64,000 nt of DNA from Halorussus halophilus (lineage in GTDB: Archaea; Halobacteriota; Halobacteria; Halobacteriales; Haladaptataceae). The translations under genes were made by a program, and so were the position numbers. Below are positions 1-64,000 of the stretch, piece after piece (position 1 is the stretch's first letter; the number at the start of each line of letters is the position of its first letter). The DNA is taken from positions 558,001 through 622,000 of the forward strand of contig NZ_CP044523.1 of the NCBI RefSeq assembly GCF_008831545.1, given 5' to 3'. The notes beneath the pieces are model-generated. The model did not search any database. It saw only the letters and a program-made list of their open reading frames with translations, and was not told the origin of the DNA.

Positions 1-150
1 GCGCTCGACGAAACGCTCGCCAACGGCGTCCTCGCTACCCTGCTCGTTGCTTTTCCCAGCCAAAATTCCACAGACCTCCGCAGGCGCGCCCGAACGAGCG
101 TGCGCGACCAGTTCGTCCCGAACCGCCGCGGAAATCACGAGTTGTCCCAT
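1..150 (-). CDS. JAMM/Mov34-family metalloprotein, N-terminal fragment (cut by left edge)
   Basis: The first 50 residues read from ATG at 150 leftwards without a stop and run off the window. They contain the pattern AEVCGILAG (residues 24-32), where Glu25 followed by CG(I/L)L matches the N-terminal catalytic Glu region of JAMM/MPN+ isopeptidase-like proteins; the HxH...D zinc motif would lie beyond the edge and is not visible. Archaeal JAMM proteins are known or predicted to remove ubiquitin-like SAMP modifiers or act in sulfur transfer. The gene lies 33 bp downstream of the membrane-protein gene on the same strand and may be co-transcribed with it. Family call is fairly sure, exact role is not. 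Confidence 0.75.
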   Translation of the reverse strand, partial: MGQLVISAAVRDELVAHARSGAPAEVCGILAGKSNEQGSEDAVGERFVER

Positions 151-183
151 CACGTCTCACCTGCGTCACTCGCGACTCTCATC

Positions 184-1251
184 TCACCCGTTCTCCTCCC
201 AGTTTATCTCGTCGCTCCGATCGACTCTCCGGAGGACGAACGACCCGATGGAGAGGGTTCGCTTCGCGACCGTCGAAATCCGGAGGATGTACGCGAGCAG
301 AATCATGAACGGTGCGACGGCGACCGTCATCCCGAAGCTGATCGCCAGCACGTCGTTGCTGATGCCGAGCGTCGCGCCCGGAACCGACTGGGCGTCGTAG
401 TAGGTAATCATCGACGCGGTGACGATGAGCGCCGGAACCGCCGAGTAGAGCATCGCCCGCGAGAGGTTGACCAGTTCCCACTGGAAGTACAGCGTCTTGA
501 AGTGTTCGCGCGCGGGACCGAAGAACTTCAGCACCTCGACGAGGTCGTCGAAGGCCTCGCGCACTTCGTCGGTCAGCGCGTCGCGGTGGTCGTTGCGGAT
601 GCGCCGCGCGAGGAATATCTTCCACGAGTAGTTGAAGTTCAGCACCGCCGAGAGCAACTGGAAGGTGCCGAACTGCGCGTCGTCCAGTTGGTCGCTCACC
701 TCGTCGGCGTTGGTCTCTAACCCATCGACGTAGCTGTGGATCTGCTCTTTCAGTTCTTCGTCGCGACTCTCCTCCACTGCGTCGGCGAGGTCGTTGGCCC
801 GCGAGCGCGTCACGTCGATGAGTGCTTGCAAGAAAGAGGCGGGTTCCGGTGGACTCGTCTTCGTCTCCAGCACGTCCTCTACGTCCTCCCGGAACTCCAT
901 CGCACCCTCCATGCGACTGCGCTGGTCGCCGACCGGACCCAATTCCTGCGAGAGGACGAGTTGGTTGAGCGTCACGACCAGCGTCACGCCGGTGATGATG
1001 GCGGTGACGAACGCCTGAAACAGCGTCTCTGCTGGGTCAGATGCAGCGACGGATTGCTGGACGCCGCGGGGGTCCAAGACGCCGAGGATGACCATAGAGA
1101 GGAAGACCCCCAGCAGGAGTGCGCCCGCGACGTGCCACCGATTGGCCTCCATGAGTACCCAGAGCTTCGCACTGCTATCGTCTGCTCGTTCGCGCATCGT
1201 GTCGCCCGGTTGTGACTCTTCGCCCGCCGACCCCGACCCGTCGTTCGACAT
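184..1251 (-). CDS. Haloarchaeal four-span membrane protein, function unknown
   Basis: 355 residues starting at ATG 1251. Two hydrophobic spans lie at about residues 41-60 and 78-98, followed by a long acidic, helix-rich cytoplasmic stretch (about 105-260) and two further spans at about 268-284 and 299-322, with a charged tail. I recognise no catalytic motif. The layout (two spans, large soluble middle domain, two spans) resembles haloarchaeal conserved membrane proteins without assigned function. Same strand as the JAMM gene just downstream, so the two may form a transcription unit. Confidence 0.7.
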   Translation of the reverse strand: MSNDGSGSAGEESQPGDTMRERADDSSAKLWVLMEANRWHVAGALLLGVFLSMVILGVLDPRGVQQSVAASDPAETLFQAFVTAIITGVTLVVTLNQLVLSQELGPVGDQRSRMEGAMEFREDVEDVLETKTSPPEPASFLQALIDVTRSRANDLADAVEESRDEELKEQIHSYVDGLETNADEVSDQLDDAQFGTFQLLSAVLNFNYSWKIFLARRIRNDHRDALTDEVREAFDDLVEVLKFFGPAREHFKTLYFQWELVNLSRAMLYSAVPALIVTASMITYYDAQSVPGATLGISNDVLAISFGMTVAVAPFMILLAYILRISTVAKRTLSIGSFVLRRVDRSDEINWEENG

Positions 1252-1365
1252 GTCCTGTCACTACGTCGGCAGGCCAGAAATACCCGTGGGCCCCGACGGT
1301 CGTCGAGTGTGCGATATCGTCGCCAGTCGGTGGACCTTTTTGGTCGCTCGGCCCGTGGTCGTGGT

Positions 1366-2748
1366 ATGCGACGACACACCAGGTCCATCCTCGTGGTGGT
1401 CGTCCTCCTCGTCTTCGGAGGCACGGCCACCGTCGCGGGCCACCCGTCGCAGATGGGTGGGGAACAGCAGTCGCTCTCGATTGGGCAGGCAACGTCCGAG
1501 CAGGCCGAGAGCGAGACCAACGTCACCGTCGTCACGGAAGGGTTCGACCCCGATTACGACCCTGAAACAGTTCTCGCTCGCGTCGAGGAACTCAGGGACT
1601 TGAACGCCATCGAGGACGTGACGCTCCACGAGTACGCCGACGAAAACGAGAGCGTCGCCGACGTTCGCGACCAGTTCGGCGCGATTCGGCCCGCGGGTGC
1701 CCGCGCGTTACAGTTGTACTCGAACGGTTCGACCGAACAGCGACTGCCGCTCGGGTACACCATCGAACGCGACGACGGCGTCCACATCTATCTGATGAAC
1801 GAAACCGACGTACAGGCGTACAACCTCTCGCAGGAACTCGTCGTCGCCCACGAGTTTGTCCACGCCTTGCAGTTCCAGCACGACCTCATCTCTCCCTCTC
1901 GGACCGAGTTCCGCGACGACTTCGAGATGTGGACCACCGACGCGATACTCGTCGTCACGTCACTGATAGAGGGCGACGCGATGACGGTCACCGAGCAGTA
2001 CCGCGCTCGATACGGCGGCGGGGAGAACTACTCGGTGACGGCGTACAACCGCACACTTCCGCGCGCGGCGTGGACACACAGCGTCGCCGGTACGCCGTAC
2101 TACTACGGCTACGAGTTCTACGCGGCAATCGACGCCGACCCGGACGTCCGGTCGGCGGTGATTCGGAACCCGCCGAACGCGACGGCACCGTTGTTGCACC
2201 CCGCCGAACACGTGCCGCGAAAAGAACTCCCGCCAGCACCTGACCCGGACCTCGATAGCAACCTGACAGGGTACCACACCGACACAGTCGGCGAGTTAGT
2301 CGTCCGACACTCGCTCCGCATCAACGGCCTGTCGTTCCCGGAGGCCGCTGACGCCGCCGATGGGTGGGCGGGCGACCAGATGTACTACTACTCGGCACCG
2401 GCCGCCACGGCGACTCACTGGGTGACGGCGTGGGAGAACGCGAGCGAAGCGCGCGAGTTCGCAGACTCGTGGCGTGAGATGCTGTCGGGTCTCAGTGCGA
2501 GGGCGACGGAAGCCACCACGTTGGACGACGACACGCTCGTCGTTCCCGCGAGCGAAGAGGCGTCGTCGGTAGCGTACGTCATCGAACGCGACGGTTCGAC
2601 AGTTCGGGTGACGGCCGCGTCGAACGCCGAGTTGGCCCGAGAGCTAGCCGAGTCGGCGACCGAATCGAGTCGCTCTGCCGCGAGCAACGCGAGCGAAGAG
2701 CGCACTCGAATATCGGCGAAAAACGCAGTTAGCGAACGCTGGTGGTAG
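1366..2748 (+). CDS. Hvo_1808-type surface protein with HExxH zinc motif
   Basis: 460 residues. An upstream in-frame ATG exists at 1309, but ATG 1366 is chosen because it directly precedes a clear export signal: RRHTRS, then a hydrophobic stretch to about residue 25. The mature part is acidic and Asn/Thr-rich with several N-x-S/T sites, as expected of a haloarchaeal secreted glycoprotein. The motif HEFVH (His162, Glu163, His166) is the zinc signature of gluzincin-type metallopeptidases. I recognise the overall sequence as the haloarchaeal Hvo_1808 surface-protein type. There is no obvious C-terminal PGF anchor; the last residues are Arg-rich. Whether it is an active protease is inference. Confidence 0.75.
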   Translation: MRRHTRSILVVVVLLVFGGTATVAGHPSQMGGEQQSLSIGQATSEQAESETNVTVVTEGFDPDYDPETVLARVEELRDLNAIEDVTLHEYADENESVADVRDQFGAIRPAGARALQLYSNGSTEQRLPLGYTIERDDGVHIYLMNETDVQAYNLSQELVVAHEFVHALQFQHDLISPSRTEFRDDFEMWTTDAILVVTSLIEGDAMTVTEQYRARYGGGENYSVTAYNRTLPRAAWTHSVAGTPYYYGYEFYAAIDADPDVRSAVIRNPPNATAPLLHPAEHVPRKELPPAPDPDLDSNLTGYHTDTVGELVVRHSLRINGLSFPEAADAADGWAGDQMYYYSAPAATATHWVTAWENASEAREFADSWREMLSGLSARATEATTLDDDTLVVPASEEASSVAYVIERDGSTVRVTAASNAELARELAESATESSRSAASNASEERTRISAKNAVSERWW

Positions 2749-2760
2749 TGAGAAGTCAGC

Positions 2761-2788
2761 GACGACAGACGCGAGCGCGCCTGTCGTC
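2761..2788. terminator. Hairpin between convergent genes
   Basis: GACGACAG (2761-2768) and CTGTCGTC (2781-2788) form a perfect 8-bp stem around a 12-nt loop, 12 bp after the stop of the surface-protein gene and 41 bp before the pspA-like stop on the other strand. Position suggests a shared terminator or mRNA 3'-end structure; no long U tract follows on the plus strand. Confidence 0.45.
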
Positions 2789-2829
2789 TTCCGTAATCGG
2801 TTCGTTCAAGTTTTCCGCAGTCGGTTCGC

Positions 2830-3696
2830 TCAGGCTTCTTCTTCGTCGCGAAGCTCTTCGAGTTCTTGGTCGATTTCCTCGCTACTGACGTTCTCCGGTT
2901 CGGCCTCGGCGTCGCCGCCCGACTCCGCTTCGACTTCGGTTTCGAGCTCTGCTTCGAGTTCGGTCTCCGAGTCCTCTTCCTCGGGTTCCTCGACGGTTCC
3001 CTTGCCCATCTCGGCTTTCAGCGTGTCGAGTTCGGCATCGACTTCGCCGCTGGTTCGGACCTCTTCGAGTTCGCGGTCGAGGCTGTCTTGGTCCGAGATG
3101 GCGTCTTCGAACGCGCCGCTCTCCTGCAACTCGTCCATCGCTTCTGCGCGCGCTTCCATGTCCTCGGTGCGCTCTTCGGCGCGCTCGATGGCGCGGCCGA
3201 CGTCCTCCATCTCGTCGCCAGCGCCGGTCATCGCCTCGGAGACGCGACTCTGGGCTTCGGCAGCCTCGTACCGAGCCTTCATGCTCTCCTTCTTGGTGCG
3301 GAACTCCTCGATGCGGTTCTGGAGTTCGTCCTTCTTCTCGACGAGGTTGTCTTGGGTGTTCTGCAGGCTAGCGATTTGGCCTTCCAGGTCCTCGATTTGG
3401 TTCATCTTCGTCTTCTTCTTTTCGAGGGCTTGGCGCGCCAAGTCCTCGCGGTCCTGACGAACAGCCTCGCGGGCCTGCTCGTTGTGCTTCTCGACGTTGT
3501 CTTCGAGTTTGCGCTTCTGCATCTCTAAGCGCTTCTTCTGGGTGGTGAGGTCGGCGATGCCCTGTTTCACTTCTTGGAGTTCGTCGCGGAGTTGCTCGTA
3601 GGAGTAATCGAGCGTCTCTGCGGGGTCTTCCGCTCGATTGAGGGCGGCGTTTATCTTCGACCGGACGACGTACGACAGGCGTGAGAGTACTCCCAT
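2830..3696 (-). CDS. pspA: PspA/IM30 (ESCRT-III-like) membrane-stress protein
   Basis: 288 residues. The N-terminus MGVLSRLSYVVRSKINAALNRAE and the following EDPAETLDYSY are diagnostic of PspA/IM30/Vipp1, which assemble on damaged membranes. Residues about 25-190 are continuous charged heptad-like coiled coil (LEMQKRKLEDNVEKH and similar). The tail beyond about 210 is an extremely acidic Glu/Ser region, a haloarchaeal extension of the core of about 220 residues. Start ATG 3696. Its 3' end faces the surface-protein gene; its 5' end diverges from the hydrolase gene. No pspF-type regulator is nearby. Confidence 0.9.
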   Translation of the reverse strand: MGVLSRLSYVVRSKINAALNRAEDPAETLDYSYEQLRDELQEVKQGIADLTTQKKRLEMQKRKLEDNVEKHNEQAREAVRQDREDLARQALEKKKTKMNQIEDLEGQIASLQNTQDNLVEKKDELQNRIEEFRTKKESMKARYEAAEAQSRVSEAMTGAGDEMEDVGRAIERAEERTEDMEARAEAMDELQESGAFEDAISDQDSLDRELEEVRTSGEVDAELDTLKAEMGKGTVEEPEEEDSETELEAELETEVEAESGGDAEAEPENVSSEEIDQELEELRDEEEA

Positions 3697-3832
3697 ACCC
3701 CGCCCTTCGGGCCGCGGACCTTAAAATCCTCACCTCTGCAACAGCTATGCTCTAGTTTGGCAACACGTGTCAGGGGTGTATCGTCGTCCGAAATGCCCAG
3801 CACACTTTACCGAGACGCTCCAAGACGACAGT

Positions 3833-4447
3833 ATGCACTCTGAGGACATTCCCATTCCCGGCGCGCGCGACGTGCGCGCGACACTCGATTCCCCTGAGAA
3901 CGAAGATGCGAACACGATTGTAGTGGCTTGCCCGCCGCACCCACAGCACCGCGGCCACCGCGGAGACGCGCGCCTGAAAGCGGTGAGCGAGTACCTGTGT
4001 GACCACGGTATCGCCTGCCTGCGCTTCGACTACGGTGACTGGGACGAGGGGTACGGCGAGCGCGAAGACGCCCGCAATGCCCTGCGCTGGGCGCACGAGC
4101 ACTACGACCGTGTCGGCATCTTCGGGTTCAGTTTCGGCGGCGCGATTGCGACGCTCGCCGCCGCGAGCGTCGAATCGCCGCCGGAGGTGGTGTCGCTATT
4201 GGCTCCGGCCTCGAAGTTGGCCGACGATTTGGACGCCGCGGCGGTTTTGGAAGACATCGAGAGTCCAGTGCAGGTGCTCTACGGAACGCGGGACACGACT
4301 GCGGAGTGGGAGCCGTTAGTCGAGCGCGCGAAGGAGTTGGGACACGAAACTGTGGAGATGAGCGCGGACCACTTCTTCATCGGTCAGCACGAAAAGGTGG
4401 CTGACGCGGTGGGTGGGTTTCTGGTCGGAGAACTCGGCGAGCGATAG
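3833..4447 (+). CDS. Alpha/beta hydrolase (dienelactone-hydrolase-like)
   Basis: 204 residues from ATG 3833; an earlier ATG at 3767 gives a basic, Cys-containing extension unlike the rest and was rejected. The fold signature is clear: FDYGDWDEG, nucleophile elbow GFSFGG with Ser100, likely acid Asp154 (GTRD) and His180 (SADHFFIG). This Ser-Asp-His order is that of the alpha/beta hydrolase superfamily, and the family resembles archaeal small hydrolases related to dienelactone hydrolase or KANL3/Tex30. Substrate unknown. It is a single gene with its own start region, divergent from pspA. Confidence 0.8.
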   Translation: MHSEDIPIPGARDVRATLDSPENEDANTIVVACPPHPQHRGHRGDARLKAVSEYLCDHGIACLRFDYGDWDEGYGEREDARNALRWAHEHYDRVGIFGFSFGGAIATLAAASVESPPEVVSLLAPASKLADDLDAAAVLEDIESPVQVLYGTRDTTAEWEPLVERAKELGHETVEMSADHFFIGQHEKVADAVGGFLVGELGER

Positions 4448-4618
4448 AAATATTTTGTTTGGTTGAGGGTCACGACCGTGGGAGAACTTGGCCAACTCTT
4501 GGGACTTGGAGTGGATCTGGCTCCAGTAGTACTTATACTCTTATCCGGAGAGCTGTCCTGAATCCAAGCGGCACGGAGACACGAAATCGTATTCTCAATT
4601 GCCTTGACGACAGTGGCG

Positions 4619-4833
4619 ATGGGTGCAGGTGTGACGCTGTACGAACGTGCAGGGATTTACATCAGCCCGGCGAATCGCCGGATGCTCTCTACGGTCATCG
4701 GTCTCTGCTTGCTCCTTTCGCTCGCAATCTTCGGTCGTGTGGTCGTTCGCGCTGTCAACTCCAACGACGGCCCCACCCCAAAGACGAACCCTACGAGGGT
4801 GGCGGTCAGACTTACCCTTGGGACGAAGAGTAA
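4619..4833 (+). CDS. Small single-span membrane protein split by a -1 frame change
   Basis: From ATG 4619 (a TTG at 4604 is an alternative) the reading frame gives MGAGVTLYERAGIY, a transmembrane helix starting at MLSTVIGLCLLLSLAIF and VNSNDGPTPK. In this frame the protein would continue with an uncharacteristic basic tail to 4861. In the -1 frame the tail reads DEPYEGG-GQTYPWDEE and stops at 4831-4833, a typical acidic haloarchaeal C-terminus. The join falls on the heptamer C CCA AAG at 4777-4783. Either the gene lost one base and is broken, or it uses programmed -1 frameshifting. The coordinates given are for the joined product. Function unknown; it sits alone between the hydrolase and a multi-span membrane protein. 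Confidence 0.5.
4777..4800 (+). other. Candidate -1 frameshift site: slippery heptamer plus stem-loop
   Basis: C4777 CCA AAG (to 4783), in phase with the upstream frame, fits the canonical X XXY YYZ slippery heptamer (X = C, Y = A, Z = G). Four nucleotides later ACCCT (4788-4792) pairs with AGGGT (4796-4800) around an ACG loop. Slipping back one base at Pro-Lys continues directly into the acidic tail frame. Confidence 0.4.
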
Positions 4834-4876
4834 GTTCCACGCAAAACCTATGACAGAGTGACACGATTTCCGAGTC

Positions 4877-5719
4877 ATGCGCCGTCTCGCTCGCCTCTCC
4901 ACTATCACAATCGCCCTTCTCGTCGGCGTCCTCCACGCCGCGGCACTCTTCAGCGTCGATTCGCACCTCGGCTATCCGGTCGAGACGTTCGGCACGACCG
5001 CGCTCGCCAGCGGGTCGTTCCTCGCGGGACTCGTCTTGCTCGGCGCGCTCCCGGTGTTCGTATCGCTTCGGCACCGACTGGTCGCGCCGACGTTGTTGTT
5101 CGTCCTCGGGGCAGTCGCGCCAGTCTACGCACAACTCACGGGTGCGCAGCCGGAGTTCGACTATCTCGGCGGTTTCCTCACCGTCGCCGGTGAGGTCCAC
5201 GTCTACCACTACGTTCGCTCGTGGTACGCGTGGTTGCTGGTGTATCTGCTCGCAGGCGTCGGCGAGTACGGCATACGGAACGCGGTTCGGTGGCTTCCCC
5301 CAGCGCGGCAGTTCGACGCGATTTCGGTGCCGACTGACCGCCGGACGGCGAGGATTCTGGGACTTCTCGTCGGCCTCGCGCACGCAATCGTCCTCGTCTG
5401 GTTCTCCACGCGCTGGCACTACTTTTCGGACCCCGGCGACTTGTACACGCTGTTGCCGTGGACGTTCGTGGGTTTGGTCGTCCTCGCGGGCGTGCCGACG
5501 CTCCTGTTGTTCGAGAAGCGTCTCGCCGCGCCGTTTCTTGCCTTTCTGTGGCTGCTGGACCGCGCCGTTCGGACCCAGATTCGGCCGATGCCAGACGACT
5601 CGCTCATCTTCTACTTCGTCCTCTGGTTCGTCTTCTTAGGTGTCGCCCTGCTGGCTGGGGGCGGCGAGTACGCCGTTCGAATCGCTGGGCGGCGACTCGG
5701 CTTGCAGAGTCGGTCGTAG
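4877..5719 (+). CDS. Multi-span membrane protein, function unknown
   Basis: 280 residues, start ATG 4877. About eight hydrophobic segments are visible, for example at about residues 9-26, 45-62, 68-87, 116-131, 160-180, 192-210, 215-228 and 243-262, separated by short polar loops (RHRLVAP, PTDRRTAR). The sequence looks like an internal duplication: both halves carry LLVYLLAGVGEYGIR or LGVALLAGGGEYAVR after similar hydrophobic blocks. No catalytic or transport motif is recognised. It stands alone between the split small gene and pyrG. Confidence 0.65.
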   Translation: MRRLARLSTITIALLVGVLHAAALFSVDSHLGYPVETFGTTALASGSFLAGLVLLGALPVFVSLRHRLVAPTLLFVLGAVAPVYAQLTGAQPEFDYLGGFLTVAGEVHVYHYVRSWYAWLLVYLLAGVGEYGIRNAVRWLPPARQFDAISVPTDRRTARILGLLVGLAHAIVLVWFSTRWHYFSDPGDLYTLLPWTFVGLVVLAGVPTLLLFEKRLAAPFLAFLWLLDRAVRTQIRPMPDDSLIFYFVLWFVFLGVALLAGGGEYAVRIAGRRLGLQSRS

Positions 5720-5832
5720 CGTCGGCCGCCACGAGTTCCCGAACTGTTCGAAAACCCTACTACACTGTGTCAGGCCGTGACTGACCAATCAGGGTCCGAA
5801 ATCGTTTTGAAGCGCGCCCGCCGACACTCGGT

Positions 5833-7482
5833 ATGCCGACCGAACCGGAAACTGATTACGACCCTACTCTCGGTAACAAGTTCATTTTCGTGACCGGGGG
5901 CGTCATGTCCGGACTGGGCAAGGGTATCACGGCGGCGAGTACCGGGCGACTGCTCGCCAACGCTGGCTTCGACGTGACAGCGGTGAAAATCGACCCGTAC
6001 CTCAACGTCGATGCTGGCACGATGAACCCCTACCAGCACGGCGAGGTGTACGTCCTGAAAGACGGTGGCGAAGTAGACCTCGACTTGGGGAACTACGAGC
6101 GGTTCCTCGACATCGACATGACCTTCGACCACAACGTCACGACGGGCAAGACCTACCAGCACGTCATCGAGAAGGAGCGCGCTGGCGACTACCTCGGGAA
6201 GACCGTCCAGATTATCCCCCACATCACCGACGACATCAAGCGCCGCATCCGCGAGGCGGCGGAAGGCCACGACGTGTGCATCGTGGAAGTCGGCGGTACG
6301 GTGGGCGACATCGAAGGGATGCCCTTCCTCGAAGCACTGCGCCAGTTCGCCCACGAGGAGGACGACGAAGATTTCTTACTCACGCACGTCACGCTCGTCC
6401 CCTACTCGAAGAACGGCGAGCAGAAGACCAAACCGACACAGCACTCCGTGAAAGAACTGCGCTCTATCGGTCTCCAACCAGACATTCTCGTCGGGCGCTG
6501 TGAAGACGAACTCGACCCCTCGACCAAGGAGAAAATCGCGCTGTTCTGCGACGTACCGACCGACGCCGTGTTCTCGAACGCCGACGTGAAGGACATCTAC
6601 CACGTGCCGCTGATGGTCGAGGAAGAAGGCCTCGACGAGTACGTGATGGAGCGATTCGACCTCACCGAGGACGCGCTCCCCGCGAACGAACGCGACAACG
6701 AGTGGCGCGAACTGGTCACACAGGAGAAGACCGGCGAGGTAGACATCGCTCTCGTCGGCAAGTACGACCTCGAAGACGCATACCTCTCGGTCAACGAGGC
6801 GCTCAAGCACGCCGGATTGGAGAAGAACGTGGACGTGAACGTCCTCTGGGTGGACAGCGAGAAGATGGATTCGGACCACGAAGAGCGGCTGAAGCAGGCC
6901 GACGGCATCGTCGTCCCTGGCGGCTTCGGTTCTCGCGGTACCGAGGGGAAAATGGAGGCCGTGAAGTACGCTCGCGAGAACGGCGTGCCGTTCCTCGGTC
7001 TCTGTCTCGGCTTCCAGATTGCGGTCATCGAGTACGCCCGGAACGTCCTCGGACTGGAGGGTGCCCACTCTGCGGAAATCGACGAAGACACGCCACACCC
7101 GGTCATCGACCTGCTCCCCGAGCAGTACGACCTCGAAGATTTGGGAGGGACGATGCGACTCGGTGCCCACGAGACGCAAATCGAACCCGGAACACTCGCG
7201 GAGAAGGTGTACGGCGGCACCTCTTGTACGGAACGCCACCGCCACCGCTACGAGGTCAACCCCGAGTACTTCGAAGCGTTCGAAGGTGAGAATCTGGTCT
7301 TCTCCGGCGAGTCCGGTAATCGAATGGAGATTCTGGAACTAAACGACCACCCCTACTTCTTCGGGACGCAGTTCCACCCCGAGTTCCGGTCCCGGCCGAC
7401 CCGCGCGAGTCCGCCGTTCGTCGGCTTGCTCGACGCGGTACTGAACGAAGCCGAGCAGTCCCCCGAGGAGGTCGAAGCATAA
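5833..7482 (+). CDS. pyrG: CTP synthase (glutamine-hydrolysing)
   Basis: 549 residues, full length. It makes CTP from UTP, ATP and glutamine, the last step of de novo pyrimidine nucleotide synthesis. The N-terminal synthetase domain has [15 protein letters not shown] (P-loop) and [21 protein letters not shown]; the C-terminal class I glutaminase domain has GGFGSRG, the nucleophile region FLGLCLGFQ with Cys391, and [12 protein letters not shown]. Its TAA stop overlaps the guaAb ATG by one base, so the two genes are translationally linked. Start ATG 5833 fits the normal N-terminus. Confidence 0.97.
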
Positions 7483-8399
7483 TGGTCAACGCAGAGGAGT
7501 TCATCGAGGAAGCGAAGGACGAAATCAGCGAGCAAATCGGCGACGCCCACGCCATCATCGCGCTCTCGGGTGGCGTCGATTCGTCGGTCGCGGCCGCCCT
7601 CGCCTACGAGGCGGTCGGCGACCAACTCACCCCGGTCTACGTCGATACCGGTCTCATGCGCAAGGGCGAGACCGAACAGATTCGAGAGACGTTCTCCTAC
7701 ATGGAGAGCCTGCGCGTCGTAGAGGCCCAAGACCGCTTCCTCGACGCGTTGGAAGGCACTATCGACCCAGAGGAGAAGCGCGCCATCATCGGCGAGCAGT
7801 TCATTCGGGAGTTCGAGACCGTGGCCAAAGAGACGGACGCAGACTACCTCGTGCAGGGGACCATCTACCCCGACCGAATCGAGAGCGACGGTGAAATCAA
7901 ATCGCACCACAACGTCGGTGGCCTGCCAGAAGTAGTGGACTTCGACGGCATCGTCGAACCGGTGCGAGACCTCTACAAGGACGAGGTTCGAGAAGTCGCT
8001 CGCGCGCTCGACTTGGAGGAAATCGTGGCCGAGCGCATGCCGTTCCCCGGTCCCGGCCTCGCGGTGCGGGTCATCGGCGAGGTCACTCGTGAAAAGGTGA
8101 AAGTGGCCCGCGAAGCGTGCCACGTCGTGGAAGAAGAACTCGAAGAGTACGAACCGTGGCAAGCCTTCGCGGCCGTCATCGGTAAGGCGACCGGCGTCAA
8201 GGGTGACAACCGCGTTCACGGGTGGGTCGTCTCGGTTCGGTCGGTCGAGTCCCGGGACGGCATGACCGCCCGCGCACAGGAGATCGACTGGGAGACGCTT
8301 CAGCGTATCCAGAGCCGAATCACCGGCGAGAACGAGAACGTCGCCCGCGTCGTCTACGACGTGACGCACAAGCCCCCGGCGACCATCGAGTACGAGTAA
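7482..8399 (+). CDS. guaAb: GMP synthetase, ATP-pyrophosphatase subunit (archaeal split type)
   Basis: 305 residues. This is the synthetase half of GMP synthase, which aminates XMP in the purine pathway. The PP-loop [12 protein letters not shown] lies at about residues 28-39, and the C-terminal dimerisation part carries [16 protein letters not shown] and [11 protein letters not shown]-like ending ([11 protein letters not shown]). There is no glutaminase domain; in archaea this is a separate protein (GuaAa), not in this window. The ATG overlaps the pyrG stop by one base, so CTP and GMP synthesis are co-expressed. Confidence 0.96.
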
Positions 8400-8420
8400 G
8401 ATTTCGAGCGAGACAGAACG

Positions 8421-8741
8421 ATGAAGGCAATCGTCGCAGGTACGGACGACCACGAACTGGGCGAGGCCCTCGAAACCGAGGGCGTCGAAGTGACGCGCGT
8501 CGAGGGCATCCCTCCTCGGCCGCAGCTCGAAGAGGCTGGCATCACCGACGCCGACGTGTTCGTCCTCACGGACGCCGCTGGTGCGACGGCCATCTCGATT
8601 GCGAAGGACCTGAACGAGGACGTGCAGGTCGTCGTCTACGCAGACGACAGCGTGCCGGACTTCGCGCGCGGACAGGCCGACCTCATCATCGATCCGTCGC
8701 TGCTGTCGGCCGACGCGGTGGCCGAGGAGCTTTCGAGCTAA
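8421..8741 (+). CDS. Small Rossmann-like protein at end of the pyrG-guaAb operon
   Basis: 106 residues, 21 bp after guaAb on the same strand. The sequence alternates strand and helix (MKAIVAGTDDHELGEALE, VFVLTDAAGATAISIAKDLN, VQVVVYADDSVPDF), like a receiver or TrkA-N/Rossmann fold lacking a clear glycine-rich nucleotide loop. I believe it belongs to a haloarchaeal DUF family (DUF7126 type) found next to nucleotide genes, but that name is from memory. Function unknown; operon context suggests a link to nucleotide metabolism. Its last 56 bp overlap the convergent MBL gene. Confidence 0.75.
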   Translation: MKAIVAGTDDHELGEALETEGVEVTRVEGIPPRPQLEEAGITDADVFVLTDAAGATAISIAKDLNEDVQVVVYADDSVPDFARGQADLIIDPSLLSADAVAEELSS

Positions 8742-9435
8742 CGTCGATTCGCGCGGCTACTTCTTGCAGTCGCTCGCCACCTCGTCGGACGAACGGCGTC
8801 CCGTGGCCCATCGCGGCCACGGCGAAATCGGGCGCTCGGTCGGCGAGGTCGAGGATGCTCGCTTTCAGTTCTCTGTAGTCGTAGTCGATAATCTTCGCAG
8901 TCGGTTCGAGTGCCCCGTCGCTCTCGGCGACCAAGTCGCCTAACAGCGCGACACTCGGATTCTGGGCGACGTAGACGACGTGTCCCGGCGAGTGGCCGGG
9001 CGTGTGGTAGGCGGTGAACGAACCGATTTCGTCGCCGTCGTCTACCAGTCGAATCGGCAGATCGGGCGTCGCGACGAAGGTGGTGGCTACCCGCTGGAGC
9101 AGTCCTTTGTGGTTCTGCCACGTCGGTCTTCGCTCGCCGGCGAGGACGTAGGCGTCTTCCCGGCCGACGTAGACCGGCGCGTCGAGTCCGAGTTTCGACA
9201 GTGCGCCCACGTGGTCGAGGTCGAAGTGGGTGACGAGGACCCGAGACACGTCCCGCACGGTGTGTCCGGTGTCCCGAATGCCGTCGCGGATGTCGGTCGC
9301 ATTCCACGGCATCCCGGCGTCTACCAGTACCAGTTCGTCGCCGTCTTCGACCACGTAGCAGTTGACGCTCCCGAGGTCGAGCCACCAGACCCCCTCGCTC
9401 AGTTCGGTCGCAGTCTGTGTTTCGGTCCCCCGCAT
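8686..9435 (-). CDS. MBL-fold metallo-hydrolase
   Basis: 249 residues from ATG 9435; the longer upstream frame is non-coding in character. The metallo-beta-lactamase zinc ligands are visible: THFDLDH (HxDxDH-type), HTPGHSPGH, GDLVAES and AMGHGTP near the C-terminus. Members hydrolyse thioesters, lactones or glutathione conjugates; the substrate here is not readable. The 3' end overlaps the convergent small Rossmann gene by 56 bp, an unusual but not impossible arrangement; the last residues (after the family core) are Arg/Pro-rich and may be poorly conserved. Confidence 0.88.
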   Translation of the reverse strand: MRGTETQTATELSEGVWWLDLGSVNCYVVEDGDELVLVDAGMPWNATDIRDGIRDTGHTVRDVSRVLVTHFDLDHVGALSKLGLDAPVYVGREDAYVLAGERRPTWQNHKGLLQRVATTFVATPDLPIRLVDDGDEIGSFTAYHTPGHSPGHVVYVAQNPSVALLGDLVAESDGALEPTAKIIDYDYRELKASILDLADRAPDFAVAAMGHGTPFVRRGGERLQEVAARIDVSSKAPRPPRRPTAATDR

Positions 9436-9564
9436 ATCGGGAGGTACGACCGTCTTGCACAAAGAACTAGCCGCCGCTTCGAGCGGACGATTGGTGCTGT
9501 TCGAGCGGATGGTTGGCCCCGTTCGAACGGACGATTTTTGTCTGCGCGGCCCGCGAGGTGTAGT

Positions 9565-9777
9565 ATGGAGACTCGATTTCCGGACGGGTCCTCGCGCAAC
9601 AGGAAGCGGGCGGCGCTGGCAGTCCTGCCGTTCCTCGCGCTCGGTCTCGCAGACATAGTATTGCTCCTGAAGTGGGGCGTGGACCCGCTGTGGGGGTTCG
9701 CCATCCTCCCGCCCATCCTCTTCGTGAGCGTACTGGCGTGGATTAGTTTCTCGACCGGATTTCTCGACGACCGGTAG
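9565..9777 (+). CDS. Small two-span membrane protein
   Basis: 70 residues from ATG 9565. A charged N-terminus (METRFPDGSSRNRKR) precedes two hydrophobic segments at about residues 16-34 and 41-61, ending STGFLDDR. A TTTTTG-containing TATA-like stretch lies about 30 bp upstream. No family recognised with certainty; the composition fits small haloarchaeal membrane proteins. Single gene. Confidence 0.6.
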   Translation: METRFPDGSSRNRKRAALAVLPFLALGLADIVLLLKWGVDPLWGFAILPPILFVSVLAWISFSTGFLDDR

Positions 9778-10176
9778 CCGTTTGCACCGTTCAAAACCGT
9801 TCACTCGGCCGTGAACTGCCTGAATCGTTCTGTACGGTCGCGTCGGTTTTTGTGGTCTCCCCCACAAGCATCTAATGCGGTCGCCCGACCGACGCACTAC
9901 CGTACCGCTCCCGGTAGTGCGAGAGAGACCGCACGCACCACACATCCCGGCGCGACGACGAGCGGCCACGGACACACCCCGGTTCGGCTCCCGCCCAGCC
10001 GACCCGAACTCACCAGCGCGACAGCCAACCGCCGACTGCCGCTCGTCGCTTCGCGGACACGCTGTTCGCATCATCCGACGGCTGACGCCGTTCGCACCCA
10101 GCACCCACACGCCGCCCGTCCCCGCTCGCCACCTTCAGGGCCGGTTTTTATCACCGGGCCGCACGTCCCAGATGGC
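9778..10176. other. 399-bp region without a convincing gene
   Basis: Open frames here are Arg/Pro/Thr-rich and look like GC-skew artefacts. The stretch holds a small hairpin at 9850-9867 (TTGTGG/CCACAA) and a longer one at 9894-9920. A TTTTTA box at 10145-10150 lies about 27 bp before the cupin ATG and is its likely promoter. Confidence 0.5.
9894..9920. repeat. 9-bp inverted repeat (hairpin)
   Basis: GCACTACCG (9894-9902) and CGGTAGTGC (9912-9920) are perfect inverted copies around a 9-nt loop. It is isolated in the non-coding gap; role unknown. Confidence 0.6.
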
Positions 10177-10494
10177 ATGGGCTTCGACCGCTATCCCGAC
10201 CTCGACCCTGCCGACGGAGAGATTTTAGACGCCGAACTGGCCGTCACCGACGACGTACTCGTGAAAGCGTTCGCGCTCGGTCCCGGAGCAGAGCTCTCTG
10301 CGCACGAACACGCCGACGAGACGAACGTGTTTCACGTCTTGGAGGGACGGGTGGTCGTGATTCAGGACGGCGAGGAAGAGGAGATTGCTGCGCCCGGCGT
10401 CGTCCTGCACGAGCGCGGCGTCGAACACGGTGCCCGAAACGAGAGTGACGACCGGGCGATTCTGACTGCGAGTCTCTGTCCACTCCCGTCGTAG
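10177..10494 (+). CDS. Single-domain cupin protein
   Basis: 105 residues from ATG 10177; the TATA-like TTTTTA about 27 bp upstream supports this start and a leaderless transcript. Cupin motif 1 is HEHADETNVFHVLEGR (metal-binding His-x-His and Glu-like positions) and motif 2 PGVVLHERGVEHGARN. Such small cupins bind a metal and may act as isomerases, dioxygenases or sugar-binding proteins; nothing here decides. The stop is 2 bp from the convergent Vms1-like gene. Confidence 0.85.
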   Translation: MGFDRYPDLDPADGEILDAELAVTDDVLVKAFALGPGAELSAHEHADETNVFHVLEGRVVVIQDGEEEEIAAPGVVLHERGVEHGARNESDDRAILTASLCPLPS

Positions 10495-10496
10495 CG

Positions 10497-11396
10497 TTAG
10501 ATTCGATAGAGTCGCGTCGTCCAGAACTCGCGGAACGCATCTTCCAACGCATCTTTTGGCTTCCCTGTCGCATCGACTGATTTCGTCACGAGCGCGTCGT
10601 CCTCGAACTCGCCGAGTAGCGTGCCCTCCCCGACGACGAACAGGCGCTCGACCTCGTCCGTCACTTCTGCAATGGCGTCTTCGCACTTCTCCAGATGCTC
10701 CTCGATTTGAGCGTCCCGCCGCCGTTCGAAGCGGCCCTGCGAGAACCCGCCCTTCGAGTGGTCGCCTTTCACGTCGCTCTCGAAGCCCTCGAACTGCTCG
10801 CGCTCTGCACCGTCGTAGACGCCGAGCGCGAACAGGTCCGAACGGACGAGTGCGAGCGCGGACGTTCCGGTGGGAAGGAACCACGAGCGGTCGAGTTCGA
10901 ACCCGTCGCTCCACGAGACGAACGGGTCGGGTGCGACGCGGGGAACGAGCGCAGCACTGACCAGTCCGGCGTCGTCCGCGAGAGCGACGCAGGGTGCGGC
11001 CCGGCCGACCAGCGGCGAATGGTCGCCGAACGCTTTCGTCACTTCGTCTGGAACGCCGCCCTCGGCATCGACCATGGTCGTCAGCGCACCTTCGGGCCCG
11101 GTCTCGACGGAGTCGAGGCGGTTTAGAATGGCGGCGAGACGGTCGCCTCGCACTGTCTCGACGCCACGGAAGTCAAGGTCCGACTCGTCGCGTTCGTGGC
11201 GTTCTACCCTATCTTCCAACTCGGCGATACGGTCTTCCAGTCGATTGACCCGTTGTTCGGCCTCCTGTCTGGCGGTCGCGGCCTCCGACCGGCGTTCCTG
11301 TTCGGCGTCGAGTTGCCGTTCGAGATGTCGCTTCTCCTCTTGGAGGGCTTCGATGCGCTCTTTGAGTTCTGCGCGCCCGAGCAACGCGTCCAGCAT
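10497..11396 (-). CDS. Vms1/Ankzf1-family peptidyl-tRNA hydrolase (eRF1-like VLRF1 domain)
   Basis: 299 residues. An N-terminal coiled coil (about residues 8-70) precedes a release-factor-like domain. The family hallmark DHSKGGFSQGRFERRRD (about 215-231) contains the conserved Gln that replaces the GGQ loop of eRF1 in Vms1/Ankzf1, enzymes that free nascent chains from stalled 60S ribosomes during ribosome quality control. The C-terminal part (IAEVTDEVERLFVVGEGTLL) fits the pelota/eRF1 superfamily. Start ATG 11396. It is divergent from the phosphoesterase gene, with AT-rich promoter DNA between. Function in archaea is inferred from the family. Confidence 0.85.
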   Translation of the reverse strand: MLDALLGRAELKERIEALQEEKRHLERQLDAEQERRSEAATARQEAEQRVNRLEDRIAELEDRVERHERDESDLDFRGVETVRGDRLAAILNRLDSVETGPEGALTTMVDAEGGVPDEVTKAFGDHSPLVGRAAPCVALADDAGLVSAALVPRVAPDPFVSWSDGFELDRSWFLPTGTSALALVRSDLFALGVYDGAEREQFEGFESDVKGDHSKGGFSQGRFERRRDAQIEEHLEKCEDAIAEVTDEVERLFVVGEGTLLGEFEDDALVTKSVDATGKPKDALEDAFREFWTTRLYRI

Positions 11397-11479
11397 TCGG
11401 CGAAAGAGTGTGCGCCGTCGTCTTGTAGTTTCCCCTGTCGGTGGCCCGACGAGTCTCGGTGCGCTACTCTGCCGCGACT

Positions 11480-11507
11480 ATATAGCACACTGTACAAAAT
11501 ATATATG
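11480..11507. promoter_or_regulatory. AT-rich promoter region between divergent genes
   Basis: CTATATAG (11479-11486 region) and AAATATATATG (about 11498-11508) are the only strongly AT-rich DNA in this intergenic stretch and resemble archaeal TATA boxes for the divergent Vms1-like and phosphoesterase genes. For the plus gene the predicted start site would lie about 25 bp before the ATG, giving a short leader. Confidence 0.45.
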
Positions 11508-11553
11508 TCTTGCGACAGCGTTAAGTCTTCGAGGCAGGTAGCCACGACCGAGA

Positions 11554-12624
11554 ATGAACGAGGGTAGTGGGGACCACCTACCGAGACACGAACTGCCTGC
11601 CGAATTTGGGGACTTACGAGCGCAGGACGACGCGTCACACACCGACGAACCGGCGATGCTCGCACGTTTCGCCCGCCCGCGAACCGAGACGAGGACGACG
11701 CTCGCAATCGTCTCGGACCCGCACGTTTCGACGGCGAAGGAGGAGACGTGGAAAGTGTTCCACCGGACCGAGCGACGACTGCGCGCCGCCGTTACGGACA
11801 TCGAAGCACGCGACGTGGACGGCGTCGTCTTCGCTGGCGACCTGACCGAAGACGGCCGACCGGCGGACTTCGAGTTGGTCGCCGACGTGCTGTCGGATTT
11901 GCGCGTGCCGTTCGTCGCCGTCCCCGGCAACCACGACGTACCCAAGGATTTCGACGACCACGAGACGCCTCCGATTTCGGATTTCCAAGCCGACTTCACG
12001 CCCGGCGAACTCCCCTTCCACGAGCGAATCGGTGGCGTGGACGTACTCGGACTGAACAGCGCGTCGAATCCCGACGGGTCGCTCGACGACTGCCACGGCG
12101 GCGAGGTTTCGCCCACGCAACTCGATTGGCTCGACAACACGCTCCCCGAGACCGAGACGCCCATCGTCGTCAGCCACCACAACATGGCGGGCCTCGCCGA
12201 CCGAACCGACGCTGACCCGGCCATTCTGCACTCGCCGCTCGGTGACGATGAGGAGTTCACCGAGACACTCGCGCGCCACGACGCCGCGCTCCACCTCTCG
12301 GGGCACGTCCACCTGCCAGCAGTCACCGAGAACCGAGGCGTCCGCGGGGCCGTCGTTCCGGCGCTCTGTTCGTTCCCGCAGGCGTACACCTTGCTGGAAG
12401 TCGGTCCGGACGGAACGACGCTTCGAATCGTGCCGGTCGCCGACCGCGAGGGCGTCGCGGAGTCGTATCGACTCGCCCAAAGTCACTCCGCGCGTAGTCG
12501 GGGCGTCTCGAACGTGGTCGCCGAGCAGTTAGCCGACCTGCCGCTCGTTGACGAACGCGCGCCCCGAGAGGCGCACACCGGTGACTTCGGAAAGGCGAAG
12601 ACGCCGCTCGCGCGACTGGACTGA
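11554..12624 (+). CDS. Calcineurin-like metallophosphoesterase
   Basis: 356 residues. The five metal-binding blocks of the family are in order: SDPHVS, GDLTEDG, GNHD, VSHHN and SGHVHLP. The first 35 residues are a poorly conserved acidic leader, so translation from ATG 11656 (MLARFARP) is an alternative start. Members hydrolyse phosphomono- or diesters (cAMP, UDP-sugars, nucleic acids) with two metal ions. No signal peptide, so cytosolic. The C-terminal 70 residues after the core are rich in charged residues. Single gene; substrate unknown. Confidence 0.88.
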   Translation: MNEGSGDHLPRHELPAEFGDLRAQDDASHTDEPAMLARFARPRTETRTTLAIVSDPHVSTAKEETWKVFHRTERRLRAAVTDIEARDVDGVVFAGDLTEDGRPADFELVADVLSDLRVPFVAVPGNHDVPKDFDDHETPPISDFQADFTPGELPFHERIGGVDVLGLNSASNPDGSLDDCHGGEVSPTQLDWLDNTLPETETPIVVSHHNMAGLADRTDADPAILHSPLGDDEEFTETLARHDAALHLSGHVHLPAVTENRGVRGAVVPALCSFPQAYTLLEVGPDGTTLRIVPVADREGVAESYRLAQSHSARSRGVSNVVAEQLADLPLVDERAPREAHTGDFGKAKTPLARLD

Positions 12625-12715
12625 CTCCTCGTTGCTCTCCGGTCGCGTCGTGCGAGCCGCACGACACGACTCTCCTGCGAGCAAGATTTTGTACGCTCGT
12701 CGCGTGGGTCCTAGC

Positions 12716-13468
12716 ATGGGGGACATCGAACGCGTTCTCGTCGCGGGGGCGACGGGGCGCACCGGCAGGGAAATTCTGCGCTACCTCGGCGGCACAGACC
12801 TCGAAGTCGTCGCGCTCACGCGCGACGACGACGCACGCGGGGAACTGCTCGCGCACGGTGCCGACGAAGTCGTTCTGGGCGACCTGCTCGAACCGAGAGA
12901 CGCCGCCCGCGCAGTGCGTGGCTGTGACGCCGTTCTCTGTGCGGTCGGGAGCGGGGCGGCCATCGACCCGATTCTCGGCCGAGAACTCGTAGACGGGCAG
13001 GGAGTCGAGAATCTGGTCAACGCCGCCGTCGCCGCGGAAGTCGAGGCGTTCGTCTTCGAGAGTTCCATCGGCGTGGGCGACTCGGCAGGGATGCTCCCGA
13101 CCAGCTTTCGTCTGCTACTCCGTCCGTTCCTGAACGCCAAGAACGAGGCCGAAGCGACGCTCCGAACCTCGGGGCTCAGATACACCATCGTTCGACCGGG
13201 TGGTCTGACGAACGACGCCGCGACCGAGGACGTGCTGGTCGGCGAAGGCGGCGCGACAGTTACGGGGTCGGTTCCGTGGGCGGACGTCGCTCGATTGATG
13301 ATCGCCGCGCTGTTCACGCCCGAGACCGCGAATCGGACGTTCGAAGTTGTCTCGCGGTCGGGGTCGCGCGGGACGCCACGTGGACTGGTCGAGTTGGACT
13401 GGCAGTATCCCGAGCGACCAGACGACGTGACGGAGGTACCGGTCGAAGACGCGGACGAAGCGAACTGA
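12716..13468 (+). CDS. NAD(P)-binding Rossmann protein (SDR-a5/NmrA-like)
   Basis: 250 residues from ATG 12716. The glycine motif VAGATGRTGREI is that of atypical SDRs; further signs are LGDLLEP, the FESSIGVG strand, and YTIVRPGGLT, which carries a family-typical Tyr/Arg. It resembles plant/bacterial Ycf39- or BVR-B-like NAD(P)-binding oxidoreductases. Substrate cannot be read. The gene follows the phosphoesterase by about 90 bp on the same strand and ends 60 bp before carA on the other strand. Confidence 0.85.
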   Translation: MGDIERVLVAGATGRTGREILRYLGGTDLEVVALTRDDDARGELLAHGADEVVLGDLLEPRDAARAVRGCDAVLCAVGSGAAIDPILGRELVDGQGVENLVNAAVAAEVEAFVFESSIGVGDSAGMLPTSFRLLLRPFLNAKNEAEATLRTSGLRYTIVRPGGLTNDAATEDVLVGEGGATVTGSVPWADVARLMIAALFTPETANRTFEVVSRSGSRGTPRGLVELDWQYPERPDDVTEVPVEDADEAN

Positions 13469-13528
13469 AACGAGCTATCGCTGGTACAGGTTCGAGAAAT
13501 CGGAGAAGTGTCGGACAGATGCGGTGAC

Positions 13529-14590
13529 TTAGTCCGCGGCCACTGGCGTTCGACGCCCGGTCATGTCGAGCACGTCGTCGAAGAAGTCGAGCGTGTCGTG
13601 CGGGCCGGGGTTGGCTTCGGGGTGGTACTGGCGCGTGATGATGTCCAGTTCCTCGCTCTCCAGGCCTTCCGGCGTATCGTCGTTGACGTTGACCTGCGTC
13701 ACGTCGAGTCGGCCGGGGTCGGCGACCGTGTAGCCATGGTTCTGGGTCGTCATGACGACCTTGTCCGTGCGGAGGTCGCGCACCGGTTGGTTGACACCGC
13801 GATGGCCGAAGTCCATCTTCTCGGTGGTGCCGCCGAGCGCGGCGGCGATGATCTGCTGGCCGAGACAGATGCCCGCGAGCGGGACTTCGCCAGCGAACTC
13901 CGAGACGAGGTGCTGGGCCGCTTCGAAGTTCACAGGGTCGCCGGGGCCGTTCGAGACGAACAGCACGTCCGGTTCGAGGTTCGACACGGCGGCGGTGGAC
14001 GTGTCGTGGGGAAGGACGTGGACGGTCGCGTCGCGCTCGACCAGCGACTCGATGATACTGTCTTTGGCACCGCAGTCCACGAGCGCCACGTCGGTGTCGC
14101 CCTCGGGGTTGTACGTCTTGCGGCGGGTGACGCTGACCTGCTCACCGATTTCGGTGTGTTCGCTCATGCCCTTGCAGTCGGCGAGTTCGGCTTTCGCGTC
14201 CGCTGGAGTGGCGTCGGGACCGGCGGCGATGCCACACTTCATCGCACCGCCCTCTCGAATCTCGCCGACGAGGTCGCGCGTGTCGAGGTGGTCGATGGCG
14301 GGCACGTCTTCCTCGGTCATCCAGTCGGCCACGTCCTCGGTCAGTTCGCGCGCGACGACCGCGCGGGGGTGGACGCGACTACTCTCGAATCGTTCCTCTC
14401 GCACGCCGTAGTTTCCGATGAGGGGGTACGAGAAGGTGAGGATCTGCTCCTCGTAGGAAGGGTCGGTGAGACTCTCTTCGTACCCTGTATAGGCGGTTGT
14501 AAATACGAGTTCTCCGCGGGCCGTACCCGGCGAGCGACAGCGTGCCTCCACGACGCTGCCACCCTCCAGTGCTACGTACGCGTCCGACAT
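13529..14590 (-). CDS. carA: Carbamoyl-phosphate synthase small (glutaminase) subunit
   Basis: 353 residues from ATG 14590. In-frame ATGs at 14602 and 14611 lie upstream, but MSDAYVALEGG is the usual haloarchaeal start and an ATAAA box (14618-14622) sits about 28 bp upstream, as for a leaderless mRNA. It hydrolyses glutamine and channels ammonia to CarB for arginine and pyrimidine synthesis. The class I amidotransferase core shows LAGICLGQQ with nucleophile Cys242, NHGYTV and QYHPEANPGP. carB is not in the window. The gene is divergent from an Lrp regulator with a perfect palindrome between them. Confidence 0.97.
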   Translation of the reverse strand: MSDAYVALEGGSVVEARCRSPGTARGELVFTTAYTGYEESLTDPSYEEQILTFSYPLIGNYGVREERFESSRVHPRAVVARELTEDVADWMTEEDVPAIDHLDTRDLVGEIREGGAMKCGIAAGPDATPADAKAELADCKGMSEHTEIGEQVSVTRRKTYNPEGDTDVALVDCGAKDSIIESLVERDATVHVLPHDTSTAAVSNLEPDVLFVSNGPGDPVNFEAAQHLVSEFAGEVPLAGICLGQQIIAAALGGTTEKMDFGHRGVNQPVRDLRTDKVVMTTQNHGYTVADPGRLDVTQVNVNDDTPEGLESEELDIITRQYHPEANPGPHDTLDFFDDVLDMTGRRTPVAAD

Positions 14591-14639
14591 TACGAGATTC
14601 ATACGAAACACGGCCCCATAAACCTTGCTTTCGTAGCGA

Positions 14640-14658
14640 GATTACGAATTTCGTAATC
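14640..14658. promoter_or_regulatory. Perfect 19-bp palindrome between carA and the Lrp gene
   Basis: GATTACGAA (14640-14648) and TTCGTAATC (14650-14658) flank a single T. Related half-sites occur nearby on the carA side (TACGAAA at 14602-14608, TTTCGTA at 14629-14635). It lies 50 bp before the carA ATG and 35 bp before the lrp ATG, so it can serve both promoters. Lrp/AsnC proteins bind such dyads as dimers. Confidence 0.65.
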
Positions 14659-14692
14659 ATCAAGTAGGTCCCACGATTACTATCGCATCTCC

Positions 14693-15106
14693 ATGGACGA
14701 ACTCGACCGTCAAATCCTCTCCATCCTGCGGCGAGACGCCCGAAAACCCTACACAGAGATAGCCGAATCCGTCGGAACTTCGGAAGGCACCGTCCGCAAT
14801 CGCGTCGAGCGGATGACCGAGGACGACATCATCGAACGATTCACCGTCGCCACCCAGACCGGGAACGTCAAAGCTATGATAGAATTGGACGTGGCCGTGG
14901 ACGTGAACACTTCCAACCTCGGCGGGACAGTCGCCGAGTGGGACGAAGTAGACTTCGTCTGGCAAGTCAGCGGCGAGGAAGACATCGTACTGGTGGTGGA
15001 CGCCGCCGACACCCAGAGCGTCAATCAACTCATCACGCGTGCGCGCGAACTCGAAGAGGTCGTCAACACGAAGACGCGACTGATTCTGGACGAGAAGTTG
15101 GGGTGA
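14693..15106 (+). CDS. Lrp/AsnC-family transcriptional regulator
   Basis: 137 residues. The N-terminal helix-turn-helix (LDRQILSILRRDARKPYTEIA, then VGTSEGTVRNRVERM) is that of Lrp/AsnC; the C-terminal part (EDIVLVVDAADTQSVNQLI) is the RAM/AsnC effector fold that binds amino acids such as glutamine or lysine. It is divergent from carA, and a perfect palindrome lies in the shared 102-bp promoter. By context it probably regulates itself and carA in response to nitrogen or amino-acid supply; that link is inference. Confidence 0.93.
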   Translation: MDELDRQILSILRRDARKPYTEIAESVGTSEGTVRNRVERMTEDDIIERFTVATQTGNVKAMIELDVAVDVNTSNLGGTVAEWDEVDFVWQVSGEEDIVLVVDAADTQSVNQLITRARELEEVVNTKTRLILDEKLG

Positions 15107-15207
15107 GCTGACTCTGTTAGAATAACGCTGTGGACGACCGCTTCGGGGCGTGCAGAACTACCTCGGTCGGTGCGTACGGTTTTAGTTCACGCTGTTCATT
15201 TGAGTCT

Positions 15208-15999
15208 ATGAGCAATGGGGGCCCCGAACACGAGCGCGTGTCTCCGCAACAGCAGTTGACAGTAGATTACATGCAGATGGCGGGACACCGGAGTAACGTC
15301 CACGGACTCGTCGAAATAGACGTCACCGATACACGGGAGCAGATCCGAGCTATCGAAGAAGCGACCGGTACGGACCTTTCGTTTACAGCTTTCATCGTCT
15401 ACTGCTTGGCAGCCACCGTGAAGGAACAGCCACACGTCCATCGATACCGCGATTGGCGAGGGAGAATCTACGAGTTCGAGGACGTGGATGTAAACGTCCT
15501 CGTCGAACGGGAGGTTGACGGCGACCGAATCGGTGTTCCCCACGTCGTCCGGGCGGCGAATCGGCGGAGGGTCCGGTCCATTCACGACGAGATTCGACGT
15601 GTCCAAGCAGACACTTCGAACCGTCCCGAGGCCGGAATCGCCGGTCTCGCCCGCCGCCTCCCCGGACTCATCCGCAGACAAATCTGGCGGCTCCCACAGT
15701 GGTTTCCGTCACGGTGGAAGGACCTCGCTGGCACCGTCGCAGTCACCTCCGTCGGTATGTTCGGCACCGGAAACGGGTGGGCCATCAGTCCCACGAACTA
15801 CACCCTCCAACTCACTGTCGGCGGCATCGGAACCAAACCACGCCTGATCGACGGTGAACTCCAGTCCCGGGAGTACCTGAGCCTCACCGTCACCTTCGAC
15901 CACGACGTCGTGGACGGCGCCCCTGCCACGCGGTTCGTCCAGCGCCTCGGCGCACACTTGGAAGCGGGTACCGGTCTCGACGCCCCATCTACGGAGTGA
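15208..15999 (+). CDS. Stand-alone 2-oxoacid dehydrogenase E2-like acyltransferase domain
   Basis: 263 residues from ATG 15208. It matches only the catalytic acyltransferase domain of E2 (dihydrolipoyl acyltransferase): FIVYCLAATVKEQP near the start, TVAVTSVGMFGTGNGWAISP, and the active-site region FDHDVVDGAPATRF with the His...Asp-Gly signature. There is no lipoyl domain or E1/E3-binding domain, and no E1, E3 or lipoate gene is nearby, so it is not part of a normal dehydrogenase complex here. It may be a free acyltransferase with another carrier. A TTTTAG box lies about 28 bp upstream. Confidence 0.85.
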   Translation: MSNGGPEHERVSPQQQLTVDYMQMAGHRSNVHGLVEIDVTDTREQIRAIEEATGTDLSFTAFIVYCLAATVKEQPHVHRYRDWRGRIYEFEDVDVNVLVEREVDGDRIGVPHVVRAANRRRVRSIHDEIRRVQADTSNRPEAGIAGLARRLPGLIRRQIWRLPQWFPSRWKDLAGTVAVTSVGMFGTGNGWAISPTNYTLQLTVGGIGTKPRLIDGELQSREYLSLTVTFDHDVVDGAPATRFVQRLGAHLEAGTGLDAPSTE

Positions 16000-16074
16000 A
16001 CGACTCTCGACCGCAGCCAACACACCCCTTCGTCAGATCAATACTGATCGAGAATTTCGACAGCGCCGATACAG

Positions 16075-16797
16075 TCAGTCGTCGTTCGACTCTTGGGTCG
16101 GCGGTTCACCCACGCCAGGCGAGTCGAGCCAATCTGGCGTCTGCAAGTAGCCTTTCCCCTCGTGAATCCGACGGTAGAACGTCCGAAGGAGTCGATTGAA
16201 CGGGCCGTAGTGGACCCGCGGCTCGATGCGGCCGTCTCGAATCGCGCTGACGACGCTCTCGGGAGTCAGCTCCTCGGCGTCTACCAGGGTGTAGGCGCGC
16301 CCGACTTCGACGGGGTAGTGGGCGTCGCTCCCACCAGTGAGGGGAAGTTCGTGCCGTTCCGCCAACTTGCGAACCCACTCTTCGGTCCGGGGGTGCTTGC
16401 CGTTGATTTCGATGGCGTCGAAGTCCACTTCTACGTCCTTGACGGTGCTATTTCTGTATGGATGGGCGATGATGGCCGCACAGCCTCTGTCGTGAGCCAT
16501 CTCGACGGTCTCCTCGGGAGTGAGTTCGTCCGGTTCGGTCTGTTCCGGTGGGTCCGGCCCGACGACGAGGACGTGCCCGCGCGTGGTCGTCACCTCGATG
16601 CCGGGAATCGTCTGCGCGAGCGAACTTTCTACGTCGAACGCGCGATAGTAGTCGTGGTTCGTCGTCGCCACTGCGTCTAAGTTCCGGAGGCGTGCCGTTC
16701 CCGCGAGCAGGCGTACGCCCACTGGGTCGAAGTACTGGGCGGCCCGGTCGTGTCCGTGGAAGAACCTAGTGTGGGCGTGAAGATCGACGGCGTACAC
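16075..16797 (-). CDS. PHP-domain phosphoesterase with PHP-associated C-terminus
   Basis: 240 residues if translation starts at GTG 16797 (VYAVDLHAHT); the much longer open frame upstream is the shadow of the divergent kinase gene. Metal-binding motifs of the polymerase/histidinol-phosphatase fold are in order: DLHAHT, TTNHDYY, PGIEV, IAHPYRN and GGSDAHYP. Such proteins hydrolyse phosphoesters or short nucleic acids. The C-terminal 50 residues (about 190 onward) resemble the PHP_C extension. It is divergent from the kinase gene with 55 bp between starts. Exact substrate unknown; start not certain. Confidence 0.85.
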   Translation of the reverse strand: MYAVDLHAHTRFFHGHDRAAQYFDPVGVRLLAGTARLRNLDAVATTNHDYYRAFDVESSLAQTIPGIEVTTTRGHVLVVGPDPPEQTEPDELTPEETVEMAHDRGCAAIIAHPYRNSTVKDVEVDFDAIEINGKHPRTEEWVRKLAERHELPLTGGSDAHYPVEVGRAYTLVDAEELTPESVVSAIRDGRIEPRVHYGPFNRLLRTFYRRIHEGKGYLQTPDWLDSPGVGEPPTQESNDD

Positions 16798-16852
16798 ACG
16801 CGAAGAGAAGGGCCAGTACACCTTTGGCTTTCTGCCCCAAATTATTCGTAAT

Positions 16853-17836
16853 ATGACTACTGACGGGGTCGGAACGGTGGGCGACCTGAGCGCGTCCGAC
16901 GAAAGCGTCGATTCGCGTTCGACTCGCGACAGCGAGCGCGACCGCGCACTCGTTCTCAACCCAGTCAGCGGTGACGGAAAGCACCAAGAGCAGGTCCGGG
17001 GCCTCGCAGACGAGTACGGATTTACGATTCTCGAAACGCAACGCGAGGGCGAAGCCATCGAGTTCGGCCGATTACTCGGCGAGGCTGGTACCGACCTCGT
17101 CGCGGCGGCGGGCGGCGACGGCACACTCAACGAAGTCGCTCGCGGGTTGGACGCCGCAAACGCACTGGAGGGGACGACGTTCGGCGTCGTCCCGACCGGC
17201 ACCGGCAACAACTTCGCACAGAACGTCGGCGTCGAGAGCGTCGAACACGCGTTCGAAGTCCTCGAACGCGGCGACCGCCATCGAATCGACCTCGGGACCG
17301 GTGACGACTGGCTCTTCCTGAACTCCTGCGTCGCAGGCGTCACTGCCGAAGCGAGCGCTTCGACCACGCCGGAGATGAAAGACCGCCTCGGCGTGCTAGC
17401 GTACGTCATCACGGGCCTGCGAACCGTCACGGAGTTCGACGGACTGCCACTGTCGGTCGAAGCACTCGGGCCGGAGGGAGGAGATACGTGGACGGGCGAC
17501 GCGGTCACGGTACTGGTCGGCAACGCCCGTCGATTTCCGGCGGAAGGTCGCTCGCAGGCCAACTGCGAGGACGGCTTGCTGGACGTGACCATCGTCGAGC
17601 AGATGCCGCCGAGAAATCTGCTCGAAGAGGCCGCGGTCCAGCGGTTGTTCGGCGACGAGACCGAACACGTCACGCATCTCGAAGCCGCGAAGTTACAACT
17701 CGACGTTCGACAAGAAGACCCCATCGGATTCAGTTTCGACGGCGAAATCGGGAACTACAGTTCGCTGTCGCTCGGAACGCGGCCGAAGACGCTGAACCTC
17801 TGCGTCGGTGAAACGTACGAGTCAGACCCTCTGTAA
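16853..17836 (+). CDS. Diacylglycerol-kinase-like lipid kinase (YegS/LCB5 family)
   Basis: 327 residues. After an acidic leader of about 30 residues the kinase core begins (RALVLNPVSGDGK). The nucleotide loop GGDGTLNEVARG and PTGTGNNFAQN are the family signatures; FLNSCVAGVTAEAS and the all-beta C-terminal lobe follow, ending with DGEIGNYSS. In archaea this family is expected to phosphorylate lipid alcohols (archaeol-type or other diradylglycerols). Membrane association would be peripheral, as no span is seen. Divergent from the PHP gene; convergent with the small regulator gene, 7 bp apart. Confidence 0.9.
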   Translation: MTTDGVGTVGDLSASDESVDSRSTRDSERDRALVLNPVSGDGKHQEQVRGLADEYGFTILETQREGEAIEFGRLLGEAGTDLVAAAGGDGTLNEVARGLDAANALEGTTFGVVPTGTGNNFAQNVGVESVEHAFEVLERGDRHRIDLGTGDDWLFLNSCVAGVTAEASASTTPEMKDRLGVLAYVITGLRTVTEFDGLPLSVEALGPEGGDTWTGDAVTVLVGNARRFPAEGRSQANCEDGLLDVTIVEQMPPRNLLEEAAVQRLFGDETEHVTHLEAAKLQLDVRQEDPIGFSFDGEIGNYSSLSLGTRPKTLNLCVGETYESDPL

Positions 17837-17843
17837 GGGAAAA

Positions 17844-18062
17844 TTAGGTTTCGAGTCGGTACCGGTACGGCGACGACTGGATGACGGTTACGTCGCCGCG
17901 TTCAGCGCGCCGCCCTAAGATGGTAGCGACGTGGTGGGCACTCTCGAACTGTTCGCCGGAGGCTTCGAGCAACTGGAGGATTTCGCGCGCCGTCAACGGT
18001 TCGTCTTCGTCTGCCTCGGCGAGGACCGTGCGAATGCAGTCGTACTCCCTCGCGCGAATCAT
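17844..18062 (-). CDS. Small winged-helix-like DNA-binding protein
   Basis: 72 residues from ATG 18062 (MIRAREYDC); an ATG seven codons earlier would place the start inside a promoter palindrome and was rejected. The sequence (LTAREILQLLEASGEQFESAHHVATILGRRAERGDVTVIQ) has the helix-turn-helix then beta-hairpin pattern of small winged-helix regulators, with YRYRLE as the last strand. I recognise it as a haloarchaeal conserved type but not by a specific name. A 16-bp palindrome directly at its promoter suggests autoregulation. Confidence 0.7.
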   Translation of the reverse strand: MIRAREYDCIRTVLAEADEDEPLTAREILQLLEASGEQFESAHHVATILGRRAERGDVTVIQSSPYRYRLET

Positions 18063-18074
18063 ATCCTTACTTCG

Positions 18075-18090
18075 TAAATACAAGTATTTA
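18075..18090. promoter_or_regulatory. 16-bp palindrome over the promoter of the small wHTH gene
   Basis: TAAATAC (18075-18081), AA, GTATTTA (18084-18090). It lies 13-28 bp upstream of ATG 18062, exactly where the TATA box of a leaderless gene should be, so a bound dimer would block transcription. Confidence 0.55.
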
Positions 18091-18142
18091 GACTTCAGTC
18101 AGACGAACGTCAGACGATAGTTTCGGGGGATGGAAGATGATT

Positions 18143-18676
18143 TCAAGCGGCCGTGTCGTGCGGTCCCGAGAAGTCCCGCTCGCGCCGATACTCCTCGACG
18201 AACTCGCTCACGTCGAAGTCTAGCATGTCGTCTTCGAACTGCGACATCGCCGAATCGTCGTCGGCGTGGGAGACGGCGTGTTCCATCAGTTCGACCAACA
18301 ACTCCACGACGATTTCGTGGAGGCGGCGCGAGTCGAAGTCCGTCACCCAGACCAGCGAGTAGCCCACGTCTTGGTCTTCTTCGACGTTCTCGCTGACGAC
18401 TTCTTGAGGAAACTCCTCCAAGACGACGCCCATGATGTGGGTCGTGCCGAACTCGCCCATGTCGTCGTCGGTATCGATGGTCTCCTGCAAGATAGCGACC
18501 AGAAATTCGGGAACGAAACGAGACGGCGGGTGGATGTCCATGACGACGGCGTGGCTCTCGCCACACGAACAGTCGTACTCCCGCATCCCCATGTCGAGTT
18601 CGTGGACGTAGACCGACTCGCCGCAGGGGAGGTCGAGTTCGGCCCCGCGGCCGCCCGGAACGCGCGGTTCTGCCAT
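18143..18676 (-). CDS. Conserved haloarchaeal protein with cysteine pair (DUF5815-like)
   Basis: 177 residues. Near the N-terminus LDLPCGESVYVHELDMG and MREYDCSCGESHAVVMD supply three cysteines in CxxxxE and CSCG settings, a likely metal site. The remainder is strongly acidic and helical (FVPEFLVAILQETID, LHEIVVELLVELMEHAVSHADDD). I believe this is the DUF5815 type, from memory. No enzymatic motif. Start ATG 18676 follows an AT-rich stretch (TTTAAA at 18700-18705), about 27 bp upstream, consistent with a leaderless gene. Confidence 0.7.
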   Translation of the reverse strand: MAEPRVPGGRGAELDLPCGESVYVHELDMGMREYDCSCGESHAVVMDIHPPSRFVPEFLVAILQETIDTDDDMGEFGTTHIMGVVLEEFPQEVVSENVEEDQDVGYSLVWVTDFDSRRLHEIVVELLVELMEHAVSHADDDSAMSQFEDDMLDFDVSEFVEEYRRERDFSGPHDTAA

Positions 18677-18747
18677 AGACGAGGGTTGGGTTTTCTGGCG
18701 TTTAAAGGCCGCGACTACAGGTCAGTTGTATACGCCAGTAACGGAGC

Positions 18748-20043
18748 CTACTGTCGAAACCGCTCAGAGAGTCCAACGAACGCGCCAGCACCGAGCGCGG
18801 CGAGTCCGACCGAGGCGGACAGCGAACTGGGAGACGCCGCGTTCCAGTCGAGCGAAACGCGTTCCCCACCGACTTTCGTCGCCCACGCCGACCCGCCGAC
18901 GCCGCCAGACGAACCGGCGACGACGATGCCGCCGTCGTCGGACGTCGTTACTGCTCCCACGCTCTCGTACGTCACGATGTACGTCTCGCGCCAGTTCACG
19001 CTCCCGTTCGAATCGAGGCCGAGGAGCCACGTGCCGCGTTTGTCCGTCTGCTTTGGCTCACGCTCTCCAGCTAAGACGTAGCCGTCGCCCAATCGAGCGA
19101 GACCGTCTATCCACGCCCACTCGCCGTGGTCGTCGTAGGTTCGTTTCCAAGCGACGGTTCCGTCTGCTCGGAGTCTCCCCAACCACGCGATGCCGTGGTC
19201 GTCACGGCTGAAGTCAGTGACACCAGCGAAGAGGTAGCCGCCGTCTGGTGTTGCAAGCAGGTCCTCGATTCGGTCGCCACCGTGACTTCGACCGTAGGTT
19301 CGGTTCCACAGTTCGTTGCCCTCCGAATCGACCGCGACCGTCCAGCCGTCTTCGGTGGATCCGTGGTCGAGTCCGGTACTCCCGCCGAAGACGTACCGGT
19401 CGTCGTGGCCAGCCAGACACGTCACGTTGTGCCACGTCGAGGGACTGTACGTCTGGCTCCAGCGACGACTGCCGTTCTCGCTGGTCGCGAAGAGCCACCC
19501 CGCGTTGCGGTCGCTGTCGGGGTCGCTCGGTCCAGTCGTGCCCGCGAACAAGAAACCGGAGGGCGTTCGCGTCACCGCCGCGAAATTCGTGTTCGGCTTC
19601 GGGCTGTATCGTTCCTTCCAGCGTACCGCTCCGTGTTCGCCGATTCGGACGACCCACCCGTCGCTCTCGTCCGGTTCGAGCGTGTCGGTCGAGAGGTTCG
19701 TGGCTCCGGCGAGTAGGTAGCCGTCTTCGATTTCGAGCGCCGTCTCGAAGTACGCGTTGTCGGCGTCGTACGTCCGCGTCCAATCGGTGACGCCCCAGGG
19801 GTCGGTCTTGACGGCCAGCGCCTGACTCGCGTCGTATCCGACGTTGCCGACGAACAGATAGCCGCCGTCGCGGGTCGCAACCGCGTCGTGGAAGAGGCTC
19901 TCGCCGTCGGGTCCGTACTGGTGGCTCCACGCCCGTTCCGGCGGTTCGCTGTCGGCGGCGCGAGCAGCGCCGACGCCTGCCGTCGATGCGACACCGGCAG
20001 CGACACCTCGAAGGAGCGCACGCCGAGAGATGGAGGGGACCAT
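18748..20043 (-). CDS. Tat-exported beta-propeller-like protein with C-terminal membrane anchor
   Basis: 431 residues from ATG 20043; an ATG six codons upstream is possible. The N-terminus SRRALLRGVAAG is a twin-arginine signal, followed by an Ala-rich hydrophobic segment and an AARAADS cleavage-like region. The rest consists of about seven repeats of 50-55 residues of the type GGYLFVGxT...W..RI...G...W...Y, which should fold as a propeller (PQQ/galactose-oxidase-like). The last 25 residues (LSASVGLAALGAGAFVGLSE) form one span and a short basic tail, anchoring it to the membrane with the propeller outside. Ligand unknown. Confidence 0.8.
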   Translation of the reverse strand: MVPSISRRALLRGVAAGVASTAGVGAARAADSEPPERAWSHQYGPDGESLFHDAVATRDGGYLFVGNVGYDASQALAVKTDPWGVTDWTRTYDADNAYFETALEIEDGYLLAGATNLSTDTLEPDESDGWVVRIGEHGAVRWKERYSPKPNTNFAAVTRTPSGFLFAGTTGPSDPDSDRNAGWLFATSENGSRRWSQTYSPSTWHNVTCLAGHDDRYVFGGSTGLDHGSTEDGWTVAVDSEGNELWNRTYGRSHGGDRIEDLLATPDGGYLFAGVTDFSRDDHGIAWLGRLRADGTVAWKRTYDDHGEWAWIDGLARLGDGYVLAGEREPKQTDKRGTWLLGLDSNGSVNWRETYIVTYESVGAVTTSDDGGIVVAGSSGGVGGSAWATKVGGERVSLDWNAASPSSLSASVGLAALGAGAFVGLSERFRQ

Positions 20044-20091
20044 TACTCGACTATCTACCACCGAAAGGAAAAATGTCTGCTGGTCGTCTAC

Positions 20092-20505
20092 TTAGGGCCA
20101 GTCGTCGCGCTGGTCTTCTTCCTGTTCGACCGCGTCGTCTGCTGCGTCGTCGGCCATCGTCCACTCGGCCGCTTCGGCCGCTTCCTCGACCGAGAGGTAC
20201 TCCCACTCGTGGTCCTCGGCCAACTCGCGGTCCTCGTCGCTAATGCCGACGAAGACGTGGCGGTCGGTGTCGAACTGTTCGCGGACGCTGTCTAAGCTCT
20301 CGCCCTTGCCCTTCGGTCCCGAGAAGAAGTCCTGCCGGATGCGGTTCTTGCGGGTGAAGTTCGTCACGACGTAGGTCGGTTCGTCGGAGACGACGCCGAC
20401 GTACTCGGTCCACCGACGAGCGTCGGTGAACACCGCTTCCGGGTCGGCCAACTCCTGTAACGCCGAGAGTTCGAAGGCGAGGGTCATCTCGCCGGCTCCG
20501 TTCAT
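20092..20505 (-). CDS. Conserved haloarchaeal acidic protein, function unknown
   Basis: 137 residues from ATG 20505. GGAGGT abuts this ATG with almost no spacing, so ATG 20487 (MTLAFELSAL) is an equally good start. The body TLAFELSALQELADPEAVF, WTEYVGVVSDEPTYVVTNFTRKN and RQDFFSGPKGKGES looks like an alpha/beta domain; the tail from about residue 100 is Asp/Glu/Ala-rich. Possibly the family numbered DUF7124, from memory. No motif identifies a reaction. It lies upstream of the Tat protein on the same strand with 48 bp between. Confidence 0.65.
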   Translation of the reverse strand: MNGAGEMTLAFELSALQELADPEAVFTDARRWTEYVGVVSDEPTYVVTNFTRKNRIRQDFFSGPKGKGESLDSVREQFDTDRHVFVGISDEDRELAEDHEWEYLSVEEAAEAAEWTMADDAADDAVEQEEDQRDDWP

Positions 20506-20578
20506 ACCTCCTTCTCGGACTGTGACGTGCAAAATGTCTTCGCTTCGGGTCGGGAATCGGTGCGGAACAGGGCGGGTC

Positions 20579-20821
20579 TCAAACAGCTTCGACCCGCAGG
20601 TACTCGGAGAACACGACGACTGAATCGTCTGGGAACAGCGACTGGAGTTCTGGCGTGACGGTGATGCTCGTACCGTGTTCGCGTTCGGCCAGTAGTTGCT
20701 GGGCAGGTTCCGGTAACTCGTCGTAGTGAATCACAGGGACGCCTGCCGGGACGGTGTTCGTTGGCCGGACCTGTAGGGTTCCGCTCTTCCCATCGGCCCG
20801 TGAGGTCGTGTTCGATGACAT
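20579..20821 (-). CDS. Small hypothetical protein
   Basis: 80 residues from ATG 20821. After a short polar leader the sequence VPAGVPVIHYDELPEPAQQLLAER and SVVVFSEYLRVEAV suggests a small alpha/beta fold. TCTTAAAC at 20851-20858 lies about 33 bp upstream and could be the TATA element. No family recognised. Same strand as its neighbours on both sides. Confidence 0.55.
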   Translation of the reverse strand: MSSNTTSRADGKSGTLQVRPTNTVPAGVPVIHYDELPEPAQQLLAEREHGTSITVTPELQSLFPDDSVVVFSEYLRVEAV

Positions 20822-20899
20822 CGTGATACACGGTAACAAATAGCTCGAAGTATCTTAAACGTTCTGGCGGCGCGTAACCAAAAACCAAACCGAGTTGAA

Positions 20900-20916
20900 C
20901 CTTCCACTCGGGAAGG
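20900..20916 (-). terminator. Hairpin terminator after the RHH-like gene
   Basis: On the minus strand CCTTCC (20916-20911), loop CGAGT, GGAAGG (20905-20900) follows the stop of the RHH-like gene by 8 bp, and a T-rich stretch (TTTGGTTTTTGG) comes after. This is the layout of an intrinsic terminator. Confidence 0.5.
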
Positions 20917-20924
20917 AAAACCAG

Positions 20925-21161
20925 TTAGAAGCGGTAGCCTTCGTCGTCGCCGCCGAGCGAGCGGTCGCCCGTCTCCATCATCTCGTCTGCGAACTCCATC
21001 TCGTCGGGTTCGCTACTCTCCATCGTCACCTGATGTTCCTTGATGCCGAGTGCCAGCATCTCCTCGACTGCTTCTTGCCTATCGACGAACTCGTCCTGCG
21101 TGACGAGCTGGTCGATTTGCATGTCCACGTCGTCCGACAGCGAAATTTCCACCTGAGGCAT
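20925..21161 (-). CDS. Ribbon-helix-helix-like small protein
   Basis: 78 residues from ATG 21161 (MPQVEISLSDD); the ATG nine codons earlier adds a weak leader. The pattern of an initial beta strand (VEISL), helix (DVDMQIDQLVTQDEF) and helix (DRQEAVEEMLALGIKEHQ) matches the ribbon-helix-helix/CopG fold, then an acidic tail rich in Glu/Met. I recall it as DUF7120-type. Probable DNA-binding dimer, but the acidic tail could also make it a protein-binding partner. Followed by a terminator hairpin. Confidence 0.65.
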   Translation of the reverse strand: MPQVEISLSDDVDMQIDQLVTQDEFVDRQEAVEEMLALGIKEHQVTMESSEPDEMEFADEMMETGDRSLGGDDEGYRF

Positions 21162-21269
21162 AGCGACCCCTAACGGTTCCACGTACAACAGTCTTGGCTT
21201 TACAAGGAAGGCCGCTATAAGCGCACTCGGGAACGAGCAAAAAATCAGTCACCGCGAACGCCGACGGGT

Positions 21270-22511
21270 CTACTGCTCTTGGGGAATCGCGAGTTCTTCG
21301 GGGTCGAACTCCTTCTCCAACAGGGTCTCTTTCTGGTCGGCGACTTCGACTTCGCGCCGGATGAGGTCCTTGTAGTTGCCCTGCGGGGCGATGTCGCCGA
21401 TGAGGACGCCGCCGACTAGCTTGCCGTCCTTGAACGAGAGACGCCGCCACTCGGTGTCGCTGTACTTGCGCTCGCACTCGTCGTCGCCCAGCGTCGGGAA
21501 CCCGAAGCTGAGGAACGGGAAGTCGAAGTGCGTAATCGAGTAGGAGGAGACCCAGCGGAACTCTTCCTCTTCGGCGTCGGCGACCATGTTCTGGCCCGCG
21601 ATGACGCCCTGCTCCTTTGCACTGCCCCACGAGCCGTTCTGGGCGTATTCGTCCAGAATCGTGTCGTAGTAGCGCGTGATGTCACCAGCCGCGTAGATGT
21701 CTTCCGTGCTGGTCTGCATGTGCTGGTCCACGACGATGCCGCTGTCCTCTTCTAGGTCTGCGCCTTGGAGGAACTCCGTGTTGAAGTTCAGGCCGATGGC
21801 GACACCGACGAACTCGCTGTCGTACTCCTCGCCGTTGGCGTCCACGGTCGAGACCACCGTGCCGCCGTCGTCGGTCTCGAACTTCTCGACGCCGCTCTCG
21901 AAGACGCACTCGACGCCCTTCTCTTCGAGGGCGTCGTGGATAATCTCCGCACCGTCGAGGCTCAGGCCGTAGCGCCACCAGCGGTTGCCACGCATGATGT
22001 ACTTGGCTTCGACGTCCTGTGCGGCACAGACGGCCGCGAGGTCGATGCCGAGCAGGCCTGCACCGACGACGACGCCTTTGTCGGCCGTCTCTGCGTTCTC
22101 CTGAATCTTGCGTGCGTCCTGGAACGTCCAGAAGTGGTGGACGCCCTCGGCGTCGCTGTTATCGACGGGGAGCTGAGTCGGCGTGCCGCCCGTGGCGACC
22201 AGCAGTTTGTCGTACTCGTAGGCACCGCTGTCGTGGGTGTGGACAACGTGGGCGTCGGGGTCCACGCCAGTGACGAACGTGTTCAGCGCGAGGTCGATGT
22301 CGCGCTCCCCGTACCAGTCCTCGTCGTGGATGGAAATCGGCGCTTCGGGGAGTTTCCCTTTGGCGAACTCTTTGATGAGAATACGGTTGTACAGGGCCTC
22401 ACCTTCGTCGGTGATGACCGTGACGTCGGCTTCGGGAGCCTCCTCCCGAATCGTTTCGGCCGCGGAACTACCCGCGATACCGTCACCGATGATTACGTAC
22501 GACTCGCTCAT
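21270..22511 (-). CDS. NAD(P)/FAD-dependent oxidoreductase (pyridine-nucleotide-disulfide family)
   Basis: 413 residues. The FAD-binding Rossmann motif is IIGDGIAGSSAAETI at the N-terminus; the NAD(P)-binding domain follows with VVVGAGLLGIDLAAV; the second FAD motif is EDIYAAGDITRY. There is no redox-active CxxxxC, so it is not a disulfide reductase; it is closer to nitrite- or ferredoxin-reductase-type flavoproteins. The C-terminal domain (about 310-413) is family-typical. Electron partner unknown. Divergent from the DUF6149-like gene. Confidence 0.88.
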   Translation of the reverse strand: MSESYVIIGDGIAGSSAAETIREEAPEADVTVITDEGEALYNRILIKEFAKGKLPEAPISIHDEDWYGERDIDLALNTFVTGVDPDAHVVHTHDSGAYEYDKLLVATGGTPTQLPVDNSDAEGVHHFWTFQDARKIQENAETADKGVVVGAGLLGIDLAAVCAAQDVEAKYIMRGNRWWRYGLSLDGAEIIHDALEEKGVECVFESGVEKFETDDGGTVVSTVDANGEEYDSEFVGVAIGLNFNTEFLQGADLEEDSGIVVDQHMQTSTEDIYAAGDITRYYDTILDEYAQNGSWGSAKEQGVIAGQNMVADAEEEEFRWVSSYSITHFDFPFLSFGFPTLGDDECERKYSDTEWRRLSFKDGKLVGGVLIGDIAPQGNYKDLIRREVEVADQKETLLEKEFDPEELAIPQEQ

Positions 22512-22641
22512 AGCCGAACGTTCAGCTTCGGGGTTAAAGTGGGTTGCTATCTTCGGAGCGGACGCAATCTCTGCCGTCCCGCATCGTGCCAGTGGTTCCC
22601 GAACAGACGCACTTTTACTCCTCGCGTCCCAACCGCCGACT

Positions 22642-23232
22642 ATGAAACTTCGCCAGAACGTCCGTCACTTCGCGTCGAAGAAGGCACTCGAACTGCCGGT
22701 CGTCGGCGACCTCGTCAGCGACAAGCTGGTAGACCTCCACACTGGAATTTTCCTCGACAAGGCCGACCCGGCCCACGCCGAGGAACGCCGCGAGCATCTG
22801 GACGCCTTCTTCGACGCGACGATGGACACCTACCTCGCCGCGCTACAGGAGGGTGCCCCCGAAGCCGAGGCCCGCGAAATCACCCACATTCAGGCGAACT
22901 TCGACTTCTTCAACCACGGCTGGACCGAGATGATGGAGTTCCCGAGCGACGAACTCGACCAGCACTACGACCGCTACGAGCAGTTCTTCGAGCGCCACGG
23001 CATCGCAATCGAAGACCCGCTCGGCGAGTTCGCCCCCGAGGAGATGCCCGAAGCACCCTCGACGCCCGAGAAGCTGGAGAATCCAGAGCATCCCTACGCT
23101 GAGGGTGGCTTCGCCGACGACGTGTACGTCGAAGGCGACGACGGCGAGATTTACGTCGGCGGGCAGGAAGAGCCTGCCGAGGTCGATGTCGCAGATGCGC
23201 CGGGCGTCAGCGACGACGACGTAGAGGCTTAG
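22642..23232 (+). CDS. Conserved haloarchaeal protein (DUF6149-like)
   Basis: 196 residues from ATG 22642. The first 120 residues are helical and strongly conserved in type (FASKKALELPVVGDLVSDK, LVDLHTGIFLDKAD, ITHIQANFDFFNHGWTEMMEF); I recognise this as the DUF6149 type. His and Asp residues in TGIF...D and HIQANFDFFNHGW might bind a ligand, but no activity is known to me. The tail from about 140 is Glu/Asp/Pro-rich and disordered. Upstream is the divergent flavoprotein. Its stop overlaps by 4 bp the convergent lipoprotein gene. Confidence 0.75.
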   Translation: MKLRQNVRHFASKKALELPVVGDLVSDKLVDLHTGIFLDKADPAHAEERREHLDAFFDATMDTYLAALQEGAPEAEAREITHIQANFDFFNHGWTEMMEFPSDELDQHYDRYEQFFERHGIAIEDPLGEFAPEEMPEAPSTPEKLENPEHPYAEGGFADDVYVEGDDGEIYVGGQEEPAEVDVADAPGVSDDDVEA

Positions 23233-23666
23233 TCAGTCGTCGGCGGTGTGTCGTTCTCGCAGTCTCGCACGCTACCGATTCTGATACGGCCGTTTTCACC
23301 GACGAGTACGTCTACTCGACACACGCTTTCGTCGGTGATTTCGGCGGTTTGTTTTTCTCTCCCGTCAAAGCTAGCAGACACCTCGTACCGCCCCGGTTCG
23401 TCAGGAATCACACTTCGGAATTCCGCCTCATTGCTGTCTCCCTCCGCTTGCAAACTGTCGAGTGCTAACTTTTTCTCCAAGACGAGTTCGTCGTTCCGCT
23501 CCACGCGAAGATGGAGCGTGTGCGGTTCCGAGTGGAGATTTCCGACACCAACTGCCTCCAGCGTCGGTCCGTTCGGTGTTGTCTCGTTCGAGAGAACGGA
23601 CGCTTGGCACCCAGAGAGGACCGTGACGGCGGCCGTGCTTAGTAGCAGGTACCGGCGGCGTAACAT
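23229..23666 (-). CDS. Secreted lipoprotein, immunoglobulin-like beta domain
   Basis: 145 residues from ATG 23666. The N-terminus MLRRRYLLLSTAAVTVLSGC carries a lipobox (LSGC); Cys20 would be lipidated and hold the protein on the outer face of the membrane. The mature part is beta-rich (LEAVGVGNLHSEPHTLHLRV, RYEVSASFDGREKQTAEI) like a small Ig/FN3-type domain, with a Cys pair (VCRV...RDC) that may form a disulfide. It resembles many haloarchaeal lipoproteins of unknown role. Overlaps the DUF6149-like stop by 4 bp. Confidence 0.75.
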   Translation of the reverse strand: MLRRRYLLLSTAAVTVLSGCQASVLSNETTPNGPTLEAVGVGNLHSEPHTLHLRVERNDELVLEKKLALDSLQAEGDSNEAEFRSVIPDEPGRYEVSASFDGREKQTAEITDESVCRVDVLVGENGRIRIGSVRDCENDTPPTTD

Positions 23667-23700
23667 CTCGTTACACGTTCGTGCCTTCCGACTCAAAAAC

Positions 23701-24306
23701 TCACTGCGTCGCCGCCTCGTACTCTTCTCGCAGAATCGTGTACCGATGGTAGTCCAGTGCTTCGCCGCCCTGCCGTTGGCTGTAGTGGCGCAGTAGCCCT
23801 TCGTGCTTGCCTCCGAATCGCACGACGTACTTCTCGGCCATCCGCCGCGAGCGTTCGTTCACAGCGGCGATTTCGGTCTCGTACGCCGAGAACTCGTGGC
23901 GTTCGAACGCCAGTTCGAGCAACGCTGCGATGCGCTCGCCAGCGTAGCCCCGACCCCAGAATGGCTTGGCGAGAACGATACCGGTGCTTGCGACCTGCGC
24001 CTCCCAGTCGGTGTTGTACCCAGTGAGTCCGACGAGTTCGCCCGCCTCCGGTTCGCTCGCTTTGAGTCGAATCGTGTAGTTGGCCTTCTCGCGGTCGGTC
24101 CACTGCTGTTCGCAGTGGTCGATATACTTCGAGACGTGTTCCTCGTCTTCGAACCGGAACCACGGCATGTGTTCAGTGACTTCGGTCTGCCACGAGTCGG
24201 TCAGTGTGCGGTCGGCGAGTTCGTCGAGGTCGGTGTGTTCGGTCGAGAGTCGTTCCAACACGAGACGGTCGGTTTCGATGCGCTCGGGATAGCTTCGGTC
24301 GGGCAT
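23701..24306 (-). CDS. GNAT N-acetyltransferase, RimJ/RimL type
   Basis: 201 residues. Signs of the GNAT fold: TDRLVLERLSTE at the start, the acceptor strand NYTIRLKASEPEAGELVGLTGYN, the acetyl-CoA loop AKPFWGRGYAGERIAALLELAF, and ERSRRMAEKYVVRFGGKHEGLLR. This order is that of RimJ/RimL/SsuA-type acetyltransferases that modify protein N-termini or small molecules. Substrate not readable. Start ATG 24306. Confidence 0.88.
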   Translation of the reverse strand: MPDRSYPERIETDRLVLERLSTEHTDLDELADRTLTDSWQTEVTEHMPWFRFEDEEHVSKYIDHCEQQWTDREKANYTIRLKASEPEAGELVGLTGYNTDWEAQVASTGIVLAKPFWGRGYAGERIAALLELAFERHEFSAYETEIAAVNERSRRMAEKYVVRFGGKHEGLLRHYSQRQGGEALDYHRYTILREEYEAATQ

Positions 24307-24564
24307 GCTATCTGCACAGACACACCCCGTGTATCAAGGGCTAACGCTGGCGGAGAGGGACACCGGTAGGCCTAACCGCATAAAAGTGGTAGTAGGAATC
24401 GGGACTCTCTCCCGAGAGACATCTCTGTTCAGTGGTTTTCGGTTGAGAGCGCTACAGGCGTCGAAATTCGCCGATATTCTCTGTTCGCGCCCGAGTTAAT
24501 TGAGCGCGTCCGCATCGACTCACGCGGAGTAACACCTACCGTGTGTTCTCACCACTAGAGGTGC

Positions 24565-25215
24565 ATGGCCGTCATCGTCGAATTCACTGTGGACCGGGAG
24601 GAGTTCGCACTCGGGCAAGCCCTCCGCGGCATGGACGTCGAACTCGAAAAGATAGTTCCGACTTCGAACACCGTCATCCCCTTCTTCTGGGCCAGCGGGG
24701 GCGACCTAGACGCGCTCGAACGGCACGTCGAGGAGAGTACGTACATCGAGAACCTCGAACCGCTCGAAACCGTCGAAGACCGGTCGCTCTATCGAGTGTC
24801 GTGGACCGGCGAGTACGAAGACCTCGTGGATGGAATCGTCCGCAACGACGGGACGATTCTCGAATCGCACACCGTCGATGGGACGTGGGTGTTCAGGCTT
24901 CGGTTTCCCGACCACGAGTTTCTGACCGATTTCTACGACTTCTGTACAGACCACGACATCGGCATCAACATCGAGCGCGTCTATACGCTGACCGAACAGA
25001 CCTCCCAGAAGCGCAACTTCGAGTTGACGCCCGAACAGCGCGAGGCACTGGTGCTGGCGTACGAGGGAGGGTACTTCGAGACGCCGCGGGCGGCGAGTCT
25101 CGCCGACCTCGCCGACGAAATCGGTATCTCCGCGCAGGCGCTCTCGGACCGCATCCGGCGAGGCAACGAGAAGATACTGGGCGAGGTGCTGTTCGTCTCC
25201 GGCGACGAGTCGTGA
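24565..25215 (+). CDS. Bacterio-opsin-activator-type HTH regulator (HTH_10)
   Basis: 216 residues from ATG 24565. The N-terminal domain (about 1-150) is the GAF-like sensor module of the Bat family (VIVEFTVDREEFALG, IERVYTLTEQ). The C-terminal HTH_10 is clear: LTPEQREALVLAYEGGYFETPR, LADLADEIGIS, ALSDRIRRGNEKIL. Haloarchaea have many such regulators; ligand and targets are unknown. A 258-bp upstream gap carries the promoter. It lies 74 bp upstream of another regulator gene on the same strand. Confidence 0.88.
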   Translation: MAVIVEFTVDREEFALGQALRGMDVELEKIVPTSNTVIPFFWASGGDLDALERHVEESTYIENLEPLETVEDRSLYRVSWTGEYEDLVDGIVRNDGTILESHTVDGTWVFRLRFPDHEFLTDFYDFCTDHDIGINIERVYTLTEQTSQKRNFELTPEQREALVLAYEGGYFETPRAASLADLADEIGISAQALSDRIRRGNEKILGEVLFVSGDES

Positions 25216-25289
25216 TTCGACCCCGTTTAAAACGCCTTGCTCAATCTGCGGTAACTCTGATTGGTCCAATACACTACGGTGCAATCGCA

Positions 25290-25610
25290 ATGGACCGCAC
25301 ACAAGCGACTGACGCGCTGTACGACTGCCTGTCTCATCGTCACCGTCGGTGGACGTTGGCAGTGTTAGACCAGCGGGAACGAGCAGTGACTGTGCGAGAG
25401 TTAGCGGAGGAAATCGCGGCGCACGAGCGCGACGAATCGGGTGACCCTGCAAACAAAATTCGAACGTCGCTCTACCACGTCCACCTACCGAAGTTGACTG
25501 AGATCGGACTGGCCCGGTACGACGAGGGTGCGCGAATGGTCTGGCTCACCGACGACGCGGACGACGTGGTGTCGGACCTGCCCCAGACCGACGAATGCCC
25601 GGTGGTGTAG
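25290..25610 (+). CDS. DUF7344-type winged-helix regulator
   Basis: 106 residues from ATG 25290. The sequence TDALYDCLSHRHRRWTLAVLDQR, VTVRELAEEIAAHE, IRTSLYHVHLPKLTEIGLARYD is the DUF7344 winged-helix type abundant in haloarchaea and related to the gene at 55878-56291. The His/Leu block YHVHLPKL is the recognition-helix signature. It follows the Bat-type gene. Targets unknown. Confidence 0.8.
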   Translation: MDRTQATDALYDCLSHRHRRWTLAVLDQRERAVTVRELAEEIAAHERDESGDPANKIRTSLYHVHLPKLTEIGLARYDEGARMVWLTDDADDVVSDLPQTDECPVV

Positions 25611-25622
25611 AACAGCGAGCAA

Positions 25623-26996
25623 CTACTCCGGCCGAACGACTTCCTTCCGACCCGCGATTCTGTCGGCGCACTCGTAGCCAGCGACGATGCCGCCGTTCAA
25701 ACTGCGCTCGGGGTACTGCGCTCTGCTGGCCATGCCCGCGTAGTAGACGCCGTCTGCGATGTCGTCACCGAGGTCGTAGGGAATCACCATGTCGAGGTAG
25801 CCACGCTCGTAGACCGGCGCGGCGCGAGGGTTCTTCGCGAGGCGGAACTCCCTCACCGACTCGCGGTCGAACTCGGGGAACATCTCCTCGACGTGGCCGA
25901 GCCAGAGGTCTTCTATCTCCTCGTCGTCCATCTGCCAGAGGTCCTCCTCGTAGTCTTGGATGTAGCTGGCGACGTACAGCAAGTGGTCGCCGCCGTACTT
26001 CTCGGGCGGAATGAAGTTCGTGTGTTCGATGAGCGCGCCGAACGGCGCGTCGTGGCCGATGTTGAGCCAGTAAGTGTCCATCAGCGACTCCTCCATCGTG
26101 AGGAGCGCACAAACTGCACCTTGGAAGTCGATGTCGCACTCGTAGCCCAGCAGACCTTCGAGGACGTTGGGCATCGCTGCGACGATTACGTCGTCTACCT
26201 CGTGGGTTTGGGTCGTGGTGCCGCCGTCTGCGGCCTGCTGACTGGCTGCTTCCTGGACTTCGGCCGTCTCGACGGTCATGCTCTCGACTGCACCGTTCTC
26301 CGTAGCGACTTCCGTGACGCGCGCGCCGGTCGTGATGTTCTCTTCGCCGACCTCCGAGACGAGTTCGTCGAGCAGTCTGCCGAATCCGCCTTCGAGGTAG
26401 CCCAACGGTTCGCCGCGGAGCAGGTCGCGCTCGCCTCGGAACTTGATGCGACCGAGCAACCACGCCGCGCTCACGTCGTCCACTCGACTGCCGAACTTCG
26501 CGTCGAGGAGCGGTTCGAAGAAGCCCTCGTAGACGCCTCTACTGGTGTGGTCGATGAGGAAGTCCTTGATGGGCACGTCCTCGAAGTCTTCCAAGTTCTC
26601 GTAGGTGTCGAACTTCGGAATCCCGCCGCGAACGTCGATTTCTTGTGTCAGCATCGTCAGCCGGAACTTGTCGTAGACGCTCATGTGGGGGTAGGCCGCG
26701 ATTTCCCACGGTTTGTCCATCGGGTGGACGGTCCCGTCCCAGTAGTAGCCGTTCTTGCCGATGGGCCACTCCAAGTCGTCGCCCAAGCCCAACTCCTCGA
26801 TGAGGTCGATGATGGTCTCTTCGGAGGCGGAGAGGTGGTGGTAGAACTTCTCGATTGGGTCGCCAGCAGTCTCGTACACCGCGGCGAGTCCGCCGACTTC
26901 GTCGCTCGCTTCGAAAATCTGCACGTCGTAGCCGTGCTGTTGGAGGCGATGGGCGGCCGCGAGACCGGCGATACCCCCACCGACGATGCCTATCAT
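25623..26996 (-). CDS. FAD-dependent amine oxidase / phytoene-desaturase-like protein
   Basis: 457 residues from ATG 26996 (MIGIVGGGIAGLAAA); nine earlier residues lack conservation. The dinucleotide-binding motif GIVGGGIAGLAAAHRLQQ is followed by EASDEVGGLAAVYET, and the C-terminal FAD motif is GVYYAGMASRAQYPERSLNGGI. This is the flavin-containing amine oxidase/carotenoid desaturase superfamily, including protoporphyrinogen-oxidase- and UDP-galactopyranose-mutase-like members. Tandem KFYHHLSASEE and GNxYYW regions suggest the FAD-dependent sugar or carotenoid enzymes; the exact substrate is open. No carotenoid genes are adjacent. Confidence 0.85.
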   Translation of the reverse strand: MIGIVGGGIAGLAAAHRLQQHGYDVQIFEASDEVGGLAAVYETAGDPIEKFYHHLSASEETIIDLIEELGLGDDLEWPIGKNGYYWDGTVHPMDKPWEIAAYPHMSVYDKFRLTMLTQEIDVRGGIPKFDTYENLEDFEDVPIKDFLIDHTSRGVYEGFFEPLLDAKFGSRVDDVSAAWLLGRIKFRGERDLLRGEPLGYLEGGFGRLLDELVSEVGEENITTGARVTEVATENGAVESMTVETAEVQEAASQQAADGGTTTQTHEVDDVIVAAMPNVLEGLLGYECDIDFQGAVCALLTMEESLMDTYWLNIGHDAPFGALIEHTNFIPPEKYGGDHLLYVASYIQDYEEDLWQMDDEEIEDLWLGHVEEMFPEFDRESVREFRLAKNPRAAPVYERGYLDMVIPYDLGDDIADGVYYAGMASRAQYPERSLNGGIVAGYECADRIAGRKEVVRPE

Positions 26997-27536
26997 GACT
27001 TTTGGTTCGTCGTGGTCGGGCAAATGCCTTGTTACCGACGGCGCGACTGGGGGTTTCGAGATTGGTGGCTGGTAGTTGGTTTCGCCCGGTGAACCAAACC
27101 ACCGGAAACAGCAAACGACACAAACCGCGAGCGGGCGGGGGCTTTCGAGGAGGAATTGTCGGTTGTTCTGGCTTCGATGTTGCAGCGACGAACGCAGTGG
27201 GGCTAGCTACTCCCGAAACCAAGGAGAGACCGTACAGCACCGCACCGCGAGCGCCACACCCTCCCCAACCGACTGCGGTCCTCACTGCGTTGTGGTCCTC
27301 GTCCCTCACACGAATTTGGCGCGACACGAGGTCGCACCGTCAGAGCAAGCTCTGACGAGCCTTCGTTCACTCTGTTCACGAAGACGCCAGCGCGCGCCGA
27401 AATCATCTACCTACATTTTCGTAAAACACTCCGATTCCACAAATCCACGAACTCCGAATCAAAAATAAAAACGAATCACACCCCAACCCCGCCTATCGTC
27501 GGCAGGTTTTTGCGTGACGTACGATTACGCAGGGAC
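26997..27536. other. 540-bp intergenic region with hairpins and a dispersed-repeat fragment
   Basis: No convincing gene is present. At 27133-27149 the minus strand carries a 17-mer that differs by one base from 62417-62433. Two hairpins lie at 27338-27383. The last 60 bp are AT-rich (27400-27480) and probably hold the thrB promoter; TTTTTG at 27508-27513 is about 27 bp before the ATG. Confidence 0.55.
27338..27383. repeat. Two adjacent hairpins, one with the TCACTCTGTTC loop
   Basis: CGTCAGAGC (27338-27346) pairs with GCTCTGACG (27349-27357), loop AA. Then CTTCGT (27361-27366) pairs with ACGAAG (27378-27383) around the 11-nt loop TCACTCTGTTC, one base different from the loop at 33148-33158. 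Confidence 0.65.
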
Positions 27537-28415
27537 ATGATTACGGTGCGGGCACCCGCGACGACGGCGAATCTCGGCAGTGGCTTCGACGTGTTCGGGG
27601 CGGCGTTGGCCTGCCCTGCGGACGTGGTGCGGGTCGAGCGTGCAGACGAGACGACTATCGACGTGACGGGCGCTGGCGGGCGGTTCATCCCGACCGACCC
27701 CGAGGAAAACACGGCGGGCGTCGTCGCCCGAGAGTTAGACACGCCCGCGCACATCCACATCGACAAGGGCGTCCGGCCCTCCTCCGGACTCGGTTCGTCG
27801 GCCGCGAGCGCGGCGGGCGCGGCCGTCGCGCTCAACGAACTCTACGACCGCGGATTCTCCGACGAGGAGTTGGTTTGGGCCGCCGCGGAGGGCGAGGCCG
27901 CGGTGTCAGGGGAAGCCCACGCGGACAACGTCGCACCCTCGATTCTGGGCGGCTTTACTATCGTCACCGACGACGGAATCACGCAAATCGACGCCGACCT
28001 CTCGGTGGTGGCCTGCCTCCCCGAAACCGTCGTCTCGACCCGCGACGCTCGCGGTGTCGTCCCCGACTCGGCCAGCATGGACGACCTCGTGGAGACGGTC
28101 GGCAACGCCTCGACGCTGGTCGCCGGAATGCACCGAGACGACCCCGAATTGGTCGGCAGAGGACTTGACGACCCGGTGGTCACGCCAGCGCGCGCGAAAC
28201 TCATCGACGGTTACGACGCTGTCGAGGAAGCGGCCCGCGACGCAGGTGCGACCGGAGTGACTGTGTCTGGTGCCGGTCCCTCGATGCTCGCAGTTTGTCG
28301 CCCGGAGACGCGCCGCGACGTGGCGAAGGCGATGGTCGCGGCGTTCGGCGAAGCAGACGTCGATGCACGGGCGTACCCGACGGAAATCGGCGACGGCGCG
28401 GAGATTTGGCGGTAG
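27537..28415 (+). CDS. thrB: Homoserine kinase
   Basis: 292 residues from ATG 27537. A GHMP kinase of threonine synthesis: it phosphorylates homoserine to O-phosphohomoserine. The N-terminal motif MITVRAPATTANLGSGFD is diagnostic for homoserine kinase, the ATP loop is PSSGLGSSAASAAGAAVAL, and VSGAGPSMLA is the third GHMP motif. No threonine synthase or homoserine dehydrogenase is nearby. Its stop is 16 bp from the convergent membrane-protein gene. Confidence 0.95.
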   Translation: MITVRAPATTANLGSGFDVFGAALACPADVVRVERADETTIDVTGAGGRFIPTDPEENTAGVVARELDTPAHIHIDKGVRPSSGLGSSAASAAGAAVALNELYDRGFSDEELVWAAAEGEAAVSGEAHADNVAPSILGGFTIVTDDGITQIDADLSVVACLPETVVSTRDARGVVPDSASMDDLVETVGNASTLVAGMHRDDPELVGRGLDDPVVTPARAKLIDGYDAVEEAARDAGATGVTVSGAGPSMLAVCRPETRRDVAKAMVAAFGEADVDARAYPTEIGDGAEIWR

Positions 28416-28431
28416 AAAGAGGCTGTCGAAA

Positions 28432-28779
28432 TTACTGTAGTCCCGACTGGAACGCGAGCAGCGCGACGAGGCTCCAGACGAACAGTCCGAGGCCGTAGAG
28501 CAGCATGAGCGCACGAACCGGCGTGTCCGAAGACGGCCCCGGCATGAGACCGATGTTTTCGCCGAGTTCAGTCTCTCCGGAGAGTCCCGACTGCTCGATT
28601 GCGGCCCCGCTCACTGCACCCGCCTGCGCACCGCCGAGGGCGACGAGCAGGACGCCGAGTCCAGCGAGGACGAGCATCAGTAACCCCGAGTGGGTTGCGA
28701 CGTACGCCAGAGCGACCGTCGCCGCACCGAACAAACCGGTGTAGAGGGCGAGTGGCTTCGCAAGTTTGGAGAGCGCCAT
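28432..28779 (-). CDS. Small membrane protein, three to four spans
   Basis: 115 residues, start ATG 28779. Hydrophobic segments: about 7-28 (KPLALYTGLFGAATVALAYV), 32-53 (LLMLVLAGLGVLLVALGGAQ), and 92-112 (LLYGLGLFVWSLVALLAF). An Ala/Gly/Ser loop carries a conserved-looking GENIGLMPGP. No known family recognised. Upstream AT-rich DNA (AATATAAATAA at 28803-28813) is the promoter, 27-33 bp before the ATG. Confidence 0.65.
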   Translation of the reverse strand: MALSKLAKPLALYTGLFGAATVALAYVATHSGLLMLVLAGLGVLLVALGGAQAGAVSGAAIEQSGLSGETELGENIGLMPGPSSDTPVRALMLLYGLGLFVWSLVALLAFQSGLQ

Positions 28780-28843
28780 TGCTTATCGTGACGGTAAACA
28801 AGTAATATAAATAAGTATTCTGGGCGGAAGAACGGATCTCGGC

Positions 28844-29752
28844 TCAGTTCCCGCGTCCCTGCAACTTCTCTTCTTCGGGCAGGTCAACGTTCGCTTCGCC
28901 CTTCATGCCCGAACCGATGTTCTTGCTGATTTCGGCGAGTCGCTCGGGGTCGTCCCAGTTGTTCGTCGCCTCCACGATGGCGTTGGCCATCAGTTCCGGG
29001 TCCTCTGCGCCGAAGATGCCCGAACCGACGAAGATGCCGTCACAGCCGTGGTGCATCATGAGCGCCGCGTCAGCGGGCGTGGCGATGCCACCGGCCGCGA
29101 AGTTCACGACGGGCAGGCGACCTGCCTCGGCCGTTTCGTGGACGAGGTCTGCGGGCGCTTCGATTTCGCGGGCGAGCATCTCGCGCTCTTCCTTGTTCAT
29201 GCCCTCCAACTCTCGAATCTGGCCCTTGATGGTCCGCTGGTGGTGAACCGCTTGGTTCACGTCGCCCGTGCCAGCCTCGCCCTTCGTACGAATCATCGCC
29301 GCGCCTTCCTCGATGCGGCGGAGTGCTTCGCCGAGGTTGCGCGCACCGCAGACGAACGGCGAGGTGAACTCGCGCTTGTCGATGTGGTACTTGTCGTCGG
29401 CAGGCGTTAGGACTTCGGACTCGTCTATCATGTCCACGCCGGTTGCTTCCAGAATCTGGGCTTCCTTCGTGTGGCCGATTCGGGACTTACCCATCACCGG
29501 AATCGACACTTCGTCGATTATCTCCTCGACGTCAGAGGGGTCGGCCATCCGCGCGACGCCGCCACGTTTTCGGATGTCGGCCGGAACTGCTTCCAGCGAC
29601 ATCACGGCGACAGCACCCGCGTCTTCGGCGATACGGGCCTGCTCGGGGTTGACCACGTCCATGATGACGCCGCCCTTCTGCATCTGGGCGAACCCGCGCT
29701 TGACGAGTTCGCTCCCACGCTTTAGCTCCTCGATGTTGGTTGCTTCGGCCAT
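28844..29752 (-). CDS. pdxS: Pyridoxal 5'-phosphate synthase, lyase subunit
   Basis: 302 residues, full length. PdxS builds PLP directly from ribose 5-phosphate, glyceraldehyde 3-phosphate and ammonia. The TIM barrel shows Asp32 (MDVVNPEQ), the ribose Schiff-base lysine Lys89 (VMGKSRIGH) and Lys157 ([12 protein letters not shown]), the phosphate loop [13 protein letters not shown] and FVGSGIF. Its glutaminase PdxT is not in this window, as often in haloarchaea. Start ATG 29752; divergent from the DUF1405-like gene. Confidence 0.97.
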
Positions 29753-29869
29753 ACTCTAGCGTTGCTACGCGATGGCTTAATGCATACCGGTTGGCAGTCG
29801 TTCTGCCGGATGGAGATGCTCCCACGATAGACCGCCAAAGCTTTGCGCCAGTCCTGAGACCGACCGTAC

Positions 29870-30580
29870 ATGTCGCTTCCGCGCCGTGAGGACCTCCCGT
29901 GGTACGTCGCACCCCTGCCGAAGCAGGTCGAAGACTTCGGTCTTCGCTTCGCATGGGTCATCGTCGCCATCAACCTCGCGGGGACTGCCTTCGGCTTCTG
30001 GTACTACGGTTTTCATCCGCTTCCGCTGTCGGACCCGCTGATTACGTGGCAGTTCGCCGCCGAACCCCCCGTGATGTGGCCGTTCGTCCCGGACAGTCCC
30101 GTGGCGACGTTCTTCATCGCCGCGAGTCTGGGCCTGTGGAAACTGGGAAGAAACAACGAAACCGTGAACGCGCTGGCGTTCTTCGGCTGTCTGAAACTCG
30201 GCGCGTGGACGCCGTTCGTCCTGCTCGCGTTCATGGAGGGCTTCTCGTACAACTCCGTACTGATGTACAACTTCCTCTTCTGGAGCCACCTCGCTATGGT
30301 CGTCCAAGCGTTCCTGATTCACCGTTACAGCGAGTTTCCAGTGTGGGCTATCGCCGTCGCCGTCTTCTGGTACGGCTTCAACGACTTGGTGGACTACTTC
30401 GTTCCAATTGTGGGGACGCCACACCACACGCTCGTTCCCGCGCAGGTAGTCGGCCCGAACGGGTTCATGACTCACCCTTCGCCAGCGCACGAAATCGCGG
30501 CGGCAGGCGCGGTCACGATTACGCTCGTTGCGACGTTTCTGGCGCTGACGACGCGGGTGAAGAAGGTGGAATTACAGTGA
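29870..30580 (+). CDS. DUF1405 membrane protein
   Basis: 236 residues, start ATG 29870. Six or so spans are visible (about 27-48, 73-95, 107-121, 136-153, 163-180, 211-230). The sequence NLAGTAFGFWYYGFH, MWPFVPDSPVATFF, FNDLVDYFVP and GTPHHTLVPAQ match the DUF1405 family found in Bacillus and haloarchaea; the conserved His/Asp (D in YFxxD, HH in GTPHHT) suggest a metal or haem role that is unproven. Divergent from pdxS; convergent with the Lrp-TrkA gene. Confidence 0.85.
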   Translation: MSLPRREDLPWYVAPLPKQVEDFGLRFAWVIVAINLAGTAFGFWYYGFHPLPLSDPLITWQFAAEPPVMWPFVPDSPVATFFIAASLGLWKLGRNNETVNALAFFGCLKLGAWTPFVLLAFMEGFSYNSVLMYNFLFWSHLAMVVQAFLIHRYSEFPVWAIAVAVFWYGFNDLVDYFVPIVGTPHHTLVPAQVVGPNGFMTHPSPAHEIAAAGAVTITLVATFLALTTRVKKVELQ

Positions 30581-30612
30581 ACGGCCGATTCGATACCGAC
30601 CAGTGCACTCGT

Positions 30613-31356
30613 TCACTCAGTCTTGAACGCCTCTAACGTCCCGTCCGGAACCGCTTCCCGCGAGAACAGCGTGATGACGTCGCCGGACTCGACGGCCGTA
30701 TCGCCTCTCGGCGTGACCATCTCGTCACCGCGCTCGATGCTGATGACGAGCGTTTCGTCGTCTAACATTCCATTCTCTTTGGCCTCTTGCAGCGTCTTCC
30801 CGGTAATCGTGGCGTCTTCGGCCACGGTGAACTCGACGACTTCGGCACCGCCAGCGAGATTCTGAATGTCGGCCAACGATTGGGTGAGGTGGCCGTTGTT
30901 CGGACTGAAAGGGTGGTAGGGGTGGAACCGCTCGTTTTGGACGATGTCCTCTCGCTCCAGTTCCAGACCGTGGTCCGAGAGGTCGCGCGCGATGCGAGTG
31001 ATGTCGTCGGTATCGGTTCCGACGGCCGTCACGACGAGGTTCTCGCGGCCCGACATCAACTCTTGGACGTTGACGACGCCGGAAATTTGGAGCACTTCTT
31101 GGGCGTACCGCTGGCGGTCCGAGACGGGCACGGTACATCGGAACTGGTTGACCACGTAGCCATCGGTGCGTTCGTAGTCGATGTCCGCGTGATAGCCCCT
31201 GATGATGCCGTGGTCCTCCAACTGTCGAATTCGATGGCGAATCGTCGCTGGCGTCACGTCTACCTCCTCGGCGATCGTCGGTGCAGTCGTGTTGCGCGCG
31301 TCCGCCGCCAGATGATAGAGAATCCGTTTGTCGATTTCGTCCAGCCGATAGTCCAT
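30613..31356 (-). CDS. Lrp/AsnC HTH fused to TrkA-C domain
   Basis: 247 residues from ATG 31356 (MDYRLDEIDK); the in-frame extension to 31458 is unlike coding sequence. The N-terminal Lrp/AsnC part has LDEIDKRILYHLAADARNTT, the HTH DVTPATIRHRIRQLEDHGIIRGYH and a RAM-like domain (ELMSGRENLVVTAVGT). Residues about 165-247 form a TrkA-C domain (EVVEFTVAEDATITGKTLQEA, VTPRGDTAVESGDVITLFS), which in K+ channels and transporters binds nucleotides or small ligands. So it should join transcription to K+ or nucleotide signals. A TrkA protein gene lies 0.9 kb away. Confidence 0.88.
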   Translation of the reverse strand: MDYRLDEIDKRILYHLAADARNTTAPTIAEEVDVTPATIRHRIRQLEDHGIIRGYHADIDYERTDGYVVNQFRCTVPVSDRQRYAQEVLQISGVVNVQELMSGRENLVVTAVGTDTDDITRIARDLSDHGLELEREDIVQNERFHPYHPFSPNNGHLTQSLADIQNLAGGAEVVEFTVAEDATITGKTLQEAKENGMLDDETLVISIERGDEMVTPRGDTAVESGDVITLFSREAVPDGTLEAFKTE

Positions 31357-31480
31357 ACGCTCTCTACTTACGGAATCGGTAAAAAGTCGTTCCTCACCGT
31401 CGCTTCTGACGACCGAATCGGACCTCGTGATCAAAATCCAGTTGTCATTATTTGGCAATCGTGAATTTAGACGCCTCCAG

Positions 31481-31517
31481 ATTTTTCATGCAGAAAAATT
31501 TCTAGAGGTTTTAAGAA
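31481..31517 (+). promoter_or_regulatory. Inverted repeat and TATA box of the zinc-finger gene
   Basis: ATTTTTC (31481-31487) and GAAAAAT (31493-31499) are inverted around ATGCA; GTTTTAAG at 31508-31515 is about 28 bp before ATG 31540, fitting a leaderless promoter with an upstream dyad. Confidence 0.5.
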
Positions 31518-31539
31518 GCCACGTATCTAACGGCATCGT

Positions 31540-31749
31540 ATGTCCCGTGGAGACGACGAAGGGAGGAGTCCGTTCGAGCGAATGACGACGCACATGGACG
31601 ACGCGGACCTCGTCTGCCCGGACTGCGGGTACGAGGACGAGGAGGGCAGTTGGACCGCCGAAACCAACGGAGACACCGTCTTGTACCGTCACCTCTGCCC
31701 GAGTTGTGGGTCAGTTCGCAAACGAACGTTCGAATTAGGAGATGAGTAG
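31540..31749 (+). CDS. HVO_0649-type zinc-ribbon protein
   Basis: 69 residues, start ATG 31540. Two cysteine knuckles are visible, CPDCGYED and CPSCGSVRKR, spaced as a zinc ribbon; the sequence is the haloarchaeal HVO_0649 family type. The acidic N-terminus (RGDDEGRSPFERM) is the halophilic adaptation. Likely a nucleic-acid- or protein-binding small zinc protein; no biochemical role known to me. Convergent with the CPHG-type gene, 31 bp apart. Confidence 0.85.
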   Translation: MSRGDDEGRSPFERMTTHMDDADLVCPDCGYEDEEGSWTAETNGDTVLYRHLCPSCGSVRKRTFELGDE

Positions 31750-31780
31750 GTCTGAAGCCGCTACGACTCTGTTCCCACTG

Positions 31781-32206
31781 TCATCGGTCGTAGACGCGGC
31801 CGAGAAATTCCCAGTGGAGCGACGGGCCGTCGTCGAGCGTGACGGCCGGTTGTAGTTGCACTCGGTATAGATACGGCCCGTGCGGACACTCGCTACAGCC
31901 TTCGGCGCACGGTTGCTTTTTGACGACCTCTGTAGATCCGTTTCGTTCGATAACCTCGAGAATTTCTTCGCCCGGACCGGCCTCCAAGACCGCTTCCGGT
32001 GCGGACCGCGTCGGTATCCGCGAGCGAGCGTACGTTACGACGGCATGAAGTTCGGACTCGGAGAGCGAATCGAGTTGGGATTCGAGGGAATCGGGCAGTG
32101 TGAGGTCCGATTGTTCCGTTGGCGCGCCCGCGGATGGTTCCTCCCCGCTCGTCCCGAGAGGTTCGTCGCGCCTCTCGCGTCCTGAATCGTCTCCGTTGGG
32201 TACCAT
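31781..32206 (-). CDS. Acidic protein with C-terminal CxxCPHGPYLY motif (DUF6788-like)
   Basis: 141 residues, start ATG 32206. A disordered acidic first half is followed by a helix (LSESELHAVVTYARSRIP) and the motif CAEGCSECPHGPYLYRVQLQ, with three Cys and one His as a plausible metal site. Similar CPHGPY(L/Y) patterns occur in DUF6788 proteins, sometimes near mobile elements, but here no mobile-element sign exists. Divergent from trkA, sharing its AT-rich promoter region. Function unknown. Confidence 0.65.
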   Translation of the reverse strand: MVPNGDDSGRERRDEPLGTSGEEPSAGAPTEQSDLTLPDSLESQLDSLSESELHAVVTYARSRIPTRSAPEAVLEAGPGEEILEVIERNGSTEVVKKQPCAEGCSECPHGPYLYRVQLQPAVTLDDGPSLHWEFLGRVYDR

Positions 32207-32235
32207 GCTGTGCTAGTTGTCAGCCCCACACTTAC

Positions 32236-32266
32236 GTTTTCGTATTCGAAAACTAGTGTTTTAAGT
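32236..32266 (+). promoter_or_regulatory. trkA promoter with overlapping inverted repeat
   Basis: GTTTTCG (32236-32242) and CGAAAAC (32247-32253) are inverted around TATT, directly before the TATA element TTTTAAGT (32259-32266), which is about 27 bp from ATG 32291. A CACTTA...TAAGTG outer dyad encloses both. Confidence 0.5.
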
Positions 32267-32290
32267 GTATCTGGCAATCCGTAATTCTGT

Positions 32291-32974
32291 ATGTACATAA
32301 TCGTCGTCGGAGCGGGTGACATCGGGACGCAACTGCTCGAACTAGTCACCCGAGAACAGCACGACGTGGTCGTCGTCGAGAAAGACGAGGACGCGGCAGA
32401 ACGAGCGGCGCAGAACTTCGACTGCCTCGTGTTGAACGCGGACGCGACGACTATGGAGACGTTAGAAGAGGCGGGAGCCGACAACGCCGACGCCATCATC
32501 AGCACGACTGCGTCGGACGCGACGAACATCATGGTCATGCTCCTCGCACAGGAGGTGTCGATTCCCTCGCAAGTCTCGGTCGTCCAAAAGACCGAACACA
32601 TGAACCTGTTCCGCCAGTTGGGCGTCAACGTCCTCGAAAATCCGGAGCAGTTGATTGCAGAGTACCTCTTCCGTGCGGTCCAACGACCGGCGATTCAGGA
32701 CTTCATGCATCTCGCCGACGGTGCAGAGATATTCGAAATCACCGTGAAGTCGGAGAGCGACATCGCGGGACAGACGCTCGCATCGGCGAACGAGACCGGC
32801 GTATTCCCGGACGGCGTCCTCGTCGTCGCTATCGAGCGCGACCAGTCCGTCGTCCTCCCGCAGGGCGATACGACGGTCGAAGCCGGTGACTTGGTGACCG
32901 TGTTCTCGAAGCGTGGGTTCGCACCCTCCATCATCGAGGTGTTCACTGGCGAGCAAACAGCGACGACGTACTGA
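32291..32974 (+). CDS. trkA: TrkA-type potassium-uptake regulatory protein
   Basis: 227 residues, start ATG 32291. The RCK/TrkA-N domain begins MYIIVVGAGDIGTQLLELVT with the NAD-binding GxGxxG and continues VVVVEKDEDAAERAA; the C-terminal TrkA-C domain spans about residues 145-220 (AEIFEITVKSESDIAGQTL, VLPQGDTTVEAGDLVTVFS). Such a cytosolic protein gates a TrkH-type K+ channel, essential for haloarchaeal osmoadaptation; TrkH itself is not in the window. Neighbouring Lrp-TrkA fusion suggests a shared K+ network. Confidence 0.92.
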   Translation: MYIIVVGAGDIGTQLLELVTREQHDVVVVEKDEDAAERAAQNFDCLVLNADATTMETLEEAGADNADAIISTTASDATNIMVMLLAQEVSIPSQVSVVQKTEHMNLFRQLGVNVLENPEQLIAEYLFRAVQRPAIQDFMHLADGAEIFEITVKSESDIAGQTLASANETGVFPDGVLVVAIERDQSVVLPQGDTTVEAGDLVTVFSKRGFAPSIIEVFTGEQTATTY

Positions 32975-33028
32975 CCTTCGCAGTTCGCTATCCTGACCAG
33001 CGTGTCGAGTCGCGGTTCGCGGCTACGC

Positions 33029-33166
33029 CGGAAGACAAACTGCGTCTTCCGAGCCTTGGCTCACGTGCGTTCGCCAAGACACCGCTCGATTATTCCGACC
33101 CGCGTGGCGGGTCGCCGTTCGCGGTTCCACCGCTCAATTGGAGACCCTCACTCCGTTCGGGTCTCC
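33029..33166. repeat. Cluster of four intergenic hairpins with different stems
   Basis: Between convergent genes: 33029-33051 (CGGAAGAC/GTCTTCCG), 33055-33078 (CTTGGC/GCCAAG), 33096-33114 (CGACCCG/CGGGTCG) and 33140-33166 (GGAGACCC/GGGTCTCC). The last has loop TCACTCCGTTC and runs over the stop of the CARF-like gene; the second has the similar loop TCACGTGCGTTC. Stems differ completely in sequence. Confidence 0.75.
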
Positions 33167-34047
33167 CCATCCGCGTGCGCTCGAACCCACAACTCGCCGA
33201 TGCGTGAGAGGCGCGTCCGATACGATTTACCGTGTTCTTCCTGCTCGATGTAGCCTTTTCCACCGGGACCCAACCTGTCTACGTTGTAGATGACCTTCGA
33301 GCGGAAACTGTCGGTGTACTCCTCGTTGAGTTCCCGCGAGAGGGCCTCCGCGAGTTCGCTCACGCTGTCGAATTCACCGTCTTCCCCGAGTTTGAACAGG
33401 ATGAACTCCTCGAAGGGCTTGACGTTCGAGAAGGAAGCTACGGGCAACTCTACGATGTGGCCGTCGTCGATGCGCTTCGCGCCGATGGTCGTTCCGCGCT
33501 CGTCGAACTCCGAGAGTAGTTCGCGCGCGCTCTCTAGACGCTCCGTGACGCGCTCGTCGTCGGTCTCCTCGCGCAAGTCTTCGAGCAGGTCCACCTGTTC
33601 GTGCAGTTCCTCGGCGAGTTCGGTTTCGAGGTACTTCTCGGGGGCCGTGTAGTAGGTGTGAATCTTCTCGCGGTCCTCTTCGCGCTCGACCATCACGGAG
33701 TGGGCCGCCGTGGCGAAGGCGAAACTGACCGGCCGCGGCATCGCGCTGACGTTGACCCAGACCTCCCTGCCAGCGTCTAATTCGGAGTTGATGAGGTCGT
33801 AGGCCTGCTCGAACGCGGCGTCGTAGTCGTACACGTCCGCGAGGACGACGCGCTCGGTGGTCGCCCCCAGCAGGTTCCGGAAGTCCTGTTCGAGTTTCCG
33901 CGAGAGGTTCCGCGAGTACTCGACGTTGGCCTCGCTCCCGACCGCGCCTTCGAGCAAAATCACGCGGTCTACGTCGAGTTGGTCGCGGACCAGCGGCGCG
34001 ATGAGCCGGTCGTAGTCGAAGCCGACCGGAACGACGTGCGTCTGCAT
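33148..34047 (-). CDS. CARF-like sensor with winged helix (HFX_2341/DUF6293 type)
   Basis: 299 residues, start ATG 34047. The N-terminal domain (about 1-110) begins MQTHVVPVGFDYDRLIAPL and has VWVNVSAMPRPVSFAFATAA, the position and shape of the ligand loop of CARF/Csa3 folds (NxSGGxKP-like). A charged helical linker (about 125-190) leads to a winged-helix C-terminus (FILFKLGEDGEFDSVSELAEAL, IYNVDRLGPGGKGYIEQEE). I recognise the HFX_2341-type regulator. CARF proteins usually sense cyclic oligoadenylates in type III CRISPR; here no cas genes are near, so the signal is open. Confidence 0.8.
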   Translation of the reverse strand: MQTHVVPVGFDYDRLIAPLVRDQLDVDRVILLEGAVGSEANVEYSRNLSRKLEQDFRNLLGATTERVVLADVYDYDAAFEQAYDLINSELDAGREVWVNVSAMPRPVSFAFATAAHSVMVEREEDREKIHTYYTAPEKYLETELAEELHEQVDLLEDLREETDDERVTERLESARELLSEFDERGTTIGAKRIDDGHIVELPVASFSNVKPFEEFILFKLGEDGEFDSVSELAEALSRELNEEYTDSFRSKVIYNVDRLGPGGKGYIEQEEHGKSYRTRLSRIGELWVRAHADGETRTE

Positions 34048-34083
34048 GGCTATCGGTTGATTCGAACGCGAGAAAAGTCTTGG

Positions 34084-35568
34084 CTAGTCCGCCCGCAGTC
34101 CTTCGTACACCGACGGATGTTCGTCTGCGGCAGGCGTCGTCAGCGCGGAGACGCCCACCGTCAGGACGAGACCGAGGAGCATCCCGACGATGGAACTACT
34201 CCACCCCGCCGAACCGAGTACGGAGTAGCTCCCGGGAACGAACGGGACGAAGACGCTCGCCAGATAGAACGTCTGACTGCCGCCGATGCCAGCGAACATG
34301 CCGGCTCTCGTCGTCTTCGACCAATAGAGCGCCGCGATGACCGGTAGCGCAAGTTGTGCGTAGCCACCGAAGGCGGTGTCGCCGATTTCCACGAGCGCGC
34401 GCGGTGAGAAGAGACTCGCGACAAACGCAAGTATGGCGAACGCGGCGACGGCGACACGCGCCAGCAGGTCCTCCTTGCGGTCGCTCGCGTGAGCGTTGAC
34501 GAACGGTCGGTAGAGGTCGCGGGTGAGGTACGACGACCCCGAAAGCAACATCGAGTCCGAGGAGGACATCATCGCGGCCATCGCCCCGGCGATGACGAGC
34601 GCGGCGAACCACGCCGGAGCGTACTCGTTGAGCAGAATCGGAAGGACGTTGCCACCCTCGGGGACTGCCACGCCGAGGCCCTTCGCCCACGCGCCGAGCA
34701 TGAACGCCGGGACGAACAAGAGGACGACGAGAATCGGCCAAAGCGAGAACGTTTGCTTGAGGACTTTCTTCGAGCGCGCGACGAAGAATCGCTGATTGAC
34801 CTGCGGGAACATCGCCACGCCGAACGCGATGCTCACCGCCGTCGAGATGATGTACGGGGCCGAATAGAGACCGCCGCCGAGCGCGAGAAACTCGGGATTC
34901 GAACTCGCGAGGCTGGCGGTCGCTTCCTCTGCACCGCCGACTGCGGCGAGAATCCACGCGACGGCGGCCCAGACCATCACCAGCATGAACGCGCCTTGCA
35001 GGGTGTCGGTCCACGCGACCCCGCGCATCCCGGCGAGAACGACGTAGGCAATCATGAACACCGTCACGAGACCCGCGCCCGCCCAGTAGGGGACACCGCC
35101 GTTCGTGAGTGCTTCCAAGGCGGTCCCCGCTCCGATTTGCTGGAGCATCACGTAGGGGAACAGCCAGAAGAGGCTGATTCCGGCGACGAGTCCCCGGAGT
35201 AACGGCGACCCGAATCGGTCGCCCAGCATCTCGCCGAGGGTGACGTAGCCGTGTTTCTTGCCGACGAGCCACTGCTTGTAGCCGACGACGTACCACAGGA
35301 TGGCGAATAGGACGCCGTCCATCAGCCCCATGACGAGGATCCACTCCGGTCCTGCGGCGTAGGCGACGTTCGGTCCGCCGAAGAAGGTAAACGCAGAGAG
35401 GAGCGTGGCGAACGTCGTGAACAGCAGGACCACTGTGCCGAGCGTTCGACTCGCGAGGTAGTAGTCCTCGGCGGTCCGGTCGGTCAGTCGATAGGCGACC
35501 AAGCCGATGGCGAGCGCGAGCAGCAGATAGCCACCGATGATACCCAGTTGCAGTGTCGTCTCGCTCAT
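34084..35568 (-). CDS. Sodium:solute symporter (SSS family)
   Basis: 494 residues from ATG 35568; the ATGA overlaps the stop of the upstream small gene. Thirteen or so spans start with LGIIGGYLLLALAIGLVAY; family signatures are RTAEDYYLASRTLG, FTTFATLLSAFTFFGGPN, and MAAMMSSSDSMLLSGSSYLTRDLY. Substrates of this branch (PanF/sialic-acid-like versus acetate ActP-like) cannot be told from sequence. It forms an overlapping pair with a DUF3311 protein, the usual arrangement of these transporters. Confidence 0.92.
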   Translation of the reverse strand: MSETTLQLGIIGGYLLLALAIGLVAYRLTDRTAEDYYLASRTLGTVVLLFTTFATLLSAFTFFGGPNVAYAAGPEWILVMGLMDGVLFAILWYVVGYKQWLVGKKHGYVTLGEMLGDRFGSPLLRGLVAGISLFWLFPYVMLQQIGAGTALEALTNGGVPYWAGAGLVTVFMIAYVVLAGMRGVAWTDTLQGAFMLVMVWAAVAWILAAVGGAEEATASLASSNPEFLALGGGLYSAPYIISTAVSIAFGVAMFPQVNQRFFVARSKKVLKQTFSLWPILVVLLFVPAFMLGAWAKGLGVAVPEGGNVLPILLNEYAPAWFAALVIAGAMAAMMSSSDSMLLSGSSYLTRDLYRPFVNAHASDRKEDLLARVAVAAFAILAFVASLFSPRALVEIGDTAFGGYAQLALPVIAALYWSKTTRAGMFAGIGGSQTFYLASVFVPFVPGSYSVLGSAGWSSSIVGMLLGLVLTVGVSALTTPAADEHPSVYEGLRAD

Positions 35569-35786
35569 GGCTCGCTCGCCTCCGCCTCGATGCCGACGCC
35601 CCACGCGCGTTCACTGAAGACGTAGAAGACGACTGCAGTCAGCGCCATCCAGCCGACGTGCCACCAGAGCCAGACGGGAAGTCCGTAGACGACGCTACTC
35701 GTCCGCCAGAGGAACCACGGCACCGCCAACGCGACGACGACCGCGAACGCGACCAGCCATCCGTACGCCTCCGCTCTCGAAACCAT
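35565..35786 (-). CDS. DUF3311 small membrane partner of an SSS transporter
   Basis: 73 residues, two spans (about 8-27 and 33-59), starting MVSRAEAYGWLVAFAVVV. The sequence (PVWLWWHVGWMALTAVVFYVF) is DUF3311 type, typically encoded directly before a sodium:solute symporter and probably a small subunit or assembly factor. The stop overlaps the transporter start by 4 bp (ATGA), so translation is coupled. Confidence 0.85.
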   Translation of the reverse strand: MVSRAEAYGWLVAFAVVVALAVPWFLWRTSSVVYGLPVWLWWHVGWMALTAVVFYVFSERAWGVGIEAEASEP

Positions 35787-35897
35787 AGTATCGACTCACG
35801 GTCAGGAATCCATAAACGTTGCTGAAGTATTTCTCCGACTGGGGTGTTTGAAGAGATTTCGTTTTCAAAGAGTGCTCCCGGTATCGCCGAGACGCTA

Positions 35898-37325
35898 TTA
35901 TCTCTCGTCCTGTTCGAACACGGGTGTCTTCCCAGTTCCAGTATCTCGGTACCCGCGTCGCCGGAGCGCGTAGACGACTTCGCTCAGCGCACACTCGCCA
36001 TCCAGCAGTTTCTCACCCGTTTCCGTGAACTTCGCCGACCGTTCGTTCAGTTCGTCCAACCCAACCGTGCCGTCGAACTCGCCCAACGTTTCGCCCACTA
36101 TCTCGTCGTTCTGGTCTGGCCCGTAGGATTCGACCTTTTCGGTGACGCGCCGCGCCATGTCGTCGTAGGTTCGCTGACCCGACCGAACCGGGTCGCGGAT
36201 GTCCTTCGCGTACTCCAACATTCGCTGGCTCTCGGCGACGGCCTCCGACCAGTGTTCGACCACCCAGACCGCGAGGTCGGCCAGTTCGTCGATGTCGCCA
36301 GTGAGTTCGTAGTCGCTCGGAATGCAGTCGTAAATCCACGGCTGGTCGCGCGCAATCAGCACCTGCCCGCTCCCGGCCTGCTCGAACCACGTCCGGGCGA
36401 GCGTCTCGTACTCCGTCGCGGAGATGCAGAGGTCGCCTTTCTGGAGTGCGGCCTCGAACTCCTCGCGGGAGGCCTTCGGGTATGCCTCGACCCACGACAG
36501 GTCGGCGTACTCCGTCGGAATCTGGCTCATACTCGTCATCACAGTCCGGATGCCGAACTTCTCGTGAAGTAGCTCCGCGATTTCCATCACGACGCCGGTC
36601 TGCTTCTTGTCCCAGACCGACCCCGCGACGTGGAGCCATTGGGGTTCGTCGTTGTAGGTCTCCTCGAACCGGGAGAAGTCGATGGGACTGCCAGTTTGAA
36701 TCGCTTCGTCCAGCGCGAGTTCCAACACCGAGTCGTCCAGTAGTTGTTCGCCGTACTCGCGCATGCCGTCGGCGTCAACGGCCGCTTTGAACCACATGCC
36801 GTCCGAAAGCACTGCCTCGGTTATCTCGGTCTCGCGCTGGAAGTCGTTGCGCCAGCCCGTGCCGGAGTACTTGAACGGAAGCTGTAGATCGTGGACGTTG
36901 GCGATGATGTCGATGGGGTCTATCTTGTCCGCGCGGTGGCCGTCGAGTGCGAGCAGCCACTTGTAGAGGTCTGCCCGGCCGCGCCGCAGTTGGTCCACGA
37001 CCACGTCTACGTAGCCCAGTTCGTCGTAGATTGCCTCGCGCAACGCTTCGAGTTGTGCCTCGCTGTAGCCCGACTCGGTGAACGCGTGCTGGTGGTCGTG
37101 ACCGTGCATGTACGGTTCCGCTTCCACGAGGGTCACGCGCTCGCGGTCGGCGTGGACGTACTCGGGGTCGTAGTTCGCCGTCTCGGGTGGCGCGAGCAAC
37201 CAGTAGACGTGCAGGTTCGGGTCGATGTCCAGCCACGAGTCCACCCAGACGGTGGCGTCGTTGAGCGTGCCGTTCGCCGTCGCGTCGTCGGGCCGGTAGA
37301 GTTCGGGAACGATGAGTACGCGCAT
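35898..37325 (-). CDS. GT-B glycosyltransferase-like protein
   Basis: 475 residues, start ATG 37325. The opening MRVLIVPELYRPDDATANG and the phase PQWLHVAGSVWDKKQTGVVME, LCISATEYETLARTWFEQAGSG (a donor-binding E-x7-E-like loop) look like a GT-B retaining glycosyltransferase, although the canonical motifs are weak. The C-terminal 80 residues are helical and charged. The codon and amino-acid usage match neighbours. Acceptors and donors unknown; no other sugar-polymer genes adjoin. Less sure than most calls here. Confidence 0.55.
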   Translation of the reverse strand: MRVLIVPELYRPDDATANGTLNDATVWVDSWLDIDPNLHVYWLLAPPETANYDPEYVHADRERVTLVEAEPYMHGHDHQHAFTESGYSEAQLEALREAIYDELGYVDVVVDQLRRGRADLYKWLLALDGHRADKIDPIDIIANVHDLQLPFKYSGTGWRNDFQRETEITEAVLSDGMWFKAAVDADGMREYGEQLLDDSVLELALDEAIQTGSPIDFSRFEETYNDEPQWLHVAGSVWDKKQTGVVMEIAELLHEKFGIRTVMTSMSQIPTEYADLSWVEAYPKASREEFEAALQKGDLCISATEYETLARTWFEQAGSGQVLIARDQPWIYDCIPSDYELTGDIDELADLAVWVVEHWSEAVAESQRMLEYAKDIRDPVRSGQRTYDDMARRVTEKVESYGPDQNDEIVGETLGEFDGTVGLDELNERSAKFTETGEKLLDGECALSEVVYALRRRGYRDTGTGKTPVFEQDER

Positions 37326-37610
37326 GGAATCGAATTGTCACCGAAGACGACGGCTCGACCCTTGAATCTACGGCCGGGCAGCGTTACGCTCGTTCGGCCA
37401 CGATGACTCGTCCCGCGGACCGACCCAAGACGACGATCGAGAGCGCGAACCCCCTCGACGGTGAGAAACGGTCGTTTGCGCGCGATTCGCCTCGGAGAAC
37501 GCATAGGTTCAGTCTCGAACGTCGCCGGAATACGCTTTGTGGTCGGTGGTCGGCAACGGCAGTTCTGCCGCGGCGACAACCGATTTACAGTATCTCTCCC
37601 TACAAGGAGT
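37326..37610. other. 285-bp gap between divergent genes, no further feature
   Basis: Plus-strand frames here are Arg/Pro-rich and non-coding in look. AAGGAG at 37603-37608 is a Shine-Dalgarno for the isomerase ATG at 37611. No palindrome of note was seen. Confidence 0.5.
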
Positions 37611-38333
37611 ATGCAACCAGCGATTCAACTGTACACGCTTCGCGAGTTGGACGAGTCGGTGCCCGAACTCCTCGAACGCGTCGGTCAGACCGCTTTCGAG
37701 GGCGTCGAATTCGCGGGACTCGGCGAGAGCGACCCCGAAGCAGTCGCAGCGAAACTGGACGAAACGGGACTCGACGCGGCCGCCGCCCACGTCGGTATCG
37801 AGGAACTGGAAGACGACCTCGAAGGGACCGTCGAGACCTACCAGCGACTCGACTGCGACACGCTCGTCGTCCCGTATCTCGGCGAGGCCAACTTCGCTAC
37901 CGAGGAGGCAGTCGCCGACACCGGTCGGCGACTCGTGGAACTGGCCGCCAGAGTCGAGGAGTTGGGCTCGACGCTGGCGTACCACAACCACGACCACGAG
38001 TTCGTGGACCTCGGCCAGTGGTCTGCCTTCGAGTTGCTGGTGCAGGAGACCGACTTAGACTTCGAACTCGACCTCGGGTGGGCCGCCGCCGCTGGCCACG
38101 ACCCGACCGAGTTGCTCTCGCGGTTGACCGGTCGAGTCCCGGTGGTCCACCTCAAGGACACGGCCGATTCGCAGTCCGTCGAACTCGGGGAGGGGATTCT
38201 CGACTCCGAGGCGTGTGTCGAAGCCGCTCGGGATGCGGGTGCAGAGTGGCTCGTCTACGAACACGACGAACCGGACGACCCTGCGGCGTCGCTCGAACAC
38301 GGCGCGGAGACGCTGGCGGCGCTGTTGGCGTAG
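37611..38333 (+). CDS. Sugar phosphate isomerase/epimerase (AP endonuclease 2-like TIM barrel)
   Basis: 240 residues from ATG 37611, with AAGGAG just upstream. The barrel begins MQPAIQLYTLREL; metal-ligand blocks include AAAHVGIEEL, ELGSTLAYHNHDHEF and VPVVHLKDT, and YEHDEPDD near the C-terminus. This is the xylose-isomerase-like TIM-barrel family (IolE/hydroxypyruvate isomerase type). Substrate unknown; no inositol or sugar operon adjoins. Confidence 0.85.
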   Translation: MQPAIQLYTLRELDESVPELLERVGQTAFEGVEFAGLGESDPEAVAAKLDETGLDAAAAHVGIEELEDDLEGTVETYQRLDCDTLVVPYLGEANFATEEAVADTGRRLVELAARVEELGSTLAYHNHDHEFVDLGQWSAFELLVQETDLDFELDLGWAAAAGHDPTELLSRLTGRVPVVHLKDTADSQSVELGEGILDSEACVEAARDAGAEWLVYEHDEPDDPAASLEHGAETLAALLA

Positions 38334-38391
38334 GCACCACGTCTCGTCGGGGCAACAACATTTATCTCGCTGTCATTTGAACTGACGAGTC

Positions 38392-39000
38392 ATGCCTTCG
38401 TTCCCTCCGCGAAGACGTCTTCCTGCCCTCTTGCTCGTCGTCCTCGCCGTCGCGCTCGTCGCGGGGAGCGGTTGGATGGTCTACGACGACTTCCGGCCGA
38501 CGTACCAACTCTCGGCGACGGCCGTCGATGCGCCCGCTGACGCGGAGGTTCTAGACGTCGAGGATCTCTCGCCGGAAGCCAAAGCCGCGTTCGAGAACGC
38601 CCGCAACGGCGGCTACGTCGTCCACAACGACCCCGAGTTCCGAGAGACGTTCCCGGTCTACGAGGCGGTGTACGTCCGCGCCGACGGAACCGTCTACAAG
38701 CTGTGGCTCAGCACCGACGGGATAAACGGTCTCTCGCTCTTCATCGCCGTTCCGCTGGTCGCGTTCGCGCTCGGTCTCGGCGGCCTCGGCGCGTGGTCGT
38801 ATCGGCGCGAAGCAGTCCGGCCGCCACTGACTGCGCTTGCGGCCGTCGGGGCGGCCACCGGCGCGAATCTAGCGTGGCCGTTCACCGGCACGCTGTTCCT
38901 CGCGGGGATTCCAGTCGGTCCTGCAAAGATCACGCTTCTCGCGGCGGCCGTTGCGGCGTCGGGGACGTGGGTCGGATTCGACCGGTACGACCTCGCCTGA
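38392..39000 (+). CDS. Membrane protein with N-terminal anchor and two C-terminal spans
   Basis: 202 residues, start ATG 38392. A hydrophobic signal anchor (about 10-29), an extracellular-type domain of about 90 residues (YQLSATAVDAPADAEVLDVE, FENARNGGYVVHNDPEF), then spans at about 116-137 and 148-196. The domain pattern matches a conserved haloarchaeal family (I recall a DUF number near 7979, not certain). No known activity. Between the isomerase and dnaG. Confidence 0.65.
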   Translation: MPSFPPRRRLPALLLVVLAVALVAGSGWMVYDDFRPTYQLSATAVDAPADAEVLDVEDLSPEAKAAFENARNGGYVVHNDPEFRETFPVYEAVYVRADGTVYKLWLSTDGINGLSLFIAVPLVAFALGLGGLGAWSYRREAVRPPLTALAAVGAATGANLAWPFTGTLFLAGIPVGPAKITLLAAAVAASGTWVGFDRYDLA

Positions 39001-39193
39001 GTACCCCCTCGACTTGTTCCGCTCGACTCGTTCGATTCACTGTCGTCGCTCGGCGAGAAAACCGCATCACGAAACCGGTGTCCGACCGACCACTCGGTGG
39101 CGAGATACTTCCGCTGACGACAGGTATTTCAGTCGTGGCGAAGGATTTTAATACATCCATGGCCGCGACCCCGCTCATGGACAACATAGCAAG

Positions 39194-39209
39194 CCCCTCA
39201 CGGGGGGAG
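39194..39209 (+). promoter_or_regulatory. Leader hairpin beside the dnaG Shine-Dalgarno
   Basis: CCCC (39194-39197), loop TCAC, GGGG (39202-39205) then GGAG (39206-39209), 10 nt before ATG 39220. Opening the hairpin would free a longer purine run. TTTTAATA at 39146-39153 is the likely TATA box, giving a leader of roughly 45 nt. Confidence 0.4.
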
Positions 39210-39219
39210 TTCACCAATC

Positions 39220-40686
39220 ATGGACGATACAGCGAAATACGTCATTCACGCCGACATTACCGCCGACGGGGTGGTAGAGCGGAGTGACGTCGTCGGCGCA
39301 GTCTTCGGCCAGACCGAAGGCTTGCTGGGCGACGACTTAGACCTCCGCGACCTCCAGCAGTCCTCCAAACTCGGTCGCATCGACGTGGACATCGACAGCG
39401 AGAACGGCCAGTCGTTCGGTACCGTCACCATCGCGTCGAGCCTCGACAAAGTAGAGACGTCGATTCTCGCCGCCGCCTTAGAGACGATTACCCGCGTCGG
39501 TCCCTGCCGGGCGAGCATCTCTATCGCGTCCATCGAGGACGTGCGCGCCGCCAAGCGCCGCAAGGTCGTCGAGCGCGCGAAACAGTTGCTCGCCGACGCC
39601 TTCGACGAGGACGTGATGAACAGTCGCGAGATACTCGAAGAGGTGCGCCAGAGCGCGCGCGTCGAGGACATCGTCGAGTTCGAGGGCTTACCTGCTGGTC
39701 CGCACGTCGAAGACAGCGACGCTATCATCGTGGTCGAGGGTCGCGCAGACGTGCTGAACCTCCTTCGCTACGGCGTCAAGAACGCCATCGCGGTAGAGGG
39801 AACCAACGTCCCCGACGCCGTCGCCGAACTCACGCAGGACCGCAACGTCACCGTCTTCCTCGACGGCGACCGTGGCGGCGACCTCATCCGCAAGGAACTC
39901 GCACAGGTCGGCGACATCGACTACGTCGCGCTCGCACCGGCCGGGAAGTCCGTCGAGGACCTCGCGCGCCACGAGGTCATGTCGGCCCTGCGAAGCAAGC
40001 GCCCCTTCGAGAAGTCGTCGGTCGAATCCGATAGCGCGCCGACGACCGCCGCGACCGACGGGAGCGCACATCCCGCGCCGGAGACCGACCCGGATATTTC
40101 CGGTCTCGAAACGCCCGAGACGGCCGAAACGACGGATACGGTGGACGCCACCGAGACAACCGAGTCGTCCGACACTGCCGGAAGCGGGTCGGCCGCGTCG
40201 GTCGAGATGTCAGCGTCGTCCGACTCCCTCGAAGTCTCGACGGTCTCCGAACCGGCGACGACACCGGAGACGACCGACGAGAATTCGACGGATGTTGCCG
40301 ACCAAGGGACCACGGATACCGACTCGGCGTCTGCAGACGCCGAGTCGGTCAGCGAAGACGATTCGACGGACAACCAGTCTACGACCGCCGCCGAACCGAC
40401 GACGCTCCTCGAACACGTCGAAGCGGTCGTCGGCGAGGAGACTGCGAGCGTTCGACTGCTCGACTCGTCGTTCGAGACGCTCGCGGAAGCAGACGAATCG
40501 GAGGCCTTCGACACCGTGAAGGACGCCGACGAAACCCCCTACGCAGTCGTCCTCGACGGGCGACTCGAACAGCGGGTACTCGACGTAGCGGCCCAGCGCG
40601 GCGTCAACCAAATAGTCGCCCGCGAGTTGGGCGAGTTCGTCAAGCAACCGGCGAGCGTGCGGGTTCGGACCGCAGACGACTTCTAA
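39220..40686 (+). CDS. dnaG: DNA primase DnaG (archaeal type)
   Basis: 488 residues. The archaeal DnaG-like primase/exosome subunit with TOPRIM domain: [12 protein letters not shown] gives Glu173, and [12 protein letters not shown] gives Asp215/Asp217, the metal-binding set. The N-terminal 165 residues are the archaeal-specific part ([17 protein letters not shown]). Between about residues 265 and 400 the linker is a Ser/Thr/Asp/Glu low-complexity tract, inside which lies a perfect 32-bp palindrome. The last 90 residues ([21 protein letters not shown]) are a conserved C-terminal domain. In archaea it joins replication or RNA-exosome work. Confidence 0.95.
40318..40349. repeat. Perfect 32-bp palindrome inside dnaG
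   Basis: Both arms are exact reverse complements around the central CTGCAG (40331-40336); the left arm is ACCGACTCGGCGTCTG and the right arm its complement, CAGACGCCGAGTCGGT. It encodes part of the Ser/Ala/Asp linker. Confidence 0.85.
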
Positions 40687-40713
40687 GCGACCGTTTCCAC
40701 CTTTTTCTCGTCG

Positions 40714-40821
40714 GGTTCCGACGCGCCGCGAAGCGGCGCTCGGAACCACTCCTCGAAAAATGTGGATCAAAAAAGGGACGCAGAGAAATCTGGGCGCGCC
40801 GCGCCCAGATTTCTCGCGTCC
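40714..40821. terminator. Two long bulged hairpins after dnaG
   Basis: First, 40714-40747: GGTTCCGA, bulged C, GCGCCGC, loop GAA, GCGGCGC, TCGGAACC. Second, 40776-40821: GGACGC, bulged A, then a 15-bp arm from 40783 to 40797 pairing 40801-40815, loop GCC, then GCGTCC. The first is followed by CGAAAAA-type DNA. They fill the convergent dnaG/GNAT interval and could end both transcripts. Confidence 0.6.
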
Positions 40822-40843
40822 GCTTCGTACTGGTGCCACTTCC

Positions 40844-40877
40844 GCACCGCAACTACCCTGCACAGCACCGCAACTAC
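40844..40877 (+). repeat. Short direct repeat GCACCGCAACTAC
   Basis: GCACCGCAACTAC occurs at 40844-40856 and 40865-40877 (21-bp period), followed by looser copies (CAGCAACCGC, TGCAACC). No frame gives a plausible protein. Low-complexity spacer DNA. Confidence 0.6.
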
Positions 40878-40922
40878 ACAGCAACCGCGACTGCAACCTC
40901 GCCGCACCGCTACCGTCATACT

Positions 40923-41342
40923 CTACAGGTCGTGTTCCATAACCACTGCTTCGCTACCGTCCTCGTAGTAGTCCGGTTCCCGGCCAGTCGTTTCGAACCC
41001 CAGAGATCCGTAGAACTGTTGGGCGGCCTCATCGTCGGGGTGTACCGAGAGCGAGACGCGTTTACAGCCCTCGTCTCGCAGTCGTTCGAAAATTGCGGCC
41101 AGCAGACGCGAGGCTCGGCCCTCGCGTCGGTGACTCGGAAGGACTGCCAGTTCAGCGACGTAGCCAGTCTCGTCGTCGTAGAACACCAGCGCGTAGCCGA
41201 CCGGTTCCCCGTCGGCGGTCGAGACGAGCAACAGCGGTGGCCCCTCGATAGCGTATTCGAGTAGGGGCGGATTCGGCTCTCTGAGCGACTGCTGAATGTC
41301 TCGTAACTCCGAGCGGTCGCTGGAGCGGGCGGGTCGAATCAC
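40923..41342 (-). CDS. GNAT N-acetyltransferase
   Basis: 139 residues, start ATG 41342. GNAT elements: LRDIQQSLREPN at the N-terminus, VGYALVFYDDETGYVAELAVLPSHRREGRASRLLAAI (acetyl-CoA Q/RxxGxG/A-type loop RREGRAS), and AAQQFYGSLGFETTGREPDYYED at the end. A small-substrate acetyltransferase of general RimI-like type. Its start overlaps the stop of the DUF92 gene by 4 bp, so they are co-translated. Confidence 0.9.
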   Translation of the reverse strand: MIRPARSSDRSELRDIQQSLREPNPPLLEYAIEGPPLLLVSTADGEPVGYALVFYDDETGYVAELAVLPSHRREGRASRLLAAIFERLRDEGCKRVSLSVHPDDEAAQQFYGSLGFETTGREPDYYEDGSEAVVMEHDL

Positions 41343-42664
41343 GCCAGCGCGACCACCGCGAGGACGACGCCCAGAATCGCGCCGGTCAGGGTAGCAAGGA
41401 AGTTGACGCTCTGGTTGCCGACCTTGTCACCTTCGACTGTCGCGCCGAGCAGACTATCCATCGTCATGCCTCCAGTCCCCGCTAGAGCGATGACGATACC
41501 GCCGAGGAGGCCGACGCCGTCGAACAGGAAGACCGCGATTGCGGCGACGATGACAGCGCCGAGAACGCCCGCGACTTCGCCTTGCCACGTGATGCCGCCG
41601 TCCGTGCCGGGGTCCACGCGTTCGAACGTCGTGATGAGTCGCGGGTCGTCGAAGACGCCGCCGATTTCGCTCGACAGCGTGTCGGACATCGCGGTTGCGA
41701 TGCTCCCGGTGAACGCGAAGAGGAAGATGGTGCCATCGACCGGGAGTTTGTCGCTGGAGGCGTAGGCCAGCACCGCGACGAGTGCAACGGCGGCGTTGCC
41801 GAGGACGTTGCCGCTCCCGCGCGCGCCGTCGTTGTCCTCGGCGACGCCACGAGTCTTCTTGTCGTCGTAGCGGAACTTCGTCGAGAGTGCGCCGATGCCG
41901 AAGAAGGCGATGAGGACGGCGAACCACCCGTAGCCGCCGAGAACGATGGTCAACAGCGCGAGTAAGACTCCAGTGAGCATCCCCGGAATCGACGCGGCGT
42001 CGAGCGCCCACGAGATGTAGCCGAACAGCGCCGTGATGGCGATAGCGATGGCGACCCCGGAAAGGGTTACCTCCACGGCGAGGTCCGCGAACAACCACAG
42101 CAGAAACGCCGCCGACAGCATGACGAGCGGGTCGTCGCGCACCAATAGTACCGAGCGAAGCAGACCAGCGAACAGCGCACCACTCGCGGCGAGGAAGGCG
42201 ATTTCCGGCAGTTGAGCGGTGAGCGAGGACACTCCCTGCCTCTGTACTATCAGCGTCGCGGCTTGTCCGATTGCGGCCGCGAGGAACCCACCGATGACGA
42301 ACGCTGTCGTCTGGGCTATCGGCGCGGGACTAACCTTGCGTGCGGCTTGCTGTGCGAGGTTTCCGTAGCCCAGCAGGAGGACGGTGGCGACGCAGACTCG
42401 CGTCGGCATGCTCAGCGTCTGGTCGGGGACCATCAACGACAGTCCTGCGGCCGCGAAGGCGAAGGCGGCGAGTCCGTGGAGTCGGCCGTCCTGCCGCTCG
42501 GAGGCCCGCGCGAACCACTCGAACAGCGGCCCGTCGGTGACTGTCAGCGCGGCGACGGCGACGACGGCGAAACCGACGGCGGTCGCCCACTCGAACAGCG
42601 GCGCGGCGAGCGACAGCGTCGAGACCAGCGCGTATCCCGCCGCTCGCCGGACTCTAGTGGTCAC
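41339..42664 (-). CDS. DUF92 membrane protein
   Basis: 441 residues, start ATG 42664. About ten spans. The conserved stretch FFGIGALSTKFRYDDKKTRGVAEDNDGARGSGNVLGNAAV, with Lys/Asp/Arg pattern, and SIATAMSDTLSSEIGGVFDDPRLITTFERVDPGTDGGITWQGE are diagnostic of DUF92, a family linked in other organisms to phosphatidate/isoprenoid alcohol or phytol kinase-like activity. Here the substrate is not known. Ends 4 bp into the GNAT start. Confidence 0.85.
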   Translation of the reverse strand: MTTRVRRAAGYALVSTLSLAAPLFEWATAVGFAVVAVAALTVTDGPLFEWFARASERQDGRLHGLAAFAFAAAGLSLMVPDQTLSMPTRVCVATVLLLGYGNLAQQAARKVSPAPIAQTTAFVIGGFLAAAIGQAATLIVQRQGVSSLTAQLPEIAFLAASGALFAGLLRSVLLVRDDPLVMLSAAFLLWLFADLAVEVTLSGVAIAIAITALFGYISWALDAASIPGMLTGVLLALLTIVLGGYGWFAVLIAFFGIGALSTKFRYDDKKTRGVAEDNDGARGSGNVLGNAAVALVAVLAYASSDKLPVDGTIFLFAFTGSIATAMSDTLSSEIGGVFDDPRLITTFERVDPGTDGGITWQGEVAGVLGAVIVAAIAVFLFDGVGLLGGIVIALAGTGGMTMDSLLGATVEGDKVGNQSVNFLATLTGAILGVVLAVVALA

Positions 42665-42715
42665 GTTATCCCCTCGTTCCCCCGACGCCTACTTAATATT
42701 CCCGAACGGCCGACG

Positions 42716-43420
42716 GTGTGCGGCGTCGTGGCGTCAGACACGCGGCGGACGAAACCAGTAGTTCGCCCGGGGTCCGTGACGTTTAGGACAGTCGCGGGCG
42801 AACTCCTGCGCGTGGGACTGTACGACCGGTATCTCGCCGCCCGCCTCCACCGCCACGTCGCGGACCCGCCCAGTCACGTCGCCGTCGTCATCACCGAACG
42901 CGACCTGCTCGAACAGGGCGCATACGAGACGTTAGAAGAGTTCTTTCGCTGGGCGTTCGAGCGCGACGCCGAACGCGTGACCGTCTACGTGAGCGTCCTC
43001 GACTCGGGCGCGGTGCCGACGCTCCAGCGCGAACTGGACGGGGTCCAAGCGCCGCGAACGTTGGCCGTGCGCGGTCCAGACGACACCCAGCGCGCCGACG
43101 CCCCGATTCAGATTTCCATCGGCTTGGGCGGCAAACACGAGTTCGCAGGTGCAGTACAATCTATCGCAGAGGACGTAGAAAACGGCGAACTGTCTGCGGA
43201 GGAAGTAACAGAGAGCGACGTGGAGGAACATCTGGTGTTTCCGGAAAATCCCGACTTGGTCATCAAGACCGGTGCGGAGCGCCTCTCGGATTTCATGATT
43301 TGGCAGTCGGTCTACTCGGAACTGTACTTCACCGACGTGAACTGGCGGGACTTCCGCGAGCGCGACTATCTGCGGGCGCTGTTGGATTACAAGAACCGTC
43401 AGAGAAGGTTTGGGCGGTAG
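42716..43420 (+). CDS. Degenerate cis-prenyltransferase (UppS) homologue
   Basis: 234 residues from GTG 42716; GTG 42728 and GTG 42776 (VTFRTVAGELL) are alternatives. TTAATATT at 42693-42700 is the promoter element. It aligns with UppS: SHVAVVITERDLLEQGAYETLEEF and VYVSVLDSGAV, and the C-terminus DLVIKTGAERLSDFMIWQSVYSELYFTDV follows the RxGGExRxSNF and ELYFTDV motifs. But the catalytic DGNRR Asp is replaced (ITERD), so it is probably a noncatalytic partner. Convergent with the true uppS gene. Same layout in eukaryotic NgBR/Nus1, a partner lacking DGNRR. Confidence 0.8.
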   Translation: MCGVVASDTRRTKPVVRPGSVTFRTVAGELLRVGLYDRYLAARLHRHVADPPSHVAVVITERDLLEQGAYETLEEFFRWAFERDAERVTVYVSVLDSGAVPTLQRELDGVQAPRTLAVRGPDDTQRADAPIQISIGLGGKHEFAGAVQSIAEDVENGELSAEEVTESDVEEHLVFPENPDLVIKTGAERLSDFMIWQSVYSELYFTDVNWRDFRERDYLRALLDYKNRQRRFGR

Positions 43421-43429
43421 GACGAACCT

Positions 43430-43456
43430 CGACGGGCGAGTGAAACGAGTCCGTCG
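43430..43456. terminator. Hairpin between the convergent cis-prenyltransferase genes
   Basis: CGACGG (43430-43435) and CCGTCG (43451-43456) pair around a 15-nt loop that contains GAGTGAAACGAGT, similar to the purine-rich complement of the TCACTC loops seen elsewhere. Position fits a shared terminator. Confidence 0.4.
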
Positions 43457-43504
43457 GCGATTCGAACGGTAGTGGACTCTCGGCCGCAGAATTTCTGTTA
43501 CGTG

Positions 43505-44428
43505 CTATTCCGTCGTCTTCCCTTCGTTCTCCATCTCCAACTCCTCGACTTGCGTCCCCTCCGGCACGGCGTCTCGGAATTTATCGATCACAGCGCGCGC
43601 TTCGTCTAACTCCACGCCCCCGAAGGCCTTCACTAGCGCGACGGCGCGCTTCACGCGCGCCTGCCGCCACGACTCCTCGCGGGACTCGTAGGTGCGGATG
43701 CCTCGCAGGAAGTCCACTTTCGAGAACTCCGGCCAGTAGGGCGTGCAGAAGAAGACGGCGGCCTCGTTGCCGTTGGCGTGCCACGGCAGGAAGTTCGAGG
43801 TCCGCTCGTCTCCTCCGGTTCGAATGATGAGGTCCACGTCGCGGAGCGGACTGTCGTATATTCGGCGCTCGATTTCGGCCACGTCGATGTCCTCGGTGTC
43901 GAGGTCACCATCTTCGACCGCTTTGGCCACGTCGCGGGCAGCCCCGAGCAGTTCGTTGCGACCGCCGTACGCGAGTGCGATGTTGAGCGTGAAGTGTTCG
44001 TAGTCGGCGGTTTGCTCGTGGGCGTACTCCACCGCGTCACGGACTCGCTCGGGGAGCATCTCGACCTCGCCGATTGCACGGATACAGACTTCACCCTCGT
44101 GGACTCGGTCGGCGTCGGCGAACTCGTACAGTTTCTCCTCCAGCAAGTCGAACAGTGCCTCGCGTTCGTGGTCCGGCCGGTCGAAGTTCTCGGTCGAGAA
44201 GGCGTACAGCGTGAGTTCTTCGACGCCGAGGTCTTCACACCAGTTCAGCACGCGCTCGGTCGTCTTCGCCCCTGCGCGGTGGCCATCGTGAGCTTCTCCG
44301 CCCTGTTGGCTCGCGTAGCGGCGATTTCCGTCTTGGATGACCGCGACGTGCGCGGGCGCGCCTTCGATTTCGCGGCGCAGCAGTCGCTCGTACGCTGCCC
44401 TCACGCGTCGCTCTATCCACCGTAGCAT
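43505..44428 (-). CDS. uppS: Cis-prenyltransferase (undecaprenyl/polyprenyl diphosphate synthase)
   Basis: 307 residues from ATG 44428 (MLRWIERRVRAAYERLLRRE). It extends a short allylic prenyl diphosphate with isopentenyl diphosphate in cis, making dolichol-type lipid carriers for N-glycosylation in the membrane. Motifs: HVAVIQDGNRRYA with catalytic Asp33, TLYAFSTENFDRP, RTGGDERTSNFLPW, and EFSKVDFLRGIR. All UppS landmarks are intact, unlike the convergent homologue. The upstream open frame to 44521 is read-through of the promoter region. Confidence 0.95.
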   Translation of the reverse strand: MLRWIERRVRAAYERLLRREIEGAPAHVAVIQDGNRRYASQQGGEAHDGHRAGAKTTERVLNWCEDLGVEELTLYAFSTENFDRPDHEREALFDLLEEKLYEFADADRVHEGEVCIRAIGEVEMLPERVRDAVEYAHEQTADYEHFTLNIALAYGGRNELLGAARDVAKAVEDGDLDTEDIDVAEIERRIYDSPLRDVDLIIRTGGDERTSNFLPWHANGNEAAVFFCTPYWPEFSKVDFLRGIRTYESREESWRQARVKRAVALVKAFGGVELDEARAVIDKFRDAVPEGTQVEELEMENEGKTTE

Positions 44429-44557
44429 CGGTCGGTCGGACTGACGCGACCGAGCGGCATGAACGTTTTGACCCGCCGAAAGTGGACGTTCTGTGTTAAC
44501 ATGGTTCACGAACAGTTGCATACCTTTTTAAGTATGGAGCGACTTGGGACGAATGCA

Positions 44558-44752
44558 ATGGCGAAAGGTACGGTTGACTTCTTCAACGACACTGGCGGCT
44601 ACGGATTCATCGAAACTGAGGACGCGGACGAGGACGTTTTCTTCCACATGGAAGACGTTGGCGGCCCTGACCTAGAAGAGGGTCAGGAAGTCGAGTTCGA
44701 CATCGAGCAGGCCGACAAAGGCCCGCGCGCGACGAACCTCACGCGTCTGTAA
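44558..44752 (+). CDS. cspA: Cold-shock-domain protein
   Basis: 64 residues from ATG 44558; the longer frame from 44459 includes the promoter. The OB-fold RNA-binding motifs GTVDFFNDTGGYGFIE (RNP1-like) and DVFFHMEDV (RNP2-like) are clear. It binds single-stranded RNA as a chaperone. TTTTTAAG at 44524-44531 is the TATA box, about 30 bp upstream. The gene is divergent from uppS. Halophilic acidic substitutions (EDADEDVF) replace the usual basic surface. Confidence 0.95.
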   Translation: MAKGTVDFFNDTGGYGFIETEDADEDVFFHMEDVGGPDLEEGQEVEFDIEQADKGPRATNLTRL

Positions 44753-44853
44753 TCTGTACGGCACGTAGAAACGACAATTTTCTGGGACACTGACCGACGA
44801 GTTATCGCCTTGTAACCGCAGGGTGTTTAATCGCTCGTCGGTTTGGTCCCGGC

Positions 44854-45258
44854 ATGAACGACGTACTCGACGAGGACCTGTACCGGCGTACTAAGCAGTT
44901 GCTCGAACCCGGAGAGATACAACTCAACGGAGCTATCGTCCACACAGATATCGGCAGTGACGACGACATCGCCATGCATCAGGCGACCGTCGATATCGGG
45001 GAAATAATCGCGGAGGGCGCGGGACTCGACCCGAAGGACACCTACGTCTACTCCGGCACCGACGACACAGACTTCTCTTCGAACCAGCATCAGGGACTCA
45101 CGCTAGACGACGAGGAGTTCGTCTGGGAGTGTCAACAGTTGCTGCGCGAGGGTACCTTCGACGTGGTGTTCTACTACGAGGCCAGCGCCGACCACGAGGC
45201 GATTCTGGAAGGCATCCGTGAGGCGGGTTTCGACGTGACCGGCGTCGAGGGGTCGTAG
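44854..45258 (+). CDS. Conserved haloarchaeal protein (DUF5778-like)
   Basis: 134 residues, start ATG 44854. The sequence (LYRRTKQLLEPGEIQLNGAI, DPKDTYVYSGTDDTDFSSNQ, FVWECQQLLREGTFDVVFYYE) is a single alpha/beta domain which I recognise as the DUF5778 type. No catalytic set is evident; acid-rich. Its 3' end is part of a 23-bp tandem duplication. TTTAA at 44826-44830 lies about 26 bp before the ATG and fits a leaderless start. Confidence 0.7.
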   Translation: MNDVLDEDLYRRTKQLLEPGEIQLNGAIVHTDIGSDDDIAMHQATVDIGEIIAEGAGLDPKDTYVYSGTDDTDFSSNQHQGLTLDDEEFVWECQQLLREGTFDVVFYYEASADHEAILEGIREAGFDVTGVEGS

Positions 45259-45289
45259 TACCAGACCGTGAGGGGTCGTAGCACCAGAC
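45247..45289 (+). repeat. Recent 23-bp tandem duplication across a stop codon
   Basis: GAGGGGTCGTAGTACCAGAC (45247-45266) is repeated with one mismatch at 45270-45289 (23-bp period including CGT or TGT). The first copy holds the stop codon TAG of the DUF5778-like gene; the second copy is downstream of it. Confidence 0.75.
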
Positions 45290-45345
45290 TGTTGTTTCCA
45301 CTCGGGAGCACGTGTACGCGTTTGGAAGGGTTTACGTATCGTCCA

Positions 45346-45386
45346 TTCTTAGCCCCGACTAAGAAGAAAGCGGACGGTCCGTCCGC
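45346..45386 (+). promoter_or_regulatory. Two inverted repeats in the hemA leader
   Basis: TTCTTAG (45346-45352) and CTAAGAA (45359-45365) around CCCCGA; then GCGGACGG (45370-45377), T, CCGTCCGC (45379-45386), which ends directly against the GAGGTGA Shine-Dalgarno (45387-45393). The TATA-like TTTACGTA (45331-45338) puts transcription start around the first dyad. The first dyad resembles DtxR-type TTAG-n-CTAA boxes. Purposes (operator and/or attenuator) are inferred. Confidence 0.55.
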
Positions 45387-45397
45387 GAGGTGAACAC

Positions 45398-45451
45398 ATG
45401 AATTTCGGACTCTCTCTCACTTCCACGCTCGTCGGAGGTCGATACCCGTGA
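45398..45451 (+). CDS. 17-codon upstream ORF of hemA (candidate leader peptide)
   Basis: ATG 45398 follows a near-perfect GAGGTGA by 4 nt. It encodes MNFGLSLTSTLVGGRYP and ends in TGA, which overlaps the hemA GTG start (GTGA), so the two are translationally coupled. GGAGGT inside the uORF (45435-45440) serves as the Shine-Dalgarno for hemA. Too short to be a functional protein; more likely a leader that controls hemA translation. Confidence 0.55.
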   Translation: MNFGLSLTSTLVGGRYP

Positions 45452-46842
45452 CGGTCGGTACGGGAGTCGTCTCGGGCATTCGCGTGAGCCACGACCAAGC
45501 AGACTTAGACGAAGTCGAAGCGGCCTGCCACGCAGACGCTGGGGTCGTCCTCGACCGATTGCTCGACGTGCCGGGCGTCAGCGAAGCGTTCGCGCTCCAG
45601 ACGTGCAACCGATTCGAGGCCTACGTCGTGACCGACGAAGCGGCGACCGGTCGCGCGGTGCTGACCGACTTCGTGCCCTCGGTCGGCGACCACGCGGTCG
45701 TCGAGATGGGCCACGAAGAGAGCCTTCGCCACCTGATGCGCGTCTCGGCAGGGCTCGAATCGCTCGTCCTCGGCGAGGACCAGATAATCGGCCAAGTTCG
45801 CAGTGCCTACGAGACGGCTCGCGACCACGACGCTATCGGGCCGATGCTTTCGGACGCCGTGACGAAGGCGCTCCACGTCGGCGAACGCGCCCGGACCGAG
45901 ACGGCCATCAACGACGGCGCGGTCTCTGTCGGCAGTGCGGCCGTGAACCTACTCGCCGAACACCGCGACCTCGACAGCGTGACGGCGCTGGTCGTCGGTG
46001 CGGGCGAGATGGGAACTATCGCGGCCCACGCGCTCGCCGACGCCGAAGTCGAGACGCTGTACGTCGCAAACCGCTCGGTCGAGCGCGCGACGGAGGTGAG
46101 CGAGGCGGTCGATACCGACGACGCCCGCGCAGTCGCGCTCGACGGACTGGAGTCGGCGCTCGTCGCAGCCGACGTCGTCGTCTCCGCGACCGGCAGCGAG
46201 GAGTACGTCTTGGACGCTGGCACGCTGGCCGACTGCGGCGAGACGCTGGTCGCCGACATCGCACAACCGCGAGACGTCTCGCCCGCTGCGGGCGCAGTCG
46301 GCGGCGTCACCATCTACGACATGGCCGCATTGGAGTCCGTGACCGACGAGACCAAGCGTCGTCGCCAAGCCGCGGCGGAGTCCGTGGAAGCCATGATAGA
46401 CCGGGAGTTCGAGCGCCTGCTCGACGGCTACAAGCGCAAGCGCGCCGACGACGTCATCTCTACGATGTACGAGAGCGCAGAGCGCGTGAAGGGCCGCGAA
46501 CTCTCGGAGGCACTCTCGAAGCTGGAAGCGACCGGAGAGTTCGACGACGACCAGCGCGAAATCGTCGAGTCGATGGCCGACGCGCTGATCTCTCAGTTGC
46601 TTGCCCCGCCGACCAAGAGCCTGCGCGAGGCCGCGGCAGACGACGACTGGGCGACCATCAACACCGCGCTCCAACTGTTCGACCCCGACTTCGGGTCCAG
46701 TGACGGGAAACGTCAACAGTCTGCCGAGAGCGCGGCCCCAGACGGTGACCGTCCGCCGGAGTTCGTCCAACGACTACTGACCGGAGACGAATCGATCTCC
46801 GAGGACGACGTTCCGCCCGGTATCGCGGCAGACGACGACTAA
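45448..46842 (+). CDS. hemA: Glutamyl-tRNA reductase
   Basis: 464 residues from GTG 45448. First step of the C5 haem/tetrapyrrole pathway: it reduces Glu-tRNA(Glu) to glutamate-1-semialdehyde. Catalytic Cys53 lies in ALQTCNRFEAYVV; the NADPH domain begins VTALVVGAGEMGTIAAH; the C-terminal dimerisation domain is helical to about 420, with an acidic tail. Start overlaps the upstream 17-codon ORF. hemL and hemB are not in the window. Confidence 0.95.
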   Translation: MTVGTGVVSGIRVSHDQADLDEVEAACHADAGVVLDRLLDVPGVSEAFALQTCNRFEAYVVTDEAATGRAVLTDFVPSVGDHAVVEMGHEESLRHLMRVSAGLESLVLGEDQIIGQVRSAYETARDHDAIGPMLSDAVTKALHVGERARTETAINDGAVSVGSAAVNLLAEHRDLDSVTALVVGAGEMGTIAAHALADAEVETLYVANRSVERATEVSEAVDTDDARAVALDGLESALVAADVVVSATGSEEYVLDAGTLADCGETLVADIAQPRDVSPAAGAVGGVTIYDMAALESVTDETKRRRQAAAESVEAMIDREFERLLDGYKRKRADDVISTMYESAERVKGRELSEALSKLEATGEFDDDQREIVESMADALISQLLAPPTKSLREAAADDDWATINTALQLFDPDFGSSDGKRQQSAESAAPDGDRPPEFVQRLLTGDESISEDDVPPGIAADDD

Positions 46843-46956
46843 GACTCCTTTTTCCGATTCGACTCGATAGCGACAGCGCTAGCCGTCGTTCTCTCCTACG
46901 TATTTAGATTAGAAAGTTTTAGAAAAATCGACATGAAATTCTGATTATAGTTTGGT

Positions 46957-47088
46957 ATGGCACGTTATGCCAACCCAACCGAAGTGGTCGCAAAGAACCC
47001 GAAACTACTCACCGCGTTCTGGCTGGTGACGCTGCTGCTCGTGGAGGCTGCTCCCGTTCTCGCAGACGGTGGAAAAGGCGGTCCGTGA
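46957..47088 (+). CDS. 43-residue single-span peptide, DUF7503-like
   Basis: ATG 46957 to TGA 47088. The sequence begins MARYANPTEVVAKNPKLLTA, a cytoplasmic 17-residue part, then one span (about 19-36: LTAFWLVTLLLVEAAPVLA), ending VLADGGKGGP; VLA before DGG could be a signal-peptidase-I site, which would release a 7-residue tail. This layout resembles haloarchaeal DUF7503 mini-proteins, as I recall them. AT-rich DNA (46906-46930) lies upstream. The stop is 2 bp from the stop of the opposing CHAT protease gene, which makes a functional link likely. Confidence 0.65.
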   Translation: MARYANPTEVVAKNPKLLTAFWLVTLLLVEAAPVLADGGKGGP

Positions 47089-47090
47089 AA

Positions 47091-49337
47091 CTACGACTCG
47101 GCGAACCACTCGTCGCTCCAGCGTAGTTCGCCGTCAACGACGAGTGGCTCACCGTACGGTTCGAGTGCGTCTCTGAGCGCCTCGCGCTCCAAGCGTATCG
47201 CTCCGTAGTCACCCATCGTGAGGTGATACTGTTGCATCTCGTCTATTTTCGCTCTCGTAATCGAACCGGCTCCTAGCACTCGCGTCCAGTAATTACGTCG
47301 CTCGACGGTGACCGTTCGAGGGTCGTCGCCCACGTCGAGATGGTGGACTGTCGGCGTGCCGTTGTCGTTCTGCGTCACCCTGACACCGGGGTCGCCGAGC
47401 GCGACGTACTCGCGGCCGATAGACGTGTATTCGCGGACGATTTCGAGCGCACTGCCGACGGTGAATCCGTGGGAGAGCAGTCGGGCGAACGTCTCGCCGA
47501 CCTCGCCCGCGCCGGAGTTCCAGAGGTCACCGAGGCTGACGACTGCGGCCCGCGCCCCCGCTTGCACCAGTTCGGTGCCTTGGTCGTGGGACCGACAGCC
47601 GTTCAGCAGTACCATCGTCGCGCCGGTCGATTCGACCGTCGCTGCGTCGAAGACGCCGTCCGGACACTCGAAGCCTCGGCCGTCGATGTGGCCGATGAAG
47701 TGGAACATGTCGCTGGAATCGGCCAGTAGCGCCCGTAGTTCGTCCGTCGAGACGCCGAACTCGTACTCGACGTTGACGCGGATGTCGCTCCGTTTGTCGT
47801 ACACCGCCGCGGCGGTGTCTAACTCCTCGCGCATCTGCCCGTCGTTGCAGACCACGACGATTTCGACCGCGTCGCTCTCCGAGGACACGCTGTTGGCGAA
47901 CGCTTCCGGCAACAGTTTGGTGCCGTGAATCGGCGTCTCGTCGCCGATCCACGCTTGTTCGAGAGCGTCTACGTCCGGCAACGGCATGTAGCCGTCTTCG
48001 CCGGGGACGCCGAGAGTCGGGGTGTCGTCGCCGGACGAGACCTCCTGCTCGCCGGTCGTTCCCGCGTCGCCATCCCGTTCGCCAGTCGCTCCTTCGTCGT
48101 CTCCCTGTTCGTCGCTCTCCTGCATAAAGCGCGTCAGCGCCGACGATTGGGGAGCGTCGTCAGGTGCGGTCCGGTTCCCGGACTCACTCTCTTCGCCGTC
48201 GCTAGTTCGCTTGAATGCGCCGAGTATCTCGCCGGTCTGCTCCTGTGCTTCCGACGGTTGCGACGGGGGCTGGGTCGGGTCTTTCGAACGGACGAGCGAG
48301 AGGTCGTTGAGGACGTACGGTAAGAGTTCGACCGATTCCGGCGTCGGTTGGACGTGGGTCACGCGGTGCCACGTCGGCGTGACTTCGGCCAGCACGTCGG
48401 CTGGAATCGCGAGGTAGGCTTCGAGTCGCTCTGCGAGCGAGGCGTCGTACAGTGCCTCGAAATCTAACTCGATTCGTTGTTCGACGACGGAACGCTCGTA
48501 GAGGTCGTCTGGATACAGCCCCTCGGTCCGCGTCACGCAGTCGAGGACGAGCGTCCGCTTGAGCAACGTCTCGACGTGGTCTGCCAGTTCGGCGACGGTA
48601 CTGCCGAGTCGCCAGTAGATACCGGTGTCAGTCGTCAAATACGCCGTCTCGTCGGGCACGACCTGCGCTCCGAGGTAGTACGCCAAGGGCGCGACGGTGT
48701 AGACGTAGCCGTACTCCGGTGGGATTCGAATCGTGACGCCCGTCTGTGGCGGGTCGAGTTCGTCCGGAATGTGCAGTTCCTCGCCGCGCTCGACGACCGG
48801 TGGATGCCCCCGGAGACTCGGCCACGCCCGTTCGGCCGAAGTCGTCTTCAGCGACGAGGAGAACGCCGATACTGCTTTCATCATCGCTTCGGGGTCGTCC
48901 GGAACGGTAATCGTCGCCTCCGGAGAACTGTGGTGCGAGCGCGCGCCGACAGTTACCGTCGTCTTCTCGCCGAATTCCAGTCGGGCAGTCTTCGAGTCGA
49001 TGTCGATGGCGACCTGACTCTCGACGTGTAGGTAGATTTTGACAGGCGTGTGAAGCTCCAGCAAGTACTCGCCCGCCGGGAAGGTGTCGGACTCGGGCGG
49101 GTCGATACCGCCCAGACGAGTGCCGTCCGGCGCACGAACCTCGGCCGGTTCCGAGGAGAACCGAAGCGTCTCGGTGCTGAGTTCGCAGGCAGCATCGACC
49201 GGAGCGGTGAACGGTCGTCTCTCCGTCTGGGACGGGTCCACAGGCCCCTCGGTGAAAAATTGCACCAATCGGGTCTCGACAGTGTCTAAGACTTCGAAAC
49301 CAGTCGCGTCGGAGAGTGAGTGGAATTCAATCCTCAT
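47091..49337 (-). CDS. CHAT-domain caspase-like protease
   Basis: 748 residues from ATG 49337 (MRIEFHSLSDATG). The N-terminal region is beta-rich with PPEYGYVYTVAPLAYYLGAQ; a Ser/Glu/Asp/Thr/Pro-rich linker lies at about 375-470; then comes the CHAT domain. SDMFHFIGHIDGRGFECPDG gives His550 and MVLLNGCRSHDQG gives Cys581, the caspase-like catalytic pair. ARAAVVSLGDLWNSGAGE and VSIGREYVALGDP-like end parts are CHAT features. C-terminal 80 residues are helical. Downstream of a DUF7504-like gene on the same strand (84 bp); convergent with the 43-residue peptide gene. Confidence 0.85.
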   Translation of the reverse strand: MRIEFHSLSDATGFEVLDTVETRLVQFFTEGPVDPSQTERRPFTAPVDAACELSTETLRFSSEPAEVRAPDGTRLGGIDPPESDTFPAGEYLLELHTPVKIYLHVESQVAIDIDSKTARLEFGEKTTVTVGARSHHSSPEATITVPDDPEAMMKAVSAFSSSLKTTSAERAWPSLRGHPPVVERGEELHIPDELDPPQTGVTIRIPPEYGYVYTVAPLAYYLGAQVVPDETAYLTTDTGIYWRLGSTVAELADHVETLLKRTLVLDCVTRTEGLYPDDLYERSVVEQRIELDFEALYDASLAERLEAYLAIPADVLAEVTPTWHRVTHVQPTPESVELLPYVLNDLSLVRSKDPTQPPSQPSEAQEQTGEILGAFKRTSDGEESESGNRTAPDDAPQSSALTRFMQESDEQGDDEGATGERDGDAGTTGEQEVSSGDDTPTLGVPGEDGYMPLPDVDALEQAWIGDETPIHGTKLLPEAFANSVSSESDAVEIVVVCNDGQMREELDTAAAVYDKRSDIRVNVEYEFGVSTDELRALLADSSDMFHFIGHIDGRGFECPDGVFDAATVESTGATMVLLNGCRSHDQGTELVQAGARAAVVSLGDLWNSGAGEVGETFARLLSHGFTVGSALEIVREYTSIGREYVALGDPGVRVTQNDNGTPTVHHLDVGDDPRTVTVERRNYWTRVLGAGSITRAKIDEMQQYHLTMGDYGAIRLEREALRDALEPYGEPLVVDGELRWSDEWFAES

Positions 49338-49421
49338 TGTGTCCCGTTCCCGTCGTCTTCCGTTTGAGTGGGGCAAGGCGCACGAACTGTGGCCGACGCC
49401 ACACACTCTCACGGTAGCGAG

Positions 49422-50180
49422 TCAGAGTGGCGTCCACTGCATCTGTAAATCCTCGCTACTGATGTGCCACCGTTCTTCGGCGTCGTGGTCGTGCTTGTCG
49501 GGGTCTACGGCTCGCAGTTCGATGACGGCGTCCATCTCCTCGGCGAGCGCCTTCGTGGCGTCGCTCTCGTGCGGTTTCCGTAACGCGTAGTGGGCCATCG
49601 CGTCGTGGTCGTGGACGTGACGGCCGACCGTCCGGAGGCAGTTGCGAACGACGTCGATGCCGTAGTGTCCGACGAGTGGGTCGAGCGAATCGACGCCGAC
49701 CCGTACGTCGGCCGGTCGGATGACGTCCGCGTCGTCGGACGCGTCCGCGAGTGCGTCCACGAGCGCCGACTGTAATCCGTGCAGTTGTGGGTCCGCGATT
49801 TGCGTCTCGCGAATATCCGCGAGTGTGTCCGGCGTGGACAGGTCGTCGGCGTTCGTGACAGAGCGAGGCACTGCGGTGTGGTTGAGAACGTGCGTCGTCT
49901 CGGACAGCGGCCGCGGGGTCGTGTTCGGGTCCGGCAGTCTGTCGGCGATGCTCTGGGGTGTGGCGTCGGTCACTGCCAGAACCCGGTATCGCATCGCGTC
50001 CGCGTCGCCGAACAGTTGTGCGCTCGCCCGAGTGAAAATCGAGCGTGGTGCGTCACCGACGAGCAGGAGGTTGCAGCCGTTCGTCTTGAACTCGTTCAGC
50101 AGGTTGAAAAACTCCGTGAGGCCGTCGCTCTCTGGTTCGCCCTCGTCGGACCCGCGAGCGCGGGGACGCTCCATTTCCAT
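49422..50180 (-). CDS. DUF7504-type degenerate P-loop protein next to the protease
   Basis: 252 residues from ATG 50180 (MEMERPRAR; MERPR two codons later is alternative). After an acidic leader, LNEFKTNGCNLLLVGDAPR matches the Walker A-like start of haloarchaeal DUF7504 (GxNLLLxG) but lacks the GK(S/T) lysine, and VLAVTDATPQSIADRL resembles the following strand. The rest is RecA-like in length. AAATTTATTA (50214-50223) is the promoter. The protein probably senses a ligand and works with the CHAT protease downstream; that is inference. Confidence 0.7.
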   Translation of the reverse strand: MEMERPRARGSDEGEPESDGLTEFFNLLNEFKTNGCNLLLVGDAPRSIFTRASAQLFGDADAMRYRVLAVTDATPQSIADRLPDPNTTPRPLSETTHVLNHTAVPRSVTNADDLSTPDTLADIRETQIADPQLHGLQSALVDALADASDDADVIRPADVRVGVDSLDPLVGHYGIDVVRNCLRTVGRHVHDHDAMAHYALRKPHESDATKALAEEMDAVIELRAVDPDKHDHDAEERWHISSEDLQMQWTPL

Positions 50181-50314
50181 GTTCTCGTCTTACGTTCGCA
50201 TTCCCACGCCCGGAGTAATAAATTTATCTTGTGACTAAAACCCGGGCAAGGAACAGTCGTCGTTCGGTCTGTTCGGCGAGTGATTTTATTTTCAGGGCGA
50301 CCGTTGGTTCCCGC

Positions 50315-50590
50315 ATGGCAGACCTGCTATCCGACGACGAGATTCAGGCACAGATTCCTGACGACTGGGCGCGCGACGGCGACGAAATCGTCCGCGTCTA
50401 CGAGTTCGACGACTACTTGAAGGGCGTCGCATTCGCGAGCGAAGTCGGTGAAATCGCCGAAGAGGAGTTTCATCACCCCGAGATACGTATCGGCTACAAG
50501 GAAGTCGAAGTTCGGTACACGAGCCACGAGGAAGGCGGCATCACCGACAAGGACGTGAAGATGGCGGAACTAGCAGACGACCTGCGCTGA
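50315..50590 (+). CDS. phhB: 4a-hydroxytetrahydrobiopterin dehydratase (PCD/DCoH)
   Basis: 91 residues from ATG 50315. The PCD signatures are EEEFHHPEIRIGYKEVEVRYTSHEEGGITDKD, containing the two active-site His in FHHP and the third His in TSHEEGG, with helices before and after. It dehydrates 4a-hydroxytetrahydropterin. Archaea also use it as a moonlighting protein. Two bases separate it from the LWR-salt gene on the same strand. Confidence 0.93.
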   Translation: MADLLSDDEIQAQIPDDWARDGDEIVRVYEFDDYLKGVAFASEVGEIAEEEFHHPEIRIGYKEVEVRYTSHEEGGITDKDVKMAELADDLR

Positions 50591-50591
50591 G

Positions 50592-50960
50592 ATGGACGCT
50601 CGCTACGTCTTCGCTGTTCGGTTCCGACTCGAACCCCGAACTGAGGGCGTTGCTGTCGCTCCCGAGGAGTTCGAGACGCGACTCACCCGAGCGGCGGACC
50701 CGCCGGGTGAGGACGGGTGGCGCTTCTTCCGGGACAACCTCTGGCGCGGCGAGGTGAACGACGAGCGCCACTTCCGGAAGCTGACAGAAGACGCGCTCGG
50801 TGTGCCCGTCGTCTCGGTCGAGTACCGTTCGTTCGAGACCGACGAGGAGTATCTGGAAGCACTCAAAGCGGAGATTCGCGCCGACTTGGAGTCGTTCAAC
50901 GCCGATAGCGTCTCGGAAGTGCTGAACAAGTACCTCGGGAGTTCGCTGGAAGTCGAATAG
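50592..50960 (+). CDS. LWR-salt protein
   Basis: 122 residues, start ATG 50592, 2 bp after the dehydratase stop. The hallmark DNLWRGEVNDERHFRKL gives the family name LWR-salt (haloarchaeal). The small domain RYVFAVRFRLEPRTEG ends in LNKYLGSSLEVE. Function unknown; the tight spacing to phhB suggests a linked role in pterin or aromatic metabolism. Confidence 0.85.
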   Translation: MDARYVFAVRFRLEPRTEGVAVAPEEFETRLTRAADPPGEDGWRFFRDNLWRGEVNDERHFRKLTEDALGVPVVSVEYRSFETDEEYLEALKAEIRADLESFNADSVSEVLNKYLGSSLEVE

Positions 50961-51006
50961 TCGGGGAAAACGTAATATATTCAAGCGTCCTAAGTTCAGG
51001 GTCCCC

Positions 51007-51663
51007 ATGGTCTCCCGCGACTACGATTTCTGGCTCCTCGACTTGGACGGGACGCTCATCGACATCGACTGGTCGTACCCGCGATCGGTGTTCGACCGTG
51101 TCGGCGACCGACTCGGGAGAGCGTTCACCGACAAAGAAGCAGAAATCCTCTGGCACGGACTCGGCGGAAGTCGCAACGAACAACTCCGGGCGTGGGGTAT
51201 CGACCCCGACGACTTCTGGCCCGCCTTCCACGACGTGGAGGACCCCCAACAACGTGCTCGTAAGACGTACCTCTACGAGGACGCCGAGTTCGTCGCGGAC
51301 CTCGACTGTCCGGTCGGACTCGTCACCCACTGCCAGCCATTTCTGACGAATCCAGTACTCGACAACCTCGACATCCGTGACTGGTTCGACACGATAATCT
51401 GCTGTGACGAGGACCTCGGCTGGAAACCCGACCCCGCGCCCATCGAACTGGCGATGCAGAACATCGGCGTCCACGGGGGCGACGGCGTGGGTGTCTACGC
51501 GGGCGACGGCGCGAGCGACGTGGGCGCGGCGTGGAACGCCGGACTCGACGCGATTCACGTCGAGCGTCACGGCCACCACCGTCGCGAACAGTGCGTCCTC
51601 GGTGACCACCGCGTCGAGACGTTCGACGAGTTGTGGACGGCGAATCCGTCTGCGGACGACTGA
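51007..51663 (+). CDS. HAD-family hydrolase
   Basis: 218 residues, start ATG 51007. HAD motifs: I, WLLDLDGTLIDIDW (nucleophile Asp in DLDGT); II, GLVTHCQP (Thr); III, LGWKPDPAPIELA (Lys); IV, GVYAGDGASDVGAA (Asp). A phosphatase of the phosphoglycolate-phosphatase-like branch, with a cap after motif I. Substrate unknown. Between the LWR-salt gene and a small membrane protein on the same strand. Confidence 0.9.
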   Translation: MVSRDYDFWLLDLDGTLIDIDWSYPRSVFDRVGDRLGRAFTDKEAEILWHGLGGSRNEQLRAWGIDPDDFWPAFHDVEDPQQRARKTYLYEDAEFVADLDCPVGLVTHCQPFLTNPVLDNLDIRDWFDTIICCDEDLGWKPDPAPIELAMQNIGVHGGDGVGVYAGDGASDVGAAWNAGLDAIHVERHGHHRREQCVLGDHRVETFDELWTANPSADD

Positions 51664-51714
51664 GGAAGAGCCGGGTTCAGAGCGATTTTATACGACTTCT
51701 GCAAACGTTCGGTC

Positions 51715-52038
51715 GTGACTGCGACCGACTTGTTTCGGACCGATTTCGAACCGATAACCGTCACTCTCCTCTGTGTCCTCTCGTTGCTGGCGCTTCCGCT
51801 CACAGTCTTCGCGTGGGTCATCGTCTTCGACAGCACGGGACTGGACACGATGGTCCCGGACGGGGTTTTCACGTACCTCCTTCCCGGCGTCACTGCCGCG
51901 CTTCCGGCGACAGTCGGTACCAGTTACTTCTACGACCGAAGTACGGTACTCAGAGTCGGCGGTGTGGTGGCTTTCGTGGGCACCGTACTGGCAGTCGTCG
52001 GCTGTTGGACGACGACCGGCGGCGTCGTCGTCTGCTGA
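51715..52038 (+). CDS. Small three-span membrane protein
   Basis: 107 residues from GTG 51715 (VTATDLFRTDFEP). Hydrophobic segments lie at about 17-38, 57-69 and 80-100, and it ends GGVVVC. No family recognised. Follows the HAD gene by 51 bp and is convergent with moeA. Confidence 0.55.
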   Translation: MTATDLFRTDFEPITVTLLCVLSLLALPLTVFAWVIVFDSTGLDTMVPDGVFTYLLPGVTAALPATVGTSYFYDRSTVLRVGGVVAFVGTVLAVVGCWTTTGGVVVC

Positions 52039-52062
52039 GACGGTCGAGGCGAGCGGTGACGG

Positions 52063-53946
52063 CTACCGATTGTATCCCGGTAAGTCGGCGAGTACCGCGT
52101 CCAATTTCGACTCCAGTACCGTTTCGAGTTCCTGCACGCCCGTCTTCTCCGTCCGCTCGGAGTTGGCCAGCACTTGCACCTGCTCCGTGCCGAGCGAGAC
52201 GAAGCCGAGTTCCAACTTCTCGGCAGTCGCGCGCAGGCCGACCCCAGCGTCGGCCTTCCCGGCGGCGACCCGCCGTGCAGGACTCTCGTGGGCTTTCGTC
52301 GCCATCTCGAAGCCGTCGATAGCTTCGACCAGTTCGTGGCGGGTCGTGTCTCGCTCTTCGGCGAGGTCGGCGAGCGCGTTGCTGAGCGTGGTTCTGAGTC
52401 CCGAGTCGGTGCTGCGATTGACGAACCGCACGTCCGTCTCCACGAGGTCGGCCAGACTCGATAGCTCGTCGGGATTTCCGGCAGGGACGACCAGTCCCCA
52501 CTCGCGCTCAAAGGTACCGAGTTCGTCGGCGTCAACGTCCCGGTCGCCTGCGCTGGCAACCGCGAAGTCCGGGACGCCGTCGCGAAGTCGCCGAAGCCCC
52601 TCCCGAGAGCCGACGCCGAGATACCTGGGTCGCTCCAACTCGTCCAGCAAGCGCGCGAACGCCGGGTCGTCCTCGCCGACGCCGAGCACTGTAGGCGCTC
52701 GCACGTCTGCGGAGAACAACTCGACTTCGACGGACTCGCCGTCGGCGATGTAACTGGTGTCGGCGTGCACTTCCACCACACCGTCGGCTTCTACGAGGCT
52801 GGTCGTTGCGCCACTACCCTTGTCTACGGTGTACGCGAGCAGTTCCCCAGTTGCATTCTCTACGAGTCCCACGGGGAGCATCCGCGTTCGGCCCTCGCTG
52901 TAGCGTTCCTCGGCGGCCATCTTGGCCTCGATGGTTGCACTCGTTGGCTCAGGTACTCCGGCGGCGCGGCGAATCGCGGGCGCGACGAAGGTCCTGAAAA
53001 TCGTGAGCGCCGAGACGGGGTAGCCGGGGAGACCGACGTACGCGGAGTTTTCCAATCGCCCCACCAACATCGGCTTGCCGGGCTTGACCGAGACGCCGTG
53101 GAGGAGGAGTTCGCCACGGTCTTCGATGACCTGGTAAATCACGTCTACCGCGCTGGCGCTGGTCGAACCGGACGAGAGGACGAGGTCGCACTCGTCGGCG
53201 GCCTGTCGAAGGATCGACTCCATCTCGTCGTAGTCGTCTCCGGCGTGAGGGTACATCTCGGCGTTGCCGCCTGCTTCCGCCACCGCAGACGCTATCGTGT
53301 AGCTGTTCACGTCGTAAATCTGTCCGGCGTCGCTGTTCAGTTGCTCGCCGGGCCGAACGAGTTCGTCGCCAGTCGAGACGATGCCGACTTTCGGCTTACC
53401 TCGAACTGGGACGGAATCGACTCCGAGCGCCGATAGTAAGCCGATTTCTCTCGGAGTCAACTTCGTTCCTGGTCCGAGCGCGCGTTCGCCCGCCGCGATA
53501 TCCGCGCCCGCAGTCATCACGTGGTCGCCCGGCGCGAGGGCGGTCTGCACCAACACGGTGTCGCCCTGCTCTCGGGTTCGCTCGACCATCACCACGGCGT
53601 CCGCGCCGGGCGGCATCACCGCGCCGGTCGAGATTTCGACGGCCTCGTCTTCCGAGACTTCGGTGTCGGGTTCTTCGCCCGCGTGGACGACGCCGGTCAG
53701 TTCCAGTGGATTGGGGTCTGTCTCGTCGGCCCCGAAGGTGTCGCGCGCTCGAACCGCGTAGCCGTCCATGCTCGCGCGGTCGAACCCCGGCACGTCGAGG
53801 TCGGCGTCGAGTCGTTCGGCCAGTACGCGCCCGCGTGCTTCCGCCAGCGGGACGCTCTCGGTCGCTGGCACGAGGTCCAAGTCCGCGATGGCCTCGCGGG
53901 CGGCCTCGGGGCTCGCGAGGTCCCGAAACTCCTTGCGTTCGCTCAT
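52063..53946 (-). CDS. moeA: Molybdopterin molybdenumtransferase MoeA with C-terminal substrate-binding-like domain
   Basis: 627 residues from ATG 53946; upstream open frame rejected. MoeA inserts molybdate into adenylylated molybdopterin. Signatures: VPGFDRASMDGYAVRA, STGAVMPPGADAVVM, GIVSTGDELVRPG, and VSVKPGKPMLVG. From about residue 405 a second domain starts (GVGEDDPAFARLLDELERPR) and matches the periplasmic/LysR-type ligand-binding fold seen in archaeal MoeA fusions, proposed to bind molybdate or tungstate. Convergent with a small membrane gene; upstream is an SDR gene. Confidence 0.93.
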   Translation of the reverse strand: MSERKEFRDLASPEAAREAIADLDLVPATESVPLAEARGRVLAERLDADLDVPGFDRASMDGYAVRARDTFGADETDPNPLELTGVVHAGEEPDTEVSEDEAVEISTGAVMPPGADAVVMVERTREQGDTVLVQTALAPGDHVMTAGADIAAGERALGPGTKLTPREIGLLSALGVDSVPVRGKPKVGIVSTGDELVRPGEQLNSDAGQIYDVNSYTIASAVAEAGGNAEMYPHAGDDYDEMESILRQAADECDLVLSSGSTSASAVDVIYQVIEDRGELLLHGVSVKPGKPMLVGRLENSAYVGLPGYPVSALTIFRTFVAPAIRRAAGVPEPTSATIEAKMAAEERYSEGRTRMLPVGLVENATGELLAYTVDKGSGATTSLVEADGVVEVHADTSYIADGESVEVELFSADVRAPTVLGVGEDDPAFARLLDELERPRYLGVGSREGLRRLRDGVPDFAVASAGDRDVDADELGTFEREWGLVVPAGNPDELSSLADLVETDVRFVNRSTDSGLRTTLSNALADLAEERDTTRHELVEAIDGFEMATKAHESPARRVAAGKADAGVGLRATAEKLELGFVSLGTEQVQVLANSERTEKTGVQELETVLESKLDAVLADLPGYNR

Positions 53947-54014
53947 GGCCTTCGCTTGGTCGCCATCAGGGATAAACTTCCGTACCGCGGTAGACTGCGT
54001 TCCGTACTGGCGTC

Positions 54015-54689
54015 TCAGGCTGTCGCCTGCTTCCACGCTTTCAGCCCGACGACTTCACCGTCGAGTTCGTCGGTCGGGGCGTTCGTCGCGGCCCAGAGAA
54101 AGAGTCCGGCTACGTCTTCGGGGTCCCGGCCCTGTCCGCCGGTGAGGTCGGTGGCTACCTGTCCGGGGTCCACGACCCCGACCGACTGGTCGAGTTCCGT
54201 GGCGAACCCGCGTACGACCGCCTCCGTGGCGGCCTTCGAGACTGCGTAGGAACCGTACCCCGGCTTGGTCTCGCGGGCGACGCTACCGGAGGGAACGAGG
54301 ACGCGGGCGTCGTCGGCGAGATGCGGCAGTGCCTCCTGTATCGCGGCGAAGACGCCGCGAACGTTCGTTCTGAGCGTGTCGTCGAAGGACGCGTACGGCT
54401 CTTCGGTCAGCGGCGTCTCTCCCGGCGCGCCGTGGTAGACGCCAGCGCAGGCGACGACCACGTCGATGCCGTCGCCGCCAGCGCGAGCGGCCGTCTCCAT
54501 CAACCGCTCCACGTCGAACTCGTCGCGCACGTCGGCGCGAACCGTCTCGATGCTCTCGGGGAGGGCGTCTAACTCGTCCTGCTCGCGGGCACACGCGACG
54601 ACCGTCGCGCCCTCGTCGGCGAAGCTTCGGGCGACTGCCGCGCCGATGCCCCGACTCGCGCCGGTGACGACGACTGTCTGTCCGTCCAT
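54015..54689 (-). CDS. Short-chain dehydrogenase/reductase
   Basis: 224 residues from ATG 54689. The classical SDR motifs TGxxxGIG (VVVTGASRGIGAAVA), the NAG-equivalent VACAG, the Ser (VLVPSGSVA) and the YxxxK (YGSYAVSKAA) are all present; the end WAATNAPTDELDGEVVGLK completes the family. NAD(P)-dependent oxidoreductase, substrate unknown. Same strand as moeA but 68 bp upstream of it; divergent from the YdjM-like gene. Confidence 0.92.
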   Translation of the reverse strand: MDGQTVVVTGASRGIGAAVARSFADEGATVVACAREQDELDALPESIETVRADVRDEFDVERLMETAARAGGDGIDVVVACAGVYHGAPGETPLTEEPYASFDDTLRTNVRGVFAAIQEALPHLADDARVLVPSGSVARETKPGYGSYAVSKAATEAVVRGFATELDQSVGVVDPGQVATDLTGGQGRDPEDVAGLFLWAATNAPTDELDGEVVGLKAWKQATA

Positions 54690-54805
54690 GTGGCTTCCGT
54701 CGGCGCGGATACACAAACCGGTTTCTGCTCGTGGCTCACGACGACGACCCGTGACTGTCTGCGTCTTTCGCCGCTGTTAAATCCGGCCGTGAGAGACTCG
54801 TCCGC

Positions 54806-55291
54806 ATGTTCCGACTCGGCCACTACGGCGTCGCACTCTTGCTGTACGCCCCCGTCGGTGGGTGGCTACTCACCACCGGCAACCCCTCGCTGGCGATTCT
54901 CGGCGGTGCGGCCGTCCTCTGGTTGACGATGGTCCCCGACTTGGACGTTCGCGTGCCGTTCGTCTCGCACCGCGGGCCGACCCACACGTTGCCGTTCGTC
55001 GGCGGCGTAGCGGCTCTCGTCTGGTTCGGCGGCACCGCCGCGGGACTCGGGTCGGTCGCTCTGGGTCCGACCGACGTGCGCACCTTCGCGGCGGGCGTCG
55101 TCGCGCTCTCGTTGTCGGCCCATCTGCTCGCGGACGTGCTCACGCCGATGGGCGTCGCGGTGCTGTGGCCACTCTCGGGCGAGCGATACTCGCTCTCTGT
55201 GGCACCGGCCGACAGCACGCTCGCGAACTACTCGCTGTTCGCGCTCGGCGTCGCGGCGAGCGCGGCCACGCTGTTCCTCGGCGTAACGTAG
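54806..55291 (+). CDS. YdjM-like membrane-bound metal-dependent hydrolase
   Basis: 161 residues, start ATG 54806. Four or five spans. The motif VPDLDVRVPFVSHRGPTHTLPFVGG holds the Asp, His and HRGPTH pattern of the DUF457/YdjM hydrolase family (LexA-binding inner-membrane regulator in bacteria). The C-terminal spans (YSLFALGVAASAATLFL) fit. Another member of the same family lies at 61656-62267. Role in archaea unknown. Confidence 0.85.
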   Translation: MFRLGHYGVALLLYAPVGGWLLTTGNPSLAILGGAAVLWLTMVPDLDVRVPFVSHRGPTHTLPFVGGVAALVWFGGTAAGLGSVALGPTDVRTFAAGVVALSLSAHLLADVLTPMGVAVLWPLSGERYSLSVAPADSTLANYSLFALGVAASAATLFLGVT

Positions 55292-55341
55292 CTTGCCACG
55301 GTCACGCCAAGCCTTTTCAGTGTCCCGGTCTTTCTACCGCT

Positions 55342-55875
55342 GTGACTCCCAACCCCCACGACAACGCTCCAGGACTGGCCGACGACGCCCTGTTGGCCCC
55401 GTTCCGCGAGCGCAACGACCCCGTGTTGACGACCGACGAGGTAGTCGATTCGGTGCCGTTCGGACGTGGTGCCGCTCGGGAGGCCCTCGACCGCCTGAAC
55501 GAGGCCGGGACAATCGAACGGAAAGCTGTCGGCGACGACGCCGTCTGGTGGTTGCCCGGCTACACGGAGACCGAACGGGGTCGCGCTCCCATGGCTGGTT
55601 CCCACCCCGACTCCAGCGGGCTCCCTCGGAACGTCGAGACGGCGATTCACACGCTCGAATCGATAGACGAGCGTGAACGGTCGGCCATCTACGCGGCGTG
55701 TCACTTCCTCCACAGTGACGGGCCGGTAGACGAGACGACGCTCAAAGAACGAGTGTATCCCGAGCAGTCGGCGAGCTACTCCGACGAGACCGAGTGGTGG
55801 GACGAGTGCATCCGTCCGGCGTTCGACGCACTACCCGGCGTCGAGTTCGCGGACGGCGAGTGGCGTCTCGGGTAG
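55342..55875 (+). CDS. Winged-helix-containing hypothetical protein
   Basis: 177 residues from GTG 55342. The N-terminal 70 residues (LLAPFRERNDPVLTTDEVVD, VPFGRGAAREALDRLNEAG) look like a winged helix, followed by a helical C-terminal half (ERSAIYAACHFLHSDGPVDE, EWWDECIRPAFDALPGV). No established family recognised. It is convergent with the DUF7344 gene, 2 bp apart. Confidence 0.65.
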   Translation: MTPNPHDNAPGLADDALLAPFRERNDPVLTTDEVVDSVPFGRGAAREALDRLNEAGTIERKAVGDDAVWWLPGYTETERGRAPMAGSHPDSSGLPRNVETAIHTLESIDERERSAIYAACHFLHSDGPVDETTLKERVYPEQSASYSDETEWWDECIRPAFDALPGVEFADGEWRLG

Positions 55876-55877
55876 GA

Positions 55878-56291
55878 TTAGAACTCAGATGGTCGAGTAC
55901 TCTCTGCGGACTGCCCGACTGGTCGCCGTCGCTCCTCTTCTGCGGCGAGGTCGAGGTAGCGAGTGAACCGTTCGGACAAGTCTGTCAGTACGACGATTCG
56001 GGCGTCTTCGTCGTAGTTGAGTAGGTCGGCATCGGCTAGTTTCGGGAGGTGTTCGTGGTGGAGAGAGACGGCCACGCGCTCGCGAGTTCCGTCTTCGAGC
56101 GCGACGAGGTCGTCTACGAGTTCGGTGAAGGGAACCGGTCTCGAACGGCGCGACAGCACGTACAAGACGTTTCGACGACGACGAGCGCCGAGAACGTCGA
56201 AAATCGTGTCGAGCGAGCGCGAGCCAAGTTCTTGGCCGACCGTCGTCTCTGTACCCTGTTCTCCGGTCGAGTCGTTCGGGACTTGACTCAT
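55878..56291 (-). CDS. DUF7344-type winged-helix regulator
   Basis: 137 residues from ATG 56291 (MSQVPNDSTGE); seven extra residues upstream are possible. The HTH block LDTIFDVLGARRRRNVLYVLSRR, VPFTELVDDLVALEDGTRERV, VSLHHEHLPKLADADLLNYD is the haloarchaeal DUF7344 type, paralogous to the gene at 25290-25610. Upstream AT-rich DNA (TTATAAATC at 56319-56327) is the promoter. Targets unknown. Confidence 0.85.
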   Translation of the reverse strand: MSQVPNDSTGEQGTETTVGQELGSRSLDTIFDVLGARRRRNVLYVLSRRSRPVPFTELVDDLVALEDGTRERVAVSLHHEHLPKLADADLLNYDEDARIVVLTDLSERFTRYLDLAAEEERRRPVGQSAESTRPSEF

Positions 56292-56413
56292 GGCTCGATC
56301 AGTCGTTACCAATCCTTCATTATAAATCTACGCAGATTCCTAGACTTGTTACATTCGTTGAATAAATCCTGTGGCTACTCCCGAGAGATGACACTCTCTT
56401 CGATTCTCCCGGA

Positions 56414-56560
56414 CTACCAGTCTTGGTACGACAATCGCTCGGCCTTCGTCGTGACTGCCTTCATCATACAGCCGTGACACACCCAAATCTCGCGTTCGAT
56501 GCGTGCGACGAGTTCGGTCCCGTCCGACTTTCGCTGTTCGCAGATGTCACAAACCCCCAT
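56414..56560 (-). CDS. 48-residue two-CxxC zinc-binding-like protein
   Basis: ATG 56560 to TAG 56414-56416. It reads MGVCDICEQRKSDGTELVARI, then WVCHGCMMKA, with Cys4/Cys7 and Cys28/Cys31 as two knuckles separated by 20 residues, the geometry of a zinc ribbon. A GTG five codons upstream is an alternative start. Alternating D/E-rich and basic C-terminal helix (AVTTKAERLSYQDW). No family recognised. It sits in a region with no other gene and is divergent from the ZIP transporter. Confidence 0.6.
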   Translation of the reverse strand: MGVCDICEQRKSDGTELVARIEREIWVCHGCMMKAVTTKAERLSYQDW

Positions 56561-56681
56561 GCCCACCCGATTCACCGCGAGAGGGTTTCAATCTCCCGCC
56601 CGTCGGGAGAGGTTTTTGTGCTACTGTCTCGATAGGTCACTCGATGGAAGTACCAACTGGCGCGGACGGGGGACGAGCCGA

Positions 56682-57539
56682 ATGGCCAGTTTAGAACAAC
56701 TATTCGTCGATATCGTCGGCTCCAACCCTGTCGTACAGGGGTTGGCCGGTGGCGTCGTCATCGCGGTCATGAACACGCTCGGCGCGCTCGTCGTCCTCGT
56801 TTGGTCGAATCCCACCGAGCGAGCGCTCGACGCGGCCCTCGGCTTCGCGGCGGGGGTGATGCTCGCGGCGAGTTTCACGAGTCTCATCCTGCCGGGAATC
56901 GAGGCTGGCGGCATTTTCCCCGTACTCGTCGGCTTCGCCCTCGGCGTCGCCGTACTCGACCAAGCGGACCAGTGGGTTCCGCACATCCACGTCGTCATCA
57001 CGGGTAAACCACAGCACAACGCTTCGACCGCGAACCCGCGAATCGAGGAGGATTCGACGACCGGCCGCGAGCGTGTCCCCGAGAGCGACTCTCGAACCGC
57101 CTCCGTCCTCTTGTTCATCGTCGCAATCACGCTCCACAACATGCCGGAGGGCTTGGCTGTCGGCGTCGGATTCGGGTCGGGCGACCTCGGCAACGCGCTC
57201 GCACTGATGCTCGCTATCGGCATCCAGAACATCCCCGAGGGCCTCGCGGTGTCGGTCGCCGCGATGAACGCCGGGTTCGGGTCGCTGTTCTACGCGACGC
57301 TCGCTGGCGTGCGAGCAGGACTGGTCGAGATTCCACTGGCCGTCTTCGGCGCGCTCGCGGTCGGCGTCGCCGCGCCGATACTCCCCTACGCGATGGGGTT
57401 CGCCGCGGGCGGTATGCTGTTCGTCATCAGCGACGAAATCGTCCCCGAGACCCACGCCCACGGCCACGAGCGAATCGCCACGCTCGGCACGATGCTCGGC
57501 GTCGTCGTGATGCTGTATCTGGATATTACACTGGGGTAG
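56682..57539 (+). CDS. ZIP-family divalent metal transporter
   Basis: 285 residues from ATG 56682; the frame upstream is non-coding. Eight spans; the central signature TLHNMPEGLAVGVGFG (span 4) and IGIQNIPEGLAVSVA (span 5) with His, Asn and Glu metal ligands are diagnostic of ZIP. The loop between spans 3 and 4 (HIHVVITGKPQHNAS) is His-containing. It imports Zn2+ or Fe2+ toward the cytosol. Metal preference unknown; no metalloregulator is next to it except the small Cys protein upstream. Confidence 0.92.
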   Translation: MASLEQLFVDIVGSNPVVQGLAGGVVIAVMNTLGALVVLVWSNPTERALDAALGFAAGVMLAASFTSLILPGIEAGGIFPVLVGFALGVAVLDQADQWVPHIHVVITGKPQHNASTANPRIEEDSTTGRERVPESDSRTASVLLFIVAITLHNMPEGLAVGVGFGSGDLGNALALMLAIGIQNIPEGLAVSVAAMNAGFGSLFYATLAGVRAGLVEIPLAVFGALAVGVAAPILPYAMGFAAGGMLFVISDEIVPETHAHGHERIATLGTMLGVVVMLYLDITLG

Positions 57540-57572
57540 AGCTTTGTCTTCTCGGCTCCTGCTTCCAATTAT

Positions 57573-57992
57573 ATGGAACACGTCGAGTACATCTACACCT
57601 TCGGCATGGACGAGTCGGAACTGGACGAACTGCTTCGCGTCCACGACGTCGGGGTCCTCTCGCTCGCCGACGGGGACGACGCCTACGCCGTGCCGGTGTC
57701 GTACGACTACGACGGCGACTCGCTGGTTCTACGACTCGGGCAACACGAAGACAGCACGAAGATGGAGTTCCTCGAAGCGACAGAGACAGCGACGTTTGTC
57801 GTCCACGAATCCGGAGATGGGTCTTGGAGCATCCTCGCCCGCGGTCCGCTCCGCGAGCGGACGGACTTCGACGAGACGCGAATCAACCAGCGGTTCTCGA
57901 AATTTCGGCTGTTCCGCGAGCCAGTCGAGGACGTCCAAGCGACGGTCTACGAGCTCGAAATCGAGGAACTGACCGGACGCCGGGCGGATTGA
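57573..57992 (+). CDS. Pyridoxamine-5'-phosphate-oxidase-like flavin protein
   Basis: 139 residues, start ATG 57573. The beta-barrel pattern VGVLSLADGDDAYAVPVSYDYDGDSLVLRLG, then EFLEATETATFVVHESGDGSW is the FMN-binding split-barrel fold (PNPOx-like, Nim-like or F420-binding). Homologues are often annotated as pyridoxamine 5'-phosphate oxidase; real substrates vary (heme, F420, FMN). Small and soluble. 33 bp after the ZIP gene, 33 bp before the DUF429 gene. Confidence 0.85.
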   Translation: MEHVEYIYTFGMDESELDELLRVHDVGVLSLADGDDAYAVPVSYDYDGDSLVLRLGQHEDSTKMEFLEATETATFVVHESGDGSWSILARGPLRERTDFDETRINQRFSKFRLFREPVEDVQATVYELEIEELTGRRAD

Positions 57993-58025
57993 AAGCGTTT
58001 TCCGAGAGCGCCCCGATAGTGACGT

Positions 58026-58772
58026 ATGGCAAGCTACGTCGGAGCAGACTGGGCGTCGAACGGATGGGTCGTCGCAGAGATAGACGGCGAAGACGAACTG
58101 ACGCTCGGATTCGCACCGACGGTGTGGAACCTCTGGCACGAACAGAAAGAGTGTCCCGACCAGCTCTGCATCGACGTTCCCGTCGGCCTTCCCGAATCGA
58201 GTCGCCGCGAGTGCGACGCGGAAGCCAAAGTCCACCTCGGCGAGCGGCGAAACAGCGTCTTCTGGACCCCGATTCGGGACGCCGTCTACGAAGACAGACT
58301 CCCTGCCGCGAAGGAGCGCCAGACCGACGCGACTGACTACAGCATCTCGAATCAGACGTGGGCCATCGTCCCGCGCATCCGGGAAGTCGATACGTTTCTC
58401 CGAGAATCTGACGACGCCCGCGGGGTCGTCAGAGAATCGCATCCCGAGGTCTGTTTCCACCACCTGAACGGTGGCGAGTTACTGCGGCCGAAGTCGGACG
58501 ACGACGGTCTCCAAGAGCGGCGCGAACTGTTGGACGACGCACTCGGCACCGACTGTGAATCAGTCGCTACCACTCTCACCGAACCGGGTTACGCACGCCG
58601 CGCGGCCGAAGACGACGTTCTCGACGCAATCGTCCTTGCACTGACCGCGAAGCGAGTCGCAAATGGAGAGTTCGGCACGCTTCCAGACCATCCGCCGACT
58701 GACCGCACAGAGTTATCGGCAGAAGACGAGGGGCTACCGATGGAAATAGTCTATCCAGAAACCGGCAACTGA
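58026..58772 (+). CDS. DUF429 protein
   Basis: 248 residues, start ATG 58026. It begins MASYVGADWASNGWVVAEID, with the GADWA motif of the DUF429 family, an RNase-H/Hsp70-like fold suspected to act as a nuclease. Further pieces: LCIDVPVGLPESSRRECDAEA, RNSVFWTPIRDAVY and SHPEVCFHHLNG-like EVCFHHLN. A candidate metal set is Asp (GAD) and Asp/Glu (IDV, PEV). Function unverified. Sits between two enzyme genes on the same strand. Confidence 0.85.
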   Translation: MASYVGADWASNGWVVAEIDGEDELTLGFAPTVWNLWHEQKECPDQLCIDVPVGLPESSRRECDAEAKVHLGERRNSVFWTPIRDAVYEDRLPAAKERQTDATDYSISNQTWAIVPRIREVDTFLRESDDARGVVRESHPEVCFHHLNGGELLRPKSDDDGLQERRELLDDALGTDCESVATTLTEPGYARRAAEDDVLDAIVLALTAKRVANGEFGTLPDHPPTDRTELSAEDEGLPMEIVYPETGN

Positions 58773-58819
58773 CACCGCCGCGCACAACGCCTAACCGCGT
58801 CGCCCCCTAATCAGGAGTC

Positions 58820-59233
58820 ATGAGCCAAGAGACCGACGACCTCCCGAAATCGGACGCCGAGTGGGGCGAGCAACTCTCCGACGAGGAGTACCAGATTCTC
58901 CGCGAGGCAGGCACCGAGCGACCGTTCTCCGGCGAACACGTAGACCGAAAAGACGACGGTACCTACGTCTGTGCTGGCTGTGGCGCGGAACTGTTCGACT
59001 CGGAGACAAAGTACGATTCCGGTTGTGGGTGGCCGAGTTTCTACGACACCGACAGCGACCGCATCGAGACGCGTCGCGACACGAGCAAGGGGATGGACCG
59101 CATCGAGGTGCTGTGTGCCAACTGCGACGGCCACCTCGGCCACGTCTTCGAGGACGGGCCGGAACCGACCGGGAAACGCTACTGTATCAACTCTGCGGCG
59201 ATGGACTTCGAAGGCGAGACTAACGAGGAGTAG
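58820..59233 (+). CDS. msrB: Peptide-methionine (R)-S-oxide reductase
   Basis: 137 residues, start ATG 58820. MsrB motifs: CAGCGAELFDSETKYDSGCGWPSFY, and ANCDGHLGHVFEDGPEPTGKRYCINSAAMDF. It repairs R-sulfoxide methionine. CxxC pairs (CAGC, CANC) bind structural zinc; the catalytic Cys sits in KRYCINS. An oxidative-stress gene as expected in haloarchaea. Convergent with the 35-residue basic ORF 28 bp away. Confidence 0.95.
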   Translation: MSQETDDLPKSDAEWGEQLSDEEYQILREAGTERPFSGEHVDRKDDGTYVCAGCGAELFDSETKYDSGCGWPSFYDTDSDRIETRRDTSKGMDRIEVLCANCDGHLGHVFEDGPEPTGKRYCINSAAMDFEGETNEE

Positions 59234-59260
59234 CCGACGCCGAAAAGCGTTCGACGGTGT

Positions 59261-59368
59261 TCAGGACTTGACGCGCCGGAACAGCCGTCGAGCTTTGCGA
59301 GTGATACTACGCTTCATTCCACGCGGCAGGCGACGCCAAGCGTACCAGGCCTTGCGGAACTTGCTCAT
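59261..59368 (-). CDS. 35-residue highly basic peptide
   Basis: ATG 59368 to TGA 59261. It reads MSKFRKAWYAWRRLPRGMKR and ends SITRKARRLFRRVKS. Fifteen of 35 residues are Lys or Arg and none is acidic, opposite to its acidic haloarchaeal surroundings. GGAGTGA lies six bases before the ATG. An amphipathic helix is plausible. The purine element GCGAACGGAGTGA lies in the leader. No family recognised; a ribosome- or nucleic-acid-associated miniprotein or an antimicrobial-like peptide are options. Could also be a chance ORF. Confidence 0.45.
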   Translation of the reverse strand: MSKFRKAWYAWRRLPRGMKRSITRKARRLFRRVKS

Positions 59369-59472
59369 AGTGAATCACTCCGTTCGCCCCGAAGCGGGCA
59401 ACTTCTGGTAGTTCGGCCACGGTAAAATTCTTGCTGGCCTCGGTTCGAAAGGTTGCTTGTCATCGAAAGGAA

Positions 59473-60300
59473 TCACGGGCCAGTTCCCTGACCGAGAACT
59501 CGCAGTCTGCCGAGTTCCCCCTCGACCCAGACCAGAATGGCTCGGAAGCGTTCGAAGTGCCGCGGTGTAAGATCGAACTCGTATGTCGTCCCGTCGTCTA
59601 ACTCGGCGAAGACGCGATACCGGCCGACCTGCGTGACGACGTCCTCCAGCGAAACCTTATCCCGCGCTCCCACCTCGATGGTTCGGTCGAACACGACTTC
59701 CCCCGTCTCGTCGTCGGTGATTTCGACGGCGACCTGATGTGCCACCCTGCCGCCGTTTTCTACCCAGAGCGGCAATGTCTTGCGCACCGGAACGACGCGC
59801 CAGACCGGGAGGACCCGCCACAGGCCGATGCCAAGCATGCCCGCGAAGAGTCCACCGACCACGACCCGGCGAGCGAGGAGGAGCGTCGCGCTGTGCTGGA
59901 CGAACTGGAGCGAGACGACTTCCGCGCCAGCGAGCAGGAGAAAGATGGCGACGTAAATCGGCCACGCTATCATCGACAGTGGTCCGGCCAAATCGCCAGC
60001 GTCGGGCATTTTCGCGTAGAGTAGCAACTCAAGCAGCGCGACACCGAGCGGCAGTATCGTGCCGAACCGGACGAACAGCGCAACCGGGACTGCCCACGTG
60101 AGCCAGACACCACCGTAGAAGTACAGAATTGCCAGCGCGCCGTTCGCCGAATCAGGGACGAACTTCGAGAAATCGACCGACGAGGTGGTTCGGCTGATAA
60201 TCCAGAAGACGACCAGCAGATACACCGTGCCAGCGACTGCGCCGAGCGCGACTGCTCGTGTCGTCTCTGTGGACAGCAACAGCAACTCGAATCCTGACAC
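59473..60300 (-). CDS. Membrane protein with C-terminal cytoplasmic domain
   Basis: 275 residues, start ATG 60300. Spans at about residues 18-35, 54-74, 77-93, 112-127 and 141-159, then an all-beta domain of about 100 residues (TLPLWVENGGRVAHQVAVEI, TQVGRYRVFAELDDGTTYEF). No family recognised. Divergent from the Nif3-like gene. Confidence 0.65.
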   Translation of the reverse strand: MSGFELLLLSTETTRAVALGAVAGTVYLLVVFWIISRTTSSVDFSKFVPDSANGALAILYFYGGVWLTWAVPVALFVRFGTILPLGVALLELLLYAKMPDAGDLAGPLSMIAWPIYVAIFLLLAGAEVVSLQFVQHSATLLLARRVVVGGLFAGMLGIGLWRVLPVWRVVPVRKTLPLWVENGGRVAHQVAVEITDDETGEVVFDRTIEVGARDKVSLEDVVTQVGRYRVFAELDDGTTYEFDLTPRHFERFRAILVWVEGELGRLRVLGQGTGP

Positions 60301-60421
60301 CCGAATTACTATTCTCCCGGGTGACTTAACGACCAGGGGCCGATTTGGAGTCTTCTAGCTCGGCCCGTGGGTGCGATTTTCAACAAAATCAAGCCACTGG
60401 GAACGTCACGTTCATCCAGCA

Positions 60422-61189
60422 ATGGACCTCGCCGAACTCACCGCGCGATACGACGACCGCCTGCGAACCGCCGACTTCGCCGATTTGGACGCCAGCGCCA
60501 ACGGCCTCCAAGTCGGCCCGGACCACCGAGAGGTGGAGAGCGTAGCCTTCGCCGTGGACGCCGCCAGTCAGACCATCGAACAAGCGGCCGAGCGCGGCGC
60601 AGACGCACTCGTCGTCCATCACGGCATCTCGTGGGGCGGCATCGAGCGCGTGACTGGCCGCGAGTACGACCACGTCTCGACACTGGTCGAAAACGACCTC
60701 GCGCTGTACGTCTCGCACCTGCCGCTCGATTCGCACCCCGAACTCGGCAACGCCGCCGGAATCGCCGACCTGCTCGGTCTCGATTCCCAGGAAGCGTTCG
60801 GCGAGATGGGGCCCGAACACATCGGCCAGCGCGGGCGGGCAGAAAGCGCGTTCTCGACTGAAGAACTCAGGGAGACACTCGACGCCGAACTCGACCACGG
60901 CGGAGAAGGCGTGCAGGTCATCGACTTCGGTCCCGACGAACTCGAAGACGTGGCCATCGTCACCGGCAGCGGTGTCGATTGGCTCGAAGAAGCTATCGAG
61001 AAGGACGTGGACGCCCTGATAACCGGCGAGGGTAAACAGAAGGCCTACCACATGGCTCGCGAGGCGGGTGTCACCGTCTTGCTCGGCGGCCACTACGCCA
61101 CCGAGACGTTCGGCGTCCAGTCGTTGCAGAGCCTCGCCGACGAGTGGGGAGTAGAGACGACCTTCGTGGACGCGCCGACCGGATTGTAG
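60422..61189 (+). CDS. Nif3-like dinuclear metal centre hexameric protein (DUF34)
   Basis: 255 residues from ATG 60422. The family signatures: SANGLQVGPDHREVESVAFAVD, the metal site LVVHHGISWGG (HHG), ALYVSHLPLDSHPELGN, and GEGKQKAYHMAREAGVTVLLGGHYATETFGV at the C-terminus. The conserved fold binds two metals; the function is not settled (GTP cyclohydrolase or metal handling proposed). Full length. Divergent from the membrane gene. Confidence 0.9.
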   Translation: MDLAELTARYDDRLRTADFADLDASANGLQVGPDHREVESVAFAVDAASQTIEQAAERGADALVVHHGISWGGIERVTGREYDHVSTLVENDLALYVSHLPLDSHPELGNAAGIADLLGLDSQEAFGEMGPEHIGQRGRAESAFSTEELRETLDAELDHGGEGVQVIDFGPDELEDVAIVTGSGVDWLEEAIEKDVDALITGEGKQKAYHMAREAGVTVLLGGHYATETFGVQSLQSLADEWGVETTFVDAPTGL

Positions 61190-61272
61190 GCTACTTTTCA
61201 CCACCTATTGTCTCAGTTTCACTAACTGATTAGGTACGAAATATATCCTCGTAGTGGTCCTACTTCGTAGTA

Positions 61273-61647
61273 ATGACTCCAAATCTGGACAACTTCGTCG
61301 CGTTTCTCCACGAACGCACGAGTGGTTCTCTCCGCGCGGTGCGCTTCTACACGTCTCAGTCTCATCGCTCGCTGTACGCCCGCGACGACGTTCGGGAGCG
61401 ACTCTCCGACAGAGACATCGACCGATTCGTCGCTCGTGCCCGTGAAGAGCTAGCAGAGTGCGACGACGACGTCTGGTGGTTCACCGCGGGCGACTTGGAG
61501 GCGACGGTCAGGGTGTTTCGCGAGTCGGTCATCGTCAACCTACTCGTCTCGAAGGAGTACGGCATCCTCGTCTCGCTCGACGCGAGCGTCGCGTCGCAAC
61601 TCAACACGTTTATCGACGACTGTCGGGAGTGGTTGACAGATACGTAG
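61273..61647 (+). CDS. Conserved haloarchaeal protein (DUF7522-like)
   Basis: 124 residues, start ATG 61273, with AAATATAT (61239-61246) about 30 bp upstream, fitting a leaderless start. Alternating pattern (DNFVAFLHERTSGSLRAVRFYT, WFTAGDLEATVRVFRESVIVNL, YGILVSLDASVASQLNTFIDD) of a small alpha/beta domain. I recall DUF7522 but not securely. Two transcripts converge here: the neighbour ends 9 bp away. Confidence 0.65.
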   Translation: MTPNLDNFVAFLHERTSGSLRAVRFYTSQSHRSLYARDDVRERLSDRDIDRFVARAREELAECDDDVWWFTAGDLEATVRVFRESVIVNLLVSKEYGILVSLDASVASQLNTFIDDCREWLTDT

Positions 61648-61655
61648 CGGGTCCG

Positions 61656-62267
61656 TCACTTGCTCGCGTCCCGGAAGCGGTCGGGCAGTCGCGTCTGCAT
61701 GCCGACCGGAAGCGCCGGAACGAGGCGCTCGACCAGCACTGCGAGCGGCTTCCGGAGGAAGGTGTAGGCCGCCGACACGGCCAGCACCGCGCCGACGAAC
61801 AGCGTTACTGGTTGGTCGTACAGTACCAGCGCGGGCGAAGCGAGCGCGATGGCGACGAGCAGGTCCTCGGGCGCTCCGTCGTAGCGAATCCACCGCTTTG
61901 GGGGTACCCACCGCCCCTGAAAGTGGTCGTACACCGCCCGTTCGGAGGCGGCTTGCCACGGCTTGAGTTCGAGCCCGCCGCCGAAGATGTCCATCACCGA
62001 GTGGACCGCCGCACCCGTGAGGAAGAACGCGAGCGCGATTGCTGGCACACTCGGGGCGACGACTGCGAGCGCGACCACAGGGAGCGCGAACGCCGAGTAG
62101 TAGGTCGGATAGTGCAGCGTTCGCCGATGCCCCGAGTACAAGTCGAAGTCCGGGAAGACGCTTCCAGCGACGGCCGCTGGGAGCGCGACCGGCGTCAGTT
62201 CGGGGGCGACCATCGTGGTGACGGCCGCGAGAACGACCCCGACCAGCGCGTGGGTGGTCGCCATCAT
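61656..62267 (-). CDS. YdjM-like membrane-bound metal-dependent hydrolase
   Basis: 203 residues, start ATG 62267 (or the next codon, ATG 62264). Spans at about 8-24, 30-36, 60-94, and 140-165. The pattern VFPDFDLYSGHRRTLHYPTYY contains the Asp and HRRTLH of the DUF457/YdjM family; VHSVMDIFGGGLE adds the second His/Asp. Paralogue of 54806-55291. Role unknown. Confidence 0.85.
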   Translation of the reverse strand: MMATTHALVGVVLAAVTTMVAPELTPVALPAAVAGSVFPDFDLYSGHRRTLHYPTYYSAFALPVVALAVVAPSVPAIALAFFLTGAAVHSVMDIFGGGLELKPWQAASERAVYDHFQGRWVPPKRWIRYDGAPEDLLVAIALASPALVLYDQPVTLFVGAVLAVSAAYTFLRKPLAVLVERLVPALPVGMQTRLPDRFRDASK

Positions 62268-62570
62268 GTAGCCCGCCAGTACGCATTCGAAGTATAAACG
62301 CGTGCCGAGTCGTGTGAAGAAGTGTCGTAATTTCGCGGGTCCGAATTCGCGGACCAGAGTCCCGACAAATCCCTCGTCTGGTCGCTAAGAATAATCTACT
62401 CCAACACGGCTATCGCCTCGAAAGCCCTCGCCCTTTCAGTCCCACCCTGTGCTTGTGTCACCGGTCGCTTCCGATGGTTGGTGTCACCGGCTGTTTCTGG
62501 AATAAGTCACACCGAGCGCACGCGTGACAAGGCGTAATGTGTTTGCCCACGTACGAGAAACCGACTACCG
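62268..62570. other. 303-bp intergenic region with repeat fragments
   Basis: Plus-strand 62417-62433 (CTCGAAAGCCCTCGCCC) differs by one base from the minus-strand segment 27149-27133. GTGTCACCGG occurs twice (62455-62464 and 62481-62490), each in a looser 23-bp repeat. No gene or tRNA seen. Confidence 0.55.
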
Positions 62571-63236
62571 ATGACGCGTCCCGAGGTCGCCTCGCCTGAA
62601 GATTCCGAAGCCCCCTCGTTCAGCCCTCGACAGCGGGCGCTCAGTCGAACTATTCAACTCGTCATCGTCGTCGTGCTCGTGCTGGGGTTGCTCAGACGGA
62701 ACGTTCCGGTCGTCGTCAACGCCATCGCCGGACTCGGCGTCACGGCGCTCCCAGCCGTGTTGCAACGTGACTTCAAGTTCCCACTCGACCCCCGACTCGG
62801 CCTGCTCATCACGACGGCAGTCTGTCTCCACGCAATCGGCATGCTCGGTCTGTACGAATCGACGTGGTGGTGGGACCACCTCACGCACACGCTGTCGGCG
62901 ACAATCGTCGCCAGCATCGGCTACACAGTCACGCGAGCGTTCGACGTTCACTCCGACGCGGTCCACTTTCCCGAGCAGTTTCTGGTCGTGTTCGTCCTCC
63001 TCTTTACGCTCTCGCTCGGCGTGTTCTGGGAGGTGCTGGAGTTCGGGGCGCGCGGTGTCGGCGAGGCAATCGGGGCCGACCCGGTGGTCGTCCAGTACGG
63101 CATCCACGATACGATGTTCGACCTCGTGTTCGACGCGGCGGGCGCTATCGTCGTCGCACTGTTCGGGACACCGCGACTCCACGACGCAGTTGACACCTAC
63201 GCCGCGTGGTTCGACCGCCGGTTGGAGACCGACTGA
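62571..63236 (+). CDS. DUF2238/YjdF-like membrane protein
   Basis: 221 residues, start ATG 62571. Spans at about 30-45, 51-60, 77-92, 107-122, 139-154 and 176-192. The core WWWDHLTHTLSATIVASIGY, FWEVLEFGARGVGEAIG and HDTMFDLVFDAAGA contains Asp/His/Glu positions typical of DUF2238. Likely a membrane enzyme or transporter, unproven. Followed by a secreted protein gene. Confidence 0.8.
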   Translation: MTRPEVASPEDSEAPSFSPRQRALSRTIQLVIVVVLVLGLLRRNVPVVVNAIAGLGVTALPAVLQRDFKFPLDPRLGLLITTAVCLHAIGMLGLYESTWWWDHLTHTLSATIVASIGYTVTRAFDVHSDAVHFPEQFLVVFVLLFTLSLGVFWEVLEFGARGVGEAIGADPVVVQYGIHDTMFDLVFDAAGAIVVALFGTPRLHDAVDTYAAWFDRRLETD

Positions 63237-63357
63237 GACGGGGCGAAACCCGAAATACCGCGCGGAAACCCGCGATTTCGGACCCTCGACGGCCGACTGA
63301 ACGGTAGTCCGGCTTTTTCTCCACGGCTGTCGGGCTATCGGTGGGGAGTGGGAATCG

Positions 63358-63954
63358 ATGACACAGAGCGGCCGTTTTTCAGTTCGAATCGTACTCGTGA
63401 CCGTCGTGGTACTGCTTTCGGTGATGGTTCCGACCGTAGCGGTCGGTGAGACCGCGAACGGGGAGACAGCAGTAGCGAGCGACACAGAACCAACAGCGAG
63501 CGACACGGGAGCGACCGACGCGACAGTCGCTCTTTGCGGCGGGCAAGTATCGGACGAGGCCGTACTCCGGGCCGAGGCCGTGCGAGCGAACGCCGCGGCG
63601 TTCGCCGGAAACGCATCGTTCGCTCAGAACGGGTCGAACTTCACCGCCGGGAGTTCGTCCATCACCACCGTCGAACTGCCGGGGTCGGTGTTGGTCGTCT
63701 ACACGCGACGACCGCCGCAGAACCAGGCGGGCCGAATCTACCGGCGCGTCATCTCCATCTCGAAGGAGAGCTTTAGCTGTCCCGCGAAGGGGAAAGTCGG
63801 CATCTGCCGCGAGGTGTTCCGGCGGCGCGAGACGGTTCGGACGGGGCGCAACCGAATCGTCACGAACTACTACGCGGTGCAGTGTCAGTGCCGGTTCAGA
63901 CCCCGCGGCCAGAGCAACGACTCGCGCGACGCGAGGCGGCCGCTCGTCGCCTAA
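63358..63954 (+). CDS. Secreted Cys-containing protein
   Basis: 198 residues, start ATG 63358. A signal peptide (MTQSGRFSVRIVLVTVVVLL, then SVMVPTVAVGETA) should end near residue 30, followed by a Thr/Ala/Asn-rich segment and a globular part. Cysteines occur at LCGGQV, then in the C-terminal third as SFSCPAKGKVGICREVF and VQCQCRFRP, five of them, so disulfides are likely outside the cell. The tail is Arg-rich. No family recognised. Confidence 0.6.
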   Translation: MTQSGRFSVRIVLVTVVVLLSVMVPTVAVGETANGETAVASDTEPTASDTGATDATVALCGGQVSDEAVLRAEAVRANAAAFAGNASFAQNGSNFTAGSSSITTVELPGSVLVVYTRRPPQNQAGRIYRRVISISKESFSCPAKGKVGICREVFRRRETVRTGRNRIVTNYYAVQCQCRFRPRGQSNDSRDARRPLVA

Positions 63955-64000
63955 TCAGTCGTCTTCGGTCGCGGACAAGGACTAAGGCGTCGTGTCCTGT

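Follow-up and report, generated by a model that had tools for sequence, protein, structure and literature searches.

In archaea, programmed -1 ribosomal frameshifting has a proven example in fucA1 of Saccharolobus (Sulfolobus) solfataricus, an otherwise undamaged gene with the heptamer A-AAA-AAT, whose full-length product has been detected; -1 frameshifting has also been reported in some haloarchaeal viruses (PMC8211752). The excerpts of that review on which we draw exclude G from the last position of the slippery heptamer XXXYYYZ and place the structure at a distance of 5-9 nt downstream. A second point of comparison is provided by disrupted prokaryotic genes, for which the excerpted text of Antonov et al. 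(2013; PMC3711429) regards singleton frame transitions as likely indel mutations or sequencing errors. Here, we analyzed a 64,000-nt stretch of the Halorussus halophilus genome (hereafter, the window), in which a preliminary description had identified a probable programmed -1 frameshift in a small membrane-protein gene. The locus resembles fucA1, as portrayed in PMC8211752, in that a heptamer is followed by a stem-loop and in that both genes have uninterrupted relatives; it differs from fucA1 in that its heptamer ends in G, a TGA interrupts the gene further upstream, and the relatives show a length difference of four bases. With the indel and pseudogene classes of PMC3711429, the locus shares a frame transition absent from its relatives and a further disabling stop, and nothing distinctive sets it apart from those classes as far as the excerpts describe them; the tail in the window is still identical at the protein level to that of one relative. 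Both lesions, as well as the intact relatives in synteny, are directly observed (Table 1). Judging from these sequences, the locus is very probably a decayed copy of a small haloarchaeal membrane-protein gene with a nonsense codon and a net loss of four bases. Ordinary decay is the most likely explanation because a premature stop and a shifted frame occur here, and the gene is in one piece in related species.

The gene had been taken to begin at TTG 4604, but the same zero frame reaches upstream to GTG 4478, interrupted by the TGA. This GTG, located 30 bases past the stop codon of a gene encoding an alpha/beta-hydrolase, is the probable start. Rereading of the coordinates and of both frames bore out the description of the downstream part, with the zero frame encoding membrane helices and ending in NSNDGPTPK and the -1 frame yielding the acidic tail. 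Past the TGA, the zero frame runs without a stop from 4562 to 4858. The frame of the tail contains no stop from 4459 to 4833, so that stop codons do not define the slip point; homology puts it between GPT and HPK. An independent start for the tail was considered and discarded, given that there is no start codon near the tail in that frame and that the open frame listed for it, from TTG 4459 onward, lacks a hydrophobic segment. In the hydrolase open reading frame, the start is probably set too early (3767-3835), as residue 19 of the query is the earliest position at which most alignments with congeners start, near an ATG at about 3833.

Table 1. Features of the small membrane-protein locus (positions in the window)
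Feature	Position	Strand	Basis or remark
Upstream hydrolase gene, alpha/beta-hydrolase fold	3767-4447	+	Pfam Peptidase_S15 and DLH above cut-off
20-mer spanning the hydrolase end and the AT-rich upstream region, with an exact match upstream of the G002 gene	4436-4455	+	Among 18 loci, found only in G000 (window genome) and G002
Probable GTG start and hydrophobic segment 1 (codons 7-23, 4496-4546)	4478-4558	+	Frame; post-hydrolase position and hydrophobic spacing match relatives
Lesion 1: codon 28 is an in-frame TGA, which separates hydrophobic segments 1 and 2	4559-4561	+	No such stop in the five relatives
Body with hydrophobic segments 2 (4586-4636) and 3 (4682-4732), zero frame	4562-4768	+	Segment 3 aligned to relatives
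Lesion 2: change of frame where GPT meets HPK, segment four bases shorter than in the five relatives	4769-4777	+	Multiple and frameshift-aware alignment
Conserved acidic tail HPKDEPYEGGGQTYPWDEE and stop (4831-4833), -1 frame	4774-4833	+	Homology; 0 amino acid differences from G016
Heptamer CCCAAAG, Pro-Lys codons of the conserved tail motif HPKD	4777-4783	+	Same heptamer inside the intact G002 frame
Zero-frame run-out with basic tail, without counterpart in the five relatives (acidic tail there)	4778-4861	+	Frame reading
Hairpin ACCCT-ACG-AGGGT, EPYEG codons	4788-4800	+	Identical letters in the intact G016 gene

The gene is present in 5 of the 17 congeners, namely, Halorussus ruber YC25 (G016; L037:1501-1860), G015, G004, G005, and G002. 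Alignment of the orthologues had been set beforehand as the test between recoding and mutation, and it points to mutation: in all five relatives, the body, GPTHPK, and the acidic tail share one continuous open frame, and the segment is four bases longer than in the window. In G015, G004, G016, and G005, the small gene directly follows the hydrolase gene, which was found in 18 of 18 Halorussus genomes; in G002, it is displaced by about 1.27 kb past the hydrolase, behind a 382-codon open frame. The 20-mer common to window 4436-4455 and the G002 locus (L086) is perhaps an insertion scar in G002. The H. ruber YC25 gene is like the window copy in having the same hydrolase upstream, three hydrophobic segments at nearly the same codons, an identical HPKDEPYEGGGQTYPW, and the same hairpin letters. 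Unlike the window copy, it consists of one continuous frame with no internal stop, and its body sequence is very different.

No tail match was detected at the locus in the remaining 12 congeners, and in 5 of these (G001, G007, G009, G011, and G012), pyrG (CTP synthase) lies within 430 bases after the hydrolase gene. Given its absence from 12 of 17 congeners, the gene is dispensable. The next gene in the window (4877-5719) encodes a 280-residue probable membrane protein, which has no match at the corresponding locus of the 17 congeners; its counterparts at other places in Halorussus are all weak (34% identity at best, in G012), so the locus was remodelled in the window's lineage. In G015, a gene for a trypsin-like serine protease with a PDZ domain (L078:2026-3270, minus strand) lies between the small gene and pyrG; by eye, similar protease-like frames occupy the same place in G004, G005, G017, G014, G008, and G010. 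The protease gene is missing at the window locus, and its nearest relatives elsewhere in the window's genome are 38-48% identical. In a tree of three neighbouring proteins, in which the G002 row comprised just 205 compared positions, the window's lineage has the second longest terminal branch of 18, and its placement beside G013 has a support of only 0.507.

Homology searches delineate a small family. A DNA search yielded matches in 5 of 59 genomes, the window's own included, and in G016 and G005 it recovered the tail without the body; the matches in G014 and G055 were short, lay in other contexts, and were dropped. The intact H. ruber protein, used as the query, gave matches at E ≤ 0.1 in 13 of 99 genomes; those in G016, G015, G004, G005, and G002 and the one to the window's own tail are convincing, and the weak ones have E values of 0.017 and above; the single TGA flagged in the G005 match is the terminal stop of that gene. 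A 24-residue tail consensus matched 7 of 243 genomes at E ≤ 0.05: the window, the five relatives, and, weakly, G188 (E 0.044). The scan of named genomes returned H. ruber as the sole match, the plasmid search one weak Rhizobium match only, and the scan of viral contigs no match; in Pfam and NCBIfam, no family scored above cut-off for the small protein. In these searches, the family, characterized by a variable hydrophobic body and the strongly conserved acidic tail GPTHPKxEPYEGGGQxYPW (loci L037, L038, L039, L040, and L041), was found only in Halorussus, where it occurs in 6 of 18 genomes, with the broken copy included.

The alternative already allowed for in the preliminary description, that a frameshift mutation broke the gene, holds as far as mutation is concerned and needs correction in its details: four bases rather than one are missing, and the gene has been hit at least twice. 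Because the zero frame is already cut by the TGA, the frame break is a second lesion. In the multiple alignment, the window copy shows a four-base gap exactly at the GPT/HPK segment relative to all five relatives, and since this segment is four bases longer in each of them, the break is an indel in the window's lineage. Frameshift-aware alignment against a profile of four relatives joined hydrophobic segment 3 (zero frame) and the tail (-1 frame) free of gaps by a single shift at 4768. Further hidden frameshifts within the body were considered and set aside: the best frameshift-aware path needs one, although it aligns segment 3 and the tail only.

The two parts of the gene differ in their apparent constraint. 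The GC3 of the window body is 0.41 before the TGA and 0.66 after it, compared with a mean of 0.80 for the putative genes, which were preselected for GC3 above 0.68. The tail differs from that of H. ruber by 6 synonymous and 0 amino acid substitutions in 16 codons, and from those of G015, G004, G005, and G002 by 2, 2, 2, and 4 amino acids, respectively. The body is strongly diverged, with low GC3, while the tail still looks constrained. This preservation of the tail also fits its continued use and, to that extent, counts against decay; with no amino acid change relative to H. ruber, the frame break may be recent.

The similarity of the body to the relatives is at chance level, which leaves room for the suggestion that another membrane-protein segment was joined to the old tail, the frame break being the join. 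Searches with the window body as the query were unconvincing within Halorussus: in one, the top match in a second Halorussus genome had an E value of 0.059, and in another, no congener reached E 0.01. The read-through body weakly matched a few distant membrane proteins from other members of the order, most closely in G106 (E 3.9e-4, 32% identity). In the correct frame, comparison of the body with the relatives gave z scores of at most 1.94, and the frameshift-aware score of the upstream part was indistinguishable from codon shuffles (23.3 versus a mean of 23.5, with 26 of 60 shuffles reaching it). Orthology of the body therefore rests on place, length, and helix spacing, features that, together with the 20-mer shared with G002, fit a diverged family member and argue against recombination. 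The hydrophobic peaks fall at codons 7, 37, and 69 in the window, compared with 6, 39, and 68 in G016 and 6, 36, and 68 in G015, a spacing that recurs in 12 of 5000 shuffles and in none of the 382 99-residue, three-peak pieces cut from open frames in the window; the two other frames of the body contain no hydrophobic peak. The distance from the start to GPT is 97 codons in the window, 95-96 in relatives, and 84 in G002. The G002 gene, which has one hydrophobic peak only by the same measure, demonstrates that intact members can diverge this far: its body is nearly unrecognisable (z 1.2-3.0 against the other relatives) and its tail is clear, so that the family combines a variable body with a fixed tail. 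By its architecture (start position, length, and helix spacing), the window body fits a diverged member of the family. A recombinant origin is unlikely; it concerns the source of the body and overlaps with decay.

Two other explanations seem very unlikely to a similar degree. An error of sequencing or assembly, with the real gene intact, would agree with the position of the break within a C-rich stretch and with the protein sequence of the tail being unchanged relative to H. ruber. However, it would take two errors of different kinds, one creating a stop codon and the other a four-base difference; the composition of the body is unusual as well, and the assembly comprises 4 contigs and is 99.98% complete. 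The other possibility is a remodelled functional short gene, with translation restarting at TTG 4604 or ATG 4619 and the new basic tail in use, as the open zero frame past the TGA would permit. Against this stand the lack of a counterpart of the basic tail in the relatives and the loss of hydrophobic segment 1 and most of segment 2 that a restart would entail.

The original proposal was that of programmed -1 frameshifting at C CCA AAG with the aid of the hairpin, giving products with basic and acidic tails; it would now require a start below the TGA, at TTG 4604 or ATG 4619, for the zero frame to be intact up to the slip site. The in-phase heptamer and the hairpin are both present as described, and the tail is conserved. 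Moreover, in-phase XXXYYYZ heptamers are uncommon in the window, with 10 found in 50 putative genes (48,435 nt) picked by a length and composition filter, and none of these 10 is followed by a comparable 5-bp stem, so that the combination of heptamer and hairpin is not common, which counts against decay. The architecture is nevertheless classical only in part: the phase of the heptamer and the presence of the hairpin stand, but the heptamer ends in G, which the excerpts of PMC8211752 disallow, and only 4 nt separate it from the hairpin, short of the 5-9 nt given there; the hairpin folds no better than shuffles (z of -1.02 over 67 nt and of -0.64 over 30 nt). Both elements also serve as plain codons in intact genes, and the hairpin is lost in G015 and G004. 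The two-frame arrangement is not conserved, all five relatives being single-frame; because fucA1, according to the same source, also has uninterrupted relatives, this lowers the odds of recoding rather than excluding it. Taken together with the in-frame TGA and the four-base length difference, these observations make programmed frameshifting extremely unlikely here. A lineage-specific rescue, in which, after the four-base loss, -1 slippage at CCCAAAG and a start below the TGA would produce a shortened membrane protein with two tails, is just as scarcely credible.

Under the preferred reading, decay of a once intact gene, the gene belongs to a type that encodes three hydrophobic segments followed by the conserved acidic tail (GPTHPKDEPYEGGGQTYPWDDE-like) and that, in most relatives, directly follows the hydrolase gene and is read in one frame. 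The window copy has a nonsense codon between segments 1 and 2 and, where GPT meets HPK, a net deficit of four bases, which places the tail in the -1 frame; the C-rich context suggests a single slip within a short C-rich repeat as the cause of this loss. Translation from the normal start would end after 27 residues, and ribosomes starting later would run into a meaningless basic tail, so the gene is presumably non-functional. The frame break is probably recent, since the tail still looks constrained.

This case calls for caution, in that a textbook-looking slippery site with a hairpin can be plain motif codons exposed by an indel, and it is comparison with relatives, along with reading of the whole gene upstream, that settles such cases. 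If recoding were true after all, the locus would be a chromosomal haloarchaeal case, arisen as the rescue of an indel, and would join the very few archaeal ones. The analysis also brings out a small membrane-protein family with a variable body and a conserved acidic tail, found in 5 of 17 congeners.

Follow-up and report, generated by a model that had tools for sequence, protein, structure and literature searches.

Gene content of the locus and its recurrence in haloarchaea

The analyzed window, a 64,000-nucleotide stretch of the Halorussus halophilus genome, contains three adjoining genes at positions 46957-50180, for which all coordinates, spacings and the residues His550 and Cys581 given in the first-pass annotation were borne out. 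Two of them lie on the minus strand, namely a gene for a 252-aa DUF7504 protein (49422..50180) and a gene for a 748-aa CHAT-family caspase-fold protein (47091..49337), whose ATG is located 84 bp past the DUF7504 stop. The third, encoding a 43-aa peptide precursor (46957..47088, plus strand), is convergent with the CHAT gene, the two stops being 2 bp apart.

The 748-aa protein scores 13.5 bits against the Pfam CHAT family PF12770, under the cut-off of 24, thus the CHAT label rests on its fold and catalytic residues. Its AlphaFold model (pLDDT 88.8) is matched by Foldseek to separase (5fby), SAVED-CHAT (8tl0), gingipain, and Csx29, with E from 4e-7 to 5e-4, and the putative catalytic residues H550 (codon at 47688..47690, minus strand) and C581 (47595..47597, minus strand) are invariant in 83 relatives. 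Solved relatives are found by fold only and none by sequence, the N-terminal ~450 residues have no match to any Pfam family, and TPR, as in receptors of the RRNPP/arbitrium type, is absent from both the Pfam scan and the Foldseek top matches. The earlier designation as a CHAT protease is therefore kept for the separase/caspase fold and the His/Cys pair, but not at the level of the Pfam threshold, and the protein is predicted to be a CHAT-family caspase-fold His/Cys protease.

The upstream protein is a clear member of DUF7504 (PF24336; E=1.4e-37, 130.4 bits, above the cut-off of 27), a family with 17 genes in this genome. The first-pass annotation had regarded it as an NTPase-like sensor; its model (pLDDT 91) indeed resembles KaiC (E 3e-7) and has a KaiC/RecA-like fold, however, the Walker A motif of a KaiC/RecA ATPase is absent from all 55 DUF7504 sequences, so that an NTPase sensor is not obvious. 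In about 45 of 116 loci the gene directly upstream of CHAT, on the strand of CHAT itself, encodes a DUF7504 protein, and a member is nearby in 69. Its recurrence beside CHAT, which the first-pass annotation had proposed to check, is real but limited to about 60% of CHAT genes, and DUF7504 as an obligate partner was dropped for this reason. The structural model and this distribution suggest an accessory partner with a degenerate KaiC fold, which could possibly be the output of the system.

The 43-residue ORF matches DUF7503 (PF24335) with 19.8 bits (E=5.9e-4), below the cut-off of 27. The same genome encodes six paralogues of this peptide that score above the cut-off and occupy the same convergent position beside paralogous CHAT genes, and the composition of the upstream regions of 111 peptide genes reveals a TATA-like promoter, rich in AT, some 28-40 bp upstream of the start codon, which in the window falls within 46887..46956 (plus strand). 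Because of the DUF7503 match, the relatives at the same position beside CHAT and the TATA-like promoter, the ORF is a real gene, a divergent member of DUF7503. The expectation that such genes are generally missed was not upheld, since Pfam catalogues DUF7503, although the copy in the window remains under its cut-off.

A search of haloarchaeal genomes for CHAT genes and adjoining small ORFs established that the arrangement recurs across Halobacteria: the CHAT profile was found in 131 of 145 genomes and DUF7503 in 120, and among the controls the genome of the Haloferax volcanii laboratory strain has a DUF7503 match that exceeds the cut-off. Among the matches listed, 130 of 150 DUF7503 positions are near CHAT, all but one of these 130 being convergent at less than 300 bp, and nearly all of the remaining 20 listed positions proved to have a CHAT partner on inspection of the fetched regions. 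Conversely, the peptide is present beside 109 of 116 CHAT ORFs examined; 20 of these regions were chosen for holding the peptide, and the rate in the others is slightly lower (about 90/96), while group-A CHAT genes, as the best-scoring ones, are over-represented among the 116. The gaps between the peptide and CHAT genes concentrate around -17 bp, -4 bp and the range from 0 to +10 bp, and nearly every genome of genus g7 has a single copy of the pair. The link between the small ORF and the protease, proposed from the window, is thus far stronger in haloarchaea than first guessed.

Peptide precursors and their Gly-Pro tails

The alignment of 109 peptides follows a common pattern of [HNR]-P-[KR], G, a hydrophobic stretch, S-Q-A-G, A/V-x-A and a tail of 7-10 residues. 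The A/V-x-A element resembles a signal-peptidase site, with A at position -1 in 102 and A or V at position -3 in 103 of the 109 relatives, and we infer cleavage after it. The tail ends with Gly-Pro in 97 of 112 peptides; many of the 15 tails that lack this end are similar to NGGTIS. The idea that the non-Gly-Pro tails mark a separate clade of C-termini was dropped, as the number of changes was 4 on both trees and did not discriminate. Another of the predicted Gly-Pro tails is NNNIYIGP. In the window peptide, this leader-AxA-tail-GP anatomy and the convergence with CHAT are both present: the leader MARYANPTEVVAKNPKLLTAFWLVTLLLVEAAPVLA (residues 1-36; 46957..47064, plus strand), composed of a short N-terminal part with N-P-K, a hydrophobic segment and a V-L-A end, is followed by the predicted mature tail DGGKGGP (47065..47085, plus strand). 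The attention that had been drawn to this tail proved well placed.

The tail is also the unit that is repeated in precursors of another kind. Two genomes of genus g43 without a DUF7503 match encode tail-repeat precursors at the same convergent position, one with seven copies of GNGSGISGP separated by the spacer MTAD and the other (L076) with 13 copies of GNSGGISGP separated by [YFS]TAD. The 13 copies differ by synonymous changes only (unit pN 0 vs pS 0.54), therefore each of them has been kept identical by selection. Tandem precursors occur in 9 of 171 genomes of the family, all of them in genus g43, and all adjoin the CHAT C-terminus; the complete ones contain 4, 5, 7, 7, 10, 13, and 14 copies, with one more broken by unread bases. 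Each of these eight has its own uniform 9-mer, which differs between species and includes GNGGGISGP, GNSSGISGP, and GNGGAVSGP. In signal-type precursors of related genera, A-x-A is followed by GNHVGISGP or GNNVGISGP. Since the tandem 9-mer matches the predicted signal-peptidase product of these genera, two unrelated precursor designs define the same predicted 9-residue product.

A second group of CHAT proteins (group B) is accompanied by convergent small ORFs with soluble leaders and ends of the form KR[VI]S[ST]Y[GR]GP, and the codons of the KRVSTYGGP-type tails change synonymously. Two further tails, from L279 and L280, end with NGVVVKGP and GNGTVITGP, respectively. For CHAT genes without a standard Gly-Pro-ending DUF7503 partner, 15 convergent ORFs with a Gly-Pro end were found where a background of 0.57% predicts 0.44; many group-B CHAT genes have no Gly-Pro-ending convergent partner. 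A Sec signal is absent from the group-B, L279/L280 and tandem precursors. The membrane span, by which the first-pass annotation had described the peptide, was dropped as a functional part when soluble and tandem leaders came to light with the Gly-Pro tail kept; the constant element is the Gly-Pro end next to the stop of CHAT. Overall, the sequence evidence is strong that the unit conserved for its function is a short peptide, which would be released from the precursor.

The hypervariable block at the convergent gene ends

Variation was analyzed at the species level in two genera, g7 (30 species) and g10 (24-25 loci). In both of them the leader is nearly invariant and the tail, except for its Gly-Pro end, differs almost from species to species; in g7, pN and pS are 0.038 and 0.27 for the leader, 0.33 and 0.79 for the tail, and 0 and 0.69 for the Gly-Pro end. 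The g7 CHAT protein has a pN of about 0.03-0.11 over most of its ordered length and about 0.42 in its last ~90 residues, with a sharp boundary that falls within about ten residues; its disordered linker is likewise variable, and the C-terminal domain holds a conserved scaffold despite its variability. In g10, pN rises from 0.13 in the body of CHAT to 0.36 at the C-terminus. The counterpart of this block in the window is the variable C-terminal domain, residues 661-748 (47094..47357, minus strand), which we propose to be tail-reading; between the window pair and its nearest homologue, L023, the CHAT C-terminus is 25% identical, compared with 62% for the body. The convergent, stop-to-stop arrangement brings the variable end of the peptide next to the variable end of CHAT, and such joint hypervariation is seen in several genera. 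Synonymous divergence also rises into the g7 block, from 0.36 to 0.80, and GC3 falls from 0.92 to 0.51; the weaker codon bias accounts for part of the former rise, and in composition and evolution the block still stands apart.

The two body halves of CHAT give concordant distances (r 0.86 in g7 and 0.71 in g10), whereas the distances from the body and the C-terminus agree poorly (r 0.22 and 0.27), as expected of exchange or very fast change. In partial Mantel tests, tail similarity follows C-terminus similarity given the body, marginally for g7 (p=0.047) and more clearly for g10 (p=0.0014). Sequences closest to each other in the C-terminus have the same tails well above chance (p=0.0002), but this also holds for those closest in the body. 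For example, five g7 tails with Gln at position 2 pair with the C-terminal form [LM]E[ND]xPIF, and seven tails with Gln or Lys at position 4 all pair with G-x-x-Y-x-P, which is found in only one other sequence. Across the class, where the distances are saturated, tail and C-terminus are not correlated (r=0.01). In g43 the tails are nearly constant and no hypervariability is seen in the C-terminus (pN 0.11), and at one g12 locus, sampled in 4 species, the tail is near-constant yet the C-terminus is divergent (pN 0.23). Co-diversification of the kind expected for a receptor part is thereby indicated within genera and not class-wide, and the fact that tail and C-terminus are hypervariable together points to peptide recognition that is self-specific.

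A candidate peptide signal and its partner

We propose that the locus is probably a cassette for peptide signaling or self-recognition, in which a short peptide is paired with a cognate intracellular CHAT protease. The active peptide would be the C-terminal 7-10 residues of the precursor with a free Gly-Pro-COOH end, DGGKGGP in the window. In the common form, the leader would act as a signal peptide, and cleavage by signal peptidase behind A-x-A would free the tail outside; in genus g43 many copies of the tail are strung together in one tandem precursor. Recognition of the cognate tail would fall to the variable domain at the C-terminus of CHAT and would switch the caspase-fold His/Cys protease, so that a cell may sense its own kind or density, with DUF7504 as an accessory partner or output. 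Recurrence, coding, tail repeats, and joint hypervariation are shown by the data; uptake of the external peptide to the cytosolic CHAT protein is assumed, and export, binding, the direction of protease control, and the target or output are those that we infer for such a cassette. Points against this reading are the absent class-wide correlation, the marginal result in g7, the weaker codon bias of the block, the g12 locus, the tails without Gly-Pro, and the precursors without a Sec signal. Owing to the stop-to-stop layout, the gene ends that encode the tail and the recognition domain would lie in one short block that could be exchanged or diversified jointly between conserved flanks.

Several alternative explanations were considered. 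The pair could instead act within the cell, with a membrane-bound or cytosolic peptide whose Gly-Pro end docks on CHAT and restrains it, or which is its substrate, as part of regulated death, a toxin-antitoxin or an anti-phage system, along the lines of the first-pass annotation. CHAT proteases do cleave partner proteins in Craspase (PMC10028731), and several of the partners found here have no signal sequence; however, even orthologous loci in single copy diversify from one species to the next, something that insulation within a cell does not call for, and the tandem precursors, with 4-14 identical copies set apart by spacers, suggest that the 9-mer is released, thus we consider such a pair unlikely. 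Against its defence variants, PADLOC anti-phage models gave no match to the locus at E<1, no CHAT relatives were found in viral contigs, and CHAT is nearly universal, being present in 131 of 145 haloarchaeal genomes. The anti-phage and toxin-antitoxin readings were rejected on these grounds, and the death or defence system suggested at first is not favored.

RiPPs have a conserved leader and a hypervariable core, and multi-copy cores are known among them. All these features are seen here, hence the peptide might be RiPP-like or a small halocin, its tail being a hypervariable antimicrobial core and CHAT a maturation protease or an immunity factor. Peptide processing is within the abilities of clan CD proteases, and the joint variation would fit a toxin and its immunity. 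On the other hand, no modifying-enzyme or transporter family recurs beside the pair in the largest neighbour clusters inspected, and one copy in nearly every g7 genome together with the wide presence of CHAT indicates a more core-like function. The residue before the tail varies between groups (A, D, or R), which makes a single processing protease unlikely and led us to discard CHAT as the sole one. An antimicrobial role is accordingly judged improbable. Finally, mere linkage of a housekeeping small membrane protein to CHAT, with a fast-evolving tail and C-terminus under relaxed constraint, would fit the lower GC3 and the missing class-wide covariation, but is very hard to reconcile with the synonymous-only change of the Gly-Pro end (pN 0 vs pS 0.69) and of the 13 repeats (identical at pS 0.54), the sharp block boundary and conserved scaffold of the C-terminal domain, and the tracking of the C-terminus by the tail within genera.

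The proposed signaling cassette has likenesses to agr, ComQXPA, Rap-Phr, arbitrium, and alpha-factor, which concern the working principle only and not membership in these systems. As in agr and ComQXPA of Gram-positive bacteria, a short precursor and a sensing part co-vary as one hypervariable block between conserved flanks; however, the archaeal locus has a caspase-fold partner and convergent genes, and no histidine kinase or AgrB/ComQ. With Rap-Phr and arbitrium (RRNPP) it shares a precursor of ~40 residues, a signal-like leader, a short active peptide at the C-terminus whose end is conserved, and an adjoining cytosolic partner; it differs in that it lacks a TPR or HTH receptor, is not co-directional, and has a partner with an intact protease dyad. 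The tandem form, with its 4-14 identical units and short spacers, recalls yeast alpha-factor and other tandem hormone precursors, but contains neither dibasic sites nor a Sec signal, and its spacer is [YFMS][TN]AD. The caspase fold with His and Cys is common to Craspase Csx29, SAVED-CHAT, HetF, and separase, whereas gRAMP, SAVED and TPR are absent here and the partner is a Gly-Pro-tailed peptide. Both the small gene and the upstream gene belong to catalogued, uncharacterised Pfam families, and searches of the open-licence literature found nothing on DUF7503 or DUF7504 function, the role of the tail or the link to CHAT, nor on haloarchaeal CHAT proteins, CHAT with pheromones, or archaeal peptide pheromones. 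What is new is the combination and the domain of life, the function being proposed from sequence.

Archaeal cell-cell communication is largely unexplored. The sole archaeal quorum-sensing response analyzed in detail is that of Haloferax volcanii, in which the signal is ≤3 kDa, proteinase K-resistant and not identified, with no receptor known (PMC12240190); no connection between this signal and the CHAT/peptide locus is claimed. The locus offers a candidate family of gene-encoded signals, in which a peptide sequence is predicted genome by genome for about a hundred genomes and the partner protein is named. Whether these are archaeal gene-encoded pheromones in the full sense, with species pherotypes, multi-copy precursors, a caspase-fold protease as receptor, and a convergent cassette exchanged whole, appears to us evenly balanced. 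If true, caspase-fold proteases would gain a role in peptide sensing, and the convergent layout would be explained as joining the two specificity ends into one exchangeable block. Thus, the locus looks like a self-specific peptide signal with its sensor, of a kind not yet described in archaea.

CHAT homologues with diverged sequences or apparently without catalytic motifs

Four diverged relatives of CHAT, the caspase-fold family with a catalytic His/Cys dyad, were found in the same phylum but outside Halobacteria, all within a single family, f18 (loci L245–L248), and no recognisable GP-tailed partner was found beside them. Two other CHAT homologues (L243 and L244) apparently lack the catalytic His/Cys motifs, as judged by a simple pattern match, and thus inactive CHAT paralogues may exist.

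Variation in the neighbouring genes

In some Halorussus loci (L022, L024, L025, and L026), DUF7504 is encoded on the CHAT strand but past the peptide gene, not upstream of CHAT. At another locus (L121; G012:C1:486534-486796), one CHAT gene is adjoined by two neighbouring DUF7503 genes with the identical tail NTSSISGP.

Putative regulation of the peptide gene

The peptide gene has a HalX-like response-regulator gene upstream of it, in the same orientation, in the tandem-repeat precursor locus L076, in L080, and in about 16 of the 116 CHAT loci, which hints that precursor expression is under two-component control.
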